Source: Rhodococcus sp. Z13 (GTDB lineage Bacteria; Actinomycetota; Actinomycetes; Mycobacteriales; Mycobacteriaceae). From it: a DNA stretch of 64,000 bases. Position numbers and translations under genes: made by a program. The notes under the pieces were generated by a model. That model ran no database searches. It saw only the letters and a list, made by a program, of their open reading frames with translations, and was not told the origin of the DNA. The stretch covers positions 3,652,668-3,716,667 of the forward strand of contig NZ_CP107551.1 of assembly GCF_025837095.1 (NCBI RefSeq), read 5' to 3'. Every line of letters begins with the position of its first letter. The stretch's first letter is position 1. Shown here piece after piece: positions 1-64,000 of the stretch.

Positions 1-26
1 TGACCGGAACCGGCCGAGCGGAAGGC

Positions 27-1160
27 TCAGTCGCGCAGTTCCTGCACCAGCGAGTCCACCACGGCGACGAGATCGCCGCCGGTCTCCTCCTCGATGCGCC
101 GCTGCCGCTGGTAGGACGCTCCCCGCACCGGGATGTCCGCGACCTTCGCGAGTTCGTCCTCGCACCCGAGCCGCCGCGCGGTAGGGGTGATCTGCTCGAG
201 CAGGTCGTCGAGATCGTCGGTGACGAGCCGTTCGGTGCACGCCGGATCGAGGATCACCTCGGCGTCGAGGCCGTAACGGGCCGCGCGCCACTTGTTCTCC
301 TTGACGTGCCAGGGCTGCAGCACCGGCAACTCCTCGCCGCGTTCGAGACATTCGTCGAAGTACACGACGAGAGAGTGCACGAACGCCACGAGTGCGGACA
401 GTTCGGCACGGTTGGTGATGCCGTCGAACACCCGGACCTCGAGCGTCCCCCATTTCGGGGCGGGCCGGATGTCCCAGTGCATGCCGCCCGGATGGCTGAT
501 GACACCGGACCGGAGCTGGTCGTCGATGAACTGCGCGTACTGCGCCCAGTCGGCGAAGTGGTAGGGCAGACCGGCAGTGGGCAGCTGCTGGAACATCAGC
601 GCCCGGTTGCTGGCGTAGCCGGTGTCGTAACCGGCCCAGATCGGGGAGGACGCCGACAGCGCCAGCATGTGCGGATACTTCACGAGCATCGCGTTGAGGA
701 TGGGGATGACCTTCTCCGCCGACGAGACGCCGACGTGCACGTGCACGCCCCAGATGAGCATCTGCCGTCCCCACCAGCGGGTGCGGTCGACCATCTCGTC
801 GTAGTCCGGGGAGGAGGTGACGATCTGGTCGGTCCACTGCGCGAAGGGGTGGGTGCCGGCGCACATGAGGTCGACACCGAACGGGTCCGCGGCGCGGCGT
901 AGCAGCGACAGCGACTCGGTGAGGTCGTCCACGGCCTCGGCGACCGTGTCGTGGACGTCGGTGACGAGTTCGACGGTGTTGCGCAGGAATTCCTTGGTCA
1001 ACCGCGGGGTCTCCCCCGCGATCGCCTTCACCTCGTCGAAGACGACCGCCGCGCTGTTGGAGAGATCGCGAGTGGTCTTGTCCACGAGAGCGATCTCCCA
1101 TTCCACACCGAGTGTGGGGCGGGGCGAACCCGGAAACGCGACTGCCACGTCTCGATCCAA
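27..1160 (-). CDS. GCS2-family glutamate--cysteine ligase-like enzyme (Rv0433 orthologue)
   Basis: The 377-residue protein belongs to the carboxylate-amine ligase / GCS2 family (YbdK type), which joins glutamate to an amine donor using ATP; the true substrate in actinobacteria is uncertain. The N-terminal PTLGVEWEIALVD segment, the central WGRQMLIWGVHVHVG stretch and the C-terminal ENKWRAARYGLDA are family hallmarks. The longest frame begins at a TTG that directly abuts a perfect 17-bp hairpin, so no ribosome-binding site fits. A GTG four codons in (1146-1148) is an alternative start. It lies just downstream of sodC on the same strand, as in mycobacteria. Family is confident, exact reaction is not. 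Confidence 0.85.
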   Translation of the reverse strand: MDRDVAVAFPGSPRPTLGVEWEIALVDKTTRDLSNSAAVVFDEVKAIAGETPRLTKEFLRNTVELVTDVHDTVAEAVDDLTESLSLLRRAADPFGVDLMCAGTHPFAQWTDQIVTSSPDYDEMVDRTRWWGRQMLIWGVHVHVGVSSAEKVIPILNAMLVKYPHMLALSASSPIWAGYDTGYASNRALMFQQLPTAGLPYHFADWAQYAQFIDDQLRSGVISHPGGMHWDIRPAPKWGTLEVRVFDGITNRAELSALVAFVHSLVVYFDECLERGEELPVLQPWHVKENKWRAARYGLDAEVILDPACTERLVTDDLDDLLEQITPTARRLGCEDELAKVADIPVRGASYQRQRRIEEETGGDLVAVVDSLVQELRD

Positions 1161-1204
1161 CCACAGGGCCCCGCAGACCGAAGACGATCTGCGGGGCCCT
1201 GTGG
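1161..1204 (-). terminator. Strong hairpin between sodC and the GCS2 gene
   Basis: Two perfectly complementary 17-base arms (1161-1177 and 1188-1204) flank a 10-base loop. The hairpin lies 34 bases past the sodC stop codon. No clear U-run follows on the minus strand, so it may act as an intrinsic terminator or as a 3' stabiliser. Its left edge touches the start codon of the next gene. Confidence 0.7.
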
Positions 1205-1238
1205 CTGGAATTACGTGGGCGGTCGGATGCCGTCCCGA

Positions 1239-1868
1239 TTACTCGACGACGCCGCAGGCCAGACGCGCACCGAGGTTGTCCTGGTGGACGATCACCGAGG
1301 CGCCGTCCTCGTCCTGCAGATCCTCGAGGGAGAAGGCGGAGGTGGTGACGGTCGCGGTGGCGCTGCCGTCCTCGCGGACGACCAGCGAGACCAGGTCGCC
1401 GCTCTCCGGGACGGAGGTGTTGCCACCGGCCTGCAGGTGCGCACCCGCGGACAGGAACGCGCCGGGCTCGCCACCGGCCGGCGGCGCGGACTCGGCCTCG
1501 CAACGGCCGAACTCGTGGATGTGCACGCCGTGGTAGCCGGGCTCGAGGCCCTCGACCTCGATGGTCACCTCGACGTCGTCGCCGTGCTCGACGAAGGTGA
1601 CGGTGCCGGCGGAGTCACCGGTGACGGTCTCCAGCTCGGCGGTGAGCGTGGCGGACGAGGCCGCACCGGCGGCGGTGGGCTCGGTGCCGTGGTCGTCGCC
1701 GTGGCCCTCGGAGGCCGGAGCAGCGGCCCCGGTCCACACCGGCGGCGTGGTACCCACCTCGGTCGTCGGTTCCTCGGAGTTCGAGCACGCGGTCAGGCCC
1801 ACCGCAGCGATCGCGACGATCGGGGCCAGAGCACGCCAGGACATGCGACGGGTGGAACTGGAGACCAT
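1239..1868 (-). CDS. sodC: Cu/Zn superoxide dismutase lipoprotein
   Basis: SodC dismutates superoxide outside the membrane. The 209-residue precursor has a lipoprotein signal peptide ending in VGLTAC, so the mature protein should be lipid-anchored. The GYHGVHIHEFGRC motif carries two copper-ligand histidines, SAGAHLQAGG the third, and the C-terminal VIVHQDNLGARLACGVV the fourth together with the disulfide cysteine. The region between GAHLQ and the GDL turn lacks the usual run of zinc-binding histidines, as is known for mycobacterial SodC. I chose ATG at 1868 because AGGAG sits 7 bases upstream; a TTG one codon earlier is less likely. It matches Rv0432 in position and neighbours. Confidence 0.93.
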   Translation of the reverse strand: MVSSSTRRMSWRALAPIVAIAAVGLTACSNSEEPTTEVGTTPPVWTGAAAPASEGHGDDHGTEPTAAGAASSATLTAELETVTGDSAGTVTFVEHGDDVEVTIEVEGLEPGYHGVHIHEFGRCEAESAPPAGGEPGAFLSAGAHLQAGGNTSVPESGDLVSLVVREDGSATATVTTSAFSLEDLQDEDGASVIVHQDNLGARLACGVVE

Positions 1869-1959
1869 CAAACCGCTCCTTCGAAGTGCCGAAAAGTCAC
1901 CCGATCATAACCGGGGCCCCGGAAGGCCTCGAGGCGTGTCGGGGCGCAACCGTCCCGGG

Positions 1960-2607
1960 CTATCCGGAGGTGACGATGACGATGACACCGGGAGCGGCGT
2001 CGCGGATCCCTTCGAAGCGCGGCTGCGCCGTGACGCCGAGTGCTTCGGCCACCGCCTCCGCGGTCTGCTGCTCACCCGGCGAGGTGCCGTAGAACACCGA
2101 GGTCTGGGTGAGGAGGCCTTCGCTGTAGTTGCCGGTCTCGGTGACGACGAAACCCTCGTCCGCGAGATAGCCGGCGGTCTGCGCGGCCAGGCCGGCGATG
2201 TCGGAGTTGTTGAACACCCGCACGGTGGCGGTGGCGGTGGTGCCCGCGAGCGACGCGGTGCTCGTCGCGGCGCCGGAGACCGTGGCACCGGAGGTCGGGG
2301 CACCGGAGGTCGGGGCACCGGAGGCCGGGGCCGACGTCGAGGTGGTCGCCGCGCCCGGGGCACCGGCCGCCCGCGAGGTGGGGGCCGCGGCACCGTTCGG
2401 TGCGGCCGAGGTGGCCGTCGTGGTGCTCGTGTCGGGCGCGGCGGAGGTGGCGGGATCGTCGTCGGAACCACCCAGCGACGCGAATCCGAGCCCGGCGAAC
2501 AGGATCGCCAGAGAGATCAGCACCATCGCGAACGCCCGCAGGGGCGGTCCCGACGCGGCGGGCGCGCGGTTGGGATTCTCGGAGGTTCGGCTCACGGTCT
2601 CGACCAT
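1960..2607 (-). CDS. Membrane-anchored LytR_C domain protein (Rv0431-like)
   Basis: The 215-residue protein has a short cytoplasmic N-terminus, one transmembrane helix at about residues 24-46 (LRAFAMVLISLAILFAGLGFA), a low-complexity Ala/Thr/Pro/Gly linker with GAPTSGAPTSGA-type repeats at about 50-120, and a C-terminal LytR_C-like domain (TATVRVFNNSDIAGLAAQTAG onwards). LytR_C domains occur on cell-envelope proteins, but the molecular role is unknown. It sits between the DUF3263 gene and sodC, the order seen for Rv0430-Rv0431-Rv0432. The linker makes composition-biased shadow frames on both strands. Topology is confident, function is not. Confidence 0.8.
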   Translation of the reverse strand: MVETVSRTSENPNRAPAASGPPLRAFAMVLISLAILFAGLGFASLGGSDDDPATSAAPDTSTTTATSAAPNGAAAPTSRAAGAPGAATTSTSAPASGAPTSGAPTSGATVSGAATSTASLAGTTATATVRVFNNSDIAGLAAQTAGYLADEGFVVTETGNYSEGLLTQTSVFYGTSPGEQQTAEAVAEALGVTAQPRFEGIRDAAPGVIVIVTSG

Positions 2608-2679
2608 AGTTGCCCGCGCGGGGGTGACGGCGCCGCCGGGCCGCGTGTCGGGGCGGCGGGCCGCCGGAGCACGGGGGTG

Positions 2680-3039
2680 CTAGCGGGTGTCGAAGCCGAG
2701 GCGCCGGGCCGCGCGGGCCTTCTGACGGCTGGCCCGCAGCCGGCGCAGCCGCTTGACCAGCATGGGATCTGCGGCGAGCGCGTCCGGACGGTCGACCAGG
2801 GCGTTGAGCACCTGGTAGTAGCGGGTCGCGGACATGCCGAAGAGTTCCTTGATGGCGTCCTCCTTGGCACCGGCGTACTTCCACCACTGCCGTTCGAAGG
2901 CGAGGATGTCGAGGTCGCGGCGGCTCAGGCCGTTCTCGTCGTCGGCGGGCTGCTGCGCGTCCTCACCCTGCGGGGCCGCGGCGCCCACCGGGGAGACGGC
3001 CTCGAACAGACCGTCGCTCTGCGCTGCGACGCCGTCCAT
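2680..3039 (-). CDS. DUF3263 small DNA-binding-like protein (Rv0430-like)
   Basis: This is a small basic protein of about 119 residues. The conserved core LSRRDLDILAFERQWW, then GAKEDAIKELFGMSATRYYQVLN, resembles a helix-turn-helix and defines DUF3263; the tail RRLRASRQKARAARRLG is arginine-rich. I chose ATG at 3039 because GGAGGAGG lies just upstream; the longer frame would begin with a TTG at 3051 that lies next to that Shine-Dalgarno sequence. The promoter should be in the divergent gap shared with def, where a 20-bp direct repeat lies. Function is unknown, but the order is conserved in mycobacteria. Confidence 0.82.
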   Translation of the reverse strand: MDGVAAQSDGLFEAVSPVGAAAPQGEDAQQPADDENGLSRRDLDILAFERQWWKYAGAKEDAIKELFGMSATRYYQVLNALVDRPDALAADPMLVKRLRRLRASRQKARAARRLGFDTR

Positions 3040-3053
3040 GTCCTCCTCCAATA

Positions 3054-3095
3054 CCTCGAATCGTGCCGATGACTGCCTCGGATCGTGCCGATGAC
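3054..3095. repeat. Tandem 20-bp direct repeat in the DUF3263/def intergenic region
   Basis: Two copies of CCTCGRATCGTGCCGATGAC occupy 3054-3073 and 3076-3095. They differ at one base and have a 22-bp period (two helical turns). They lie 15 bases upstream of the DUF3263 start and about 100 bases upstream of def. A two-turn period in a divergent promoter region suggests a protein-binding site. The DUF3263 protein itself is a conceivable ligand (inference). Confidence 0.6.
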
Positions 3096-3193
3096 ACGGC
3101 CACCTGCTCCGTACGGGAAGTCATTCAAGCACGGGGTCCCGACACGTACCGGTCCGAGAACGGCACCGGTCGGGCGCACTATCCTGTCTCACC

Positions 3194-3790
3194 ATGGCCA
3201 TTCTTCCGATCGTCATCGTCGGCGACCCAGTCCTGCACAACCCCACCGAACCGGTGACGGAGTCACCCGCCGAACTCGCCGATCTGATCCGCGACATGTT
3301 CGAGACGATGGACGCGGCCAACGGGGTCGGTCTCGCCGCCAACCAGGTCGGAGTGGCCAAGCGGTTGTTCGTCTACGACTGCCCCGATCGCGACGACTCC
3401 GGCAAGGTCACCCGCCGCCGCGGTGTCGTGATCAACCCGGTCCTCGAGACGTCCGCGATCCCCGAGACCATGCCCGACCCGGAGGACGACCTCGAGGGCT
3501 GCCTGTCGGTGCCGGGCGAGAACTTCCCCACCGGCCGCGCCGAGTGGGCCAAGGTCACCGGCACGGACGAGAACGGCGAGCCGATCGAGATCGAGGGCCA
3601 CGGTTTCTTCGCCCGCATGCTGCAGCACGAGGTCGGGCACCTCGACGGCTTCCTCTACGTCGACGTGCTGATCGGCCGCAACGCGCGCGCCGCCAAGAAG
3701 ACCATCAAGCGCGCCGGCTGGGGTGTGCCGGGCCTGACCTGGCTGCCGGGCTCGGTGGAGGACCCTTTCGGCCACGACGACGAGGACTGA
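3194..3790 (+). CDS. def: Peptide deformylase
   Basis: Def removes the N-formyl group from nascent proteins using a metal ion. All three family motifs are present: [10 protein letters not shown] (motif 1), EGCLSVPGE (motif 2, metal-ligand Cys) and QHEVGHLDG (motif 3, HExxH with two metal-ligand His and the catalytic Glu). The length of 198 residues is typical of actinobacterial enzymes. The start at ATG 3194 lacks a Shine-Dalgarno, but TATCCT at 3180-3185 is an excellent -10 box placed for transcription to begin at or near the ATG, so translation is probably leaderless. It is first in a rightward group with a GNAT gene and xthA, matching Rv0429c-Rv0428c-Rv0427c. Confidence 0.96.
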
Positions 3791-3818
3791 TCCGTCTTCG
3801 TCGACGGTCCCGCACCGA

Positions 3819-4775
3819 ATGAGCCCCGAACGCCCCGCCGCCCCGATCCCGCTCGGCACCCGCGTGGTGCTGCGGCACCGGTTGCCGGCCGGCTACAGCC
3901 ACCCGATGACCGACGTCATCGGGGAACTGGTGTCCCTCGAGCCGGTGGTGGCGGTGCGCACGGCCGACGGCCGGGTGATGCAGGTCGCGCCGGGCTCGGT
4001 GGTCGCGCTCAAGGCGCTGTCCGCCCGCCCGATCCGTGTCACGGAGATCCGCGCGCTCGAACACGCCGCGGCGGCGGGCCGGCCGGGACTCGAACTCGAC
4101 TGGGTCGACGGCTGGCTCGTCCGCTCCGGCGGCGGGGCCGGCGGCGACACCGACTCGGCGACCCCGCTGGGTGAGCGGGGCACCGTGGCCGACCCCGCCG
4201 ATCCCGAGGTCCGGGCGCGGCTGCGGGCCTGGTTCGCGGCGCGAGGACTGCCGCTGCGGCTGCGGGTGCCCGACCGGCTCGCCCGTGTTCCCGCCGACTG
4301 GCCGGCCTCCGCGTCGCTGCTCGTGATGGGCGCCGACCTGCAGAACGTGCCGCTGCCGCCCGGGCAGACACCGGTCACGATCGGCGACGGTCCCGATGCG
4401 GACTGGCTCGCCCTCCACCGCGGTGGCGAGGCCGCCCGGGGCGTGCTCCGCACCGTCGCCGGCGGCACCCTCGGCTTCGGTCGCATCGGCGCACCCGGGC
4501 GGACGCCCCTCGCGATCGGTCGCGCCGCGATCACCGACGCCCCCGACGGCCGGCGCTGGGTGGGACTGTCCGATCTGGAGGTGGCCCCCGAACACCGCCG
4601 CCAGGGTCTCGGCACGCTCGTGTGCGGGGCGCTGCTGCGGTGGGCCCGCGAGCGCGGCGCGACCCACGCCTACCTGCAGGTCGACGAGGACGACACGGCG
4701 ACGAGAGCACTGGGCCGGGGGCTGGGTTTCATCGACCATCACCGCTGCCGGTACGTGACCGAACCCGTCGGATAG
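3819..4775 (+). CDS. GNAT N-acetyltransferase with N-terminal barrel (Rv0428c-like)
   Basis: The 318-residue protein has two parts. Residues 10-70 (LGTRVVLRHRLPAG ... VVAVRTADGRVM) look like a small SH3-like beta barrel. Residues 170-315 form a GCN5-related acetyltransferase fold, with the acetyl-CoA loop in LSDLEVAPEHRRQGLGTLV and a C-terminal ATRALGRGLGFIDHH. The substrate is unknown. It follows def by 28 bases and precedes xthA by 18 bases, an arrangement kept in mycobacteria. Family is confident from the RRQGLG motif. Confidence 0.87.
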   Translation: MSPERPAAPIPLGTRVVLRHRLPAGYSHPMTDVIGELVSLEPVVAVRTADGRVMQVAPGSVVALKALSARPIRVTEIRALEHAAAAGRPGLELDWVDGWLVRSGGGAGGDTDSATPLGERGTVADPADPEVRARLRAWFAARGLPLRLRVPDRLARVPADWPASASLLVMGADLQNVPLPPGQTPVTIGDGPDADWLALHRGGEAARGVLRTVAGGTLGFGRIGAPGRTPLAIGRAAITDAPDGRRWVGLSDLEVAPEHRRQGLGTLVCGALLRWARERGATHAYLQVDEDDTATRALGRGLGFIDHHRCRYVTEPVG

Positions 4776-4793
4776 GTCGCCTACAGTGGGCGT

Positions 4794-5597
4794 GTGCGTC
4801 TTGCTACCTGGAATGTGAACTCCGTCCGTGCCCGCGCCGACCGGATCTGCGACTGGCTGCAGCGAACCGGCACCGACGTGCTCGCGATGCAGGAGACCAA
4901 GTGCAAGGACGAGCAGTTCCCCTACGCCCGCTTCGAGGAGCTCGGCTACGAGGTCGCGCACGTCGGGCTGAGCCAGTGGAACGGGGTGGCGATCGCCTCC
5001 CGGGTCGGCCTGGCCGACGTGCAGATCGGTTTCGAGGACCAGCCCGGCTTCTCCAAGGATCCCGAGGTGGATCCGGCGCTCGAGGCCCGCGCCATCGGCG
5101 CGACCTGCGGTGGGGTGCGGGTGTGGAGCCTGTACGTCCCCAACGGCCGTGAGCTCGACGACCCGCACTACACCTACAAGCTCGATTGGCTGGCCAAGCT
5201 CCGCGCCGACGCGCAGTCCTGGCTCGCCGCCGATCCCGAGCAGCCGATCGCGCTCGTCGGCGACTGGAACGTCGCTCCCACCGACGAGGACGTGTGGGAC
5301 CCGTCCTTCTTCGAGGGCAAGACCCACACTTCGCAGCCGGAGCGCGACGCCTTCCACGCCTTCATGGACGCCGGTTTCGCCGACGTCGTGCGCCCTCACG
5401 CGCCCGGCCCCGGGGTGTACACCTACTGGGACTACACCCAGCTGCGTTTCCCGAAGAAGCAGGGGATGCGGATCGACTTCGTCCTCGGCTCCCCGGCGCT
5501 CGCGAGCCGGGTGACCGGCGCCGGGATCGACCGCGAGGAGCGCAAGGGCAAGGGCGCGAGCGATCACGCCCCCGTCGTCGTCGACCTCGCCGACTGA
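4794..5597 (+). CDS. xthA: Exodeoxyribonuclease III
   Basis: XthA is an AP endonuclease and 3'-5' exonuclease of base-excision repair. The 267-residue protein contains the ExoIII signature elements WNVNSVRAR, QETKCKDEQFP (metal-binding Glu), YVPNGRE, GDWNVAPTDEDVWDP, the PGVYTYWDY region and the terminal catalytic GASDHAPVVVDL. Translation begins at GTG 4794. TACAGT at 4782-4787 is a good -10 box 6 bases upstream, so xthA probably has its own leaderless promoter inside the upstream operon. Confidence 0.95.
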   Translation: MRLATWNVNSVRARADRICDWLQRTGTDVLAMQETKCKDEQFPYARFEELGYEVAHVGLSQWNGVAIASRVGLADVQIGFEDQPGFSKDPEVDPALEARAIGATCGGVRVWSLYVPNGRELDDPHYTYKLDWLAKLRADAQSWLAADPEQPIALVGDWNVAPTDEDVWDPSFFEGKTHTSQPERDAFHAFMDAGFADVVRPHAPGPGVYTYWDYTQLRFPKKQGMRIDFVLGSPALASRVTGAGIDREERKGKGASDHAPVVVDLAD

Positions 5598-5604
5598 TCC
5601 CGGG

Positions 5605-5943
5605 TCAGGCCCGGCGCGCCGAGGCGAGCGGCACGACGACGTCGTTGTACTCGGGGTGCGCGGTGAGGAACCGCTGCACGTAGGTGCACACCGGGCGGAC
5701 GCGCCAGCCGCGCCTGCGGGCGAGGTCGAGCGATCCGCCGACGAGGACGGCGGCGAGGCCGCGGTGTCCGAAGTCCTCGACGATGACCGTGTGCATGAAG
5801 TCGACGACCGGCCGGTTCGGTGCGGTGGCGCGCTCGAAGTCGTAGTAGCCGAGGATGCCCACGAGATCCCCGTTGAGGCGCAGTTCGAACCTGTTCTGGT
5901 CGGCGTTGTCCGACACGTCGAGGTTCGGCGAGCTCGTGTTCAT
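5605..5943 (-). CDS. Small GNAT-family N-acetyltransferase (YjdJ-like)
   Basis: The 112-residue protein is a minimal acetyltransferase. It has an N-terminal strand pair (RFELRLNGDLVGILGYYDFE), a central FMHTVIVEDFGHRGLAAVLV that carries the acetyl-CoA-binding loop, and a short C-terminal RVRPVCTYVQRFLTAHPEY. This matches the single-domain YjdJ/GTL3-like GNAT subgroup, whose substrates are largely unknown. ATG at 5943 has GGAGG 5 bases upstream. It converges on xthA with only 7 bases between the stop codons. A much longer upstream extension of the frame is just the antisense of thiD. Confidence 0.85.
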   Translation of the reverse strand: MNTSSPNLDVSDNADQNRFELRLNGDLVGILGYYDFERATAPNRPVVDFMHTVIVEDFGHRGLAAVLVGGSLDLARRRGWRVRPVCTYVQRFLTAHPEYNDVVVPLASARRA

Positions 5944-6088
5944 GAGCGCCTCCAGGGGGTGCTGCGTGATCCAACTGTGACCTACGCCACTATAGAGCAC
6001 CTGCGGAGCGGATCGCGCACCCGACCGTTCGATGTCGCAACGAGTCGGGTCGGCGACGCCACCCGAAGGTGACCGAGCACACCCTCGG

Positions 6089-6094
6089 TAGGGT
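6089..6094 (+). promoter_or_regulatory. -10 box of a probable leaderless thiD promoter
   Basis: TAGGGT fits the actinobacterial TANNNT -10 consensus and ends 6 bases before the GTG start of thiD, so transcription should begin at the start codon itself. Confidence 0.5.
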
Positions 6095-6100
6095 GACCGC

Positions 6101-6958
6101 GTGGAACTTCTGCCCCTGTCGCCCCGAGGCGAGACCCCGGTTCGAGCACTGACGATCGCCGGCACCGATTCCGGTGGCGGAGCCGGTATCCAGGCCGATT
6201 CCCGCACCATGGCGATGTGCGGCGTGCACGCGTGCGTGGCGGTCGCCGCCGTGACCGTCCAGAACTCCGTCGGCGTGCGCGGATTCCACGAGATCCCCGC
6301 CGCCACGGTCGCCGACCAGGTGCGGTGCGTCGTCGAGGACATCGGCGTGTCGGCGGCGAAGACCGGCATGCTGCCGTCCATCCGGATCATCGAGGCCGTC
6401 GCCGAGGTGTGCACCGAGGTCGGCATCGGCCGCGACCGGCCCGTGCCACTGGTCGTCGACCCGGTGTGCGCGTCCATGCACGGCGACCCCCTGGTGCACG
6501 CCGACGCGCTCGACGCGATCCGGAACGTGCTCCTGCCGCAGGCCACCGTCGTCACCCCCAACCTCGACGAGGTGCGGCTGATCACGGGCATCGAGGTGGT
6601 CGACGACGCGTCCGCGCGCCGCGCCGCCGAGGCCCTCCACGCGCTCGGCGCCCAGTGGGCGATCGTCAAGGGCGGGCACCTGCGCAGCTCCGAGACCAGC
6701 ACCGACCTGCTGTTCGACGGCGACCGGTTCCTCGAGTTCAGCGCGCCGCGCATCGCCACGGGCAACGACCACGGCGGCGGCGACACCTTCGCCGCCTCCA
6801 TCGCCTCCGCGCTCGCGCACGGCAGGTCGGTGCCCGAGGCCGTCGAGTTCGCGAAGGAGTGGGTCACGAAGTCGCTCGAGTGGGCCTACGACCTCGGACA
6901 GGGCCACGGTCCGGTCAACCCGCTGTGGCGGCTGCACGAGAACCCGCCGGCGCAGTAG
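6101..6958 (+). CDS. thiD: Hydroxymethylpyrimidine / phosphomethylpyrimidine kinase
   Basis: ThiD phosphorylates HMP and HMP-P to give HMP-PP, the pyrimidine half of thiamine. The 285-residue ribokinase-fold protein shows ALTIAGTDSGGGAGIQADSRTM at residues 14-35 (substrate loop), VTVQNSVGV, KTGMLPSIRII, VVDPVCASMHGDPLV, TVVTPNLDEV and the anion-hole/catalytic region ATGNDHGGGDTFAASIASAL (catalytic Asp). It starts at GTG and is probably leaderless. thiC, its neighbour in mycobacteria, is not in this window. Other thiamine genes lie 4-6 kb downstream, so the pathway is split. Confidence 0.95.
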   Translation: MELLPLSPRGETPVRALTIAGTDSGGGAGIQADSRTMAMCGVHACVAVAAVTVQNSVGVRGFHEIPAATVADQVRCVVEDIGVSAAKTGMLPSIRIIEAVAEVCTEVGIGRDRPVPLVVDPVCASMHGDPLVHADALDAIRNVLLPQATVVTPNLDEVRLITGIEVVDDASARRAAEALHALGAQWAIVKGGHLRSSETSTDLLFDGDRFLEFSAPRIATGNDHGGGDTFAASIASALAHGRSVPEAVEFAKEWVTKSLEWAYDLGQGHGPVNPLWRLHENPPAQ

Positions 6959-6985
6959 CGGACCCCGCTGCTCGGTGGATCCCCG

Positions 6986-8473
6986 CTACTCGGTGAATTC
7001 GGCGCGCGCCCGAACGCGTTCCTCGCCGGTGGGCACCCCGTCGGGACCGTCGAGCGACAGCGCGTAGACCCCGGTGCCGTAGGCGACGGCCGCCGCCGCG
7101 ATCGCGTAGGCGTCGCGGTCGATGTTGGCGACGGTGTCCTCGGCCTTGTGGTAGTTCGGGTCGAAGGGCTCGCCGGCGGTGCCACCCCACTTCCCGGCCT
7201 GCTCGTCGCTCTTGGTGTCGTCCGCGCCGCTGAACACCCCGCCCGCGGGGATCCCCACGTCGACGAACGGCCCGTAGTCGGAGCGACCGTCGAAGTCGGT
7301 GCCGTCGACGGCGATGCCGCGGTCGGCGAAGAACGTCGCGAAGGTCCGCTCGATCCCGGCCGAGCCCTCCGGTCCGGGACCCGCGCCCACACCGTCCGAA
7401 TCGTCGCCGTCGAACACGAGATAGCCGGGGTTCGGGGAACCGAGCATGTCGAAGTTCAGGTAGAGCGCGATGTCGAGCCGTTCCTCCTCCGAGAGCGAGT
7501 CGACGTAACGGCTCGAGCCGACGAGGCCGACCTCCTCGGCACCCCAGAACGCGAAGCGCACCGCGTTCTGCACATCGGGTTCGGCGCCGAGCTGCAGGGC
7601 GGTCTCGAGGACGGCGACGGAGCCGCTGCCGTTGTCGTTGATGCCCGGCCCGTCGGGGACGCTGTCGAGGTGCGCGCCGACGACGACCACGTTGTCGGTG
7701 GCGCCGGTGCGGGTCTGGGCGACGACGTTGCGGGAGGTGACGGTCTCGGTGCGGGTCTCGAGCGTGAGGGTCACCGTCGACGCCGCGGCGAGCCGGTCCC
7801 CGTCCTCCCGGGCGACCCCACCGACCGGGATGCGCGGTTCGGCCTCGTCGCCGAGCGTGGCCGCGGCGAGCGGCCCCTCCTCGCTGTTGACGGCGAGCAG
7901 CGCGACGGCGCCCTGTTCGGCGGCGATCCGTTCCTTGTCGGCGAAGGTGCACTCGCCGCGGTCGACGATCACCACGGCACCGGCTGCGTCGAGCCCGTCG
8001 TAGTCGGTGGCCTCGCAGCCGGGGGTGTCGTCGGTGGGCACCCGCACGACCCGCGCGCTCACCCCGTCCGGCCCGGTCGAGGGCGACATGCCGAGGGCAC
8101 GGACCTCGAGGGGTGCACCGTCGACGGTGAGTGCCTCCCGGTCGACGGTGAAACCGGTCGTGTCGAACTCCGGCGTCTCCACCTCGAATCCGGCGCCCTC
8201 CAGCGCGGCGACGACGTAGTCGACGCTCGCGTCGTAGCCGGGGGTGCCCACGGCCCGGTTGCCGCCGTTGTCGTTGGCGATGCGCTCGAGATCGGACAGG
8301 CGGGCCATGAGCGTGTCGATCTGCACCGCGTCGGCGAGCGCGGCCGGATCCACCGACGGTGTCTGCGCCTCCCCGTCGGAACATCCCGATGCCAGCAGGA
8401 CCCCGACGAGGACCAGGGCGGCTCCCCTCCCCTGTGCCGTCCGCATCCCCCGTGTCGTCCGAGAACTCACCAT
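6986..8473 (-). CDS. lpqL: Secreted M28-family aminopeptidase lipoprotein (LpqL-like)
   Basis: A zinc aminopeptidase of 495 residues anchored outside the cell. The lipobox LLASGC lies at about residues 27-32. A protease-associated domain (about 130-250, including GAVVIVDRGECTFADKERIAAEQGA) interrupts the M28 peptidase. Zinc ligands and catalytic residues appear in VVVGAHLDSV (His), INDNGSGSVAVLE (Asp), FWGAEEVGLVGS (catalytic Glu pair) and LNFDMLGSPN (Asp). ATG at 8473 gives a normal signal peptide; the frame runs on upstream, but that is the antisense of the ABC permease region. It matches Rv0418. Confidence 0.92.
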   Translation of the reverse strand: MVSSRTTRGMRTAQGRGAALVLVGVLLASGCSDGEAQTPSVDPAALADAVQIDTLMARLSDLERIANDNGGNRAVGTPGYDASVDYVVAALEGAGFEVETPEFDTTGFTVDREALTVDGAPLEVRALGMSPSTGPDGVSARVVRVPTDDTPGCEATDYDGLDAAGAVVIVDRGECTFADKERIAAEQGAVALLAVNSEEGPLAAATLGDEAEPRIPVGGVAREDGDRLAAASTVTLTLETRTETVTSRNVVAQTRTGATDNVVVVGAHLDSVPDGPGINDNGSGSVAVLETALQLGAEPDVQNAVRFAFWGAEEVGLVGSSRYVDSLSEEERLDIALYLNFDMLGSPNPGYLVFDGDDSDGVGAGPGPEGSAGIERTFATFFADRGIAVDGTDFDGRSDYGPFVDVGIPAGGVFSGADDTKSDEQAGKWGGTAGEPFDPNYHKAEDTVANIDRDAYAIAAAAVAYGTGVYALSLDGPDGVPTGEERVRARAEFTE

Positions 8474-8515
8474 CGCCCGAGCGTACAAAAGCCGGGGGTG
8501 TCCCCGGGCCGAAAG

Positions 8516-8554
8516 ACGACTGCGCCGCACGGATCGTCCGTGCGGCGCAGTCGT
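8516..8554. terminator. Bidirectional-looking hairpin after the ABC permease gene
   Basis: Perfect 18-base arms (8516-8533 and 8537-8554) flank the loop TCG. The stem begins 17 bases past the stop of the leftward ABC permease gene and is followed on that strand by TCTTTC, so it most likely terminates the ABC operon and insulates lpqL. Confidence 0.75.
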
Positions 8555-8571
8555 GTGGAGAGGAGGAAGGC

Positions 8572-9351
8572 TCAGGCGTCGCGCTCTTTCACCACCACGA
8601 TCGAGATCGCGAAGACGACCACCGAGAACACCGCGAAGTACAGCAGTGATCCCCACGGGCCCCAGTGGAAGTCGACGCTCGGCTCCTGACCGAGGAAGTG
8701 GTTGGCGTTGGCGAAGGGCAGGAACGGCTGGATCTTCGCGCCCACCGACCCGAACAGGGCGAACAGCGATTCGATGAGCAGCGGCCACAGCATGAGCAGC
8801 GCGATCGTGCCGGCGGACTGTCGCAGCAGCGTGCCGACACCCACTGCGAGCACCACACACAGGAACGCGTAGATCGCGGTGCCGTAGATCGCCCGCCAGG
8901 AGTCACCCCCGTCGAGCACCAGCTCACGGCCCGCATCCGGACCGGCCAGCGCCTTGGCGACGAAGAACGCCCCGAGCGCGACGGCGAAGGTGAGCACCGC
9001 CCCGAACACCCCGATCAGCAGCGCCTTCATCGTCAGCAGCAGCGCCCGGTTCGGGGTGGCCTGGAAGGTGGTGCGGATGATCCCGAAGCGGTACTCGCTC
9101 GTCACCGACAGCGCGGCCAGGATCATCAGCACGAGCACACCGAAACCGGTGACGCCGCTGATGGCGGTGTCGACGGTCGGATAGAAGACGCCCATCTCGT
9201 CGTCCATGCCCACCGACGTGCGGGAGACCGAGCCGAGGATCGCGGCCAGGCCCAGCCCCAGCGCCACGATGATCACCGTGCACCACAGCGGGGACTGCAC
9301 CGAGGTGAGCTTGATCCGCTCGGCGCGCAACGTGTCGAGTGCCGTACTCAT
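8572..9351 (-). CDS. ABC-2-type transporter permease
   Basis: The 259-residue integral membrane protein has about six hydrophobic segments: near 20-40 (VIIVALGLGLAAILGS), 75-95 (GFGVLVLMILAALSV), 110-140, 165-190 (FLCVVLAVGVGTLL), 195-215 and 235-255. It has the ABC-2 layout used by exporters. The frame has a long alternation of helices and a SEYRFGIIRTTFQATPNR motif, the cytoplasmic loop typical of this family. Its ATG overlaps the stop of the ATPase gene (TGATG), so the two are translationally coupled. Substrate is unknown. Confidence 0.85.
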   Translation of the reverse strand: MSTALDTLRAERIKLTSVQSPLWCTVIIVALGLGLAAILGSVSRTSVGMDDEMGVFYPTVDTAISGVTGFGVLVLMILAALSVTSEYRFGIIRTTFQATPNRALLLTMKALLIGVFGAVLTFAVALGAFFVAKALAGPDAGRELVLDGGDSWRAIYGTAIYAFLCVVLAVGVGTLLRQSAGTIALLMLWPLLIESLFALFGSVGAKIQPFLPFANANHFLGQEPSVDFHWGPWGSLLYFAVFSVVVFAISIVVVKERDA

Positions 9352-10280
9352 CACAGTCCACCCTTCATGACGTCGTCGACTCCGGATCCGTGGTACTGGA
9401 CCTCACCACCGGTCAGCTTCATGAACGCTTCCTCGAGGGAGGCGTTACGACCGGCCAGCTCGTGCAGCACGATCGAGCGCGCCGCGGCGAGTTCGCCGAT
9501 CTCCGAGGTACCGGCGCCCGAGACGATCAGCGCGCCGTCCTCCTCGCGGAAGGTCTTCCCCCGCTCGGTGAGCGCGGCCCGCAGCTCGTCGAGCTGGGGG
9601 CTGCGCACCAGCACGTCGGACTCCGACGAGCGGGCGACGAACTCGTCCACGGAGGTGTCGGCGATGAGCCGGCCGCGGCCGATGACGATCAGGTGCTCGG
9701 CGGTCTGCGCCATCTCGGAGAGCAGGTGGCTCGACACGAGCACGGTGCGTCCCTCTGCGGCGAGGGCCTGCATGAACCGCCGGATCCACACGATGCCCTC
9801 GGGGTCGAGACCGTTGACCGGTTCGTCGAACAGCAGAACCCGCGGGTTGCCGAGCAGCGCGGCCGCGAGGCCGAGCCGCTGCGACATGCCGAGCGAGAAC
9901 CCGCCGGCCTTCTTCCCGGCGACCTCGGTGAGGCCGACCTGGCGCAGCACCTCGTCGACGCGCGAGTCGGGCAGACCGTTGGACGCGGCGAGCCACCGCA
10001 GGTGAGCCCGCGCCGATCGGTTGGGGTGCACCCATTTCGCGTCGAGCAGTGCGCCGACGGTCTGCAGCGGCCGCTGGAGTTCGCGGTAGGGCTTGCCCTC
10101 GATCAGTGCGGTACCCGAGGTCGGTCGGTCCAGTCCCAGGATCATGCGCATCGTGGTGGACTTCCCGGCGCCGTTCGGGCCGAGGAAGCCGGTGACGATG
10201 CCGGGACGGACCGTGAACGTCAGGTCGTCGACCGCGGTCGTCGACCCGAACTTCTTGGTCAAGCCGGTCACTTCGATCAT
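9351..10280 (-). CDS. ABC transporter ATP-binding protein (exporter type)
   Basis: The 309-residue ATPase partners the adjacent permease. It shows Walker A GPNGAGKSTT, the signature FSLGMSQRLG, Walker B VLLFDEP and the switch SSHLL. About 90 residues follow the ATPase core (SDVLVRSPQLDELRAAL ...), typical of the bacitracin/daunorubicin-resistance type. I prefer ATG 10280 (MIEVTGLTKKFGS); a GTG 9 bases earlier is possible. The pair interrupts the thiamine genes between lpqL and thiG. Drug or lipid export is plausible but unproven. Confidence 0.9.
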   Translation of the reverse strand: MIEVTGLTKKFGSTTAVDDLTFTVRPGIVTGFLGPNGAGKSTTMRMILGLDRPTSGTALIEGKPYRELQRPLQTVGALLDAKWVHPNRSARAHLRWLAASNGLPDSRVDEVLRQVGLTEVAGKKAGGFSLGMSQRLGLAAALLGNPRVLLFDEPVNGLDPEGIVWIRRFMQALAAEGRTVLVSSHLLSEMAQTAEHLIVIGRGRLIADTSVDEFVARSSESDVLVRSPQLDELRAALTERGKTFREEDGALIVSGAGTSEIGELAAARSIVLHELAGRNASLEEAFMKLTGGEVQYHGSGVDDVMKGGL

Positions 10281-10321
10281 GATCTCCACCCTACGTGGGA
10301 GACCGGCCGGTCACGGGCTCG

Positions 10322-11341
<1,020 letters not shown>

Positions 11342-11345
<4 letters not shown>

Positions 11346-12406
11346 CGCACACTCGCTTCCGTATGTCGTCGGGGACAGGCATGTTTCGCGTCGGGGAGCT
11401 GCTCCCCGCGGAGTTCGGCGAGCACCGCGTCGACGGTGACCGGGGTGAGCAGCACACCGTTGCGGCCGTGCCCGGTGGCGGCCACGACGCGGTCGGACAG
11501 CCGGCCGATCAGCGGCAGGTTGTCGGGGGTCATCGGGCGCAGGCCCGCACTCGCCTCGTACAGCTCGTACTCGCCGAGCGCCGGGAAGATCGTCTCCGCG
11601 TCGGCGATGAGATCGCGCACCCCGGCGACGGTGACCTGCCGGTCGGATGCCTCGTACTGGGTGGCGCCGACGACCAGGCCGTCGTGGCGGGGCACCAGAT
11701 AGGCGGGGCGGCCGTGCACCTCCGCGCGCACGGTGCGCTGCGGCGGCGGGGTCGCGCCGGGCCGCAGCCGCAGCCGCAGGATCTCGCCCTTGACGGGCCG
11801 CACCGGCAGTCCCGGCCACAGCTGCGCCGACGCCCACCCGGCGGCGAGCACCACCTGGTCGTCAGGCAGGTCGGCGAGGTCGTGCACGGCGGCTTCGGAG
11901 AACCGCACCCCGGCCCGCACGGCCGCGACGCGCAGGGCCTCGACGAGCGCCCGGTTGTCGACGGAGAGCTCGGTGGGAGCCAGCAGCCCGAGGCGGATGC
12001 GGGGGCCGAGCGACGGTTCGAGTTCGCGTATCCGGGCGCGGGAGAGCACCTGCATCTCGTGGCCGCGTTCGCCCACCCATTCGGCGACGGTCCGCAGGTC
12101 GGCGGCGTCGGCGGCGTCGAGGGCGACCGTCAGGGAGGCCTCGGCGGTGAACACGTCGGTGCCGGTCTCGGTGCGCAGGGCCTCCGCGAAGCCGGGCCAG
12201 CGGTCCAGGGAGGCTGCGCCGAGGTCGAGGACGTGGTCCTCTCCCGGCCAGCCCTCGGACAGCGGGGCGAGCATGCCCCCGGCCACCCACGAGGCGCCGC
12301 TTCCGGGATTCGGGTCGTGCACGGTGACGGTGTGCCCGGCGCGGGCCGCGCGCCATGCGATCGACAGCCCGATCACTCCGCCACCGACGACGGCAACAGT
12401 TGTCAC
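11342..12406 (-). CDS. thiO: Glycine oxidase
   Basis: ThiO oxidises glycine to the imine needed by ThiG. The 354-residue FAD enzyme of the DAO family starts with the Rossmann motif VAVVGGGVIGLSIAWRAARAG. It continues with GSGASWVAGGMLAPLSEGWPG (FAD contact), VRPVKGEILRL, RPAYLVPRHDGLVVGAT and the C-terminal GLRPMTPDNLPLIG and ATGHGRNGVLLTP. It is the first gene of the thiO-thiS-thiG operon, directly after the TPP riboswitch, so it takes the role served by ThiH in some other bacteria. Confidence 0.95.
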
Positions 12407-12414
12407 AGATCCAC

Positions 12415-12512
12415 CTCACTCCCTGCGCCGGCATGATCCGGGTCAGGTCATAACGGTCGGGGCCGGCAGGCCCCCTCTCAGCCCCGCGTTCCTCGGGACT
12501 CCCGTGTCGTCA
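12415..12512 (-). promoter_or_regulatory. TPP (THI-box) riboswitch controlling thiO-thiS-thiG
   Basis: On the minus strand the conserved THI elements occur in order: GGGGCTGAGAGG (CTGAGA at 12475-12480, pyrimidine-binding loop), then GACCGTT, ACCTGACCCGGATCATGCC (pyrophosphate-sensing helices) and GCAGGGAG closing P1. The aptamer ends only about 10 bases before the thiO ATG, so a Shine-Dalgarno-masking mechanism is likely. The 5' edge is about 25 bases from the divergent thiE start. The transcript for this RNA must therefore begin inside or right beside the 5' end of thiE. Confidence 0.93.
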
Positions 12513-12528
12513 CGTTCCCCCTAGAGGC

Positions 12529-12534
12529 TACCGT
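12529..12534 (+). promoter_or_regulatory. -10 box of a probable leaderless thiE promoter
   Basis: TACCGT fits TANNNT and ends 7 bases before the GTG at 12542. It lies next to the 5' edge of the antisense TPP riboswitch. Confidence 0.45.
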
Positions 12535-12541
12535 CTTGTCC

Positions 12542-13231
12542 GTGACCACCTATCGCGGCAACCACCCCGACCCCCGCGGTCGCCTCGCGACCGCCCGGTT
12601 GTACCTGTGCACCGACGCCCGCCGCGACACCGGCGACCTCGCGGACTTCGTCGAGGAGGCCCTCGCAGGCGGTGTCGACATCGTCCAGTTGCGCGACAAG
12701 GACTCGGCCGGCGAGAAGAAGTTCGGCCGCATCGAGGCCCGAGAGGAGCTCGCGGCGCTGGAGATCATCGCCGAGGCGTGCTCCCGACACGGTGCGTTGA
12801 TGGCGGTGAACGACCGCGCCGACGTCGCGCTCGCCTCGGGCGCCGACATCCTGCACCTCGGCCAGGGCGACCTGCCGGTGCAGTACGCGCGGCGGATCCT
12901 CGGCGACGAGATCGTCATCGGCCGGTCCACGGGCAGCCGCGCGCAGGCCGCGCTCGCCGACATCGAGGAGGGCGTGGACTACTTCGCATCCGGCCCGGTC
13001 TGGGACACCCCCACGAAGCCGGGCCGCACCGCGGCGGGTCTGGAGGTGACCCGCGAGGTCGCGCAGTCGCAGCCGAAGCGTCCGTGGTTCGCGATCGGCG
13101 GGATCGACCTCGAACGGGTGCCGGAGGTCGTCGCGGCCGGTGCGACGCGCATCGCGGTGGTGCGAGCGATCACGAAGGCCGAGGATCCGCGGGCCGCCGC
13201 GGCGGCACTCAAAGCCGCGCTGCCGGCCTGA
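12542..13231 (+). CDS. thiE: Thiamine-phosphate synthase
   Basis: ThiE couples HMP-PP with thiazole phosphate to give thiamine phosphate. The TIM-barrel protein of about 229 residues shows [20 protein letters not shown] (pyrophosphate contact), [38 protein letters not shown] and [30 protein letters not shown] favour GTG 12542 as a leaderless start; TTG 12536, with AGAGG 8 bases upstream, is the alternative and would add two residues. It is divergent from thiOSG and does not itself carry the riboswitch. Confidence 0.95.
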
Positions 13232-13252
13232 GAAGGCCGCCGGCCCGAGAGG

Positions 13253-14107
13253 TCAGAGCCAGCCCAGCACCGTCGACGGCGACACCGCGACGATGCCCTC
13301 GGGCAGCCGGTCGCGCAGCCCGCGGTCGGCGGTGACCACGACGGTCACGCTCGGGTCCACCGCGGTGGTCGTCGCGGCGGCCAGCCGGGCGAGTTCGTCG
13401 TCGCCGCTGCCGGCGGCGGTGTGCACCGGCAGGCGGGCGTCGTCGACGACCGCGTCGCGGGCCTGTCCCTCGAGCACGACCTCGATGCGGGGCACCCAGC
13501 CGAACAGTCCACCGGGCAGTTCGACGGTGCGGGGCAGCACCGCGGCGAGGTCGGCGAGCAGTGCGCTCGTCGCGCCGGGGCGGTCGCGCCACCAGCCGGT
13601 GGGGCCGCTCGTCCCGAGGACGTTGGCGGTGTCGAGCAGCATCCGTACCGGGCAGGTGCGCAGCGCCGGCCAGGCCTCGGCGAAGCCGCGGTGCAGGGGC
13701 ATCGTCTCGACCTCGGACTCGGGCACCCAGCGCAGTTCGGTGCTCTCCCCGTTGAGGGCGGTGTCGAGCGGGCGGGGCGCGTCGGCGATCACCGTCGTGT
13801 AGGTCCAGCCTCCCGGCAGCCCGGAGGTGACCCGCTCGGTCCGCACCGACAGCGCCGCGACGTCGATGCCCGCTTCCTCGTGAGCCTCGCGCACGGCCGC
13901 GTCGACGGTGCTCTCGTGGGAGTCGCGGGCGCCGCCGGGCAGAGCCCAGGTGCCGCCCTGATGGCTCCAGGCCGCGCGGTGCTGCAGGAGCACCGCGGGG
14001 GTGCCGTCGGGCAGGGGTGCGCGCAGCAGCAGTCCGGCCGCGCCGTGCCGCCCCCAGCGCTTCTCCCCGTCGGGGCCGACCGCCCACCCGTCACCGTCAC
14101 CGCGCAT
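13253..14107 (-). CDS. mutT3: Nudix hydrolase (MutT3-like) with C-terminal PIN/NYN-like extension
   Basis: Residues 15-145 are a Nudix hydrolase with box [24 protein letters not shown] (GX5EX7REUXEEXGU) at about residues 54-77. Such enzymes cleave oxidised or non-canonical nucleoside diphosphate derivatives. Residues 185-284 add a second module with [33 protein letters not shown] and [16 protein letters not shown], spaced like the acidic residues of PIN/NYN nucleases. The M. tuberculosis MutT3, from memory about 217 residues, lacks most of this. ATG 14107 has GGGAGG 8 bases upstream; an upstream 40-residue extension of the frame is rejected. Substrate is not predictable. Confidence 0.82.
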
Positions 14108-14244
14108 CGCGTCCGCCTCCCTGGTCCGGGCCCCTGCGGAACCGTGTCGGAGCCCCGGATCCCGCCGTCCGTGGACGGCAACAATACCGCCGTGCTGCTT
14201 ATATGCTCGCCTCGAGACCGACGACACGAGGAAAGGGGTGCGCC

Positions 14245-15597
14245 GTGGGTGTTCGCGTACCCCCTCCGGTCGTCCCGACCGGCGGCACGGTCGAGGCTAC
14301 CGAGGATCCGGGCACTTCGGGCGTCCGCCGCGAGGATCTGCGCGACGTCCTGAGGTCCACACCCGCCCGCCTGGTGACGTTCGGGGTGATCCTGACGATC
14401 CTGCTCCTGGTGTCGGCGGTGGCGTCGGCGACCGCCGTGGACCAACGGCAGGACACCCACGATCGGTTGCTCGAGTCCACCGAACCGCTCGCCTACGCGG
14501 CACAGAACCTCTACAGCGCCCTGTCGGTGGCCGACGCCGCCGCGGTGACCGGCTTCATCTCGGGTGGTCTCGAACCGGAGGAGGTGCGCGACCGCTACCT
14601 CCGGGCGGTCTCGGAGGCCTCGGAGTACCTGGTCGTCGCGGCGACCGGGCTGACCGACGCCGATGCGACCACCGTCCACCACCTCACCGAGATCGGGCGG
14701 CTGCTCCCCGTCTACACCGGCACGATCGAGACGGCACGTGCCAACCACCGGGTCGGCAACCCGGTGGGGGCCGCCTATCTGGGCGAGGCGTCGCACCTGA
14801 TGCAGACCGAACTGCTCCCTGCGGCGCAGGAACTCCACAGCCGGGGTGTCGCCGCGGTGGAGGCGACCCAGCGTGCCGCGGTCCGGCCGCCCTGGCTCGC
14901 GATCGGTCTCCTCATCGTCACGGTCGCCGCTCTGGGGGCGACGCACATTGTGGTCAGCCGTATCAGTCACCGCGCCCTCAATCCGGGGCTGCTGGTGGCC
15001 ATCGGCGCGACCGGGCTGGCCCTGTGCTGGTTGCTCTTCGCGGGTCTGGCCTCGTCGAGTGCGACCGAGCAGGCCATCGAGCACGGCGCCGAGCCCCTGG
15101 CGACGCTGACGCAGGGCCGCATCGTCGCGCAGCAGTCCCGCACCGCCGAGACCCTGCTGCTCGCGCGCCGCGACACCTCCGGGGTCTACGACACCACCTT
15201 CGGCGAGAACATGACCCTGCTCGGCGACATCCTCGACCGCTACGCCGGCAGTGCCGAACCCGTCGCGGGCCGCGACACCGTCGAGGTGGCCCGCGCGGCG
15301 CGCGAGGCGTGGCTCAACTCGCATCGTCGTACCGTCGACGCCCTCGGTCGCGGCGACTACGCGGCCGCGACGGTACTGGCCGTCGGGCCCGGACCGGGCG
15401 AGTCCACCACCCAGTTCGCCGCCCTCGACACGGCACTGCGCGACAGCATCGTCGCCACCCGCACGGAACTGCGCGACAACGAGTTCCGGGCCTCGCGCAC
15501 CCTCCTCGGTCTCGCCCCGGCGACGCTGGTGCTGCTCGGGGTGGCGCTGCTCGGGGTGTGGCTGGGTCTGCGCCCCCGATTGAAGGAGTACCGGTGA
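14245..15597 (+). CDS. glnX: GlnX-like transmembrane signalling protein (Rv0412c orthologue)
   Basis: The 450-residue membrane protein has transmembrane helices near 45-65 (LVTFGVILTILLLVSAVAS), 215-235 (PPWLAIGLLIVTVAAL), 250-275 (LVAIGATGLALCWLLF) and 420-442. These separate two helical extracytoplasmic sensor regions (about 66-214 and 276-419). In mycobacteria the homologue links the periplasmic binding lipoprotein GlnH to the kinase PknG in aspartate/glutamate sensing. The GTG start at 14245 has AAAGGGG 6 bases upstream. Its stop overlaps the glnH start, and pknG follows, so the three genes form one operon. Confidence 0.88.
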   Translation: MGVRVPPPVVPTGGTVEATEDPGTSGVRREDLRDVLRSTPARLVTFGVILTILLLVSAVASATAVDQRQDTHDRLLESTEPLAYAAQNLYSALSVADAAAVTGFISGGLEPEEVRDRYLRAVSEASEYLVVAATGLTDADATTVHHLTEIGRLLPVYTGTIETARANHRVGNPVGAAYLGEASHLMQTELLPAAQELHSRGVAAVEATQRAAVRPPWLAIGLLIVTVAALGATHIVVSRISHRALNPGLLVAIGATGLALCWLLFAGLASSSATEQAIEHGAEPLATLTQGRIVAQQSRTAETLLLARRDTSGVYDTTFGENMTLLGDILDRYAGSAEPVAGRDTVEVARAAREAWLNSHRRTVDALGRGDYAAATVLAVGPGPGESTTQFAALDTALRDSIVATRTELRDNEFRASRTLLGLAPATLVLLGVALLGVWLGLRPRLKEYR

Positions 15598-16556
15598 GGA
15601 TCCGCAGAGCGGCCGCCGGCGTGTGCGCGCTCGCCGCGCTCGCCGCGGGATGCGCGACCGATCCGCCGCCGCGCGCCCCCGAGGTGGAGACCTCGTCGAC
15701 CTTCGCGCCGTTGCCGGAGCGCGCCCATCCCGTCGAGTCCACGCTGACCACTCCCCCGTCCCCGGACTGCGGCGACCCGACGGAGAGCCTGCCGCCCGAC
15801 GCCGACGCCACCGGCCCGGCAGTCGACCGGATCCGGGCACGCGGCCGGCTCGTCGTGGGCCTGGACACCGGCAGCAACCTGATGAGCTACCGCGATCCGG
15901 TCACCGGCCGCATCACCGGCTTCGACGTGGACGTCGCCCGGGAGATCGCCCGCGACCTGCTCGGCGACCCGGATCTCGTCGACTTCCGCATCCTCAGCTC
16001 CGCCGAACGCGAGGAGGCGCTGCAGAACTCGACGGTGGACATCGTCGCCAAGACCATGACCATCACCTGCGCACGCCGCGAGAAGGTCGACTTCTCCACC
16101 GAGTACTTCCGCGCGCAGCAGCGGGTCCTGGTGGTCAAGGGGTCCGGTATCCGCAGCGCCGCCGACCTCGCGGGGCGGCGGGTGTGTGCGGTCGACGGCA
16201 CGACCTCGCTGGCCCGCCTGCAGCAGGTGCAGCCCGCGGCGTCGATCCTGGCGGTGCCGTCCTGGGCCGACTGCCTCGTGGTGCTCCAGCAGCGGCAGGT
16301 GGACGCGGTGAGCACCGACGACACGATCCTCGCCGGTCTGGCGTCGCAGGATCCCTATCTCGAGCTCGTCGGCCCGTCCCTCGGCTCCGAGCCGTACGGC
16401 ATCGGCATCACCAAGGGCAACGACGATCTCGTCCGCGTCGTCAACGCCACCCTCGACCGGATCCGCACCGACGGCACCTGGGAGCGGTTGTACGACACCT
16501 ATCTGCGGGTGCTCGGCCCCACACCGGCACCGCCGACGCCGAAGTACCGGGAATGA
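15594..16556 (+). CDS. glnH: Amino-acid-binding lipoprotein GlnH
   Basis: The 320-residue solute-binding protein of family 3 has lipobox LAAGC near residues 15-19. A proline-rich linker is followed by the binding domain (RGRLVVGLDTGSNLMSYRDP, ITGFDVDVAREIARDLLG, VDIVAKTMTITCARREKVDFS, GRRVCAVDGTTSL, YGIGITKGNDDLVRVVN). No ABC permease or ATPase is adjacent, and it sits in a GlnX-GlnH-PknG operon. A sensory role in amino-acid (Asp/Glu) perception is therefore more likely than transport. GTG start overlaps the glnX stop (GTGA), with AAGGAG upstream. Confidence 0.92.
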   Translation: MRIRRAAAGVCALAALAAGCATDPPPRAPEVETSSTFAPLPERAHPVESTLTTPPSPDCGDPTESLPPDADATGPAVDRIRARGRLVVGLDTGSNLMSYRDPVTGRITGFDVDVAREIARDLLGDPDLVDFRILSSAEREEALQNSTVDIVAKTMTITCARREKVDFSTEYFRAQQRVLVVKGSGIRSAADLAGRRVCAVDGTTSLARLQQVQPAASILAVPSWADCLVVLQQRQVDAVSTDDTILAGLASQDPYLELVGPSLGSEPYGIGITKGNDDLVRVVNATLDRIRTDGTWERLYDTYLRVLGPTPAPPTPKYRE

Positions 16557-18938
<2,382 letters not shown>

Positions 18939-18957
18939 TCACGGCAGCCTCACCCGA

Positions 18958-20178
18958 TCAGGAGCGGGGTCGCGCGAAAGCCACTGCGGCGCGGGCGATG
19001 GCGAGTTCCTCGTTGGTCGGGATGACCAGCACCTCCACCTGCGACCCGTCGGCGGAGATACGGCGCTCCCCCTCCTCGGCGGCGCCGTTGCGGGTGTCGT
19101 CGACGACGATGCCGAGACGGTCGAGACCGGCCAGCGCGTCGTGGCGGACGTCGGCGTTGTGCTCCCCCACCCCGCCGGTGAAGACGATCGCGTCCACACC
19201 ACCGAGTTCGAAAGTGTACGCCCCCACGTACTTCCGGATGCGGTGCACGTAGACGTCGTAGGCGAGGCGAGCGTCCTCGTCGCCCGCCTCGACGAGTTCG
19301 TGCAGGGCGCGGAAGTCGTTGACCCCCGACAGGCCCTTCAATCCCGAATGCCGGTTGAGCAGGTCGTCGAGGGCGTCGACACCCAGGCCGACCGTCCGGT
19401 GCAGGTGCAGGACGAGGCCGGGATCGACGTCGCCGCTGCGGGTACCCATCACCAGCCCCTCGAGCGGGGTCAGACCCATCGACGTGTCGATGGGGTGTCC
19501 TCCGGCGATCGCGGAGGCGGAGGCGCCGTTGCCGAGGTGCAGCACCACCAGATTCAGCTCCGCGATGCCGCGGCCGAGGAAGTCGGCGGCGCGGTGTGCG
19601 ACGTACTCGTGGGAGGTGCCGTGGAAGCCGTAGCGGCGGAGGCCGTGCTCGCGGGCGATGTCCCGGTCGATGGCGTAGGTCGCCGCCGGGGCCGGAAGAT
19701 CGTGGAAGAAGGCGGTGTCGAAGACCCCGACGTGCGGAACGTCGGGCAGTTCCTCGCGCGCGACCTCGATTCCGATGACATTCGCGGGATTGTGCAGGGG
19801 TGCGAGCACCGACAGGTCGGCGACGGCGCGGACCACGTCGTCGTCGATGAGCGTGGGTTCGTGCAGGTTCATGCCGCCGTGCACGATCCGGTGCCCCACC
19901 GCGACGATGCCGACCTCTTCGAGCGGACGCCCGAGCCGTTCGAGCATCCCGAGTACCGCGTGCAATCCCTTCCGGTGGTCGGGAATCGCTCCGGTCTCCT
20001 CGATCGTGCCGGTGGTGTGGTGGAAGACGATCCGGCCCTCCGGCTCCCCGATCCTCTCGATCAGCCCGTGTGCCGGGGACTTCCCGCTGACCGGCTCGAT
20101 CAGCTGGAACTTGATGGACGACGAACCGGAGTTGAGCACCAGCACGAGGGCGGGGGTGTCGGGGTCGGGGCTGCTCAC
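18958..20178 (-). CDS. ackA: Acetate kinase
   Basis: AckA interconverts acetate plus ATP and acetyl phosphate. The 406-residue ASKHA-fold protein carries LVLNSGSSSIKFQL (N-terminal phosphate loop), GHRIVHGG, FDTAFFHDLP, RRYGFHGTSHEYV, LHLGNGASASAI, DTSMGLTPLEGLVMGTRSGDVDP and FTGGVGEHNADVR. The GTG start overlaps the pta stop by 4 bases (GTGA), so translation is coupled. Together with pta it forms the acetate activation/overflow route. Confidence 0.97.
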   Translation of the reverse strand: MSSPDPDTPALVLVLNSGSSSIKFQLIEPVSGKSPAHGLIERIGEPEGRIVFHHTTGTIEETGAIPDHRKGLHAVLGMLERLGRPLEEVGIVAVGHRIVHGGMNLHEPTLIDDDVVRAVADLSVLAPLHNPANVIGIEVAREELPDVPHVGVFDTAFFHDLPAPAATYAIDRDIAREHGLRRYGFHGTSHEYVAHRAADFLGRGIAELNLVVLHLGNGASASAIAGGHPIDTSMGLTPLEGLVMGTRSGDVDPGLVLHLHRTVGLGVDALDDLLNRHSGLKGLSGVNDFRALHELVEAGDEDARLAYDVYVHRIRKYVGAYTFELGGVDAIVFTGGVGEHNADVRHDALAGLDRLGIVVDDTRNGAAEEGERRISADGSQVEVLVIPTNEELAIARAAVAFARPRS

Positions 20179-22259
20179 GACTGCTCCTCCTGCGCCTGGA
20201 TCGCCGTGATGGCGATGGTGTTGACGATGTCCTGGACCAGGGCACCGCGGGACAGGTCGTTGACCGGCTTGTTCAGCCCCTGGAGGACGGGCCCCACAGC
20301 GACGGCGTCCGCGCTGCGCTGCACCGCCTTGTAGGTGTTGTTGCCGGTGTTCAGGTCCGGGAAGACGAACACCGTGGCGCGGCCGGCGACGTCCGAGCCG
20401 GGCAGTTTCGCGTCGGCGACCGTCGGTTCGATCGCGGCGTCGTACTGGATCGGTCCTTCCACGAGCAGGTCGGGGCGGCGTTCCCGCACGAGAGCGGTTG
20501 CGGTGCGGACCTTGTCGACGTCGGCTCCCGAACCCGACTCGCCGGTGGAGTAGGACAGCATCGCGATGCGCGGTTCGATGCCGAAACGGGCGGCGGTCGC
20601 GGCCGAGGAGATCGCGATGTCGGCGAGCTGGTCGGCGGTGGGATCGGGCACCACTGCGCAGTCGCCGTAGGCGAGCACCCGGTCGTCGAGGCACATCAGG
20701 AAGATGCTCGACACCGTCGACACACCGGGTTCGGTCTTGATGATCTCGAGTGAGGGCCGGATCGTGTGCGCGGTGGTGTGCGCGGCGCCGGAGACCATGC
20801 CGTCGGCGAGCCCGAGATGCACCATCATCGTGCCGAAATACGAGATGTCCCTCATTATCTCGCGGGCCCGGTCGAGTGTCATACCCTTGTGGGCGCGCAG
20901 CCGTGCGTACTCCTCGGCGAACCGTTCGGTGAGCTCGGAGGTACGCGGGTCGAGGATCTGCGCCTCGGACAGGTCCACGCCGAGCTCGGCGGCCCGCTGC
21001 CGCACCGCGGCCTCGTCGCCGAGGATGGTCAGCTGTGCGATGCCGCGCTGCAGCACCCGTCCGGCGGCCCGCAGGATCCGGTCGTCCTCGCCTTCGGGAA
21101 GCACGATGTGCCGGAGCTGTGTCCGGGCGCGGTCGATGAGCTGGTATTCGAACATCTGCGGGGTGGTCACCGACGGGCGGGGCAGCCGCAGCCGGTCGAG
21201 CAGGGCGCGGGAGTCGACGTGGCGTTCCATCAGGGCGAGGGCCGTGTCGATCTTGCGTTGTGCGCCGAGCGCCATCCGCCCCCGGGTGCGGTCCGCGGCC
21301 GCGGCGATGTCGAGGGTGCCCAGCTCGGTGGTGAGGATCGGCAGCGACGGTTTCAGCGCCGCGAGGAGCCGCGCGATCATCGGGTGGGGCCGGAGCCCGT
21401 CGTTCATGACGATGCCGGCGAGCGTCGGGAAACCTTCGGCAGCACTGGCGTTGACGAGGGTGAGGACGACGTCGGAACGGTCGGCGGGGGCGATGACGAC
21501 GACGCCGTCGGTGAGCCGCTCCAGAATGTGTTCGGCGGTCATGCCGTCCACCATGATCCGCAGCGCCTCGCGTTGCAGCAGGTCGGGATCACCGCTGTAG
21601 AGCTCACCGTCGATCGCGGTCATCAGCTCCGCCAGGGTGGGGGCGACCAGCGCGGGTACGTCCGGCAGGGTCCACACCGGTTCGCTGCGATCGGCCAGGG
21701 CGGCGGCCACCTCGTCGAGAGCGTCGGGATCGCACCGGTTGACGACGACGGCCCCGAGGTGGGCGTGCTGCGCGGCCAGTTCACTCGCGCACACCGCGGT
21801 GAACTGGGCGATCTCGGTGGGGGTGCGCCGCGCGCCGCGCAGGACCAGCAGCACGGGGGCGTCGAGGTTGGCGGCGATGCGGGCGTTGTACGACAGTTCG
21901 CTGGGGTTGGCGATCTCGGTGTAGTCGCTGCCGACGACGACGACGGCGTCGCAGCGGTCGGCGACGGCGTGGTACCTGACGACGATGTCGCTGAGCGCGG
22001 CGTCGGGGTCGGCGTGGACGTCGTCGTAGGTGACGCCGACGCAGTCGTCGTAGCCGAGGTCGACGGTGGTGTGTTCGAGCAGGAGCTCGAGGATGTAGTC
22101 GGTGTCGCTGTCGGAGCGGGCGATGGGGCGGAAGACCCCCACGCGGGCGGTGGAGGCGCACAGCGTCTGCAGTACGCCCAGGGCGACGGTCGACTTGCCG
22201 GTGTCGCCCTCGGGAGCCGCGATGTAGATGCTCGTTACGGAATCCGCCTCGACGCTCAT
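20175..22259 (-). CDS. pta: Phosphate acetyltransferase (long form)
   Basis: Pta interconverts acetyl-CoA and acetyl phosphate. The 694-residue long form has an N-terminal P-loop-like AAA domain (YIAAPEGDTGKSTVALGVL at about 12-30), a middle DRTGG-type domain (about 215-330) and the C-terminal catalytic PTA domain (about 370-694: LRHIVLPEGEDDRILRAAG, DGMVSGAAHTTAHTIRPSL, PRIAMLSYSTGESGSG, ATVFVFPDLNTGNNTYKAV). I chose ATG 22259, which gives the usual N-terminus; an upstream in-frame extension of 17 residues lacks support. It is the first gene of the pta-ackA pair. Confidence 0.96.
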   Translation of the reverse strand: MSVEADSVTSIYIAAPEGDTGKSTVALGVLQTLCASTARVGVFRPIARSDSDTDYILELLLEHTTVDLGYDDCVGVTYDDVHADPDAALSDIVVRYHAVADRCDAVVVVGSDYTEIANPSELSYNARIAANLDAPVLLVLRGARRTPTEIAQFTAVCASELAAQHAHLGAVVVNRCDPDALDEVAAALADRSEPVWTLPDVPALVAPTLAELMTAIDGELYSGDPDLLQREALRIMVDGMTAEHILERLTDGVVVIAPADRSDVVLTLVNASAAEGFPTLAGIVMNDGLRPHPMIARLLAALKPSLPILTTELGTLDIAAAADRTRGRMALGAQRKIDTALALMERHVDSRALLDRLRLPRPSVTTPQMFEYQLIDRARTQLRHIVLPEGEDDRILRAAGRVLQRGIAQLTILGDEAAVRQRAAELGVDLSEAQILDPRTSELTERFAEEYARLRAHKGMTLDRAREIMRDISYFGTMMVHLGLADGMVSGAAHTTAHTIRPSLEIIKTEPGVSTVSSIFLMCLDDRVLAYGDCAVVPDPTADQLADIAISSAATAARFGIEPRIAMLSYSTGESGSGADVDKVRTATALVRERRPDLLVEGPIQYDAAIEPTVADAKLPGSDVAGRATVFVFPDLNTGNNTYKAVQRSADAVAVGPVLQGLNKPVNDLSRGALVQDIVNTIAITAIQAQEEQS

Positions 22260-22274
22260 GGGTGTCACCCTAAT

Positions 22275-22305
22275 GCGGGGTGCCCGTTCCGGCGGGGCAC
22301 CCCGC
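22275..22305 (-). terminator. Hairpin downstream of fgd1
   Basis: Perfect 11-bp arms GCGGGGTGCCC (22275-22285) and its complement (22295-22305) lie 19 bases past the fgd1 stop codon and just upstream of the pta start. It probably terminates fgd1. Confidence 0.65.
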
Positions 22306-22324
22306 GACACGTCCGGGTGTGTGA

Positions 22325-23338
22325 TCAGGCGAGGGCGCGCAGGCGCGGCGCGAGGTCGCGTTCGAACAACTCCAGGAACCGCCGCTGATCATGACCCGGC
22401 GCATGGAACACCAGATGATTCAACCCCGCATCCACATACGCCTTGACCTGCTCGACCGCCTCGTCCGGATCCGACGCCACGATCCACCGCTTGGCCACCT
22501 GCTCGATCGGCAACGCATCGGCCGCGGCCTCCATCTCGATCGGATCGTCGATCGAATGCTTCTGCTCCGGCGTCAACGACAACGGCGCCCAGAACCGCGT
22601 GTTCTCCAACGCCCGATCCGGATCGGTGTCGTACGAGATCTTGATCTCGATCATCTTGTCGATCTGCACGACATCCCGCTCCGCCTTCGCCGCCCCCTCC
22701 GCCACCGCCGGCAGGAGTTTGTCGGTGTAGAGCTCCATGCCCTTGCCCGAGGTGCAGATGAACCCGTCCCCCGCCCGTCCCGCATACCGCGCCACCATCG
22801 GACCACCGGCGGCGATGTACACCGGGATACCGCCCTCGGGCACGTCGTAGATCGACGCCCCCTTCGTCGAGTAGAACTCCCCCTCGAAATCCACCCGGTC
22901 CCCGCGCCACAGCTCGCGCATCAGCCGCACCGACTCCCGCAGCCGCGCGAAGCGTTCCTTGAACTCCGGCCACTGGCCCGCATAACCGGTGGCGATCTCG
23001 TTGAGTGCCTCACCGGTGCCGACCCCGAGGAAGATCCTCCCCGGATACAGGCAGCCCATCGTCGCGAACGCCTGCGCGATCACCGCCGGATTGTACCGGA
23101 ACGTCGGCGTCAACACACTCGTGCCGAGCTGCAACCGCTGCGTGCGCTCCCCCACTGCGGTCATCCACGCCAGTGAGAACGGGGCGTGCCCACCCTGGTG
23201 GCGCCACGGCTGGAAATGATCCGACACCGTCGCCGAATCCATCCCGTGCGCCTCGGCGAGCACGGCCAGCTCGACCAGCTCCCGCGGCCCGAACTGCTCC
23301 GCCGACGCCTTGTACCCCAACTTCAGACCCTGAGCCAC
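22325..23338 (-). CDS. fgd1: F420-dependent glucose-6-phosphate dehydrogenase
   Basis: Fgd1 oxidises glucose-6-phosphate and reduces coenzyme F420, feeding F420H2-dependent reductases. The 337-residue LLM-fold protein is very close to the mycobacterial enzyme by memory: [78 protein letters not shown] and [14 protein letters not shown] are all present, including the substrate-contact residues of those segments. ATG 23338 has only a weak Shine-Dalgarno. It is separated from the upstream LLM operon by a strong hairpin, so it is probably transcribed alone. Confidence 0.97.
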
Positions 23339-23401
23339 CGCATCCTCCGACCTTCACGTGTTCGACGCCCCGAGTATGCCGCCTCCCCTCCCGAAAGTTG
23401 A

Positions 23402-23447
23402 GGGAGGTCGTGTGCGTTTTCGTGCGGAAAAACGCACACAACCTCCC
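23402..23447 (-). terminator. Strong hairpin ending the 8-gene LLM/peptide-transporter operon
   Basis: Arms at 23402-23421 and 23427-23447 pair over 20 bases with one bulge and one wobble. Each arm is GGGAGGT, then GTGTGCG, then an A/T tract. It begins 6 bases after the stop of the last operon gene and before fgd1. Confidence 0.8.
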
Positions 23448-23453
23448 CGAAGT

Positions 23454-24596
23454 TCAGGCCGCGCGGATGCGGGCCAGGCCCCATTCCCGGGCGAGGAGCT
23501 CGTACGAGCGCACCCGGTCGGCGTGTCCGTGCGTCACCGAGGTGACGACGAGTTCGTCGGCGTCCGTGACGCGCCGGAGCGTGTCGAGGCGTTCGGCGAC
23601 GGTGCCCGGCGACCCCACGAACTGGGTGACCAGCCGGTCCTCGACGAGTTCGCGCTGCTCGTCGGTGAGCGGCGGGGTGGTCTCCGGGTCCGGATACGGG
23701 ATCGCGCCGTGGCCCGAGCGGATGCTGTGCGTCCAGTGCCCGTAGGTCGACGCCAGTTCGCGGGCGGTGGCGTCGTCGTCGGCGACCACCGCGTCGGCCG
23801 AGACCACCACGTAGGGCTTCCTCAGGATCGACGACGGACGGAACGCCGCCCGGTACGCCTCGACCGCCTCGACGGTCGTCCCGGGGCTGACGTGGTAGTT
23901 CGCGCCGAAGGGCAGGCCCAGGCGACCGGCGAGTTCCGCCGACGGGCCGGCGCTGGAGCCGAACACCCACACCTCGACGTCGGCGCCCTCCCCCGGGTTG
24001 GCGTGCAGGTCGGTGCCGTCGGGGGTGGTGAAGGTGCCGTCCAGGAAGGCGAGGATGTCCTCGACCTGCCGGGCGAAGTCGGGCGACTCGGCGCCGGGCT
24101 GCTGCAGCAGACCGAAGCTCGTGGCGAGGCGCGACGACGACAGCAGCTTCGCGGTGGGGAACGGCGGCGGGATGATCAATCCGTCGCGGATCTGCGTGGG
24201 CCGCGGCGCGGGTTCCGGTGCCGATCCGGCCGCCAGCGCCTCGGCGCGGCGCTGTCCCGACCGCCCCAGCCCGAGGTCGATGCGCCCCGGGTACAGGGCG
24301 TCGAGGGTGCCGAAGGATTCGACGACGCCGATGGCGGTGTTGTGCCCGAGCTGCACCGCAGCGGCACCGACGCGGATGGTGCTGGTCGCGGCGGCGATCG
24401 CCCCGACGAGCACGGCGGGGGCCGACGACGCGACCGCCACGAAGTGGTGCTCGGCGACCCAGTAGCGCTTGTAGCCCCACGCCTCGACCTTCCGGGCGAG
24501 GTCGAGGGTGTTGTGCAGGGCCTGCGGCACCGTCGACCCCTCGCTGACCGGCGAGAGGTCGAGCACCGACAGCGGAACCGGATTCACGGCGTTCAC
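23454..24596 (-). CDS. LLM-class flavin-dependent oxidoreductase (MsnO8-like)
   Basis: The 380-residue luciferase-fold protein has SVLDLSPVSEGSTVPQALHNT, YKRYWVAEHHFVAVASSAPA, GAAAVQLGHNTAIGVVESFGTLDALYPGRIDLGLGRS (the flavin pocket and conserved GLGR) and WVFGSSAGPSAELAGRLGLPFGANYH. It resembles group 1 LLM proteins of the MsnO8 type, whose substrates are mostly unknown. GTG 24596 overlaps the DUF1684 stop (GTGA) and has GGGAG upstream. It is last in an 8-gene operon with an oligopeptide-type ABC importer and two more flavin oxidoreductases, so it probably acts on an imported sulfur or nitrogen compound (inference). Confidence 0.87.
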   Translation of the reverse strand: MNAVNPVPLSVLDLSPVSEGSTVPQALHNTLDLARKVEAWGYKRYWVAEHHFVAVASSAPAVLVGAIAAATSTIRVGAAAVQLGHNTAIGVVESFGTLDALYPGRIDLGLGRSGQRRAEALAAGSAPEPAPRPTQIRDGLIIPPPFPTAKLLSSSRLATSFGLLQQPGAESPDFARQVEDILAFLDGTFTTPDGTDLHANPGEGADVEVWVFGSSAGPSAELAGRLGLPFGANYHVSPGTTVEAVEAYRAAFRPSSILRKPYVVVSADAVVADDDATARELASTYGHWTHSIRSGHGAIPYPDPETTPPLTDEQRELVEDRLVTQFVGSPGTVAERLDTLRRVTDADELVVTSVTHGHADRVRSYELLAREWGLARIRAA

Positions 24597-25363
24597 GACG
24601 ACTCCCGGACCCGAGGATTGCGTTCGCCGGCCTCGACGGCGAAGGGAAGACGGTTCTGCGGCGGTGCGATCGGGCAGGTCGCCGCGTCGGTGAAGGCGCA
24701 CGGCAGGTTCGCGGCGCGCGTGAAGTCGAGGGTGACCGTCCCGTCCTCGGCCGGCTCCCCGATCTGCAGGATCCGCGCGGCCGGATAGGTGGTCACCCCG
24801 GAGGTCGCATCGGTGAACAGGATGCGCAGCGGACCATCGGCCACCCCGAAGGCGACGAGTTCGTGCTCGGCCCCGTCGTGTTCGAACCGGATCACCCCCG
24901 CCGCCGGGTGGTGGTGTTCGAGTCCGTCGACGACCGCGGCGGTGGTGACGACCCGCTCGTCGTCGAACGCCTCGAGGCGGCCGGTCAGCACCCAGGCCGG
25001 GTCGGGTTCGTAGGCCGGGATGCCGGAGAACGACGCCAGGGCGGGCGCCGTCCGGTCGTGGATGCGGATGGCGAACCGTCCGGTGCGGCGGATGATCTCG
25101 ACGTAGCCGCGCTCGAATTCCACCTGCACGCCGGGGGCACCCTCGACGGGTTCGTAGGCGGTGGTGCCGCCGTCGAGTTCGTGGACCACGCTCTCTCCGT
25201 CGGCGTGCCAGTAGCCGGGGGCCTCGTCGAAGGAGGTGGGGGTTCCGTCGAGCCAGTGCAGCGCCGTCAGGCTCAGCCAGCCGAGGGGCTGCCGCAGAGC
25301 GTCGTTGCGTTCGGCATGCCACCGCTGCCAGTCGTCGACGAACTGATCGAGTGTTGCGGTCAT
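24593..25363 (-). CDS. DUF1684 protein
   Basis: The 256-residue protein contains the DUF1684 hallmarks: an N-terminal WQRWHAERNDALRQPLGWLSLTALHWL and a C-terminal DFTRAANLPCAFTDAATCPIAPPQNRLPFAVEAGE. DUF1684 proteins are often encoded beside flavin monooxygenases, but no activity is established that I know of. The ATG overlaps the stop of the NtaA-type gene (ATGA), and its own stop overlaps the next LLM gene, so it is coupled on both sides. The conserved Cys and Pro-rich end suggests a small-molecule or metal site (inference). Confidence 0.85.
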   Translation of the reverse strand: MTATLDQFVDDWQRWHAERNDALRQPLGWLSLTALHWLDGTPTSFDEAPGYWHADGESVVHELDGGTTAYEPVEGAPGVQVEFERGYVEIIRRTGRFAIRIHDRTAPALASFSGIPAYEPDPAWVLTGRLEAFDDERVVTTAAVVDGLEHHHPAAGVIRFEHDGAEHELVAFGVADGPLRILFTDATSGVTTYPAARILQIGEPAEDGTVTLDFTRAANLPCAFTDAATCPIAPPQNRLPFAVEAGERNPRVRESS

Positions 25364-26730
25364 GACGCGCGGGCTCCTTCGGTGACGGTGTGCGGGTCGC
25401 GCAGGTTCAGATGCCCACGCAGGGTGCTGCTGTCGTAGTCGGTGCGGAAGCTGCCGCGTTCCTGCAGCAGCGGGACGACCGTGTCGACGAACTCGTCGAG
25501 GCCGCCGGGGGTGAGATGCGGGACGAGGATGAAGCCGTCGCTCGCGTCGGTCTGGACGTAGAGGTCGATCTCGTCGGCGACCTGCTGCGGGGTGCCGACG
25601 AACTGCTGGCGGGCGGTGACCTCGATGATGAGTTCGCGGATGCTGAGGTTCTCGGCGTCCGTCTTGGCCTTCCACTGCCGGGCGACGGCGAGCGGATCCT
25701 TGGCGTGCCGCACGCGCCCACGGGTGATGATGACGTTGTCCTCGGGCTCGACGTCCGGCAGTGGGCCGTCGGGGTCGTAGGCCGACAGGTCCTTGCCCCA
25801 GACCTGTTCGAGGAAGGCGATGGCGGTCTGCGGGCCCACCTGCTGCAGGCGGATGTGCCGGGCGCGTTCCTCCGCCTCCTCGGGGGTGTCGCCGAGGACG
25901 AAGGTCGCGGCGGGCAGGATCTTCAGGTCGTCCCAGCTGCGCCCGTACTTGGCGAGGCGGTTCTTGACGTCGGTGTAGAAGGCACGGCCCTCCTCGAGGG
26001 TGCCGTGGCGGCTGAAGATGGCGTCGGCCTTGGCGGCGCCGAATTCGCGGCCCTCGTCGGAGTCGCCGGCCTGCAGCAGCACCGGGTGGCCCTGCGGGCT
26101 GCGCGGCACCTCGAAGCGTCCGGTGATGTCGAACTGGGTGGTGTGGACGTCGAACGGTGTGATATCGGTGTCGGCGGCGAAGACCCCGGCCTCCCGGTCG
26201 ATCACCGGGGCGTGCTCGGCCCAGCTGTCCCACAGCTGCCGGGTCACGTCGACCACCTCGGCGGCGCGGACGTAGCGCTGCGAGTACTCGAGGAAGCCGC
26301 CGCGGCGGAAGTTCTCGCCGGTGAACGCATCCGGCGACGTCACGAGGTTCCACGCGGCGCGGCCACCGGAGAGGTGGTCGAGGGTGGCGAACTGCTTGGC
26401 CAGTTCGTAGGGCTCGTTGAAGGTGGTGTTGATGGTGCCGGCCAGACCGAGATGGGTGGTGGCGCCGGCGAGGGCCTCGAGCACGGTGAGGGTGTCGGGG
26501 CGGCCCACGACGTCGAGGTCGTGGATGCGGCCGCGGTGCTCACGCAGCCGCAGGCCCTCGGCGAGGAAGAAGAAGTCGAACCGGCCGCGCTCGGCGGTGC
26601 GAGCGAGGTGCAGGAACGACGAGAAGTCGATCTGGCTCCTCGATTCCGGGTCGGCCCACACGGTGGTGTTGTTGACGCCCGGGAAGTGCGCGGCGAGATG
26701 GATCTGCTTGCGAACGGTGTTGCGGGACAC
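25360..26730 (-). CDS. FMN-dependent monooxygenase of the NtaA/SnaA/DszA/SoxA family
   Basis: The 456-residue protein is a two-component flavin monooxygenase that needs reduced FMN from a separate reductase. Family marks are AHFPGVNNTTVWADPESRSQIDF, HLARTAERGRFDFFFLAEGL, NTTFNEPYELAKQFATLDHLSGGRAAWNLVTSPD, GHPVLLQAGDSDEGREFGA and the C-terminal FVGTPQQVADEIDLYVQTDASDGFILVPHLTPGG. Relatives desulfurise dibenzothiophene sulfone (DszA), oxidise nitrilotriacetate (NtaA) or act in S-alkyl-cysteine salvage (Bacillus CmoJ type). It lies mid-operon, 13 bases after another LLM gene. Confidence 0.92.
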   Translation of the reverse strand: MSRNTVRKQIHLAAHFPGVNNTTVWADPESRSQIDFSSFLHLARTAERGRFDFFFLAEGLRLREHRGRIHDLDVVGRPDTLTVLEALAGATTHLGLAGTINTTFNEPYELAKQFATLDHLSGGRAAWNLVTSPDAFTGENFRRGGFLEYSQRYVRAAEVVDVTRQLWDSWAEHAPVIDREAGVFAADTDITPFDVHTTQFDITGRFEVPRSPQGHPVLLQAGDSDEGREFGAAKADAIFSRHGTLEEGRAFYTDVKNRLAKYGRSWDDLKILPAATFVLGDTPEEAEERARHIRLQQVGPQTAIAFLEQVWGKDLSAYDPDGPLPDVEPEDNVIITRGRVRHAKDPLAVARQWKAKTDAENLSIRELIIEVTARQQFVGTPQQVADEIDLYVQTDASDGFILVPHLTPGGLDEFVDTVVPLLQERGSFRTDYDSSTLRGHLNLRDPHTVTEGARAS

Positions 26731-26743
26731 GGTGATCGTTCCT

Positions 26744-27835
26744 TCAGTGAGCGGCGACGAAGCGGTTGGCGGGACGGGGCAGACCGAGCCGGTCGCGGAG
26801 GGTGCCGGTGGCCGGTGCCACCGCGGGGCGCAGGACGGGCAGGACGTCCTCGACGAGGCGTTCCACCGTGGCGGCCAGCGCGAGCGGGCGCACGGTCACC
26901 CCGTCCACTCCGCTGACGCCGGAGAGGAATTCGAGCAGGCTCGCGGGCGTGCCGGAGTGTACGAGGGTGTCGGAGCGGTAGGGCTCCCCGGCCCACTGTT
27001 CGAGCCGGGCGAGGTCGGCCGCGGCGTCGTCGCCGAGCAGCACGTCGACGTCGAGCAGCACGAAGATGCGCCGGTCCTCGGCCCGCGTCCGGATGCGGGT
27101 GGCGAGGTCGGCGGCGGCCGCGAGGTCCGTGGCCCGGATACGCACGAGATCGGCGCGTTGCACCGCGAACTCGAGGGTCTCCTCACCGGTGACCGTCACC
27201 GCGACCAGCGGTTGTCCCTGCGGCGAGCGCGGCACGATCGACGAGCCCTTGACGGAGAAGTACTCGCCGACGAAGTCGATGTAGTGGACCTTGTCGCGGT
27301 CGATGAAGCGGCCGGTGGCGACGTCTCGGATCTCGGCGTCGTCCTCCCAGCTGTCCCACAGTCGCGCCGCGACCTCGGCGGCCTCGTGCGCCTCCGCCCA
27401 CAACGATGCGGTGTCCTGTTCGTCCTTGCGGCCGAACAACTCCACGACGCCCGGCGTCACCGCGACCTCCCAGCCGGCGCGACCGAGGGTGGTGTGGTCG
27501 ATCGTCTGGATCGCCTTGGCGACGTGGAAGGGTTCGGTGTGGGTGACGGTCGCGGTGGGGATCAGGCCGATGCGGGAGGTCGCGGTGGTCAGGCGCGCGG
27601 CGAGCCCGATCGCTTCGAGCCGGCCGCGCACGGTGTTCTCGCCCGAGACGACACCGAAGGTGTCGGGGAAGAAGGCGAAGTCGGCTCCCGCCCGGTCGGC
27701 GGCGCCGACGAGGTCGGCCCAGTAGCGGGGGGTGAACAACTCCTCGGCGCGGGAGTCGTCGCGGCGCCACGACGCGGGGTGGACGCCGGTGCCCGCGAAC
27801 TCGACGGCCAGCAACAATTCTGAACTATCGGACAT
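26744..27835 (-). CDS. LLM-class flavin-dependent oxidoreductase
   Basis: The 363-residue luciferase-like protein begins [22 protein letters not shown]. It shows [62 protein letters not shown] and a late [14 protein letters not shown] segment. It is more divergent than the NtaA-type neighbour. ATG 27835 has GGAAGG 6 bases upstream and overlaps the ABC ATPase gene end by 11 bases. Probably a monooxygenase for the cargo of the adjacent importer. The substrate cannot be read from sequence. Confidence 0.87.
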
Positions 27836-29420
27836 GATGGACCTTCCCGGGAATCGCATCGAGCAACGTTCTCGTGTACTCGTGCTGGGGGTTGTCGAAG
27901 ATATCTGTGGTGGAGCCGTATTCGACGACGCGACCGGCCCGCATCACGGCGACGGTGTCGCTGATCTGCCGGACGACCGCGAGGTCGTGGGAGATGAACA
28001 GGTAGCTCAGGCCGAGTTCGGCCTGCAGCGAGGTGAGCAGGTCGAGGATCTGCGCCTGCACCGACACGTCCAGGGCGGAGACCGGTTCGTCGAGCACGAG
28101 CAGGTCGGGCCGCAGCGCCAGGGCCCGGGCGATGGCGACGCGCTGCCGCTGCCCGCCGGACAGTTCCGCGGGCCGGCGGTCGAGATGCGCCGACGACAAC
28201 GCCACCTGGTCGAGCAACCGCGCGACGTGCTCGGCGCGTTCGGCGCGGGTGCCGACCCCGAAGGCGTCCAGCGGTTCGGCGACGATGTCGCGGATCCGCA
28301 GCTTCGGATCGAGGGAGGCATAGGGGTTCTGGTGCACGAGCTGCACCCGGCGGCGCAGCGCCCGCAGGGCGCCACCGCGCAGGCCGGTGATGTCCTCCCC
28401 GTCGAACCGCACCTGTCCGGCGGTGGGGGTCTCGAGCCGGATCGCGATGCGGGAGACCGTGGACTTACCGGACCCGGACTCCCCCACCAGCGACAGGGTG
28501 CCGCCGCGGGGAACGTCGAACGACACGTCGCGCACGGCGTGCAGCGCCGACCTGCGGTCGATGCGGAAGGTCTTCGACACGTGCGAGACCGACAGGATCG
28601 GCTTCGCCTCGCGCGGGGCGGGGCGGGCCGGGGCATCCGCGAGGCTCGGTGCCGCGGCGATGAGCGAGCGGGTGTACTCGTGCTGCGGGTCGGCGAGGAC
28701 CTGTGTGGCCGGACCGGTTTCGACCACGCGCCCGTTCTTCATGACGACGATGCGGTCGGCGCGGTCGGCGGCGACACCCAGGTCGTGGGTGATGAGCAGG
28801 ACGGCGGCGCCGGTCTCGGCGATCCGGGTGTCGAGGTGGTCGAGGATGCGTCGCTGGACCGTCACGTCGAGGGCGCTGGTGGGTTCGTCGGCGATGACGA
28901 GGTCCGGTCGGCACGCGAGGGCGATACCGATGAGCACGCGCTGTCGCTGCCCACCGGACAGTTCCTGCGGATACTGCTTGGCGCGTAGCTCCGGATCGTC
29001 GAGTCCGGCCTCGGTGAGGATGCGCAGCGTCTCGATCCTCGCGGTGCGCCGGTCGGCGAGGCCGTGGATGCGCAGCACCTCGGCGACCTGGTCGCCGACG
29101 CGGACGACGGGATTGAGCGAGGTGGTGGGATCCTGCGGGACGAAACCGATGCGGGCGCCGCGGATACGTTCGAAGGCACGCTCGGACAGGTCGTTCAGGC
29201 GGGTGCCGTCGAAGGTCACCGACCCGGCGGTGACGCGGCCGGTGCCGGTGAGCAGGCCGATGATCGCCTGGGCGGTGGTGGATTTGCCGGAGCCGGATTC
29301 GCCGACCACCGCGACCACCTCGCCGCGCGCGACGGTGAGGTCGACGCCGTCCACCGCGACCACCGGTTCGCGGACCGTTCCGTAGGCGACCTGCAGGTCG
29401 CGGACCTCGAGCAGGGTCAT
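27825..29420 (-). CDS. Fused dual ABC ATPase of an oligopeptide/nickel-type importer (DppD-DppF-like)
   Basis: The 531-residue protein joins two complete ATPase domains. The first (about 1-250) has [22 protein letters not shown] and [13 protein letters not shown]. The second (about 275-531) has [22 protein letters not shown] and [13 protein letters not shown]. The QDPTTSLNP and QNPYASLDP signatures between Walker A and the C-loop are diagnostic of the oligopeptide/dipeptide class. Separate DppD and DppF subunits are normally used; the fusion is a recurrent variant. It energises the two permeases and the binding lipoprotein encoded upstream. Confidence 0.93.
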
Positions 29421-30310
29421 CGGGCGCTCCTGTTCTCGATGGTGTGGCCGATCCGGTGGGCGGACAGCACGACGGCGACGATGACCAGGCCGGGCAGGGT
29501 GGTCATCCACCACGCGGCGGCGAGGAAGTTGCGACCCTCGGAGATCAGCGATCCCCATTCGGGGGTGGGCGGGACCGCGCCGAACCCGAGGAAGCTCAGC
29601 GACGACACGGCGAGCACGGCCATGCCGAACTCGACAGCGGCCAGCGCGGTGACGGGGGCGTAGGAGTTGCGCAGCACGTGCCGGCGCAGCACGGTGTGCC
29701 GGCGGACACCGCACGCGAACGCCGCCTCCACGTAGAGGGCCTTGCGGACCCGCAGCACCTCCGAGCGCATGACGCGGGCGAAGTTCGCGACCAGGCTCAC
29801 GCCGACGGCGATCGCGACGTTCATCGTGCCGAAGCCGAGCGCCGTCACGAGTGCGAGGGAGAGCAGCAGCGCCGGGATGGACAGCAGGACGTCGACGATG
29901 CGCATGAGGACCGCGTCGACGGCCCCGCCGAGCGCACCGGAGATCAGTCCGACGAGGGAGCCGACCACCAGGGCGATGCCGACGGCGACGAGGGTCGCGG
30001 TGAGCGACAGTCCGGCGCCGTGCACGACGCGGGTGTAGACGTCGCGGCCGAGATTGTCGGTGCCGAACCAGTGGGCGAGGCTCGGCGGCTGCAACTTGTC
30101 GGCCGGTACCCCCTGCAGCGGGTCGCCGGAGGCGAACACCGAGGGGAACAGGGCGAAACCGACGGCGAGCAGCAGCACGAGTGCGGACACCGCGACCACG
30201 AGATTGCGGCGCAGCACCGACAGCACGTGCTGCAGACGGGAGTCCTTGCGGGAGAACTGTTCCGGGGAGAGACGGGTCGTCTCCGGTTCGCGGATCAGCG
30301 TGTCAGACAC
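29417..30310 (-). CDS. Oligopeptide-type ABC transporter permease (DppC-like)
   Basis: The 297-residue permease has a cytoplasmic N-terminus, a first transmembrane helix at about 35-58 ([19 protein letters not shown]), the family sequence [24 protein letters not shown], five more helices and the EAA loop [21 protein letters not shown]. It pairs with the DppB-like gene upstream. GTG 30310 is the natural start; it overlaps the DppB-like gene by 8 bases, and its own stop overlaps the ATPase start by 4 bases. Confidence 0.92.
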
Positions 30311-31346
30311 GGGCCTCGACCTCCAGCAGGGTCTCGTCGGCAGCGTTCTGCCCACCCGACGCCGTGCCACGGCTCTCGCTCGATGCCGTGCCACGGCTCT
30401 CACCCGATGCCGTGCCGCCGTGGGTGATGCGCGGGTCGATGAGGGGATAGAGCAGGTCGACGGCGAGGTTCACGAGCACGAACACCGTCGCCGAGAACAC
30501 GACGATGCCCTGCACGACCGGAATGTCCTGTGTCATCACCGCTGTCTGGGTGAGTCGCCCGATCCCGCTGCGGGAGAAGACGGTCTCGACCACCACGGAG
30601 CCGGCCAGCAGGTTGCCGACGACGACCCCGGCGATGGTGAACGCCGGGATGCTCGACAGTTTCAGGGCGTGCCGCGTCTGGATCCGCAACCGGGACGCAC
30701 CCTTCGCGCGGGCCGCCTCGATGAACGGCTGCCGCCAGGTGGTCTGCAGGCTGGTCGCGAGGACCTGGGCGATCACCGCACCGGTGGGCAGGGCGAGGGT
30801 GACGGCGGGAAGGATCACGTGTGCGATGCCCTGGTCTCCGAAGGCCGGAAAGAGCCGGAGTCGGAACGAGAACAGTTGCAACAGGAGCAGACCCACCCAG
30901 AAGGTCGGTACCGCCACACCGAGCGGCGGCAGGCAGAGCAACAGGTTCCGCAGCCACCCGAGGCGGGTGTAGGTGGCGAGGACGGCCAGTGCCGTGCCGA
31001 GTACCACCGCCAGGACCAGGGCGGTCACGGCGAGGACGAGGGTGCTCGGCAGGGCGGCGGCGATCGCATCGGTCACCTGCTGCCCGGTCGAGATGGACAT
31101 GCCGAGGTCACCCCGGACCGCGTTGCTCAGTGCGTGCCAGTACTGCACCCACACCGGCTGATCGAGGCCGTAGCGGGACTGGAGCTGTTCGATCGCGGCG
31201 GCGTCGACCGGGGTCCCGGCGTCGGCACCGGCGGCGATGCTCACCGGGTCGGACGGCAGCAGGTAGAGCACCGCGAACGACACCGTGAACGCCGCCCAGA
31301 GCACACCGACGGCCTGGAGTATGCGGGATCCGAGGTAACGCAGCAC
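30303..31346 (-). CDS. Oligopeptide-type ABC transporter permease (DppB-like) with repeat tail
   Basis: The 347-residue protein has six transmembrane helices, the YGLDQPVWVQYWHALSNAVRGDLGMS motif of DppB/OppB, and the cytoplasmic EAA loop EAARAKGASRLRIQTRHALK. The last 30 residues are unusual: after the final helix (LLYPLIDPRITHGG) comes a hydrophilic tail built on imperfect repeats of GTASGESR (three copies, from a 24-bp DNA repeat at about 30357-30418). The tail is not needed for the fold, and its role is unknown. It is the second gene of the operon. Confidence 0.92.
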   Translation of the reverse strand: MLRYLGSRILQAVGVLWAAFTVSFAVLYLLPSDPVSIAAGADAGTPVDAAAIEQLQSRYGLDQPVWVQYWHALSNAVRGDLGMSISTGQQVTDAIAAALPSTLVLAVTALVLAVVLGTALAVLATYTRLGWLRNLLLCLPPLGVAVPTFWVGLLLLQLFSFRLRLFPAFGDQGIAHVILPAVTLALPTGAVIAQVLATSLQTTWRQPFIEAARAKGASRLRIQTRHALKLSSIPAFTIAGVVVGNLLAGSVVVETVFSRSGIGRLTQTAVMTQDIPVVQGIVVFSATVFVLVNLAVDLLYPLIDPRITHGGTASGESRGTASSESRGTASGGQNAADETLLEVEARV

Positions 31347-31349
31347 GAT

Positions 31350-32999
31350 CTACTCGCTCAGCCAGGTGTCGAAGAACTGGAGCCGGGCCGAGGCCTCGAA
31401 CTTCAGGTCGGCCACGTTCGGGCCGGCGCCGATGGCCTGCGACAGTTCGACGGTGGGGATCCACAGGCCGTTGTCGAGGACGAGCTGCTGCGCCTGGCCG
31501 ATGAGTTCGGCGCGGGCCGCGGGGTCGGTCGTGGACAGCTGACGGTTCAGCACGTCGTCGAGCTCGGGGATGGGGCCGCGCTTGTTGAGGTTGCGGCCCT
31601 CGAGGCCGAAGGCGGTGCGTAGGATGTCGCCGTCGGCGCGGGTGCTGTTGTAGTAGTTCGACTCGTAGTCGCCCGAGTTCTGCCGCGCCGTGGATTCCGG
31701 GGTGGAGACGAGGTCGAGCTGCAGGTCGATGCCCACCGCCCGCAGCTGCTGCTGCACCAGTTCGAGGATGGCCTGGTTACCGGCGAAGACGGAGCTGAAC
31801 AGCACGGGGAAGCTCAGGCGCTGCCCGTCCTTGACGCGGATCCCGTCCGGGCCGGGCACCCAGCCCGCCTCGTCGAGGATCTGCTGGGCCTTCGCCGGGT
31901 CGTAGGTGACCTCGTCGAGTTCGACGTAACCGGGGGTCGCGGAGGCGAGAGTGCCGGTCGCCGGACGGAAGTCCGGGCCGAGGACGGTGTCGACGAGTTC
32001 CTGCCGGTCGATCGCCGGGACGAGCGCGCTGCGTACGGCCGGGTCGGCGAGGACACCGCGGCCGACGTTGGGCTGGAAACCGAACGGGAGGCCGGGATTC
32101 GGGGTGGTGAGGATGCGGCCGCCCGTGCCTTCGATCTGCGGGGCGTCCTGCGGCAGCGCGTCGGAGACGGCGTCGAGCTGACCCGAGGCGAGCGAGCCGG
32201 TGCGGACACCGGATTCGGGGACGATGGTGAACTCGATGCGGTCCAGATAGGCCTCGCCGTCGTGGCCGAACGCCTCGGAACCCCACGCGTAGCCGGTGCG
32301 CTTGACGAGGGTGGCCGACTTGTCCTGCTGGTAGTCCTCGAAGACGAACGGGCCGGTGCCCGACAGTTCACCTGCGCAACGTTCCTCGGCGCTCTTGGCG
32401 GTGTCGGCGTCGGAGAGGAGGCCGAGCTGCACGGTGGCGGTGGCCTGCAGGAAGGGTGCGTTCGGGGCGGAGAAGTTCACCTGGGCGGTGCGGTCGTCGA
32501 CGACGGTGGTGCCGGTGTACCCGGCGAGATAGCCGACGGCCGAGGGTGCCTTCACACCACCGAGGGTGTTCACGATCGCGTCGAAGTTCTTCTTCACGGA
32601 CTCGGCGGTGAACGGGGTGCCGTCGCTGAACGTCACGCCGTCCTTCAGCCGGAAGGTGAACTGCGTGCCGTCCTCGTTCGACTCCCAGCTCTCGGCCAGC
32701 CACGGCACGATCTCGCCGGTCGCCGGGTCCTGGTCGGTGAGCGAGTCGACGACCTGCCGGACGACGTAGATGGTCTGGTTGGTGCCGGACTGCGCCGGAT
32801 CCGCGCAGGTGGGTGCCTGCGACAGGCCGTAACGCAGGGTGCCGCCGGGCTGCGGGTCGCCGGTGGGGGCCGAACCGGCCTCGGTGCCGGCACCGCACGC
32901 GGTCAGCGCGGCCGCCAGCACGGCGGTCGCGGCGGTGGTGGTGGCGAACCGGGACGCGGAAGAGGAGAGGGACAACGACGTGCTCCGTGATCTGGGCAT
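31350..32999 (-). CDS. Extracellular solute-binding lipoprotein, family 5
   Basis: The 549-residue binding protein delivers peptide-like or metal-chelate cargo to the adjacent Dpp-type importer. It has a lipoprotein signal (AAALTACGAG lipobox) and the family-5 core: GGTLRYGLSQAPTCADPAQSG, VVDSLTDQDPATGEIVPWLAESWE, FRLKDGVTFSDGTPFTAESVKKNFD and EYDEVTYDPAKAQQILDEAGW-like segments. The longest frame starts at ATG 32999 without a good ribosome-binding site. TTG 32975, with GGAG 7 bases upstream, is a credible shorter start. It is the first gene of the 8-gene operon, about 55-80 bases downstream of a predicted promoter. Confidence 0.92.
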   Translation of the reverse strand: MPRSRSTSLSLSSSASRFATTTAATAVLAAALTACGAGTEAGSAPTGDPQPGGTLRYGLSQAPTCADPAQSGTNQTIYVVRQVVDSLTDQDPATGEIVPWLAESWESNEDGTQFTFRLKDGVTFSDGTPFTAESVKKNFDAIVNTLGGVKAPSAVGYLAGYTGTTVVDDRTAQVNFSAPNAPFLQATATVQLGLLSDADTAKSAEERCAGELSGTGPFVFEDYQQDKSATLVKRTGYAWGSEAFGHDGEAYLDRIEFTIVPESGVRTGSLASGQLDAVSDALPQDAPQIEGTGGRILTTPNPGLPFGFQPNVGRGVLADPAVRSALVPAIDRQELVDTVLGPDFRPATGTLASATPGYVELDEVTYDPAKAQQILDEAGWVPGPDGIRVKDGQRLSFPVLFSSVFAGNQAILELVQQQLRAVGIDLQLDLVSTPESTARQNSGDYESNYYNSTRADGDILRTAFGLEGRNLNKRGPIPELDDVLNRQLSTTDPAARAELIGQAQQLVLDNGLWIPTVELSQAIGAGPNVADLKFEASARLQFFDTWLSE

Positions 33000-33061
33000 G
33001 GCACCGGGGCATCACGCGGATGCGATACCGCGGTGCGTGGGAGGGTCAGGGTCGTGGCTCG

Positions 33062-33102
33062 AGGTTACGGAGCCGACGGTGGGAGGCATACCTTTTCTCT
33101 CA
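33062..33102 (-). promoter_or_regulatory. Predicted promoter of the 8-gene operon with shared upstream motif
   Basis: On the minus strand TGAGAGAAAAGGT (33102-33090) is followed after exactly 22 bases by TAACCT (33067-33062), which fits the TANNNT -10 consensus. The same motif, spacing and -10 type recur upstream of the second sulfur operon at 38911-38951. Transcription would begin near 33055. Confidence 0.6.
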
Positions 33103-33137
33103 CCGCGATCGGAAGGGTTCCCTGCGGCGAGAACGCC

Positions 33138-34184
33138 TCAGGCGGGGACGGGGTTGCGATGCGGTACGGTCGCCCGCAGGACGGGCGCGACCTCGGCCTG
33201 GAACAGTTCGAGGCTCGCCCGGTACTCGGCCTCGGTGAGGCCGCCGCGGTCGGCGGTGACGTGCATGACCTCGTGCCCGAACCGCTCGTGGTAGCGGAGC
33301 ACCTTGTCGATCACCTGCTGCGGGCTGCCGATGAGCGCGGAGGAGCGTTCGACGAAGTCCTCGATCGTCTCGAAGACGACGGGTAGCCCACTCTGCCTCG
33401 CGAATTCGAGCCGTTGCTCGAACAGTGGCCGGTACCGTTCGACGGCCTCCTGCGAGGTCGGCGCGACGTAGAGGCCGGCGGTGCCGGCCCCGATCCGCGC
33501 CGCCGCGGGATCGTGCCCGTAGGCGACCCAGCGTTCCCGGTAGTGGTCGATGAGCTCGGCGTACGGCTCGATGGGGTTGGTGAGGTTGGCGGAGAAGATC
33601 GGGTCGCCGTACTGCGCGGCCAGATCGACGGATTCGCGGCTGGTAGCGCTGCCGTGCCAGATGGTCGGGCGCTTCTGCAGCGGGCGCGGCACGGTGACGG
33701 CGTCGGACAGTGGCGGCCGGAACCGGCCCTCCCAGGTCACCGTCTCGTTCTCCCACAGAGCCCGGAACAGTCCGTAGCCTTCGCGGTTGCGGTCCCACTG
33801 ATCCTCGGTGGTGACGTGGAACAGCTCGGCCTGGGCGGTGCCGTTGCCCTTGCCGATCATCAACTGCAGGCGGCCGCCGGACAGGTTGTCGAGGGTCGAG
33901 TAGTCCTCGAACGCCCGCACCGGGTCGAGCAGGCTCAACGTCGTGACGCCCGTCCACAGTTCGAGGGTGCTGGTGCGGGCTGCGATGTTGCTCAGCACCA
34001 CCGGTGGCGCCGACGCCAGGAACGGCTTCTCGTGTCGCTCCCCCACCGCGAAGCCTTCGAAGCCGAGCTGTTCGGCGAACACCGCGGTATCGACGACCTC
34101 GCGCAGCCGTTCGGCCGGGGAGACCAGCTCGCCGGTGACGGGATCGGGTTGGTGGATGATCAGGCTCAGCAGCAGGAACTTCAC
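33138..34184 (-). CDS. LLM-class flavin-dependent oxidoreductase (alkanal-monooxygenase-like)
   Basis: The 348-residue luciferase-fold enzyme starts KFLLLSLIIHQPDPVTGE. It carries FAEQLGFEGFAVGERHEKPFLASAPPVVL, WTGVTTLSLLDPVRAFEDYSTLDNLSGGRLQLMIGKGNG and PTIWHGSATSRESVDLAAQYGDP. It is the last gene of the 6-gene operon behind the SAM riboswitch. Its stop codon lies 138 bases before the next operon's first gene. GNAT plus LLM monooxygenase plus polar amino-acid ABC importer parallels the Bacillus YxeK/YxeL/YxeMNO pathway for S-(2-succino)cysteine. A C-S bond cleaving oxygenase is therefore a reasonable inference. Confidence 0.9.
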   Translation of the reverse strand: MKFLLLSLIIHQPDPVTGELVSPAERLREVVDTAVFAEQLGFEGFAVGERHEKPFLASAPPVVLSNIAARTSTLELWTGVTTLSLLDPVRAFEDYSTLDNLSGGRLQLMIGKGNGTAQAELFHVTTEDQWDRNREGYGLFRALWENETVTWEGRFRPPLSDAVTVPRPLQKRPTIWHGSATSRESVDLAAQYGDPIFSANLTNPIEPYAELIDHYRERWVAYGHDPAAARIGAGTAGLYVAPTSQEAVERYRPLFEQRLEFARQSGLPVVFETIEDFVERSSALIGSPQQVIDKVLRYHERFGHEVMHVTADRGGLTEAEYRASLELFQAEVAPVLRATVPHRNPVPA

Positions 34185-34687
34185 GCGGAGGCCGCCTTTC
34201 GGACGAGGTGCTTCTCGAAGGGATGCGGGCCGATCTCCTCGGCCGGCTTCCGGGGGTCGAACAGTGCGGTGTAGCCGGCCGCGAGGTACAGGGCGACCGC
34301 TTCGGGCTGCCGCCATCCGGTGGTGAGGTAGATGCGGGTGTAACCCCGCTGCGCCGCTTCGGCTTCGAGTTCTTCGAGGACGATGCGGCCGAGACCACGG
34401 CGACGGTGGTGCCGCGACGTCCAGATCCGTTTCAGCTCGGCGGTGTCCGCGTCGTAACGCTGGAAGGCGCCACCCGCGACGGGGGTGCCGTCCTCGACGA
34501 GGACGAGGAGCGCACCGTCGGGCGGCGCGAACCGGTCCTCCGGGTAGGTGGTGAGACTTTCGTACTGTTCCTCGAAGGGCCGCTCGTAGCGGGTGCTGTA
34601 CTCGACGGCGAGTTCCTCGAGCAGCGGCGCGGCGAGCGGGTCGTCCTGCCGCACCGCGCGCACCTCGAGCCGGCGGGTACCGCTCAC
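34181..34687 (-). CDS. GNAT-family N-acetyltransferase
   Basis: The 168-residue acetyltransferase shows GALLVLVEDGTPVAGGAF, the acetyl-CoA loop AELKRIWTSRHHRRRGLGRIVLEELE, and the C-terminal YTRIYLTTGWRQPEAVALYLAAGYTALFD. Its stop overlaps the LLM start and its ATG overlaps the oxidoreductase stop, so it is fully coupled. In the analogous Bacillus salvage operons a GNAT acetylates the amino group of the S-modified cysteine before oxidation. That role is inferred here from context only. Confidence 0.9.
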   Translation of the reverse strand: MSGTRRLEVRAVRQDDPLAAPLLEELAVEYSTRYERPFEEQYESLTTYPEDRFAPPDGALLVLVEDGTPVAGGAFQRYDADTAELKRIWTSRHHRRRGLGRIVLEELEAEAAQRGYTRIYLTTGWRQPEAVALYLAAGYTALFDPRKPAEEIGPHPFEKHLVRKAASA

Positions 34688-35817
34688 GAGACCCCCACCT
34701 GCTGGCGGCTGCCGAACCGGAACGGTTCGGGAGCGGTGGCGATGCCGTCCGCGAGGTCGGCGACGAGTTCACCGATGGCGGGGCCGAATTTGAAGCCGTG
34801 CCCGGAGAATCCGGCCGCGACGGTCACGGTTCCGGTGCGGTCGACGACGAAGTTCGAGTCCGGGGTCGTCGTGTAGAGGCAGGTGTCCACTCTGGCACTG
34901 TCGGCATCCACTCCCGGAAGCCACGTCCGCGCGTACTCGACGAGCCGCTCCACACCGCCGGGGTCGGCGACGAAACTGCGGGTGTCGGGATCGACCTGCG
35001 GCCCGGTGCCGTGCTCCCCGATCTTGATGCCGTCGATGGAACCGAGCCCGTAGATCCCCTCCCCCGTGAGCTGCGCGCCGCGGTGGTGGACGAAGCTGGG
35101 CCAGTCGGCGTCCGAGACCGGCACGAAGTGCGCGGGTTGCTCCTGCGTGGTGCGCAGCGGCGGCAGCACGGGACGGGCGGTGAGGTCCGCGGCGTCGAGC
35201 AGGGTGCGGGTCCATGCCCCGGCCGCGACGACGACGTGCCGTGCGTAGATCACGGTGTCGTCGAGGACGACCTCGACCCCGCCGGTGGTCTCGCGGATCA
35301 GCCGCACGCCGCTGGTGTGTCGGACCTCGGCTCCGGCATCGGCCGCCGCCTGCTGGAGTGCGGCGACGGCCCGGTCGGCGTGCAGCCGTCCCGCGTCGGG
35401 GTGGAACAGCACGGTGGTGTCGAATCGGATTCCCGGCCAGCGCTGTTCCGCTTGGTCGGGGGTGAGGAGGGTGTGGTCGATGCCGAGTTCGGTCAGCGAC
35501 CTCGCCTTGGCGTGCACGGCGTCGGGCAGGCCGTGGTCGACCGCGCCGGTGAGGTCGAGCAACCGGGTGCCGGTGGTCTCCTCGAGCTGCCGCCACAGCG
35601 GCAGCGCGCGGGCCGCGAGGGCCGTGTGGAACTGCCCGTCGTAGGCCTGCCGGTAGATGCGGGAGCTGCCGTGCGAGGCTCCCCGGTGGTGGCCGCGCTC
35701 GAACTGTTCGAGCAGGGTCACCCGGCGGCCGCGTGCCGCCAGTCGCCAGGCGGCCGCCGATCCCATGACACCGCCGCCGACGATCACGACGTCGACCGGT
35801 CCGTTGACGCGAGACAT
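34684..35817 (-). CDS. FAD-dependent amine oxidase, sarcosine oxidase / N-methyltryptophan oxidase (SolA) type
   Basis: The 377-residue flavoprotein has the N-terminal Rossmann motif VVIVGGGVMGSAAAWRLAARG, then LLEQFERGHHRGASHGSSRIYRQAY (diagnostic of the monomeric sarcosine oxidase/SolA group), a central VVVAAGAWTRTLL and the C-terminal CLYTTTPDSNFVVDRT followed by AAGFSGHGFKFGPAIGELVADL. Family members oxidise secondary or N-methylated amino acids; the conserved substrate-binding and FAD-linking regions look intact. Within a sulfur-regulated operon it may deaminate or demethylate the imported amino acid (inference). Confidence 0.92.
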   Translation of the reverse strand: MSRVNGPVDVVIVGGGVMGSAAAWRLAARGRRVTLLEQFERGHHRGASHGSSRIYRQAYDGQFHTALAARALPLWRQLEETTGTRLLDLTGAVDHGLPDAVHAKARSLTELGIDHTLLTPDQAEQRWPGIRFDTTVLFHPDAGRLHADRAVAALQQAAADAGAEVRHTSGVRLIRETTGGVEVVLDDTVIYARHVVVAAGAWTRTLLDAADLTARPVLPPLRTTQEQPAHFVPVSDADWPSFVHHRGAQLTGEGIYGLGSIDGIKIGEHGTGPQVDPDTRSFVADPGGVERLVEYARTWLPGVDADSARVDTCLYTTTPDSNFVVDRTGTVTVAAGFSGHGFKFGPAIGELVADLADGIATAPEPFRFGSRQQVGVS

Positions 35818-35840
35818 GATGTATCCCCGAGTTTTTCCGA

Positions 35841-36809
35841 CTAGGAGGTCTTGGGCAGGCCGGGCGGGTTGATCCGCGAGACCTCGATGGCTTCGCTGGT
35901 GATGCCCCACCGTTCGAGAACCTGTGCGTAGGTGCCGTTCTCGATGATGTGGTTGATGGCCTCGTTGATCGCCTCGATCAGGCCGTTGTCCTTCTTCGTC
36001 AGCACCGCGATCTCCCCCTGCAGGTCGAGTCCGGCGCCGGAGAAGGTGCCGGCGACCTCGGTCTCGCCGGATTGCAGGGCGTGGAAGGCCGAGGTCGGGT
36101 TCGGCCCGACGTACGCGTCGATGCGGCCGGAGCCGAGGGCGAGGTAGTAGTCGACGGCGTTCTGGTAGTAGAGGATCTCGGCGGGTGCGAGGCCGGCGGC
36201 GATGTTCTGCTCGTTCCACTCGACGAGCAGCGCCTCCTGGTTGGTGCCGGAGCCGACACCGACCTTCAGTCCGGCGATGTCCTCCGGGCCTTCGAAGGTG
36301 ATGCCACTGTCCTTCTTCACCTCCACGGCGAGACTGTCGAGGCGGTAGGTGGCGAAGTCGTACTTCTCCTTGCGTTCCTCGGTGACGGTGACGTTGGAGA
36401 TGAACAGGTCGGCCTCACCGGAGTCGATGCGCACGAAGTTCTGCGCCCAGTCCGCGGCGGTGAGTTCGACGTCGAGGTCGAGGACGTTGCCGATGAGATG
36501 GGCGAAGTCGGTTTCCGAACCGATGATCGTCGCGTCGTCGTCGGCGTAGAAGCGCAGCGGTGGGACGGTACCGGCCGACCCGGTGACGACGAGGGTGCCG
36601 CGGTCGCGGATGTCCTGGGGTACCTTGGCGGCGATTTCCTCGACCGGTTCGGTGGTGATGCGGTTCTGGTCCGCGGTGAGGTTGTAGCCGGCGTCGGTGG
36701 CCGCGTCGGCCTCGGCGGTGGGTCCGGAGCTGCAGGCCGTGGTGCCCAGGAGAGCGAAAGCGGCCAGGGCCGAGGCGAACACGCGTGCCCGGCGGGTGGA
36801 AGCGAACAT
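35841..36809 (-). CDS. Polar amino-acid-binding lipoprotein (family 3)
   Basis: The 322-residue solute-binding protein has a signal peptide ending in LLGTTAC (lipobox) and the family-3 fold: RDRGTLVVTGSAGTVPPLRFYADD, SETDFAHLIGNVLDLDVELTAADW, DLFISNVTVTEERKEKYDFATYR, DIAGLKVGVGSGTNQEALL and YYLALGSGRIDAYVGPN. The ligand is probably an amino acid or a modified amino acid. It belongs with the permease and ATPase genes just upstream (35-base gap). Confidence 0.93.
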   Translation of the reverse strand: MFASTRRARVFASALAAFALLGTTACSSGPTAEADAATDAGYNLTADQNRITTEPVEEIAAKVPQDIRDRGTLVVTGSAGTVPPLRFYADDDATIIGSETDFAHLIGNVLDLDVELTAADWAQNFVRIDSGEADLFISNVTVTEERKEKYDFATYRLDSLAVEVKKDSGITFEGPEDIAGLKVGVGSGTNQEALLVEWNEQNIAAGLAPAEILYYQNAVDYYLALGSGRIDAYVGPNPTSAFHALQSGETEVAGTFSGAGLDLQGEIAVLTKKDNGLIEAINEAINHIIENGTYAQVLERWGITSEAIEVSRINPPGLPKTS

Positions 36810-36844
36810 CGGTACCTTCTCGAATGCGTAGGGGGAAAGGGATG

Positions 36845-37627
36845 TCAGAGAACGCGGGACAGGAATGCCGCGGTGCGTTCGTGTTTCGGGTGGTCGAGGA
36901 CGTCCCGGGGTGGGCCCTGTTCGACGATGACGCCGCCGTCCATGAACACGACGGTGTCGGCGACCTCGCGGGCGAAACCGATCTCGTGGGTGACGATCAC
37001 GAGGGTCGCGCCGTCGAGGGACAGGTCACGGATGACGTCGAGCACCTCACCGACGAGTTCCGGGTCGAGCGCCGAGGTGGGTTCGTCGAAGAGGATCACC
37101 GCCGGTCGCAGTGCCAGCGCACGGGCGATGGCCACGCGCTGTTGCTGCCCGCCGGACAGTTGCTTCGGGTAGTCGTGGAGCTTGTCGCCGACGCCCACCC
37201 GCTCGAGCAGCGCGCGGGCCTCCGTCTCGACCTCGGCGCGGTCGCGTCCCTGCGCCGAGACGGGTGCCTCGACGACGTTCTCCAGCACCGTCAGGTGCGG
37301 GAAGAGGTTGAAGTTCTGGAACACGAACCCGATCCGGGAGCGCTGCCGGAGGATGTCGCGGGCCCGCAACTCGTGGAGTTTGTCGCCGCGCCGCTTGTAA
37401 CCGATCAGTTCACCGTCGATGCGCACGGTGCCCCGGTCCACCTTCTCGAGGTGGTTGAGGGTGCGCAGCAGGGTGGACTTCCCGGATCCGGACGGGCCGA
37501 GGATCACCGTCACGGTGCCCCTGCGCAACTGCAGGTCGATGCCTTTGAGGACCTCGTTGGCACCGAAGGACTTGTGGACACCGCGCACGTCGACGACGTG
37601 GTCGACGTCGTCCCGGGTGGCGGTCAT
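36845..37627 (-). CDS. Polar amino-acid ABC transporter ATP-binding protein
   Basis: The 260-residue ATPase has Walker [17 protein letters not shown], the signature [17 protein letters not shown], Walker [21 protein letters not shown] and switch [13 protein letters not shown], all typical of the GlnQ/TcyN class. About 20 residues ([19 protein letters not shown]) extend the loop after the first strands, as in several cystine/S-compound transporters. The ATG overlaps the permease stop (ATGA). Confidence 0.95.
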
Positions 37628-38595
37628 CGGGTCGCTCCCCGGGGTGCGCCGATGCCGCCGTCGCGGATCTCGCGGTACCGGGCGACGACCCGCTGCCAGG
37701 GGGTGGGAGGCAGTTCGCGGGCCGCACCGCGGGCGTAGTACCGCTCGACGTAGTACTGCCCGATCGAGAGCAGCGTGGTCAGGACGATGTACCAGACGGT
37801 CGCGACCATGAGCATGGGCACCACCCGACCGGTGCGACCGAAGATGACCTGGACCTGATAGAACAGTTCGGCGATCGCCATCGTGGAGACGATGGAGGTG
37901 CCCTTGAACAGGCTGATCACCTCGTTGGCGGCGTTCGGGAGGATCGCGCGCATCGCCTGCGGCAGCACGATCTTCACGAACTGGCGGCGTCGCGGGATGC
38001 CGAGGGCGTTGGCCGCTTCGATCTGGCCGTGGTCGACGGAGATGATGCCGGCGCGGATGATCTCGGCGGAGTAGGCCGCCTGGTGCAGGGCCAGACCGAT
38101 CACGGCGGCGGTGAACCCGGAGATCACGCCGGAGACACCGAACTCGAAGAAGGCCGGCCCGAACGGGATTCCGATGCTGAGCGTCTGGTACAGGTACGCG
38201 ATGTTGAACCAGAACAGCAGCTGGACGATGAGCGGGATGGATCGGAACGCCCAGATGTAGGTCCACGAGATGACCTGCAGCACCGGGTTGTTCGACAAAC
38301 GCCCGATCGCCAGCAGCACACCGAGCGCGAAGCCCAGTACCGTGCCCCACAGGGTGAGCTTGATCGTCATCCACAGTGCGGACAGCACCGAGGAGGCGGT
38401 GAAGTACTGCGCGAAGGTCGCCCAGTCCCAGCCGGGATTGGTGATCAGGCCGTGGACGAACTGGGCGGCGACGACGAGTACCGCGATGCTGATCACCCAG
38501 CGCCAGGGATGCCAGGTGCGGGCGACGACGAGGTTGTCGTCGTCACGAGGGTCGATCGTCGCGTCGTCGACGCGGATGTCGGTCGGCGCGCTCAT
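37624..38595 (-). CDS. Polar amino-acid ABC transporter permease
   Basis: The 323-residue permease has a first hydrophobic helix at about 33-50 ([18 protein letters not shown]), followed by a HisM/GlnP-type five-helix core. It includes [27 protein letters not shown] and the EAA loop [31 protein letters not shown]. As first gene of the 6-gene operon it follows the leader peptide by about 130 bases. The long N-terminal cytoplasmic extension is a common variant. Confidence 0.94.
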
Positions 38596-38653
38596 CGCGA
38601 CGTCCTGCGGACAGCAGACATCGTGGGAACCTTTCGGGAATGCGAGGGGACGC

Positions 38654-38692
38654 GTGCGCCCGGCCCGTCCCCCGCGAGCGGGGCGGGCACAC
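38654..38692 (-). promoter_or_regulatory. Attenuator-like hairpin between leader peptide and permease gene
   Basis: On the minus strand GTGTGCCCG (38692-38684) pairs with CGGGCGCAC (38662-38654). The loop region holds a second stem, CCCCGC/GCGGGG. It lies 33 bases after the leader stop and 58 bases before the permease start. No U-run follows, so a Rho-type or translational attenuation mechanism would be needed. Confidence 0.45.
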
Positions 38693-38724
38693 GAGAGCAG
38701 CAGGGGTCGTTCGGAGGTGGCGCG

Positions 38725-38805
38725 TCAGCGACACCGGCAGGACGCGCCGCGTCGCAGGTCGATGTGCCGGCGGCGCCACGAAGCGCGCTCGGTGCTGCGA
38801 GTCAT
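38725..38805 (-). CDS. Cysteine-ended regulatory leader peptide
   Basis: A 26-residue reading frame with an excellent GGAGG Shine-Dalgarno. Its core RRRHIDLRRGASCRCR matches the actinobacterial leader peptides (RRHIDL...C) known upstream of sulfur-metabolism genes. Two Cys codons lie in the last four codons before the stop. Ribosome stalling there under cysteine limitation would fit the cysteine-responsive attenuators described in mycobacteria. The Shine-Dalgarno overlaps the 3' P1 strand of the SAM riboswitch upstream, so leader translation can itself be SAM-gated. Confidence 0.85.
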   Translation of the reverse strand: MTRSTERASWRRRHIDLRRGASCRCR

Positions 38806-38814
38806 GTCCTGCCT

Positions 38815-38902
38815 CCATCGGTCCCGGCGGTAGCACCCGCACCCGCGCACGGGGGGTTGCTGCGGCGTCGTCGAGCCAGGTCTCTCGGCCGCTCTGGATG
38901 GT
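38815..38902 (-). promoter_or_regulatory. S-box (SAM-I-like) riboswitch, compact variant
   Basis: The minus strand carries the S-box core in order: P1 strand CCATC with CAGAGCGG, GAGAGACCTGGCTCGACGA, CGCCGCAGCAACC, a GC-rich P3 stem, GGTGCTACCGCC, and the closing P1 strand GATGG. Positions identical to classic SAM-I include AGAG..GG, GA.CTGGC.CGA.GA, GCAACC and GGTGC. The usual P4 stem after GGTGCTA is missing or very short, so this is a variant. P1's 3' strand (38819-38815) overlaps the leader Shine-Dalgarno (38816-38812). A transcript from the -10 at 38911-38916 would begin about 2 bases before P1. Confidence 0.82.
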
Positions 38903-38910
38903 CGCGGATC

Positions 38911-38951
38911 AAGCTACGCAGTGCGGCGGGGCGATCCCACCCTTTCTCTCA
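38911..38951 (-). promoter_or_regulatory. Predicted promoter of the SAM-riboswitch operon with shared motif
   Basis: Minus-strand TGAGAGAAAGGGT (38951-38939) is followed after exactly 22 bases by TAGCTT (38916-38911), a TANNNT -10 box. This is the same arrangement as at 33062-33102 (motif 12 of 13 identical, spacing identical). Confidence 0.62.
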
Positions 38952-39042
38952 TGCTGGCGCGAATCGGGGCGAAAGGGATGGACGAGACCGTCGTCGGTTG
39001 CGGTTTTCCGACCGGTTCCCGGTATCTTCGCCGGTCTCGACC

Positions 39043-39900
39043 TCACACGGAGGCACCCGCCGCGCGCAGGGCACGCCGCACACGCTCGACGAGAACGTGC
39101 GGTCGCCGGTACAGCAGGTCGGCGCCGACGCGGATGACGGTCCACCCCAGCTCGGGCAGCCGCGCGTAGCGGTCGATGTCGAGGGTGCGCTGCGCGGGGT
39201 CGGTCCAGTGCTGCACACCGTCGTACTCGACCAGCCTCCTCCATTCCTTCCAGCCCATGTCGGCGCGGGCCACGAACCCGGCGTCGTCGAAGATCTCGAT
39301 CTGGGTCTCGGGCCTGGGCAAGCCCGCTCGAACCAGGAGGAGACGCGTGTGGGTTTCCGGAGGTGATGCAGCCCCACCGTCCGCGAGTTCCAGAACGGTG
39401 CGCATGCGGAGGAGATGCCGAGCTCCCTTGTGCCGTGCGGCGACGGCCTCGATCTCGGGGATCTTCAGGCCGGTGGCGTTGCACAGCGCGTCGACCATCT
39501 CGACGGACCTGTCGACGTCGTGGCTCCGGGCCAGGTCGAAGCCCGTCCGCGCGGGTGTCGTCACCGTCATGCCGTCGACGGCGCAGGTCTCGATGCCGGG
39601 GATGTTGCGGACGACGATGCCCGGACACGACCGCAGCTTGCCCGGCCTGACGATCTCCGCCGGAAGAGTGGGGTCGAGCCATCGGGTGCCGTGCACGGCG
39701 GCTGCGGAGACACCGGCGAGTACACCGGTCGACCCGGCCCACAGCCACGCCGCCTTCGCCCGGAGCAGGGCGGCCGGCTCGACGCCCGGTGCGATGTAGA
39801 CGTTCCGGTGCAGCTTCCGGAAGTGGTGGGTGAGGCCGTGTCGTGTCACCAGTCCGGCGGCGCGGGCGTCGGTGCCCCGGAACGGTTCGTCGAGGTTCAT
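39043..39900 (-). CDS. DUF559-domain protein (AbiEi/Vsr-like)
   Basis: The 285-residue protein begins with a winged-helix-like segment (RGTDARAAGLVTRHGLTHHFRKLHRNVYIAPG) related to AbiEi antitoxin domains. It ends with a Vsr/DUF559 endonuclease-like domain: ADMGWKEWRRLVEYDGVQHWTDPAQRTLDIDRYARLPELGWTVIRV, in which the E-x-D and Q pattern of the restriction-like fold is visible. Such genes are abundant in mycobacteria and rhodococci, and their function is not established. It stands alone between the sulfur operon promoter and the TauE gene. The stand-alone gene does not look like a full toxin-antitoxin system. Confidence 0.82.
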   Translation of the reverse strand: MNLDEPFRGTDARAAGLVTRHGLTHHFRKLHRNVYIAPGVEPAALLRAKAAWLWAGSTGVLAGVSAAAVHGTRWLDPTLPAEIVRPGKLRSCPGIVVRNIPGIETCAVDGMTVTTPARTGFDLARSHDVDRSVEMVDALCNATGLKIPEIEAVAARHKGARHLLRMRTVLELADGGAASPPETHTRLLLVRAGLPRPETQIEIFDDAGFVARADMGWKEWRRLVEYDGVQHWTDPAQRTLDIDRYARLPELGWTVIRVGADLLYRRPHVLVERVRRALRAAGASV

Positions 39901-39952
39901 GGGCAGGAGCGTGACCCGCGGATCGGCCTTCCGGAACCCCCGTTTCGGCGAG

Positions 39953-39978
39953 TGTGGACAACTTCGGTGTCATCCACA
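39953..39978. other. Pair of inverted DnaA-box-like sites
   Basis: TGTGGACAA (39953-39961, complement of TTGTCCACA) faces TCATCCACA (39970-39978). Both resemble the actinobacterial DnaA box; the second has one mismatch. Only two sites are present, so this is not an origin. Confidence 0.35.
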
Positions 39979-40069
39979 GGCTCGACCGAATCGAGACCGG
40001 CGAAGTTCACGCCGAGACGGCCGTACATCGGCAACAACGCCGGTCTCGACGGACCGTAGACTCCCCTCG

Positions 40070-40846
40070 GTGACCCCGCTCGAACTGTTCCTCGTCGCCC
40101 TCGCCGGTCTCGGCGCCGGTGCCATCAACTCGCTCGTCGGCTCCGGCACCCTCATCACTTTCCCCACGCTCATCGCGTTCGGGGTGCCGCCGGTGACCGC
40201 GACGATGTCCAACGCGATCGGTCTCGTCGCGGGCGGCGTGTCGGGCACATGGGGTTACCGGCGGGAGCTCCGGGGGCAATGGCACCGGCTGCGGTGGCAG
40301 ATCCCCGCGTCGGTGTCCGGCGCGCTGCTCGGATCGTGGCTGCTGCTGCACCTGCCGGAGACGGTGTTCGAGTCCGTCGTGCCGGTGCTGCTGATCCTCG
40401 CGCTGACGCTCGTCGTGCTGCAGCCGAAGATCCAGGCCTGGGTACTGCGCCGGGTGGGGCACGACGCCGACAGGCCGCTCGGGCCGGTGCGCATGGGGTT
40501 ACTGCTCCTGGGCACCTTCGCCGTCGGTGTCTACGGCGGCTACTTCACCGCCGCTCAGGGCATCCTCCTCATGGGTGTGTTCGGGGTGCTGCTGACCGAT
40601 CACATCCAGAAGCAGAACGCCGCGAAGAACCTGCTGTCGCTGCTCGTCAACATCGTGGCGGCCCTGATGTACATCTTCGTGGCGTTCGACCGCATCGACT
40701 GGACCGTCGTCGTGCTCATCGCAGCCGGATCGCTGGTCGGCGGATTCCTCGGCTCCCACTACGGACGGCGACTGTCGCCGGTCATGCTCCGCGCGGTGAT
40801 CGTCGTCGTGGGCCTCATCGGGCTGTTCCGCCTGATGACGTCCTGA
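40070..40846 (+). CDS. TauE/SafE-family membrane transporter
   Basis: The 258-residue protein has about eight transmembrane helices. Its two-repeat layout shows GLGAGAINSLVGSGTLITFPTLIAFGVPPVTATMSNAIGLVAG in repeat one and AVGVYGGYFTAAQGILLMGVFG with QNAAKNLLSLLVNIVAALMYI in repeat two, the signature of the TauE/SafE (sulfite/sulfoacetate exporter) family. These carry organosulfur anions, sulfite or related ions. GTG 40070 has no Shine-Dalgarno, but TAGACT at 40057-40062 allows leaderless initiation. A sulfur role fits the neighbouring operons (inference). Confidence 0.9.
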   Translation: MTPLELFLVALAGLGAGAINSLVGSGTLITFPTLIAFGVPPVTATMSNAIGLVAGGVSGTWGYRRELRGQWHRLRWQIPASVSGALLGSWLLLHLPETVFESVVPVLLILALTLVVLQPKIQAWVLRRVGHDADRPLGPVRMGLLLLGTFAVGVYGGYFTAAQGILLMGVFGVLLTDHIQKQNAAKNLLSLLVNIVAALMYIFVAFDRIDWTVVVLIAAGSLVGGFLGSHYGRRLSPVMLRAVIVVVGLIGLFRLMTS

Positions 40847-40847
40847 C

Positions 40848-41564
40848 TCAGCGGGTGCCCACCGACCAGTCGCCGATCTTCCACTGGAAGAACCAGCAGT
40901 GGAAGTACCGCCAGCTACCCAAGCTCGACGACCAGGAAGCCCGATGGCAGTTCTCGCCCCCCGGATTCGGCGGGGCCGGCGGGTCGTCACCCTCCGCGCG
41001 GAACTCCCAGAGCGCCACGGTGTCGGTTCGTGATGCCGCCTCGTGCGGCTTCGTGCCGTCCGGGAGCTCCACCCGGAAACACAGCGTGCGGATCGTGTCC
41101 GGCTGCAGTGTGAAGTCGCCGCCGCGCTGCGAGATGGGCTGGTCGTTCACGATGGTCGCGGTACCGAAACCCGACTCGTTGCACGACGCCGCGGGAACTT
41201 CCGAGACCGAGTAGCGCAGCAGATCCGCGATGGAACCCTGGGTGGTCAGCGCCGGCCGCAGGTTCACCGAGACCGGCGTGGTGACACCGGAGACCGCGCG
41301 GAGCGCGACGGGCGCGTAGACGGGCTCACCAGGCACCAGAGCCAGCGGGTCGACCGAGAAGTCGAACTGCCCCGCCTGGCCCTGGGTGGCGAACTCGCCC
41401 CACGGACCCGACGCCGTCTGGTCCGAGCTGAAGTTCGCCTGGATACCCCCCTGCGAGGCAGGGGGATTCAGGTGGGAACCGTACCCACAGGAGGCGACCA
41501 TCCCGAGGGTGCCGAGCATCGCCAACAGGCGCATTCCCTTCCACGCAGATCTCGCTACGCGCAC
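40848..41564 (-). CDS. Putative lipoprotein paralogue of the TasA-like exported subunit
   Basis: The 238-residue secreted protein has a hydrophobic signal (MRLLAMLGTLGMVASCG) with a plausible lipobox VASC. Residues 50-195 align by eye with the TasA-like protein encoded at 44200-44829: LVPGEPVY versus LVPQEPVF, a mid-domain Cys (PAASC versus PAAC), and FTLQPDTIRTLCFRVEL versus ITLAPEGYAWVCFKAEL. The last 35 residues are rich in Trp and Phe with two cysteines (NCHRASW ... HCWFFQWKIGDWSVG) and have no counterpart. Probably a minor or membrane-anchoring subunit of a surface fibre (inference). It is the last gene of the operon, one base from the convergent TauE gene stop. Confidence 0.72.
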   Translation of the reverse strand: MRVARSAWKGMRLLAMLGTLGMVASCGYGSHLNPPASQGGIQANFSSDQTASGPWGEFATQGQAGQFDFSVDPLALVPGEPVYAPVALRAVSGVTTPVSVNLRPALTTQGSIADLLRYSVSEVPAASCNESGFGTATIVNDQPISQRGGDFTLQPDTIRTLCFRVELPDGTKPHEAASRTDTVALWEFRAEGDDPPAPPNPGGENCHRASWSSSLGSWRYFHCWFFQWKIGDWSVGTR

Positions 41565-41588
41565 GGCTTGTGTCTCCTGGTCGGCTCG

Positions 41589-43556
41589 TTATCCGTCGAG
41601 GGTGTCGTCGTCGGATGTGGTGGTCTCGGCACCCTCGGTGGTTTCCGGGGCCGACGTGGTGGTCTCGGTCTCGACGGTCGGTGTGCTCTCACCGGTGGTC
41701 GTGCTCGGTGCGGTGACCGTCGGCACCGTCACTGTCGGCACGGGCACCGGCGGCAGCGTGAAGATCCAGCCCGCAGTGCCTTCCGGCCGGAGCATCACCG
41801 AGTTGCTGCCGTTCGTGAGAGCGAACGTTACCCAGCCCGAGTACTCCTTGCCCGCCGAGAACGTCGTCGGCAGCGGGGTTCCGTCGGTGCAGGCGACACT
41901 GGTCGTCTCGACTGGGACGGTGGAGCCATCCGACAGGACCTCACGGAAGTCCTTGGTGCGCAGACCGCCGAGGCTGGTCGTGCCGGGCTCGTCGGCCGTC
42001 GTGACGTCCAGCTTCACCGAGACGCAGTCGGTTCCCCGGACGATGTCCACGATCTCGGCGGTGCCGAGTGTGCTGCCGTCGGTGGCGACCATGGTGAACG
42101 GCACCTCGGTCTTCACGCGGCTCGGCGTGGTGGGGCCGCTCGGAGCCTTCGTCGTCGACGTCGTGGTTCCCGAGGTCGTGGTGCCGGGCGTCGTGGTCGT
42201 CGGTTCTGCGCTCTCCGAGGTTTCTTCGGAGTCGCCGTCGGCCTTGTCGCCGTCCTTCGCCTCCGTCTCCTCCGGAGCGGTGGTTCCGGTCGTGGTGGTG
42301 ACGGTCGCGGACTTGTCGCTCGCGGCGTCCTCGTCGTCGGCGACGATCTCGGTGTCGCCGGCCTCTTCCTCGAGCTCGAGCGGCGGCTGCGGTGCGGCTT
42401 CGCCGATCACACCGTCGGTGATCAGGAGGTCGAGCGGGGAGAGCAGCGTGCGCTTGGCCGCGAGCGGTGCCGTAGTGGTCGTGGGCTCGCAGGAGGTCGG
42501 CTCGACCGTCTCCTCTGTGATGTCCTCGACCACTTCCAGCTCGTCCGAAACATCTTCGGAGTCGACGAGTTCGGGGTCGACGGGCTCGGTGGGAACAACA
42601 TCCGTGGTTGTCCCGGCCTCATCGTTCTCCTCGACCAAGAACTCGTCCTCCGGACGCAGTGCCTCGATCTCAGGAGTGCACACGGGAAGCTCTTGGGCCC
42701 GCAACATCATCGGCGCCATTGCGGAAGTGGCCCCGAAACCCTCCAGAGAAGGAAGCGGCACTCCCATACCGCATGCGGCATGCACAACGATCATATCGAG
42801 GTACCAGCCGACGCCGTCTATGTACAACCTCAGCGTGGACGAAGCCTGATTTGCATTGACAACGACAGTGTGAGTGAGCGTCGCTGTGCCATTCCGGGTT
42901 TCAGCCGTGGCTGTCGCAACTCCGCCAGTGAGTGACGCTTGCGGTACCACAATAGTCTGGTCGGGATCCAGCAAACTGGAGGTGCCCTTAAGAATCATAG
43001 TTCCCGAGGGAGGGGTTACCGAAGGAGCTTGTCCCTCTTTACAGGTTGCCGATGTCGTGAACACCTCCCCCGTAGGGCTACTGAATACCGTGACACCAAG
43101 TAACCGAGTCGTTTTTGCAACGATGTTCTTGGTACTGGACACCGCATCGGCGACTACATCGGTGGACGCGCAGGTCCCCTCCGTAGACAGGTACGACGCG
43201 CAGACTGCAGCCTCCACGCTGATGTAGCCTGCCCCGAGGAGACCATCCGCCTCGAATACGACGAAGTTCGGGTTTCCTAACGAAGCGCGCCCTCTGTCCT
43301 GCGCCGTTTTCTCTGTCTCGACACCGTCGAACGTATCGTTGGTGAGGGGACGGCCGATCTTCGAGCGACCCGACACGCTCTGCGCATAGCCGTTGAGAGC
43401 AACAGGACTCGCCCCGAAAGTGGAGGACCCGAACACCCGATCGGTCCAGCTCGCCAATGTCTGTCCTACGAGCCCAGTATTGAAGATCGCGGCACCGGCC
43501 ACGGCGAGGACACCGAGCAGCGCAACGAGGAGGCGCGACGACCTGGGGTTCTTCAT
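41589..43556 (-). CDS. Large SipW-dependent surface protein with Thr/Glu-rich stalk
   Basis: The 655-residue protein starts with an alternate-type signal (LLVALLGVLAVAGAAIFNTG then LASWTDRVFGSSTFGAS); the W-x-D-x-V-x-GSSTFG motif is shared with the TasA-like protein nearby. Residues 40-260 form a beta-rich domain with several cysteines. About 290-460 is acidic and Thr-rich low complexity (EPTTTTPGTTTSGTTTSTTK), 470-600 is a second beta domain, and a Thr/Pro tail follows. No LPXTG or clear membrane anchor is seen. The ATG overlaps the signal peptidase stop (ATGA). The 5' part of the gene is visibly poorer in GC than its surroundings. Probably a surface or matrix adhesin (inference). Confidence 0.75.
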   Translation of the reverse strand: MKNPRSSRLLVALLGVLAVAGAAIFNTGLVGQTLASWTDRVFGSSTFGASPVALNGYAQSVSGRSKIGRPLTNDTFDGVETEKTAQDRGRASLGNPNFVVFEADGLLGAGYISVEAAVCASYLSTEGTCASTDVVADAVSSTKNIVAKTTRLLGVTVFSSPTGEVFTTSATCKEGQAPSVTPPSGTMILKGTSSLLDPDQTIVVPQASLTGGVATATAETRNGTATLTHTVVVNANQASSTLRLYIDGVGWYLDMIVVHAACGMGVPLPSLEGFGATSAMAPMMLRAQELPVCTPEIEALRPEDEFLVEENDEAGTTTDVVPTEPVDPELVDSEDVSDELEVVEDITEETVEPTSCEPTTTTAPLAAKRTLLSPLDLLITDGVIGEAAPQPPLELEEEAGDTEIVADDEDAASDKSATVTTTTGTTAPEETEAKDGDKADGDSEETSESAEPTTTTPGTTTSGTTTSTTKAPSGPTTPSRVKTEVPFTMVATDGSTLGTAEIVDIVRGTDCVSVKLDVTTADEPGTTSLGGLRTKDFREVLSDGSTVPVETTSVACTDGTPLPTTFSAGKEYSGWVTFALTNGSNSVMLRPEGTAGWIFTLPPVPVPTVTVPTVTAPSTTTGESTPTVETETTTSAPETTEGAETTTSDDDTLDG

Positions 43557-44119
43557 TGCTGGTCCTTCGGATCAACAGACGATGCGGGAATGGATTCGAG
43601 TTCGGTCTTACGGGGCCAGAACGCCCACAGCACGAGGAGTGCGGCACCGATGGTGAGGGCTCCGAGAATCAAGGGATCCGAGAACCACACGAGAATCGAT
43701 GCGGCGCCGGGGACGGACCACAGCACCTTCCGTACCTCGGTGACCCGGTAGGGGCCGGGGTCAGGACTGGGATTGGCGTCGCCCTTCATCTCGATGAGGG
43801 CTTCACCAGGACCTTGGGGGTAGACGGCGATCACCCGGTGGGTGATGGGGAGTTCTCCCTCCTCGCGGTCCACAGTGACGACATCTCCGACCTTGATCTC
43901 ATCGGCCGAGATACGTTGCACCACCGACATGGAGCCCTGGGGGATGGTCGGCGACATCGACCCCGTCTTGAACAGGATCAGGGAGATATTGAAGAAGAAC
44001 GCAGCGATGACCAAGCCGATGCACACCACTCCGCCTGCAGCCAGCAGGTTCAGCACTGCGTTCTCGATACGAGACCACGCGGACTTGTGCGGCTTCTTGC
44101 TATCGGGCATGGCATGCAC
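43553..44119 (-). CDS. sipW: Signal peptidase I, SipW type
   Basis: The 188-residue membrane protease has an N-terminal helix (LLAAGGVVCIGLVIAAFFFNISL), the catalytic serine in FKTGSMSPTIPQGS, EIKVGDVVTVDRE, and ITHRVIAVYPQ, where His replaces the usual general-base Lys as in archaeal/ER-type and SipW signal peptidases. A second helix lies near 140-165. It should process the two neighbouring proteins that carry alternate signals. GTG 44119 and ATG 44110 are both possible starts. It is the second gene of the operon, 80 bases after the TasA-like gene with a strong hairpin between. Confidence 0.88.
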   Translation of the reverse strand: MHAMPDSKKPHKSAWSRIENAVLNLLAAGGVVCIGLVIAAFFFNISLILFKTGSMSPTIPQGSMSVVQRISADEIKVGDVVTVDREEGELPITHRVIAVYPQGPGEALIEMKGDANPSPDPGPYRVTEVRKVLWSVPGAASILVWFSDPLILGALTIGAALLVLWAFWPRKTELESIPASSVDPKDQQ

Positions 44120-44157
44120 GTTGGTTCAGACCGTTCCTCGATCAGTGGACTGGCGTT

Positions 44158-44192
44158 GCTTGCGCCTCCCGGTAAGGCCGGGAGGCGCAAGC
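44158..44192 (-). terminator. Strong hairpin between TasA-like gene and sipW
   Basis: Perfect 15-bp arms GCTTGCGCCTCCCGG (44158-44172) and complement (44178-44192) with a 5-base loop, 8 bases after the TasA-like gene stop. No U-run follows. It may partly terminate transcription or protect the upstream message, making the subunit more abundant than the peptidase. Confidence 0.65.
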
Positions 44193-44199
44193 ACAGAGA

Positions 44200-44829
44200 C
44201 TAGGAGCTCTGGCCGTTGAAGACCCAGGTCGCCGTGACCTGCTGGTCCTGCAGTGCCAGGTCGCCTGCAGCGTCTTCGCTCAGCTCGGCCTTGAAGCACA
44301 CCCAGGCGTATCCCTCAGGAGCAAGGGTGATCGCATCGGCAGCCGACGCCAACGCCGACGACAGCGGGCCACTGAAGAGCACGTCACCGGTAGTGGTCGC
44401 ATCGCACGCTGCCGGAGTCGCAGTGGTCGCTCCGCTCACGAGCGTGGCGGTGATGTCGATCTCGTCAGCAAGGTCGGTCGACCCCGTGATATTGCCCTTC
44501 TCCAAGCCGATGGTGGCACCCAGATTGCCGTACTGCTCGTGAAGACCGAAGACGCTGAAGACCGGCTCTTGCGGCACCAGAGCATCGTTGTCGGGCAAGA
44601 AGGTCATCGTTGCCGCGTCGCCCTCCTGGACGAAGTCCTCCCAGGCGTTCTCGGCGGGGGTGAAGCCCTGCAGGTTCCACTGGGAGTCGCCGGTTCCGAA
44701 GGTCGAGCTACCCCACACGGAGTCGTTCCAGGCGGCGAGGGTGACAGCCGCACCGACGCCGAGGACGAGGCCGGAGGCCAGGATCGCGCGGACCTTGCGA
44801 CGCTTCTGAGTCTGCTCAGGAGTGGTCAT
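44200..44829 (-). CDS. SipW-dependent exported protein, TasA/camelysin-like (RER_14450-type)
   Basis: The 209-residue protein has a charged N-terminus (QKRRKVRAIL), a hydrophobic core (ASGLVLGVGAAVTLAAW) and the alternate-signal cleavage region AWNDSVWGSSTFG, known in actinobacterial proteins matured by SipW. The mature part is a beta-rich domain with DNDALVPQEPVFSVFG, ITATLVSGATTATPAACD and ITLAPEGYAWVCFKAEL. The family includes TasA-type matrix fibre subunits. It is the first gene of a four-gene operon with its peptidase, a large surface protein and a paralogue. Fibre formation is inferred from family and context. Confidence 0.85.
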   Translation of the reverse strand: MTTPEQTQKRRKVRAILASGLVLGVGAAVTLAAWNDSVWGSSTFGTGDSQWNLQGFTPAENAWEDFVQEGDAATMTFLPDNDALVPQEPVFSVFGLHEQYGNLGATIGLEKGNITGSTDLADEIDITATLVSGATTATPAACDATTTGDVLFSGPLSSALASAADAITLAPEGYAWVCFKAELSEDAAGDLALQDQQVTATWVFNGQSS

Positions 44830-45204
44830 GAAGATTTTCCATTCTCATGGGGCGCAATACTGCGCACTTGGGGGACGCTTGAATTATCCACCGCAACACA
44901 AGGTTTGTTACGTGAGCCATCCGACATGTAACGGGCGACTCACAGAACGGCATAGAACACGCCAACCCTGCGCAAAGTCGCAGGTAGAGGCGTTACTTCG
45001 AGTGCGGTTCACCCCGCGTTCACCCGGGCCTTTAGCCCTCAAAACGACATTGCACACAATCGAGATCAGATAACAATTCGATAAATGAAACCCCGAGTTC
45101 TATGTAAGTTACCCGCGAGTAGGGGTCCACATAAGTTATATTATGGCACGCCCGTACCAATTTTGTTTACCCTTGCCTTACCCGCAATAAGGGGTTCGTT
45201 GACC
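44830..45204. other. AT-rich intergenic region upstream of the surface-protein operon
   Basis: This 375-base gap has clearly lower GC than its flanks, especially 45050-45200. It holds no convincing gene. Visible structure includes a 6-bp hairpin CCTGCG/CGCAGG (about 44967-44984), two GTTCACCC repeats 12 bases apart (45007 and 45019), two related TGTAAGTTA / CATAAGTTA elements near 45100 and 45130, and GATAAT-like -10 candidates on the minus strand near 44884. It probably contains the promoter and regulator sites for the leftward operon, and the 3' end of the cob operon. Confidence 0.5.
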
Positions 45205-46548
45205 TCAACCCCGCAGCGGGACCGGGATCCCCGCCACCACGAGCGTCACCGTTTCCGAAGCCTCGGCCACTCGAGCATTTAGCCGTCCCAGGAGGTCTCG
45301 GAACAGGCGACCCGACGCCGTCGCCGGCACCACCCCACTGCCGACCTCGTTGCTCACCGCGACCACCGGGGCCGGGCACGCCTTCCACGCCTCGAGCAGT
45401 TCCTCGATGTCCGCGTCCACGGCCGCGACGTCTCCCCCGTCCCACACGCCGTGCAGATCGAGTCGGGCGGTGAGCCAGGTGCCCAGGCAGTCGACGAGCA
45501 GCGGCGTCGTCGCCGACTTCAGCACCTCCGCGACGTCCACCGTCTCCACCGTCGCCCACGAGTCGGGGCGCCGCGCGCGGTGCAACGCAACCCGCTGCGC
45601 CCACTCGGCGTCGCCCTCACGCACACCACCCGTCGCGACGTAGGTGACGGCCTCGAACGTCGAGCACAGTTCTTCCGCGTGCCGGGACTTGCCCGACCGC
45701 ACACCGCCGAGCACCAGCGTCCGATGACCTGTCAGCCGAGGACCGTCGCCCACGTGCACCACCTCTCCGTCGCGACCGGCCCGCGCGCCGCACGCGCCCA
45801 GCCGTTCCCCGAGCTCGTCGATCACCGGGTTGTGGTGCCCGAGATGCACGGCGACCACGTCGGTCGACTCCCCCACTGCACCGACTCCGCGGAATCCGTC
45901 GAGCATCGATGCGAACTCCGGCAGCCCCAGATGCCCCTCGGACAGTTCGGAACGGTCCCCGAAGGTCTCCTCGAGGAACACCGCGTCGTAGTGGGCGTCG
46001 CGCACGGTCTCGAACCGGTCGGTGGGCCACGGCCCGGTGTCGCACGCCCACAGCAGCCGTGAGCCGGTGGGTCCCGTCACGTCGTAGAGCACCGCGTCGC
46101 CGTCGCGAAAAACCTTGTGCCGCGCGGGAAGTACGCGAACGTCGTACTCCCCCACCGCGATCCGGTCGCCGGCGGCGACGGGCACGAAGCGCACCGGGTC
46201 GTCCGGTCCCGCCCAGGGGCGGCAGACGTCGAGGGCGTCGGCCGGGCCGATCACCTCGAGTTCGCCACAGCCCTCGATCCACGATCGGAACAGCAACGCC
46301 TGCGGGCCGAGATGGTCGGTGTGCGCGTGGGTGAGCAGGATGTGCCGCACGTGCGCCAGCGACCTGCCGTACCGCACCGCCGCGCGCGGCGCCTCCGGTC
46401 CGCAGTCGAGCATCAGCACGTCGTCGACCAGGGCCGCGGTCTGCCCGCGGATCTCCCCGCGCCGCGCGGCGTCGCTGCACGAGGCACACGAACAGAACGG
46501 GCTGGGCCAGCCGTCGGCGGCACCCGTGCCGAGCAGCAGCACCTCCAT
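45205..46548 (-). CDS. cobU: Fused metallo-beta-lactamase-fold hydrolase and CobU (adenosylcobinamide kinase/guanylyltransferase)
   Basis: Two enzymes in one 447-residue chain. Residues 1-265 are a metallo-beta-lactamase fold like PhnP/arylsulfatase-type phosphodiesterases: LGTGAADGWPSPFCSCASC (possible zinc Cys cluster), ILLTHAHTDHLGPQAL (HxHxDH), LLWACDTGPW and VAVHLGHHNPV. Residues 270-447 are CobU with P-loop LVLGGVRSGKSRHAEEL, TYVATGG, VALHRARRPDSW, LVDCLGTWLTARL and VSNEVGSGVVP, the conserved nucleotide-transfer and guanylate sites. CobU activates cobinamide during cobalamin salvage. The ATG overlaps the btuD stop (TGATG). The fusion suggests the hydrolase acts on cobinamide phosphodiester or a lower-ligand intermediate (inference). 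Confidence 0.9.
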   Translation of the reverse strand: MEVLLLGTGAADGWPSPFCSCASCSDAARRGEIRGQTAALVDDVLMLDCGPEAPRAAVRYGRSLAHVRHILLTHAHTDHLGPQALLFRSWIEGCGELEVIGPADALDVCRPWAGPDDPVRFVPVAAGDRIAVGEYDVRVLPARHKVFRDGDAVLYDVTGPTGSRLLWACDTGPWPTDRFETVRDAHYDAVFLEETFGDRSELSEGHLGLPEFASMLDGFRGVGAVGESTDVVAVHLGHHNPVIDELGERLGACGARAGRDGEVVHVGDGPRLTGHRTLVLGGVRSGKSRHAEELCSTFEAVTYVATGGVREGDAEWAQRVALHRARRPDSWATVETVDVAEVLKSATTPLLVDCLGTWLTARLDLHGVWDGGDVAAVDADIEELLEAWKACPAPVVAVSNEVGSGVVPATASGRLFRDLLGRLNARVAEASETVTLVVAGIPVPLRG

Positions 46549-47357
46549 CAGGACGCCTCCGAGGCACCGCGCAGCGGCAGGACGGCCCGGCCCGAGGGGC
46601 GGTCGAGGATCTCGACGCGCGCGCCGTAGACCGCGGCGACCCGTTCGGTGGTGAGCACGTCGGTGGGTGCACCGTCGGCGACGACCCGCCCGCCGGCGAG
46701 GAGCACGAGGCGTTCGCCGTACTGGGAGGCGGAGGTGAGGTCGTGCATCGCGGCGATGACGGTGAGGTCGCTCTCGGCACGCATCGAGTCGACGAGTTCG
46801 AGCACCTGCTGCTGGTGGCCGATGTCGAGCGCGCTGGTGGGTTCGTCGAGGAGCAGCACCCGCGGCTGCTGCGCGAGGGCCCGCGCCAGCACGACCCGCT
46901 GCAGTTCACCCCCGGACAGTTCCGATGCGAGGCGCGGCGCGAACGATCCGAGTTCGAGGCGTTCGACGATCCGGTCGACCACCTCGACGTCGTGCGGGGT
47001 CTCGGAGCCGAAGCGCGGGATGTGGGGGGTGCGGCCGAGGTGGATCAGTTCCTTCACGGTCACGCCCTCGGGGACCACGGGGCGCTGCGGCATCAGCGCG
47101 ACCGCGCGGGCCATGTCCCGCCGCGACGCGCGGCCCGGCGCGATCCCCCCGACGTGGAGGGCACCGGTGGAGGGGACGAGACCGGCGAGGACGTGCAGCA
47201 GGGTGGTCTTGCCGGAACCGTTGGGGCCCACCAGCGACACCCACGACCCCGCGACGACGTCGAGGTCCACCCGGTGCAGCACCTCGACACCGCCGCGCGC
47301 GGCGCTCACGCCGCGGCACGACACCGCGGCAAGTTCGGTCGTCACGTCGCCGATCAT
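46548..47357 (-). CDS. btuD: Cobalamin/cobinamide ABC transporter ATP-binding protein (BtuD-like)
   Basis: The 269-residue ATPase of the iron-siderophore/B12 class has GPNGSGKTTLLHVLAGL (Walker A), the signature ELSGGELQRVVLARALAQ, and Walker [23 protein letters not shown]. The start at ATG 47357 overlaps the permease stop by 4 bases; GTG at 47345 is another option. Operon context under a cobalamin riboswitch and beside CobU points to corrinoid uptake, not iron. Confidence 0.92.
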   Translation of the reverse strand: MIGDVTTELAAVSCRGVSAARGGVEVLHRVDLDVVAGSWVSLVGPNGSGKTTLLHVLAGLVPSTGALHVGGIAPGRASRRDMARAVALMPQRPVVPEGVTVKELIHLGRTPHIPRFGSETPHDVEVVDRIVERLELGSFAPRLASELSGGELQRVVLARALAQQPRVLLLDEPTSALDIGHQQQVLELVDSMRAESDLTVIAAMHDLTSASQYGERLVLLAGGRVVADGAPTDVLTTERVAAVYGARVEILDRPSGRAVLPLRGASEAS

Positions 47358-48382
47358 CGGACCCCCCGACTACGTCTGAGAACCACCAGGAAGAAGGGAG
47401 CGCCGACGGCGGCGGTCACCACGCCGATCGGTAGTTCGGCGGGCGCCATCACGCTGCGGGCGAGGACGTCGGCGAGCACGAGGAACGCCGCCCCCACCAT
47501 CAGCGACAGCGGCAGCAGCAGCCGGTGGCCGGGCCCGACGAGCAGCCGCACGGCGTGGGGCACGACGATGCCGACGAACCCGATGAGCCCGCTCGCGGAC
47601 ACCACCGCGGCGGTGCCGAGCGTCGCGACGCTCACCAGCAGCAGGCGGACGCGGGCGGGATGGATGCCGAGGCTCGCGGCCTCGACGTCGCCGACCGACA
47701 TGACGTCCAGTGTGCGCCGGTGCAGCGCGATGATCGCGACGGTGACCACGACGTAGGGCAGGACGGTCAGGACGTCGGACCAGCCGTCGGTGGCCAGGCG
47801 GCCGAGCATCCACGAGTAGACCTGGCGCAGCGTGTCGTCGTGCAGCTGCATGAAGAAGGTCTGGATGGCGTTCGCGAAGGCCGCGACGGCGACACCGGCG
47901 AGGATGATGACCACCTCGGAGCGGACACCGCCGACGGTGCGGCCGAGCGCGTAGGTGGCGCCGACGGCGAGCATGCCGCCCACGAACGCGGCCGGCGGTA
48001 CCCCGGCGAAACCGGCGGCGCCGCCCACGACGATGGCGAGGGTGGCGCCGAGACCGGCCCCGCTCGAGACCCCCAGCAGGTAAGGGTCGGCGAGCGGGTT
48101 GCGGAAGACTCCCTGGTAGGCGGCCCCCGCGACGGCGAGCATTGCGCCGACGAGCACCCCGAGCACCACCCGCGGCATGCGGATGTTCCACAGGATGGCC
48201 TGCTGGCGGGTGGTCAGGCCCGAGTCGACGTCGACGAACGGCAACCGGTCGGCGATGTCGAGCAGGACCCCGCCGGGTGTGAGCCCGGCGGGGCCGACGA
48301 GGATGCCCAGCAGCATCGCGGCGAGCAGGATCGACGCCGCGCCGGTCAGCACGAGCGCGCGACGTCGCGGGGCCGCGATCAA
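47354..48382 (-). CDS. btuC: Cobalamin/cobinamide ABC transporter permease (BtuC/FecCD type)
   Basis: The 342-residue FecCD-family permease has about ten transmembrane helices. It shows the motif WNIRMPRVVLGVLVGAMLAVAGAAYQGVFRNPLADPYLLGVSSGAGLGA, ILAGVAVAAFANAIQTFFMQ, YSWMLGRLATDGW and the C-terminal VSASGLIGFVGIVVPHAVRLLVGPGHR with the permease-ATPase coupling region. The ATG overlaps the btuF stop (ATGA). Confidence 0.94.
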   Translation of the reverse strand: MIAAPRRRALVLTGAASILLAAMLLGILVGPAGLTPGGVLLDIADRLPFVDVDSGLTTRQQAILWNIRMPRVVLGVLVGAMLAVAGAAYQGVFRNPLADPYLLGVSSGAGLGATLAIVVGGAAGFAGVPPAAFVGGMLAVGATYALGRTVGGVRSEVVIILAGVAVAAFANAIQTFFMQLHDDTLRQVYSWMLGRLATDGWSDVLTVLPYVVVTVAIIALHRRTLDVMSVGDVEAASLGIHPARVRLLLVSVATLGTAAVVSASGLIGFVGIVVPHAVRLLVGPGHRLLLPLSLMVGAAFLVLADVLARSVMAPAELPIGVVTAAVGAPFFLVVLRRSRGVR

Positions 48383-49278
48383 GGCGTGGGCGCGGTGACC
48401 GGAATGCCGCCGACGATGCCGGCGACCTCACGCATCAGGTCCACCACGCGCGGACCCCAGCGGCTGGCGATGTCCTCGTCGAGAACGTAGACGCGCCCTT
48501 CGCGGACGGCGGTGAGTTCCTCCCAGCCGGCGCGCTGCGCGACGACCTCGGGTGTGACGCCGCAGCACTGTCCGTCGGCCAGGAAGATCACGTCGGGGTT
48601 CTGCTCGAGGACGTATTCGGCGGACAGCTGCGGGTAGCCGTTGCTGCCGGTGGCGATGGAGGTCAGCCCCAGCATCGAGTGGATCTCACCGATGTAGGTG
48701 TCGTCGGTGACGGAGTAGAAGGTGTTGTCGAGCTCCTGGTAGTAGGTCAGCGGCGTCTCGCGCTCGGGCAGACCGGCGAGGATCTCGTCGATGTCTGCCT
48801 GCATCTGTGCGACGAGCTCGGCGGCCTCCCCGACGTGCCCGGTGGCGGCGCCGAGCTGTTCGAGCTGGGTGTAGGTGTCGTCGAGGGTCTGTGCGGCTGG
48901 CAGGATCAGCGTCTCGACCCCGGCCTGTTCGAGTCCGGCGACGAGGTCACCGGTGTCGGCGTTGGCGACGACGAGGTCGGGTTCGTAGCCGAGGATCGCC
49001 TCGACGTTGGGGGTGTAACCGGACAGATCGGTGACGGGAGCGTCCGTCGGGTAGTCGGAGCGGTCGTCGACGGCGACGACCTGGTCGCCCGCGCCGATGG
49101 CGTAGAGCATCTCCGTGCTGGTGGGGCTCAGCGACACGATGGCCTGCGGGACGTCCGCCGCGGCGGTGTCGGTCTCCCCGGCGGGAGACGAGTCGTCGCT
49201 GCTCGAGCACCCTGCGGCGAGGAGCGCGAAGACGGTCAGGCCGGCGGCGAGCCACCGCCGGGAATCGTTTACGGGCAC
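48379..49278 (-). CDS. btuF: Cobalamin/cobinamide-binding lipoprotein (BtuF-like)
   Basis: A substrate-binding lipoprotein of about 299 residues with lipobox LLAAGC and the helical-backbone fold: IVSLSPTSTEMLYAIGAGDQVVAVDDRSDYP, NVEAILGYEPDLVVAN and ILPAAQTLDDTYTQLEQLG, then a C-terminal domain with DGQCCGVTPEVV. I place the start at GTG 49278, since GGAGG lies 6 bases upstream. ATG 49284 would sit directly against GGAGG. The Shine-Dalgarno is inside a 7-bp hairpin (49284-49302), which fits translational control by the cobalamin riboswitch. First gene of the four-gene operon. Confidence 0.92.
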   Translation of the reverse strand: MPVNDSRRWLAAGLTVFALLAAGCSSSDDSSPAGETDTAAADVPQAIVSLSPTSTEMLYAIGAGDQVVAVDDRSDYPTDAPVTDLSGYTPNVEAILGYEPDLVVANADTGDLVAGLEQAGVETLILPAAQTLDDTYTQLEQLGAATGHVGEAAELVAQMQADIDEILAGLPERETPLTYYQELDNTFYSVTDDTYIGEIHSMLGLTSIATGSNGYPQLSAEYVLEQNPDVIFLADGQCCGVTPEVVAQRAGWEELTAVREGRVYVLDEDIASRWGPRVVDLMREVAGIVGGIPVTAPTP

Positions 49279-49283
49279 AGCCA

Positions 49284-49302
49284 TCCTCCGTGTGTCGGAG
49301 GA
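49284..49302 (-). promoter_or_regulatory. Shine-Dalgarno-sequestering hairpin before btuF
   Basis: TCCTCCG (49284-49290) and CGGAGGA (49296-49302) form a 7-bp stem that hides the GGAGG ribosome-binding site of btuF. It is a likely expression platform for the riboswitch just upstream on the minus strand. Confidence 0.65.
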
Positions 49303-49460
49303 CGAAAACAGTACGGCTGCAACGGCGCGTTGCGGCACGTCCCGTCCTTCGTCCGAGGAACAGTACGTACGAACCCGCGGCGCCGGCTGACCTGGCTCAC
49401 CCGGGGGTACGGGCTCACAGTTGCGGGACAGCGCCGGAATTGCACCGGCTTCACCGAAAA
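49303..49460 (-). promoter_or_regulatory. Cobalamin riboswitch
   Basis: Minus-strand conserved elements appear in order: GAAGCCGGTGCAATTCCGG, CGCTGTCCCGCAACTGTGAG (the core of cobalamin riboswitches) and the B12-box-like GAGCCAGGTCAGCC, then the linker to the Shine-Dalgarno hairpin. It lies directly upstream of btuF-btuC-btuD-cobU. The 5' side (P1/P2) abuts the metZ terminator, so the aptamer's first helices may overlap that hairpin. Confidence 0.9.
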
Positions 49461-49501
49461 CGCTGCGGGTGTCCTGTCGAGTCGACAGGACACCCGCAGC
49501 G
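49461..49501 (-). terminator. metZ terminator
   Basis: Perfect 20-base arms (49461-49480 and 49482-49501; the centre includes palindromic GTCGAC) lie 19 bases after the metZ stop. The minus strand then reads TTTTC, giving a short U-run, so this is a good intrinsic terminator. It lies next to the 5' edge of the cobalamin riboswitch. Confidence 0.85.
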
Positions 49502-49520
49502 TAACTCACGGCTCAGCAGG

Positions 49521-50744
49521 TCAGGAGAGCGCCTGCTGCAGATCTTCGAGCAGGTCCTCGGGGTCCTCGAGGCCCACCGAGAGGCGGACGACACCGTCGG
49601 ACAGGCCGATGGCGGCGCGGCCCTCCGGTCCCATCGCGCGGTGCGTGGTGGTCGCCGGGTGGGTGATGAGGGACTTGGCGTCGCCGAGGTTGTTGGAGAT
49701 GTCGACGATGCGCAGCTTGTTCAGCAGCTCGAAGGCCCGCTTCTTGCCCTCGCCCTCGGGGGCGTCGAGTTCGAAGGTGACGATGGTGCCACCGCCGCTC
49801 ATCTGCGACTTCGCCAGCTCGTACTGGGGGTGCGATTCGAGATAGGGGTACTTGACCCAGCGCACCGCGGAGTGGTCCTCGAGGAACTGTGCGATGCGCA
49901 GCGCCGAACCGACCGCGGCGTTCACGCGCAGCGGCATGGTCTCGAGGCCCTTGAGCAGCGTCCACGCGTTGAACGGGCTCAGCGACGGCCCGGTGTGGCG
50001 GATGAGCTGCTGGACTGGACCGTCGATGTACTCCTTGGACCCGAGGATCGCACCGCCGAGCACGCGGCCCTGGCCGTCGATGTGCTTGGTGCCCGAGTAG
50101 ACGACGACGTCGGCACCGAGATCGAGGCTGCGCTGCAGCAGCGGGGTGGCGAAGACGTTGTCCAGCACCACCTTCGCGCCGGCGGCGTGCGCCATCTCGG
50201 AGACGCGGCGCACGTCGACGAGGGTTTGCATCGGGTTCGAGGGGGTCTCGAAGAACACCGCGGTGGTGGGCACCGACAGGGCCTTCTCCCACTGGTCGAG
50301 GTCCTCGCCGTCGACGAAGACGGTCTCGACACCCCAGCGGGGCAGGATCTCGTTGCACACCACGAAGCAGGAGCCGAACAGGCTGCGGGCCGCGACGAGG
50401 CGGTCGCCCTTGCCGAGCAGCGCAGCGAGGGCGGTGAACACCGCGGACATGCCGGACGCGGTGGCGTAGGCACCCTCGGCACCGTCGAGCAGGCGCAGGC
50501 GCTCCTCGAACATCTTGACCGTGGGGTTGCCGTAGCGGGAGTAGACGAAGTGGTCGACCTCACCGGTGAAGGCGGCCTCGGCGGCCTCGGCGGATTCGTA
50601 GACGAACCCGGAGTTCAGGTAGACCGCCTCGGAGGTCTCCTCGAAGCCGGACCGGAGGGTCCCGCCGCGCACGCCGAGCGTGGCCGGCCGGACGGTCTCG
50701 GGCAGGGCCTTGTGGAAGGCACCGCCCTGGGGGATGGAACTCAC
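49521..50744 (-). CDS. metZ: O-succinylhomoserine sulfhydrylase
   Basis: MetZ makes homocysteine by direct sulfhydrylation of O-acylhomoserine, using PLP. The 407-residue Cys/Met-metabolism enzyme has TSEAVYLNSGFVYESAEAAE, VYSRYGNPT (PLP phosphate and substrate Tyr/Arg), SGMSAVFTALAALLGKGD, VFFETPSNPMQTLVD, VVYSGTKHIDGQGRVLGGAIL (PLP-binding Lys in SGTKHIDG) and LITHPATTTHRAMG. The GTG start overlaps the rhodanese stop (GTGA), with GGAGG 5 bases upstream. This pairing matches Rv0390-Rv0391. Sulfide supply ties it to the other sulfur genes here. Confidence 0.96.
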   Translation of the reverse strand: MSSIPQGGAFHKALPETVRPATLGVRGGTLRSGFEETSEAVYLNSGFVYESAEAAEAAFTGEVDHFVYSRYGNPTVKMFEERLRLLDGAEGAYATASGMSAVFTALAALLGKGDRLVAARSLFGSCFVVCNEILPRWGVETVFVDGEDLDQWEKALSVPTTAVFFETPSNPMQTLVDVRRVSEMAHAAGAKVVLDNVFATPLLQRSLDLGADVVVYSGTKHIDGQGRVLGGAILGSKEYIDGPVQQLIRHTGPSLSPFNAWTLLKGLETMPLRVNAAVGSALRIAQFLEDHSAVRWVKYPYLESHPQYELAKSQMSGGGTIVTFELDAPEGEGKKRAFELLNKLRIVDISNNLGDAKSLITHPATTTHRAMGPEGRAAIGLSDGVVRLSVGLEDPEDLLEDLQQALS

Positions 50745-51151
50745 GACTGCCTCCACGGCAGGCCCTCGGCCCGCCAGCCCTGGGCACCCCGATGCCCTTC
50801 GGCATCGAGGGCGCCTTCGAATCCTTCGAGAACGTTGTAGGCGGGGGTCAGGCCCGCAGCGGTGGCCGCTTCGGCGGCACCGATGGAACGCTGGCCCGAG
50901 CGACACAGGAAGATCACCGGCCCCTTGTCGATCCCCGCAGCCTTCAGGTCTTCGACGAAGGACTTGTTCGGCACGCCGTCGGGGTAGCGAACCCACTCGA
51001 CGAACACGGTCCGGCGACCGAGCGACGAGGTCTCGGGTACCCCGACGTACTTCCACTCGGCTTCGGTTCGCACATCGACGAGCACGGCATCCGGATTTTC
51101 CTGCAGCAGGTCCCATGCCTGCCGCGGCGTTATATCACCTGCGTAGCTCAC
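50741..51151 (-). CDS. Rhodanese-like sulfurtransferase
   Basis: The 136-residue single-domain protein has the rhodanese fold, with VLVDVRTEAEWKYVGVPE and the active-site loop VIFLCRSGQRSIGAAEAA (persulfide Cys in CRSGQR). It could move sulfane sulfur toward MetZ or other acceptors. It begins at GTG 51151 with only a weak Shine-Dalgarno, and its stop overlaps the metZ start, giving a two-gene operon. Orthologue of Rv0390 by position. Confidence 0.93.
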   Translation of the reverse strand: MSYAGDITPRQAWDLLQENPDAVLVDVRTEAEWKYVGVPETSSLGRRTVFVEWVRYPDGVPNKSFVEDLKAAGIDKGPVIFLCRSGQRSIGAAEAATAAGLTPAYNVLEGFEGALDAEGHRGAQGWRAEGLPWRQS

Positions 51152-51198
51152 CCCGACATGTTTTCACAGGTAGGGCTGTGACGTGCATCCGGGCGGCG

Positions 51199-51639
51199 TC
51201 AGAAGCGGCAGACCCGCCAATTGTCACCGACCCGGACGAACTGCCAGGTGGAGGTCTCCGGTTCGTCGCCGGTGCGCACCCGCACGTCCGCGGTGCCGCG
51301 ATCGCCGTCGACGGAGATGTTCTGCGTGGCCTGCAGCTCGACGGAGCCCTCGACCCCCGTCAGGGGCGCCTCGTCGGCGGGCAGATCGTCGCAGCGCAGC
51401 CGGTCGAGGACCTGGTCGTCGTCGCCGTTGTGGGCGGTGACGTAGTCGGTGACGGTGCGGCGGACGAGTTCGTCGTCGCCGACGTTCTCGCCGGACGGGG
51501 AGAACAGCTGGGCGCCGAGGACGACGACGGCGAGCACCACGATGACGGCGAGCGCCCCGAAGAAGGGGGCGGCGCTGCGGTCGTTCGGGCCTTCCGGGTC
51601 GGGGCCGGGATCGGGTTCGGGTGCTCCGCGTCGTGCCAT
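51199..51639 (-). CDS. Small single-pass membrane protein with extracytoplasmic domain
   Basis: A 146-residue protein: an acidic Pro-rich cytoplasmic start (RRGAPEPDPGPDPEGPNDRS), one transmembrane helix at about 28-48 (FFGALAVIVVLAVVVLGAQLF), and an extracytoplasmic domain of about 95 residues with DELVRRTVTDYVTAHNGDD and a final WQFVRVGDNWRVCRF. The last part resembles the DUF4878/SnoaL-like fold of mycobacterial membrane proteins such as Rv0361. ATG 51639 is preferred over a far longer extension. The function is unknown. Confidence 0.7.
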   Translation of the reverse strand: MARRGAPEPDPGPDPEGPNDRSAAPFFGALAVIVVLAVVVLGAQLFSPSGENVGDDELVRRTVTDYVTAHNGDDDQVLDRLRCDDLPADEAPLTGVEGSVELQATQNISVDGDRGTADVRVRTGDEPETSTWQFVRVGDNWRVCRF

Positions 51640-51723
51640 GTCATCGATCCTATCGGCGCCGGTCCGGGGGTCTTCGGGGGACCGCATTTGCCCAATAAAC
51701 CCTCTCGAGGTAGGAATTGTGAC

Positions 51724-51798
51724 ATGGCCACCACGCAGCTCGTTCGACGCCTCGCCGTCGACCTGTGCCGTCTGTGTGCCCACATGTGTTGTCGCTGA
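51724..51798 (+). CDS. Cysteine-rich regulatory leader peptide upstream of fprA
   Basis: A 24-residue frame with AGGA 8 bases upstream of its ATG. Its core RRLAVDLCRLCAHMCCR is rich in cysteine: two single Cys, then Cys-Cys before the last Arg and stop. It fits the polycysteine leader peptides that attenuate sulfur-related genes in actinobacteria. It lies 135 bases upstream of fprA. Low cysteine would stall ribosomes on the late Cys codons (inference). Confidence 0.78.
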   Translation: MATTQLVRRLAVDLCRLCAHMCCR

Positions 51799-51867
51799 AG
51801 CGATTCGCTCGACGGCTGGATCCCGTTTACATCGCCGTCATCCCTGCGTGACCTGCGCCTCACCCAC

Positions 51868-51886
51868 TGAGGGTAGCCTTAACTCA
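51868..51886 (+). promoter_or_regulatory. Candidate IdeR/DtxR iron box upstream of fprA
   Basis: TGAGGGTAGCCTTAACTCA matches the 19-base DtxR/IdeR consensus TTAGGTTAGCCTAACCTAA at 14 positions and is roughly palindromic. It lies 48 bases upstream of the fprA start codon, between the leader peptide and the gene. Confidence 0.5.
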
Positions 51887-51933
51887 AGCTGCATTCTGTC
51901 CGTCCGTACACCGAAGAGGTAGTTGATCCCCTG

Positions 51934-53331
51934 ATGACCGATCAGACTCGTCCCCTTCGCGTCGCGATCGTCGGTGCCGGTCCCGCCGGTATCTACGCCG
52001 CCGATGCGCTCATGAAGTCCGACACTGCGCAGGATCCCGGGGTCAGCATCGACCTGTTCGAGCGCATGCCGGCACCGTTCGGTCTGATCCGTTACGGTGT
52101 CGCCCCCGACCACCCGCGCATCAAGGGCATCATCACCGCGCTGCACAAGGTGCTCGACAAGCCGCAGATCCGCCTCCTCGGCAACCTCGACTACGGCACC
52201 GACTTCAACCTCGACGACCTGAAGCGCTTCTACGACGCCGTGATCTTCTCGACCGGCGCGAACGCGGACCGGGCACTGAACATCCCCGGCATCGACCTGG
52301 ACGGCAGCTACGGCGCCGCCGACTTCGTGTCCTGGTACGACGGCCACCCCGACGTGCCGCGCACCTGGCCGCTCGAGGCCGAGAAGGTCGCCGTCCTCGG
52401 TGTCGGCAACGTCGCCCTCGACGTCGCACGCGTACTCGCCAAGACCGGCGACGAGCTGCTGCCGACCGAGATCCCGCCGAACGTCTACGAGGGCCTGAAG
52501 AACAACAAGGCCGTCGAGGTGCACGTCTTCGGTCGTCGCGGTCCGGCGCAGGCCAAGTTCACGCCGCTCGAGCTGCGCGAGCTCGACCACTCCCCCAACA
52601 TCGAGGTCATCGTCGACCCGGAGGACATCCAGTACGACGAGGCGTCCGAGCAGGCCCGCCGCAACTCCAAGCAGGTCGACATGGTCGCCAACACCCTCCA
52701 GGACTGGGCGATCCGCGACGTGGGCGACCGCCCGCACAAGCTGTTCCTGCACTTCTTCGAGTCGCCGCACGAGATCCTCGGCGAGGACGGCAAGGTCGTG
52801 GGCCTGCGCACCGAGCGCACCGAGCTCGACGGCACCGGTAACGTCCGCGGCACCGGCAAGTTCAACGACTGGGAGGTCCAGGCCGTCTACCGCGCCGTCG
52901 GCTACCTGTCGCAGAACATCGCGAAGCTGCCCTTCGACGACCAGGCCGGCACCGTGCCGAACGAGGCCGGCCGCGTGCTCGTCGACGAGAACGCCGAGGG
53001 TCACGACCGGTTCATGCCGCACACCTACGTCACCGGCTGGATCAAGCGTGGTCCGGTGGGCCTGATCGGCCACACCAAGGGCGATGCGAACGAGACCGTC
53101 GCGAACCTGCTCGAGGACCGCGCCGCCGGTCGCCTCAACACCCCGGAGGAGCCCTCCGAGGACGCCGTGGTGAAGTTCCTCGAGGAGAAGCAGCTCCCCT
53201 ACACCACCTGGCAGGGCTGGTACCGCCTCGACGCGCACGAGCGCGCACTCGGTGAGGCCGAGGGCCGCGAGCGCGTGAAGGTCGTCGAGCGCGAGGAGAT
53301 GTTCCGCGCCAGCGAGCCGCACAAGGCGTGA
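51934..53331 (+). CDS. fprA: NADPH-ferredoxin/adrenodoxin-type reductase FprA
   Basis: FprA moves electrons from NADPH to ferredoxins. The 465-residue flavoprotein has the FAD motif VAIVGAGPAGIYAADALM, ERMPAPFGLIRYGVAPDHPRIK, FSTGANADRALNIPG, the NADPH motif VAVLGVGNVALDVARVL, HVFGRRGPAQAKFTPLELREL and the C-terminal TGWIKRGPVGLIGHTKGDANET, all typical of the adrenodoxin-reductase class. Reduced ferredoxin could serve sulfite reductase or P450s. The ATG at 51934 has only a distant AGAGG. Regulation appears layered: a Cys-rich leader peptide and a possible iron box. Confidence 0.96.
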   Translation: MTDQTRPLRVAIVGAGPAGIYAADALMKSDTAQDPGVSIDLFERMPAPFGLIRYGVAPDHPRIKGIITALHKVLDKPQIRLLGNLDYGTDFNLDDLKRFYDAVIFSTGANADRALNIPGIDLDGSYGAADFVSWYDGHPDVPRTWPLEAEKVAVLGVGNVALDVARVLAKTGDELLPTEIPPNVYEGLKNNKAVEVHVFGRRGPAQAKFTPLELRELDHSPNIEVIVDPEDIQYDEASEQARRNSKQVDMVANTLQDWAIRDVGDRPHKLFLHFFESPHEILGEDGKVVGLRTERTELDGTGNVRGTGKFNDWEVQAVYRAVGYLSQNIAKLPFDDQAGTVPNEAGRVLVDENAEGHDRFMPHTYVTGWIKRGPVGLIGHTKGDANETVANLLEDRAAGRLNTPEEPSEDAVVKFLEEKQLPYTTWQGWYRLDAHERALGEAEGRERVKVVEREEMFRASEPHKA

Positions 53332-53352
53332 TGGTCGCCTGACCTGCACGAA

Positions 53353-53390
53353 CGAGGAAGGCCCCGTCCGCACGGACGGGGCCTTCCTCG
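53353..53390. terminator. Bidirectional terminator between fprA and the DUF456 gene
   Basis: Perfect 18-bp arms (53353-53370 and 53373-53390) with a 2-base centre lie between two convergent genes, so the stem can end both transcripts. Confidence 0.85.
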
Positions 53391-53403
53391 TGTTCGGGGT
53401 GCT

Positions 53404-53886
53404 TCAGGCGACCAGGACCGCCCCGAGCCACACCGACGCGGCGACGAGCCCACCGAGCAGTTCGACGAGGATCGACAGCGCCACGGCCTTGGTGGCGGCG
53501 ACCGTCGCGACCCACGCGTCGCGGTGGGTGCGGTGCCGCTGCGCCTCCGACAGGTACATGCCGAGCAGGAAGCCGAGGAACAACCCCACCACGGGGACGA
53601 CGAAGAACCCGACGATGCCGAGCAGGCCGCCGATCACCAACGACCGGTTCGGCACCCCGGCCTGCTGCAGCCGCTTGCCGGGCCAGGTGTACTTCACGAT
53701 GCCGGTGACGAGCAGCGCCGCGGTGGCCACCGCGAGCACGATCCAGGCGGTGGTGCCGCCGGTGACGAACGCCCACACCGCGATGGCCGCGAAGATCAAC
53801 AGGACGCCGGGCAGGATCGGCACCACGATGCCGACCAGGCCGACGAGGATCGCCAGCCCGACCAGAACCTCGGCGCCCGCGCTCAC
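53404..53886 (-). CDS. DUF456-family membrane protein
   Basis: The 160-residue protein has four to five hydrophobic helices: [32 protein letters not shown] at 8-40, [49 protein letters not shown], and [27 protein letters not shown] near the end. The glycine-rich [19 protein letters not shown] stretch is the DUF456 hallmark. The GTG start overlaps the purT stop by 4 bases (GTGA). No function is known for the family. Confidence 0.85.
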
Positions 53887-55088
53887 GGTGCGACGGGCCT
53901 GACGAGGGAGGCGGCCTCGGTGGCGCGGGCCCGCGCGGTCCCGACGTCGGGGCCGGTCGACACCGCGACCCCCATGCGGCGGCGCGGGAACGATTCGGGC
54001 TTGCCGAACAGCCGCAGGTCCGTTTCGGGGATGCGCAGGGCGTCGCCGACACCCTCGAAGGCGATACCGGTGGCGTCCATGCCGCCGTAGATCACGGCGG
54101 AGGCACCCGGCGACAGCAGCCCGGTATCGACGGGCAGGCCCAGGATGGCGCGGGCGTGCAGCTCGAACTCGGAGTAACGCTGCGTGCGCAGGGTGACCAG
54201 ACCGGTGTCGTGCGGGCGGGGGCTGACCTCGGAGAAGTACACCTCGTCGCCCTTGACGAACAGTTCGACGCCGAACACCCCGCGGCCGCCGAGCGCACCG
54301 GTGACCGCCGCGGCGACCTCCCGGGCCCGGGTCAGCGCGGCCTCGCTCATCGGCTGCGGCTGCCACGACTCGACGTAGTCGCCGTCGCGCTGCAGGTGCC
54401 CGATGGGTTCGCAGAAGTGGGTCTCGATCTCGCCCGAGGGTCCGAGCGCCCGCACGGTGAGCTGGGTGATCTCGTAGTCGAACTCGACGAAGCCCTCGAC
54501 GATGACGGTGCCGCGGTTCACCCGGCCGCCGGCCATCGCGTACTCCCAGGCGGCGTCGAGCGCGTCGGCGGAACGGACGGTGGACTGGCCCTTGCCCGAC
54601 GACGACATCACCGGCTTGATCACGCACGGGAAACCGACCTGCGCGGCGGCGTCACGGAGTTCGTCGAGGCTGGAGGCGAAGCGGTAGGGCGAGGTGGGCA
54701 GGCCCAGTTCCTCGGCGGCGAGGCGACGGATGCCCTCGCGGTTCATGGTGAGCTGGGTGGCACGGGCCGTGGGGACGACCTCGGCGAGGCCGCGTTCCTC
54801 GACGACGGCCAGGGCGTCGGTGGCGATGGCCTCGATCTCCGGCACCACCAGGTGCGGGCGCTCGGCCTCGATCAACTCGAGCAGGGCCTGCGGGTCGCTC
54901 ATGTCGATGGTGTGGGCGCGGTGCGCGACCTGGTGTCCCGGGGCGTTGGGGTAGCGGTCCACGGCGACGACCTCCACGCCGAGCCGTTGCAGAGCGATCA
55001 CCACCTCCTTGCCGAGCTCGCCGGAGCCGAGCAGCAGCACCTTGGTGGCGGTGGGAGACAGCGGAGTACCGAGACGCGGTGAGACCAT
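53883..55088 (-). CDS. purT: Formate-dependent phosphoribosylglycinamide formyltransferase 2
   Basis: PurT uses formate and ATP to formylate GAR in purine synthesis. The 401-residue ATP-grasp protein starts with [24 protein letters not shown]. It contains [52 protein letters not shown] (ATP-binding loop), [48 protein letters not shown] and the Lys-Ser-Gly-type tail [16 protein letters not shown]. The -10 box TATAGT (55095-55100) lies 6 bases upstream of ATG 55088, so the message is probably leaderless. Orthologue of Rv0389. Confidence 0.96.
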
Positions 55089-55094
55089 GGTGGG

Positions 55095-55100
55095 ACTATA
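55095..55100 (-). promoter_or_regulatory. -10 box of leaderless purT promoter
   Basis: TATAGT on the minus strand is a near-ideal -10 hexamer exactly 6 bases before the purT ATG, leaving no room for a 5' leader. Confidence 0.55.
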
Positions 55101-55134
55101 TGTGGCACGGATCCACGGTCCCCGGAGGAACGCC

Positions 55135-57882
55135 ATGAGCAGTGCCGAGCCTCACAGCAGTCCACGCAGCATGCCCGATCCGGCCGGCGACGGGGTGCGC
55201 GGCGACGTCCGCTTCTTCACCACACCCGGCGTCGACCCGGCCGACACGATCGACTGGCAGCGCCGCGACGCGCGGATCGTCCACCACGGCACCGGCCGGG
55301 TGGTGTTCGAGCAGACCGACGTCGAGTTCCCGGCGTTCTGGTCGCAGAACGCCACCGACATCGTCACGCAGAAGTACTTCCGGGGCCCGCTCGGCAGTCC
55401 CGAGCGGGAACGCTCGCTGCGCGACGTGGTGGCCCGCATCGTCGACACGATCACCGCGTGGGGGCACACCGACGGGCACCTCGACGATCCCGAGGCCTTC
55501 GCCGCCGAACTGACCCATCTGCTGCTGCACCAGAAGGCGTCGTTCAACAGCCCGGTGTGGTTCAACATCGGGGTGCCGAACACGCGGCAGCAGGCCAGCG
55601 CGTGTTTCATCCTCTCGGTCGACGACAGCATCGACTCGATCCTCGAGTGGTACCGGCAGGAGGCGGTGATCTTCAAGGGCGGCTCCGGTGCCGGGGTGAA
55701 CCTGTCGCGCATCCGGTCGTCGGTGGAGCCGCTGGCCGGCGGCGGGGTCGCGTCGGGTCCGGTCAGTTTCATGCGCGGCGCCGACGCCTCGGCCGGGACG
55801 ATCAAATCGGGCGGCAAGACCCGCCGTGCGGCGAAGATGGTGATCCTCGACGTCGACCATCCCGACATCGAGGAGTTCGTCGACTGCAAGGCGATCGAGG
55901 AACGCAAGGCTCGGGCGCTCGCCGAGGCCGGTTTCGACATGGGAGTCGACGGCCGCGACATCCACTCGGTGCAATACCAGAACGCCAACAACTCGGTGCG
56001 GGTCACCGATGAGTTCATGCAGGCGGTCGTCGGCGACGCCGAATGGCCGTTGCGTGCGGTGACCACCGGCGAGATCGTGCGGCCGGTGCGGGCGCGGGAG
56101 TTGTTGCAGCGCATCGCCGCTGCCACCTGGGAGTGCGCCGATCCCGGGGTCCAGTACGACACCACCATCAACGCCTGGCACACCGCTCCGGCGGCGGGGC
56201 GGATCAACGCGTCGAATCCGTGCTCGGAGTACATGCACCTCGACGATTCGGCGTGCAATCTCGCGAGCCTGAACCTGCTCGCCTTCCTGCGGGAGGACGG
56301 CACCTTCGACGTCGACGCCTTCCGGCACGCGGTGGCCGTGATGCTCACCGCGCAGGAGATCCTCGTCGGCCGCGCCGACTACCCCACCGAGCGGATCGCC
56401 GAGACCTCGCGGCGGTTCCGGCAGCTGGGCCTGGGCTACGCGAATCTCGGTGCGCTGCTGATGGCCTCGGGTCTTCCCTACGACAGCGACGCCGGGCGTG
56501 CGACGGCGGCGGCGATCACCGCACTGATGACCGGGCACGCCTACGCCGTCTCCGCGTATCTGGCGCGGCGCCTCGGCCCGTTCGACGGCTACGACGAGAA
56601 TCGGGAGGCGATGCTCGTGGTGCTCGGCAAGCACCGCGGGGCGCTCGACGACGTCGACGCCTCCCTCGCCCCACCCGCGATCCTCACCGCCGCGCGACAG
56701 GCCTGGGATCGGGCGGTCGCCGACGGCACCGAGTCCGGGGTGCGCAACAGTCAGGTCAGCGTGCTCGCCCCGACCGGCACGATCGGTCTCGCGATGGACT
56801 GCGACACCACCGGCATCGAACCCGATCTGGGGCTGGTGAAGACGAAGAAGCTCGTCGGTGGCGGCACCCTCACCATCGTCAATCGTATTGTGCCGCGGGC
56901 ACTTTCTCGTCTGGGTTACGGTCCGGCGCAGGTCGCCGACATCGTCGCGCATCTCGACCTGTACCACGACCTCGCCGGCGCGCCGCATCTGCGCGACGAG
57001 CACATGCCGGTGTTCGCGACGTCCATGGGCGACAACGTCATCTCGCCGCGCGGGCACGTGGCGATGATGGCGGCGGTGCAGCCGTTCCTGTCGGGAGCGA
57101 TCTCCAAGACGGTGAACCTGCCCGAATCGGCGACCGTCGACGACATCGCCGACCTGTACGTCGACGCGTGGCGGCTCGGCGTGAAAGCCCTTGCCGTCTA
57201 CCGGGACAACTGCAAGGTCGGGCAGCCGCTGTCGACCTCGTCGAGAGCGTCCGCGGCGGCCCCGGTGCCGGTTCCGGCCGGTCCGCGCCGGGAACGTCTC
57301 CCCCGCACCCGCCGCTCGCGGACCTTCGAGTTCCGGGTCGCCGACTGCAAGGGTTTCGTCACCATCGGCGAGTACGACGACGGGCGCCCGGGCGAGATGT
57401 TCCTGCGCGTGTCGAAGCAGGGCTCCACGCTGGCCGGGATCATGGACGCGTTCTCGATGTCGGTGAGTTACGGCCTGCAGTACGGGGTTCCGCTGCGCAC
57501 CTTCGTGCGGGCGTTCACCAGCACACGATTCGAACCGGCGGGCATCACCGACGATCCGGACCTGCGGATCGCCACCTCGATCCTGGACTACATCTTCCGA
57601 CGGCTGGCCGTGGACTATCTCGAACCGAGCGAGCGGGCCGAACTGGGGATCCTCACCGTCGCGGAGCGGAGCGGGCCGGACGGGCCGACACTGACGCCCT
57701 ATTCGAGCAGCCCGGCGCGGGAACCCGATCCGTCGGAGACCACCCCGCAGCCCGGGGGTCTGGCGGCACCGTCACCGTCGAATCCGGATGCGCCGTACTG
57801 CATGCAGTGCGGCGTGAAGATGCAGCGAGCGGGATCGTGCCACGCGTGCCCGTCGTGCGGGAACACCAGCGGCTGCAGCTGA
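55135..57882 (+). CDS. nrdJ: Vitamin B12-dependent (class II) ribonucleotide reductase
   Basis: NrdJ reduces ribonucleotides with adenosylcobalamin. The 915-residue protein shows [23 protein letters not shown] (active-site Cys), [36 protein letters not shown] (catalytic Cys/Glu region), [22 protein letters not shown], and an [13 protein letters not shown] segment. A long linker then leads to the C-terminal redox tail with [22 protein letters not shown] (paired Cys for substrate reduction or zinc). GGAGG lies 6 bases before ATG 55135. The window also encodes cobalamin uptake, a functional link. Confidence 0.96.
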
Positions 57883-57888
57883 GATCCG

Positions 57889-58269
57889 TCAGCCACGCTC
57901 TTCGAGGAGGGCGAGGACGTTGCCGTGCGGGTCGCGGAACCACGCGACCCGCATGCCGTCCGGGGCGGACCACGCGTCGTGGTCGTCCTGGTCCATACCC
58001 TTGTAGCGGATGAACTCCACACCGTGTTCGCGGAGCCGTTCGACGGTGCCGTCCAGATCGGTCACCCGCCAGCCCAGCGCCGTGTACCCGGTCTCCTCCC
58101 GTGACTGCACCAGCGTGATCCGGATGGGGGCGCCGTCGCCGCCGTCGATCACGAGAGCGAACGGGTCGCGGGAGAGTTTCCGGAAGCGGAGGGTGTCGAC
58201 GTAGAACATCTCCGAGACGTCGAGGTCGGTGCTCGGAACGAAACTCACGAGTTGGCCGGTGATCGTCAT
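57889..58269 (-). CDS. VOC-family (glyoxalase/bleomycin-resistance-like) protein
   Basis: The 126-residue protein has the paired beta-alpha-beta-beta-beta motifs of the vicinal oxygen chelate fold: LVSFVPSTDLDVSEMFYVDTLRFRKLSRDPFALVI and VERLREHGVEFIRYKG, then PDGMRVAWFRDPHGNVLALLEE. Metal-ligand candidates are His/Glu near the C-terminus (DPHGNVLALLE). Such proteins may be dioxygenases, isomerases or resistance factors; none can be chosen. Its stop lies 6 bases from the convergent nrdJ stop. Confidence 0.85.
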   Translation of the reverse strand: MTITGQLVSFVPSTDLDVSEMFYVDTLRFRKLSRDPFALVIDGGDGAPIRITLVQSREETGYTALGWRVTDLDGTVERLREHGVEFIRYKGMDQDDHDAWSAPDGMRVAWFRDPHGNVLALLEERG

Positions 58270-58348
58270 GTCTCCACTGTGCTCCGGACGGTGCGGGCGC
58301 GCAGTGGATTCGCCGGATTCGCGGCCGCCTTCCGGCGCCGCGACAGGC

Positions 58349-58354
58349 TACGCT
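58349..58354 (+). promoter_or_regulatory. -10 box of leaderless SnoaL-like gene
   Basis: TACGCT fits TANNNT and ends 7 bases before the ATG at 58362. Confidence 0.4.
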
Positions 58355-58361
58355 CTCGATC

Positions 58362-58739
58362 ATGAGCACTTCGGAGATCGCAACGGTTCTGGCCTGGCAC
58401 GACGCCGTCAACAGCAACGACATCGACACCCTCGTGCAACTGTCGAGCGACGACATCGTGCTGCCCACCGGGGACGACGATCCCGACCAGGGGCTCGACG
58501 AACTGCGGGAATGGGCCACCACCGCGGGCGTCACCCTCGAGCCCGGCCGGATGTTCGTACACCACGGGGTCGTCGTGGTGGAGGAACGCGCGACCTGGGC
58601 GTCGGAGCCGGCGCCGCGCGACGAGGCGATCGCCTTCCGTGTGGTCGACGACCAGGTGGTCACGGTGGTGCGGCACACGACCCTCGAGGAGGCCTTCGAG
58701 GCGACGGGCCTGAGCGAGGCGGACCTCTACGAGTCGTGA
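58362..58739 (+). CDS. SnoaL/NTF2-like small protein
   Basis: The 125-residue protein shows the cone-shaped NTF2/SnoaL fold pattern: TVLAWHDAVNSNDIDTLVQLSSDDIVLPTGDD, the central WATTAGVTLEPGRMFVHHGVVVVEERATW, and DEAIAFRVVDDQVVTVVRHTTLEEAF. Members include isomerases, cyclases and non-enzymatic proteins, so no specific reaction is claimed. It is divergent from the VOC gene and upstream of a CoA-transferase-family gene. Confidence 0.8.
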   Translation: MSTSEIATVLAWHDAVNSNDIDTLVQLSSDDIVLPTGDDDPDQGLDELREWATTAGVTLEPGRMFVHHGVVVVEERATWASEPAPRDEAIAFRVVDDQVVTVVRHTTLEEAFEATGLSEADLYES

Positions 58740-58831
58740 TCCCGTTCCGGGTGACCATGCTCATATTCTGAACGCTCGCTAAGGTACTCTCCGGTACGAC
58801 AGTCCCTACGCATCGGAGTGAGGTTCGTCGA

Positions 58832-59929
58832 GTGTCCGCTGAAGCTGTTGAGAAGAAGGGTCCGCTCGCGGGTATCCGCGTCGTGGAGTTCAAGGGGCTC
58901 GGTCCCGGCCCGCACGCCGCGACCCTGCTCGCCGATCTCGGCGCAGACGTCGTCATCGTGCAGCGTCCCGGTGAGATTCCCGCCGAGGGACAGCGAGACC
59001 CCATTCAGCGCAACCGCCGCGTCGTCGAGGCCAACCTCAAGGATCCGGCCGACGTCGAGAAGATCCTGAGCCTGCTCGAGCGCGCCGACGTGCTCATCGA
59101 GGGCTTCCGCCCCGGCGTCACCGAGCGCCTCGGTCTCGGCCCCGACGTGGTGCTCGAACGCAACCCGCGCCTCGTCTACGGCCGCATGACCGGCTGGGGC
59201 CAGGAGGGTCCGCTCGCCAACGCCGCCGGCCACGACATCAACTACATCTCCCTCACCGGCGTCCTGCACGCCATCGGTCGCCAGGGCGAGCGCCCGGTGC
59301 CGCCGCTGAACATGGTCGGCGACTTCGGTGGCGGCTCGATGTTCCTCGTGTTCGGCATCCTCTCCGCCCTCGTCGAGCGTCAGACCTCCGGCAAGGGCCA
59401 GGTCGTCGACGCGGCGATGGTCGACGGTGCCCTCGCCCTCTCGCACATGATGTGGGCCTTCCGCGGCCGCGGCGCGTGGTCGGACGAGCGCGGCGTGAAC
59501 ATGCTCGACACCGGCGCCCCCTTCTACGAGGTCTACGAGACCAAGGACGGCAAGTACATGGCCGTCGGCGCCATCGAGCCGCAGTTCTACGCGCTGCTGC
59601 TGAAGGGCCTCGAGCTCGACGCCGAGGAGCTGCCGCACCAGCTCGACACCTCCCGCTGGGCGGAACTGAAGAAGATCTTCACCGAGAAGTTCCTGACGAA
59701 GACCCGCGACGAGTGGACCGAGATCTTCCTCGGCACCGACGCCTGCGTCTCTCCGGTCCTCACCTGGGCCGAGGCGGAGAAGAACGAGCACATCGCCGCC
59801 CGCGGCTCGCTGATCGAGATCGACGGCATCGTCCAGCACGCCCCGGCGCCGCGCTTCTCGCGCACCCCCGCCGGCACCCCGTCGGGACCGGCCGCCGAGC
59901 CCACCGACATCGACACGCTGTGGGTCTGA
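58832..59929 (+). CDS. mcr: Alpha-methylacyl-CoA racemase (CaiB/BaiF family III CoA-transferase fold)
   Basis: The 365-residue protein starts [41 protein letters not shown]. It has [87 protein letters not shown] (His of the His/Asp acid-base pair) and [17 protein letters not shown] (Asp region). These features fit the racemase MCR, which epimerises 2-methylacyl-CoA in branched-chain/sterol breakdown, rather than a CoA transferase. GTG 58832 has GGAG/GAGG upstream. An isolated gene. Confidence 0.88.
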
Positions 59930-59947
59930 TCCCGGTCCGATGCCCTG

Positions 59948-59989
59948 CCGAGCCCGGCACCGTCCCGTTGCGGACGGCGCCGGGCTCGG
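59948..59989 (+). terminator. Terminator after the racemase gene
   Basis: Arms 59948-59965 and 59972-59989 pair over 18 bases with one mismatch, and the loop is CGTTGC. It lies 18 bases after the racemase stop codon. No run of T follows directly. Confidence 0.7.
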
Positions 59990-60061
59990 TCGTATACAGC
60001 CGGTCCCGTTTTGTGACCTGATTCACACATCGGGGGTGACGGCTGTGTTAATCAGTACTCC

Positions 60062-61039
60062 ATGAGCGTTGGCGTAGGAGCTTCGATCCACCGGTCGACC
60101 GCGGAAGCGGCGTACACCCGGGCCGTGGCCCGCGGGCCGCGACCGGAGATCATCGAGGTCCGGAGCAAGGACGGGACCCGGATCCACACCGAGGCCTACG
60201 GGCCCGTCGACGCCCCCGTGATCGTGCTGTCGCACGGCATCCTGTGCAGGCTGGCGTTCTGGCGGAACCAGATCTTCGACCTCGCCGGCGACCACCGGGT
60301 CATCGCCTTCGACCACCGCGGGCACGGCCGCAGCCAGGCCGCCCCGGCCCGCGCCTACACCTTCGACCATCTCGCCGACGACCTGCACGCGGTGCTGTGC
60401 ACGGCGGTGCCGGACGGCCGGCCCGCCGTGGTCGCCGGTCACTCCATGGGCGGCATCGCGGTGATGTCCTGGGCCGAGCGGTACCCGCAGGACATCGACT
60501 CCCGCATCGCCGCGGTGGCGCTGGTCAACACCACTCCCGGTGAGATCCTCGACCACCTGCGCTTCCTGCGCGGCCCGGAGCGTCTGATCCCGTTGCGGCG
60601 GCGCACCGCGCAGACCGTCGCTCCCCTGGCCCGGATGCCGCTGCCGAAGCACCTGCCGCTGCGCCGTCAGCTGCTGACCCGCGTCGCGGTCGGCCCCGGC
60701 GCCGATCCCGCGGTGACCGCCGAGGTGGACCGGATGCTCGCGGGCACCTCCACGCGCGGCCGCGGCGGTTACGGGAACCTGCTGGTCAACATGGTCCACA
60801 CCGTCGACCCCTCGAAGATCACCGCGCCGACGATGGTCATCGCGGGCCGCTACGACCGGATCTCCCCGCCGAGCCGGTCGGAGTGGATCGCCGAGCGGTT
60901 GCCGAACCTGCTCGAACTGCGCACCTTCGACAGCGGGCACTGCGGACCGCTCGAACGTCCCGCCGAGGTCTCGGCCTCGCTGCGGGAGCTCGCCGATACC
61001 TACTGCGGCACAACCACACCGAAGGCCGCCGGGCAGTAG
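60062..61039 (+). CDS. Alpha/beta-hydrolase
   Basis: The 325-residue enzyme has the oxyanion motif VIVLSHGILCRLAFWRNQ and FDHRGHGRSQ, the nucleophile elbow VVAGHSMGGIAVMSWAERYP (Ser), the acid loop PTMVIAGRYDRISPP (Asp) and a late HCGPLERP (His). The catalytic triad is thus intact. A cap domain lies between about 155 and 240. Substrate is unknown (ester or epoxide hydrolase type). It converges with the MocR gene, 4 bases apart. Confidence 0.88.
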   Translation: MSVGVGASIHRSTAEAAYTRAVARGPRPEIIEVRSKDGTRIHTEAYGPVDAPVIVLSHGILCRLAFWRNQIFDLAGDHRVIAFDHRGHGRSQAAPARAYTFDHLADDLHAVLCTAVPDGRPAVVAGHSMGGIAVMSWAERYPQDIDSRIAAVALVNTTPGEILDHLRFLRGPERLIPLRRRTAQTVAPLARMPLPKHLPLRRQLLTRVAVGPGADPAVTAEVDRMLAGTSTRGRGGYGNLLVNMVHTVDPSKITAPTMVIAGRYDRISPPSRSEWIAERLPNLLELRTFDSGHCGPLERPAEVSASLRELADTYCGTTTPKAAGQ

Positions 61040-61043
61040 CCGC

Positions 61044-62495
61044 TCAGACGACGAGCCCCGCCGTGTCGGCCCCGCGCCCCGACGCCACCTGCGCGTAGGC
61101 ACCGGCCATCGCGGCGACGGCGTCGTCGAACCTGTCGACGTCCTGGGTATAGGGCAGGCGCACGAACCGTTCGAAGGCGCCCTGCACACCGAACCGCGGT
61201 CCCGCGGCGAGCAGCACCCCGTGCGAGGGCGCCGCCGCGGCGAGCGCGGTGGACACCGCCTCGGGCATACGCGCCCACAACGACATGCCGCCCTGCCCGC
61301 GGGTGTACTCCCAGTCGGGCAGCCGCGCGTCGAGGGCGTCGCACAGGGCCCGACGCCGGATGCGCAGCTGTTCGCGGCGGTCCTCGAGCAGATCCTCGAC
61401 GTCGGAGAGCAGGTGCGCGACGGCGAGCTGCTCCATCACCGGGGTACCGAGGTCGACGGCGGTGCGGGCCCCGGCGAGCCGGACGATCATGTCGCGGTCG
61501 GCGCGGATCCAGCCCACCCGCAGCCCACCCCACAGCGACTTGCCGGTCGATCCGACAGTGACCACCGACCCGCCCCCGGCGGTGGCCGCGACCGGCGGTG
61601 GGGGCGGCGCGTCGAGCCACAGGTCCACCATCGTCTCGTCGACGACGAGGGTCGTGCGGGTCTCGCGCATGATGCGGTTCAGTTCCCGCCGGCCGTCCTC
61701 GTCCAGGCACAGGCCGGTGGGGTTGTGGAAGTCGGGGACGAGGAAGGCGGTGCGCGCGGCGGTCTGCCGCACGGCGCTCTCGAGGCCGTCGAGATCCCAT
61801 CCGCCGTGCGGGCCGCTCTCCGGACGCACCGGCACCGGCACCGGCCGCACACCGTGCCGGCGGATCGCCTCGAGGGCGTTGGGATAGGTGGGGTGGTCGA
61901 CGACGACACGGTCACCGGGATCGGTGAGCACCCCGAGCAGCAACCGCATCGCGTGCTGCGCGCCGGAGGTGACCATGATCTGGTCGGGTGTGGTGGGCAG
62001 GCCGCGCTCGCGGTAGCGGCGGGCGATCACCTCGCGCAGAACCCCGATGCCGATCGGTTCCATGCCGTGCGAGACGAGATAACCCGACATCGACCCCAGC
62101 GCCGCCGCGTAGGCCGCCTCGATCTCGGCGGCCGGCGCGGGCAGCGAGGCGTTGCTCAGGTCGATCACGGCCCCGGCGGGGGTGCGCGGACGCACCGGGT
62201 CGGAGCCGGTGCGGGCGGGCACCGCGACGGTGCTGCGGGCCCCTTGCCGGCTGCGCAGATAGCCGTCCTCACGCAGGGCCGCGTAGGCGGCGCTGACCGT
62301 GGTGCGGCTCAGCGACAGGGCCGCCGCGAGTTCCCGCTCGCTCGGCAGGGCCACGCCGAGCGGCACCCGACCGTCGTGTACGAGCAGCCGGATGGAATCG
62401 GCGAGGGCCCGGTAGGCCGGCCGGCTGTCGCCGGTGTCCTGCCAGTTGCCGAGATCGCGGACGAGCGACCCGGCCCCGATCGCACGTGTGATCAC
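61044..62495 (-). CDS. MocR/GntR-type regulator with aminotransferase domain
   Basis: The 483-residue protein joins an N-terminal GntR winged helix (ALADSIRLLVHDGRVPLGVALPSERELAAALSLSRTTVSAAYAALREDGYL, about 28-80) to a fold-type I aminotransferase domain (about 105-480). The latter shows MVTSGAQHAMRLLLGVL, VDHPTYPNALEAI, FLVPDFHNPTGLCLDEDGR, VVDETMVDL and GSTGKSLWGGLRVGWIRAD with the PLP-binding Lys. MocR proteins sense PLP or amino-acid ligands to control nearby genes. Likely targets are unclear because both neighbours converge or follow on the same strand. Confidence 0.92.
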   Translation of the reverse strand: MITRAIGAGSLVRDLGNWQDTGDSRPAYRALADSIRLLVHDGRVPLGVALPSERELAAALSLSRTTVSAAYAALREDGYLRSRQGARSTVAVPARTGSDPVRPRTPAGAVIDLSNASLPAPAAEIEAAYAAALGSMSGYLVSHGMEPIGIGVLREVIARRYRERGLPTTPDQIMVTSGAQHAMRLLLGVLTDPGDRVVVDHPTYPNALEAIRRHGVRPVPVPVRPESGPHGGWDLDGLESAVRQTAARTAFLVPDFHNPTGLCLDEDGRRELNRIMRETRTTLVVDETMVDLWLDAPPPPPVAATAGGGSVVTVGSTGKSLWGGLRVGWIRADRDMIVRLAGARTAVDLGTPVMEQLAVAHLLSDVEDLLEDRREQLRIRRRALCDALDARLPDWEYTRGQGGMSLWARMPEAVSTALAAAAPSHGVLLAAGPRFGVQGAFERFVRLPYTQDVDRFDDAVAAMAGAYAQVASGRGADTAGLVV

Positions 62496-62543
62496 CGGTC
62501 CAGTATCACGTACCTCGGACGGGGCCCGGCCGGGACGGTCGCG

Positions 62544-63845
<1,302 letters not shown>

Positions 63846-63952
63846 TCAGGCAGGTGTCTACGTGCGGGCGGTCTCGCCTGCAGGGTCCTGCCCAGCCGGG
63901 CAGCAGCCGGGACCACAGTGTAGTCCACCATCCCGCAGCTGCGAGCGACGGC

Positions 63953-64000
63953 ATGGCGGAAACGGCCGGGAAGCGGGACTCGCGAAGCGGGTCGCCGAGC
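63953..64000 (+). CDS. Possible start of a divergent gene (Rv0358-like position), truncated by window edge
   Basis: An ATG at 63953 opens a frame of 16 codons that runs off the window edge. It is divergent from purA, where mycobacteria carry Rv0358. No clear Shine-Dalgarno is seen. Too short to judge. Confidence 0.3.
   Translation, partial: MAETAGKRDSRSGSPS

Follow-up and report, generated by a model that had tools for sequence, protein, structure and literature searches.

SAM-I riboswitches on sulfur genes are OFF switches. Tandem riboswitches, such as the SAM and B12 pair before metE, combine two inputs with NOR-like logic, and the tandem attenuators of Salmonella mgtCBR reportedly stack two controls that include short ORFs within a single leader. 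Rho prefers C-rich, G-poor RNA.

Actinobacterial Cys leaders are short ORFs with Cys codons near the stop, located before sulfur genes (Seliverstov et al. 2005, PMC1262725; NF042934; Canestrari et al. 2020), and the leader described below shares these traits. In the part of Seliverstov et al. (2005; PMC1262725) available to us, no conserved terminator accompanies the Cys leaders, as is also the case here, and Rho is proposed for them, albeit weakly; the same text notes a direct overlap between the base stems of actinobacterial riboswitches and the translation start. Leaderless polycysteine sORFs are attributed to Canestrari et al. (2020) in the accessible portions of PMC9031893 and PMC13236596. 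In Mycobacterium tuberculosis, B12 riboswitches of ppe2 and metE are associated with translated uORFs (Kipkorir et al. 2024, PMC11260477), and the available text describes a NUGA overlap with termination-reinitiation into the gene, an arrangement comparable to the second short ORF of the present locus. Based on excerpts of the respective articles, the Sinorhizobium metA leader carries a SAM-II riboswitch acting on a Shine-Dalgarno (SD) sequence away from the main start (PMC9373788), and metL of S. lividans, located before metNIQ, is a short Cys/Met leader ahead of a sulfur amino-acid importer (PMC8079986). Here we describe a locus on the minus strand of a 64,000-nt stretch of the Rhodococcus sp. 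Z13 genome (the window) in which a SAM-I riboswitch and a Cys leader are stacked.

SAM-I aptamer at the Shine-Dalgarno sequence of a leader ORF

A preliminary description of the window had proposed an S-box-like aptamer on the minus strand, possibly of a divergent class, to be checked by covariance-model search. Using cmscan, we identified a SAM-I riboswitch (S-box, RF00162) at 38904-38812 (minus strand) with a score of 55.9 bits (E 3.4e-10; gathering threshold 44.4 bits), which places the aptamer in the SAM family as proposed; a model search of the whole 4.53-Mb source genome returned no other RF00162 match. RF00162 was the best-scoring model of its clan, with one other clan match scoring lower, and SAM-I/IV and SAM-IV, not being the best model, were rejected as classes for this aptamer. 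Elsewhere in the window, a TPP riboswitch (12403-12515, minus strand) and a cobalamin riboswitch (49363-49512, minus strand) also scored above Rfam gathering.

The 5' strand of P1, CCATC (38897-38901), pairs with GATGG (38819-38815), and, as the preliminary description had pointed out, GATGG shares bases with the leader SD, GGAGG (38816-38812); the overlap amounts to two G. This junction, GATGGAGG (38812-38819), occurred at 98 of 150 SAM-I loci from the same bacterial family, with GATGGAAG at another 22 of the 150. P1 covers only two of the five SD bases, which counts against the mechanism that we favor below. The pseudoknot strands are CCTGG in the P2 loop (38876-38880) and CCGGG in J3/4 (38823-38827), the latter placed by eye from the alignment of relatives, among which the two strands covary by eye (CCTGG/CCAGG, CCCGG/CCGGG, CTTGG/CCAAG and TCCGG/CCGGA).

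The lack of P4, likewise remarked upon in the preliminary description, proved general. In 143 of 150 relatives, GGTG starts exactly 18 nt ahead of the P1 3' strand, a spacing shared by the window that leaves no space for P4; four further relatives have a spacing of 17 or 22 nt, and three were mis-measured. The RF00162 alignment of the window aptamer passes over the model's P4 stretch, and because the RF00162 score is reached despite the missing P4, the aptamer represents a P4-less SAM-I subtype. As judged from its sequence, it is a P4-less form of RF00162 common to relatives, not the divergent class that had been suggested.

Cys leader ORF and its conservation

The ORF at 38805-38725 (minus strand) encodes, in 26 codons, the Cys leader peptide MTRSTERASWRRRHIDLRRGASCRCR, which ends in RRRHIDLRRGASCRCR; this is the 26-residue, Cys-ended leader with two Cys codons reported previously. 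Its ATG at 38805 lies six bases past the SD, and the Cys codons are TGC (38739-38737) and TGT (38733-38731, both minus strand), with the terminal TGT as the likely stall codon, based on the TGT bias among leaders given below. The peptide is similar to NF042934, a family of actinobacterial Cys leaders, yet its score of 23.9 bits (E 2.3e-5) falls under the curated cut-off of 27; a genome-wide NF042934 search recovered it at 22.0 bits. It carries the motif R-H-V/I-D-L-x-R with a Cys near the stop (RRHIDLRRGASCRCR). The window leader has DLRR and is without the DLC cysteine, a point that we count against the favored explanation.

We searched 401 genomes of the same family with RF00162; 114 had a match, and among the matches listed we examined 150 loci from 107 genomes. 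An HxDL-type leader was present right behind the aptamer at 82 of the 150 loci (59 of the 107 genomes), such that the stacking of aptamer and Cys leader first noted in the window is a conserved arrangement. The remaining loci comprised 12 with another short Cys ORF (doubtful in L002, L003, L104, L127 and L150), 39 with a structural start within 40 nt, and 17 unclassed, several of which (L025, L087, L117 and L147) are probably direct. Genes were called by GC3-based frame choice, and some starts are still wrong (e.g., L063, L097 and L120). Among 144 distinct downstream regions, 79 contained the leader motif and 73 a strict version of it, whereas 40 rounds of shuffling of these regions gave a mean of 0.30 matches (maximum 2) and none to the strict motif.

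The leader was found behind SAM-I in 8 of 13 genera examined and at one locus of a ninth. By genus group, it was present at 7 of 8 loci in the window's own genus (g1), 2 of 4 in g4, 29 of 39 in g6, 1 of 5 in g11, 3 of 3 in g14, 2 of 2 in g18, 2 of 6 in g22, 35 of 43 in g24 and 1 of 26 in g23; it was absent at the examined loci of g3 (3), g9 (8), g12 (1) and g29 (2). Sorted by downstream cluster, with each family named from one or two representatives, leaders preceded 34 of 54 permease loci, 41 of 51 SBP_bac_5 loci, all five OsmC loci and both SsuA-like loci; the 14 LLM loci of cluster 2 had no leader. In g23, the riboswitch lies directly on a homologous permease (L028, L029 and L069); at L121, L123 and L128 it lies directly on a small ORF, VIIEDPS (then stop), which overlaps the permease start (GTGA/ATGA); and at L045, in the window's genus, it is followed by the coupling ORF MTSPARSGSA (then stop) with no Cys leader. 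Because the riboswitch can directly precede a structural start (39/150) or, in relatives of the window's own operon (L045, L121, L123 and L128), the coupling ORF, the leader occupies the place of a SAM-controlled cistron.

In two genomes of the family, a single cluster carries a pair of switches separated by 7-11 kb (G280:C1:1130653 and 1141436, loci L036 and L040; G265:C2:5341970 and 5349228, loci L060 and L047); in each pair, one switch is on a permease operon and the other on an SBP_bac_5 operon. The OsmC-cluster genes behind a stacked leader are those of L111, L112, L115, L124 and L125, and in L111 and L112 the DLCR Cys is the leader's only Cys. Minimal nine-codon leaders (MNICTCTHA and variants) follow the same riboswitch at L030, L036, L042, L044 and L131, and L099 and L100 have a degraded minimal leader with one Cys.

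For codon constraint, we used 54 non-redundant 14-codon blocks out of 82 distinct blocks, from 137 leaders. Over 13 codons, the leader frame had no stops and a mean amino-acid entropy of 1.42 in the 54 blocks; the other two frames had stops in 14 and 1 of the 54, with entropies of 1.92 and 2.06. Conservation covers the residues R-H-V/I-D-L-C-R and the terminal Cys, the latter kept in 51 of the 54 blocks, and third positions vary, most of all in Arg codons; this retention of amino acids during third-position drift points to selection on the leader peptide. The terminal Cys is encoded by TGT in 83 of 90 distinct leaders in which it is not the DLC Cys, and the DLC Cys by TGC in 73 of 80, and TGT accounts for 55 of 411 Cys codons in nearby genes. 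Of 93 leaders, 77 have their last Cys at most three codons away from the stop; since the leaders are related, these codon and position counts are not independent. Single-Cys leaders (10/93) and degraded leaders (e.g., MNTCIRTPA) occur in some relatives and count against the favored explanation.

Other Cys leaders of the source genome

Besides the window leader, the NF042934 search listed 17 matches at E values up to 10, two of them above the cut-off, and we read the best seven (L151-L155, L157 and L158). All seven lack a riboswitch, and in all seven the Cys series ends with TGT; the codon bias is thus a trait of the leader family, not of the riboswitch, and we count this against the favored explanation. 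By eye, a NANNNT box ends 7 nt ahead of the start in five of the seven, and in six the 14 nt ahead of the start contain no SD-like run (the other has AGGA), as if most of these leaders were leaderless. Given the missing SD-like runs, only the SAM-linked leader has a clear SD among those read. We searched six of the downstream proteins, and Pfam families matched four of them: cysteine dioxygenase, DUF4395, a NAD-binding reductase and an LLM-like protein (the last below cut-off). Another Cys leader ORF lies within the window at 51739-51774 (plus strand), where a profile match identified MATTQLVRRLAVDLCRLCAHMCCR, followed by its stop, ahead of a NAD-binding reductase that is FprA-like by eye.

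Importer operon and second short ORF

Family matches agree with the amino-acid importer and oxygenase operon of the preliminary description, with cystine-like importer genes and oxidoreductases downstream of the leader (all on the minus strand). The first gene encodes an ABC permease of the cystine/polar amino-acid type (37624-38595; PF00528), with a cystine permease as best NCBIfam match (136.7 bits, cut-off 300). It is followed by an ABC ATPase (36845-37600, start approximate), TcyN-like at 313.4 bits over frame residues 260-508 (cut-off 406), and a solute-binding protein of family 3 (35841-36809; PF00497); for all three proteins, NCBIfam gives cystine systems as the closest relatives, with every score under its cut-off. 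Further downstream are a DAO-type FAD amino-acid oxidoreductase (34684-35796; PF01266) and a CE1758-like luciferase-like monooxygenase (33138-34190; PF00296, with TIGR04036 below cut-off), both with approximate starts.

Two features absent from the preliminary description lie between the leader and the permease gene: a C-rich spacer, treated below, and a second short ORF of nine codons (38592-38621, minus strand; the stretch 38635-38630 lies just upstream), whose stop overlaps the permease start (ATGA). Counterparts of this coupling ORF were present in 46 of 54 permease-cluster loci (doubtful in L116, a match of two codons), kept in position and unconserved in peptide sequence.

Leader-to-gene structure and spacer composition

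The hairpin that had been noted at 38654-38692 (minus strand) formed exactly so in the predicted minimum free energy fold; as a conserved switching element it did not hold up, as the 120-nt stretch containing it was no better folded than dinucleotide shuffles (z +0.25). Across 75 relatives, the folding z averaged -0.71, with 15% below -2; strong leader-to-gene hairpins were seen in some (L079, z -4.34; L051, z -2.65). We found no T-run terminator in 38560-39100 and no classical transcription attenuator composed of an intrinsic terminator and a competing antiterminator. When a ribosome was modeled on the last Cys codon, access to the next SD went from 0.41 to 0.42 at 33 permease loci and from 0.29 to 0.30 at 29 SBP_bac_5 loci; loci with a failed SD pattern or duplicate sequence were left out, and the SD picks for L019 and L116 are doubtful. 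The unchanged SD access, the lack of a terminator and the z scores together led us to reject a conserved attenuator hairpin.

The 90 nt past the leader stop are C-rich and G-poor, with a C-G skew, (C-G)/(C+G), averaging 0.215 and positive at 79 of 82 loci, compared with 0.036 in genes, 0.005 upstream of the aptamer and 0.039 in 52 control pre-gene regions, 19% of which exceed 0.15. In the window, this spacer (38635-38724, minus strand) has a skew of 0.21 and is a candidate Rho loading region. The skew is weaker in g1 (mean 0.12, 7 loci), g22 (0.09) and g23 (0.06), and we count this, together with the 19% of control regions above 0.15, against the favored explanation. The C-rich spacer, the RNA preference of Rho and the proposal in the available text of Seliverstov et al. 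(PMC1262725) lead us to favor Rho-dependent attenuation. Composition, the one basis for placing Rho at this locus, fits such a role, albeit weakly in the window's own genus.

Occurrence beyond the family

In the wider order, RF00162 matched 314 of 397 genomes, and the aptamers among the matches listed were mostly longer (104-143 nt), with space for P4. At the best 30 of these loci, a start codon lay close behind P1 in 26 (by eye, of a thrC-like gene) and in L166 there was none; the aptamer was misplaced in three of the 30 (L160, L174 and L184). No Cys leader was seen by eye among these 30 loci.

A pattern scan of genome contigs identified 55 stretches. Besides Rhodococcus, Rhodococcoides and Williamsia, they come from an Actinomycetota MAG and from Pseudonocardia, Geodermatophilus, Blastococcus and Kineosporia, genera to which they extend the stacked layout; the pattern fixes the P1 sequence, letting other forms escape, and the 55 stretches overlap with the 150-locus set. 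A Blastococcus leader, MRYELLSWARRHVDLCRTGTAMCR, stands ahead of an ABC ATPase that is MetN-like by eye, and a Pseudonocardia leader reads MFVGVQRRHVDLLRTASAGCRA, with an LLM-like gene, by eye, downstream of a few of the Pseudonocardia leaders. RF00162 scored above gathering in 19 of 20 sources (including the window, L001; L201 fell below) and, in a second set, at 13 of 17 named loci, with L194, L224, L228 and L229 below; the aptamers of L243, L196, L200 and L209 score as SAM-I. Three of the loci under the threshold, from the MAG and Kineosporia (L194, L201 and L229), reached 40.5-42.3 bits, just under 44.4 (Kineosporia: L201, 42.3 bits; L229, 41.2 bits). In three Blastococcus loci (L237, L239 and L241), a tmRNA gene lies ~0.2-1.1 kb from the riboswitch.

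Proposed mechanism and alternatives

The explanation that we favor, and consider probable albeit by no means secure, is that a single message is read by two sulfur sensors in series, with the operon expressed only if neither SAM nor Cys is abundant (NOR logic) and with Rho-dependent output. Starting from features present in the sequence itself (the riboswitch, the P1/SD overlap, the conserved leader frame with its Cys codons, the coupling ORF and the C-rich spacer), we infer SAM binding, Cys stalling, Rho action and coupling, and hence the NOR logic. With SAM bound, P1 would close and cover the first bases of the leader SD, and the Cys leader would go untranslated; the C-rich spacer would then be bare, and transcription would stop, most likely via Rho. 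At low SAM, the leader would be translated, and with plentiful Cys-tRNA the ribosome would complete the ORF and depart, opening the spacer to Rho. With both SAM and Cys low, the ribosome would wait at the terminal UGU beside the stop and shield the spacer, allowing polymerase to enter the importer/oxidoreductase operon, and the permease would be translated through coupling from the second short ORF.

A translational output from the same two sensors, in which the stalled ribosome opens a structure hiding the SD of the second short ORF or the permease and Rho plays no part, appears rather unlikely: secondary sources, in their accessible parts, report translation attenuation for M. smegmatis Cys leaders (PMC9031893; PMC13236596), and some relatives have the strong hairpins given above (L079 and L051), whereas modeled SD access did not change and the structure is unconserved over the 75 loci. 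We are more doubtful still that SAM alone controls the operon, with the leader as a relay cistron that keeps the message alive and Cys codons that sense no Cys. Single-Cys leaders, leaders with degraded Cys content, and the 39 of 150 loci with a riboswitch directly before the gene and no leader, would suit that reading; the near-constant terminal Cys (51/54 blocks), nearly always a rare codon, argues against it, as does the fact that the leader family also occurs on its own elsewhere in the source genome, in at least one case ahead of a cysteine dioxygenase gene.

An opposite sign, by which the translated leader would act as a repressive uORF on the operon and SAM binding would raise expression, has a precedent in the available text on M. 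tuberculosis, where metE is repressed by a uORF inside its riboswitch (PMC11260477). We consider it very improbable, because SAM-I switches on sulfur genes are established as OFF switches, and because in relatives the P1/SD arrangement sits at homologous importer genes themselves, a position from which bound SAM would only repress. High-GC DNA is full of open frames, and a chance ORF behind an ordinary riboswitch might have been expected on that ground; the comparative data (79 of 144 regions against 0.30 from shuffles, and the codon-position pattern) refute this reading and leave it almost no probability.

The series arrangement with Rho-dependent output, our favored explanation, can be extended to a claim that we advance tentatively and with less than even confidence: that this is a widespread actinobacterial device in which the aptamer controls no gene but licenses a ribosome-based sensor, giving a SAM/Cys series NOR on one RNA, with wobble-read UGU tuned as a Cys probe, Rho as actuator, and evolutionary gain or loss of the leader in the interval from riboswitch to gene. 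If true, nature would here use a series gate, with a metabolite riboswitch controlling whether an amino-acid-sensing ribosome is loaded at all. The conserved layout, its occurrence in Rhodococcus species used in the laboratory, and its natural variants (direct, leader-less and minimal-leader, some on the same kind of operon) make the logic directly testable. The P4-less SAM-I subtype would thereby gain a function-linked context, and the layout suggests that a single rare Cys codon is under selection.

Comparison with known systems

The aptamer is like SAM-I (RF00162) in its above-gathering score, its core, its pseudoknot strands and the position of P1 at the regulatory site; it differs in that P4 is missing, no terminator was found, and P1 lies on the SD of a leader peptide and not on that of a structural gene. 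Tandem SAM and B12 riboswitches are two aptamers in parallel, whereas here an aptamer would gate a ribosome-based sensor in series. The mgtCBR leader is said to have two ORFs and no metabolite aptamer on the SD of either.

Based on the accessible portions of the literature cited above, known Cys leaders occur on their own, and those of mycobacteria are leaderless, whereas here the leader SD begins inside riboswitch P1. The metL leader of S. lividans is reported to be leaderless, with no riboswitch described in the part of PMC8079986 available to us. The Sinorhizobium metA leader belongs to another riboswitch class, and the available text of PMC9373788 describes no Cys leader peptide. In the part of PMC11260477 available to us, ppe2/metE have one input and no amino-acid-sensing leader is described; within that scope, the riboswitch-controlled uORF of M. 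tuberculosis is the nearest published idea. Among the papers listed by our searches of the open-licence literature, none reported a Cys leader with a SAM riboswitch set upon it. The riboswitch and the Cys leader are each known, and their combination in series is the part that appears new.
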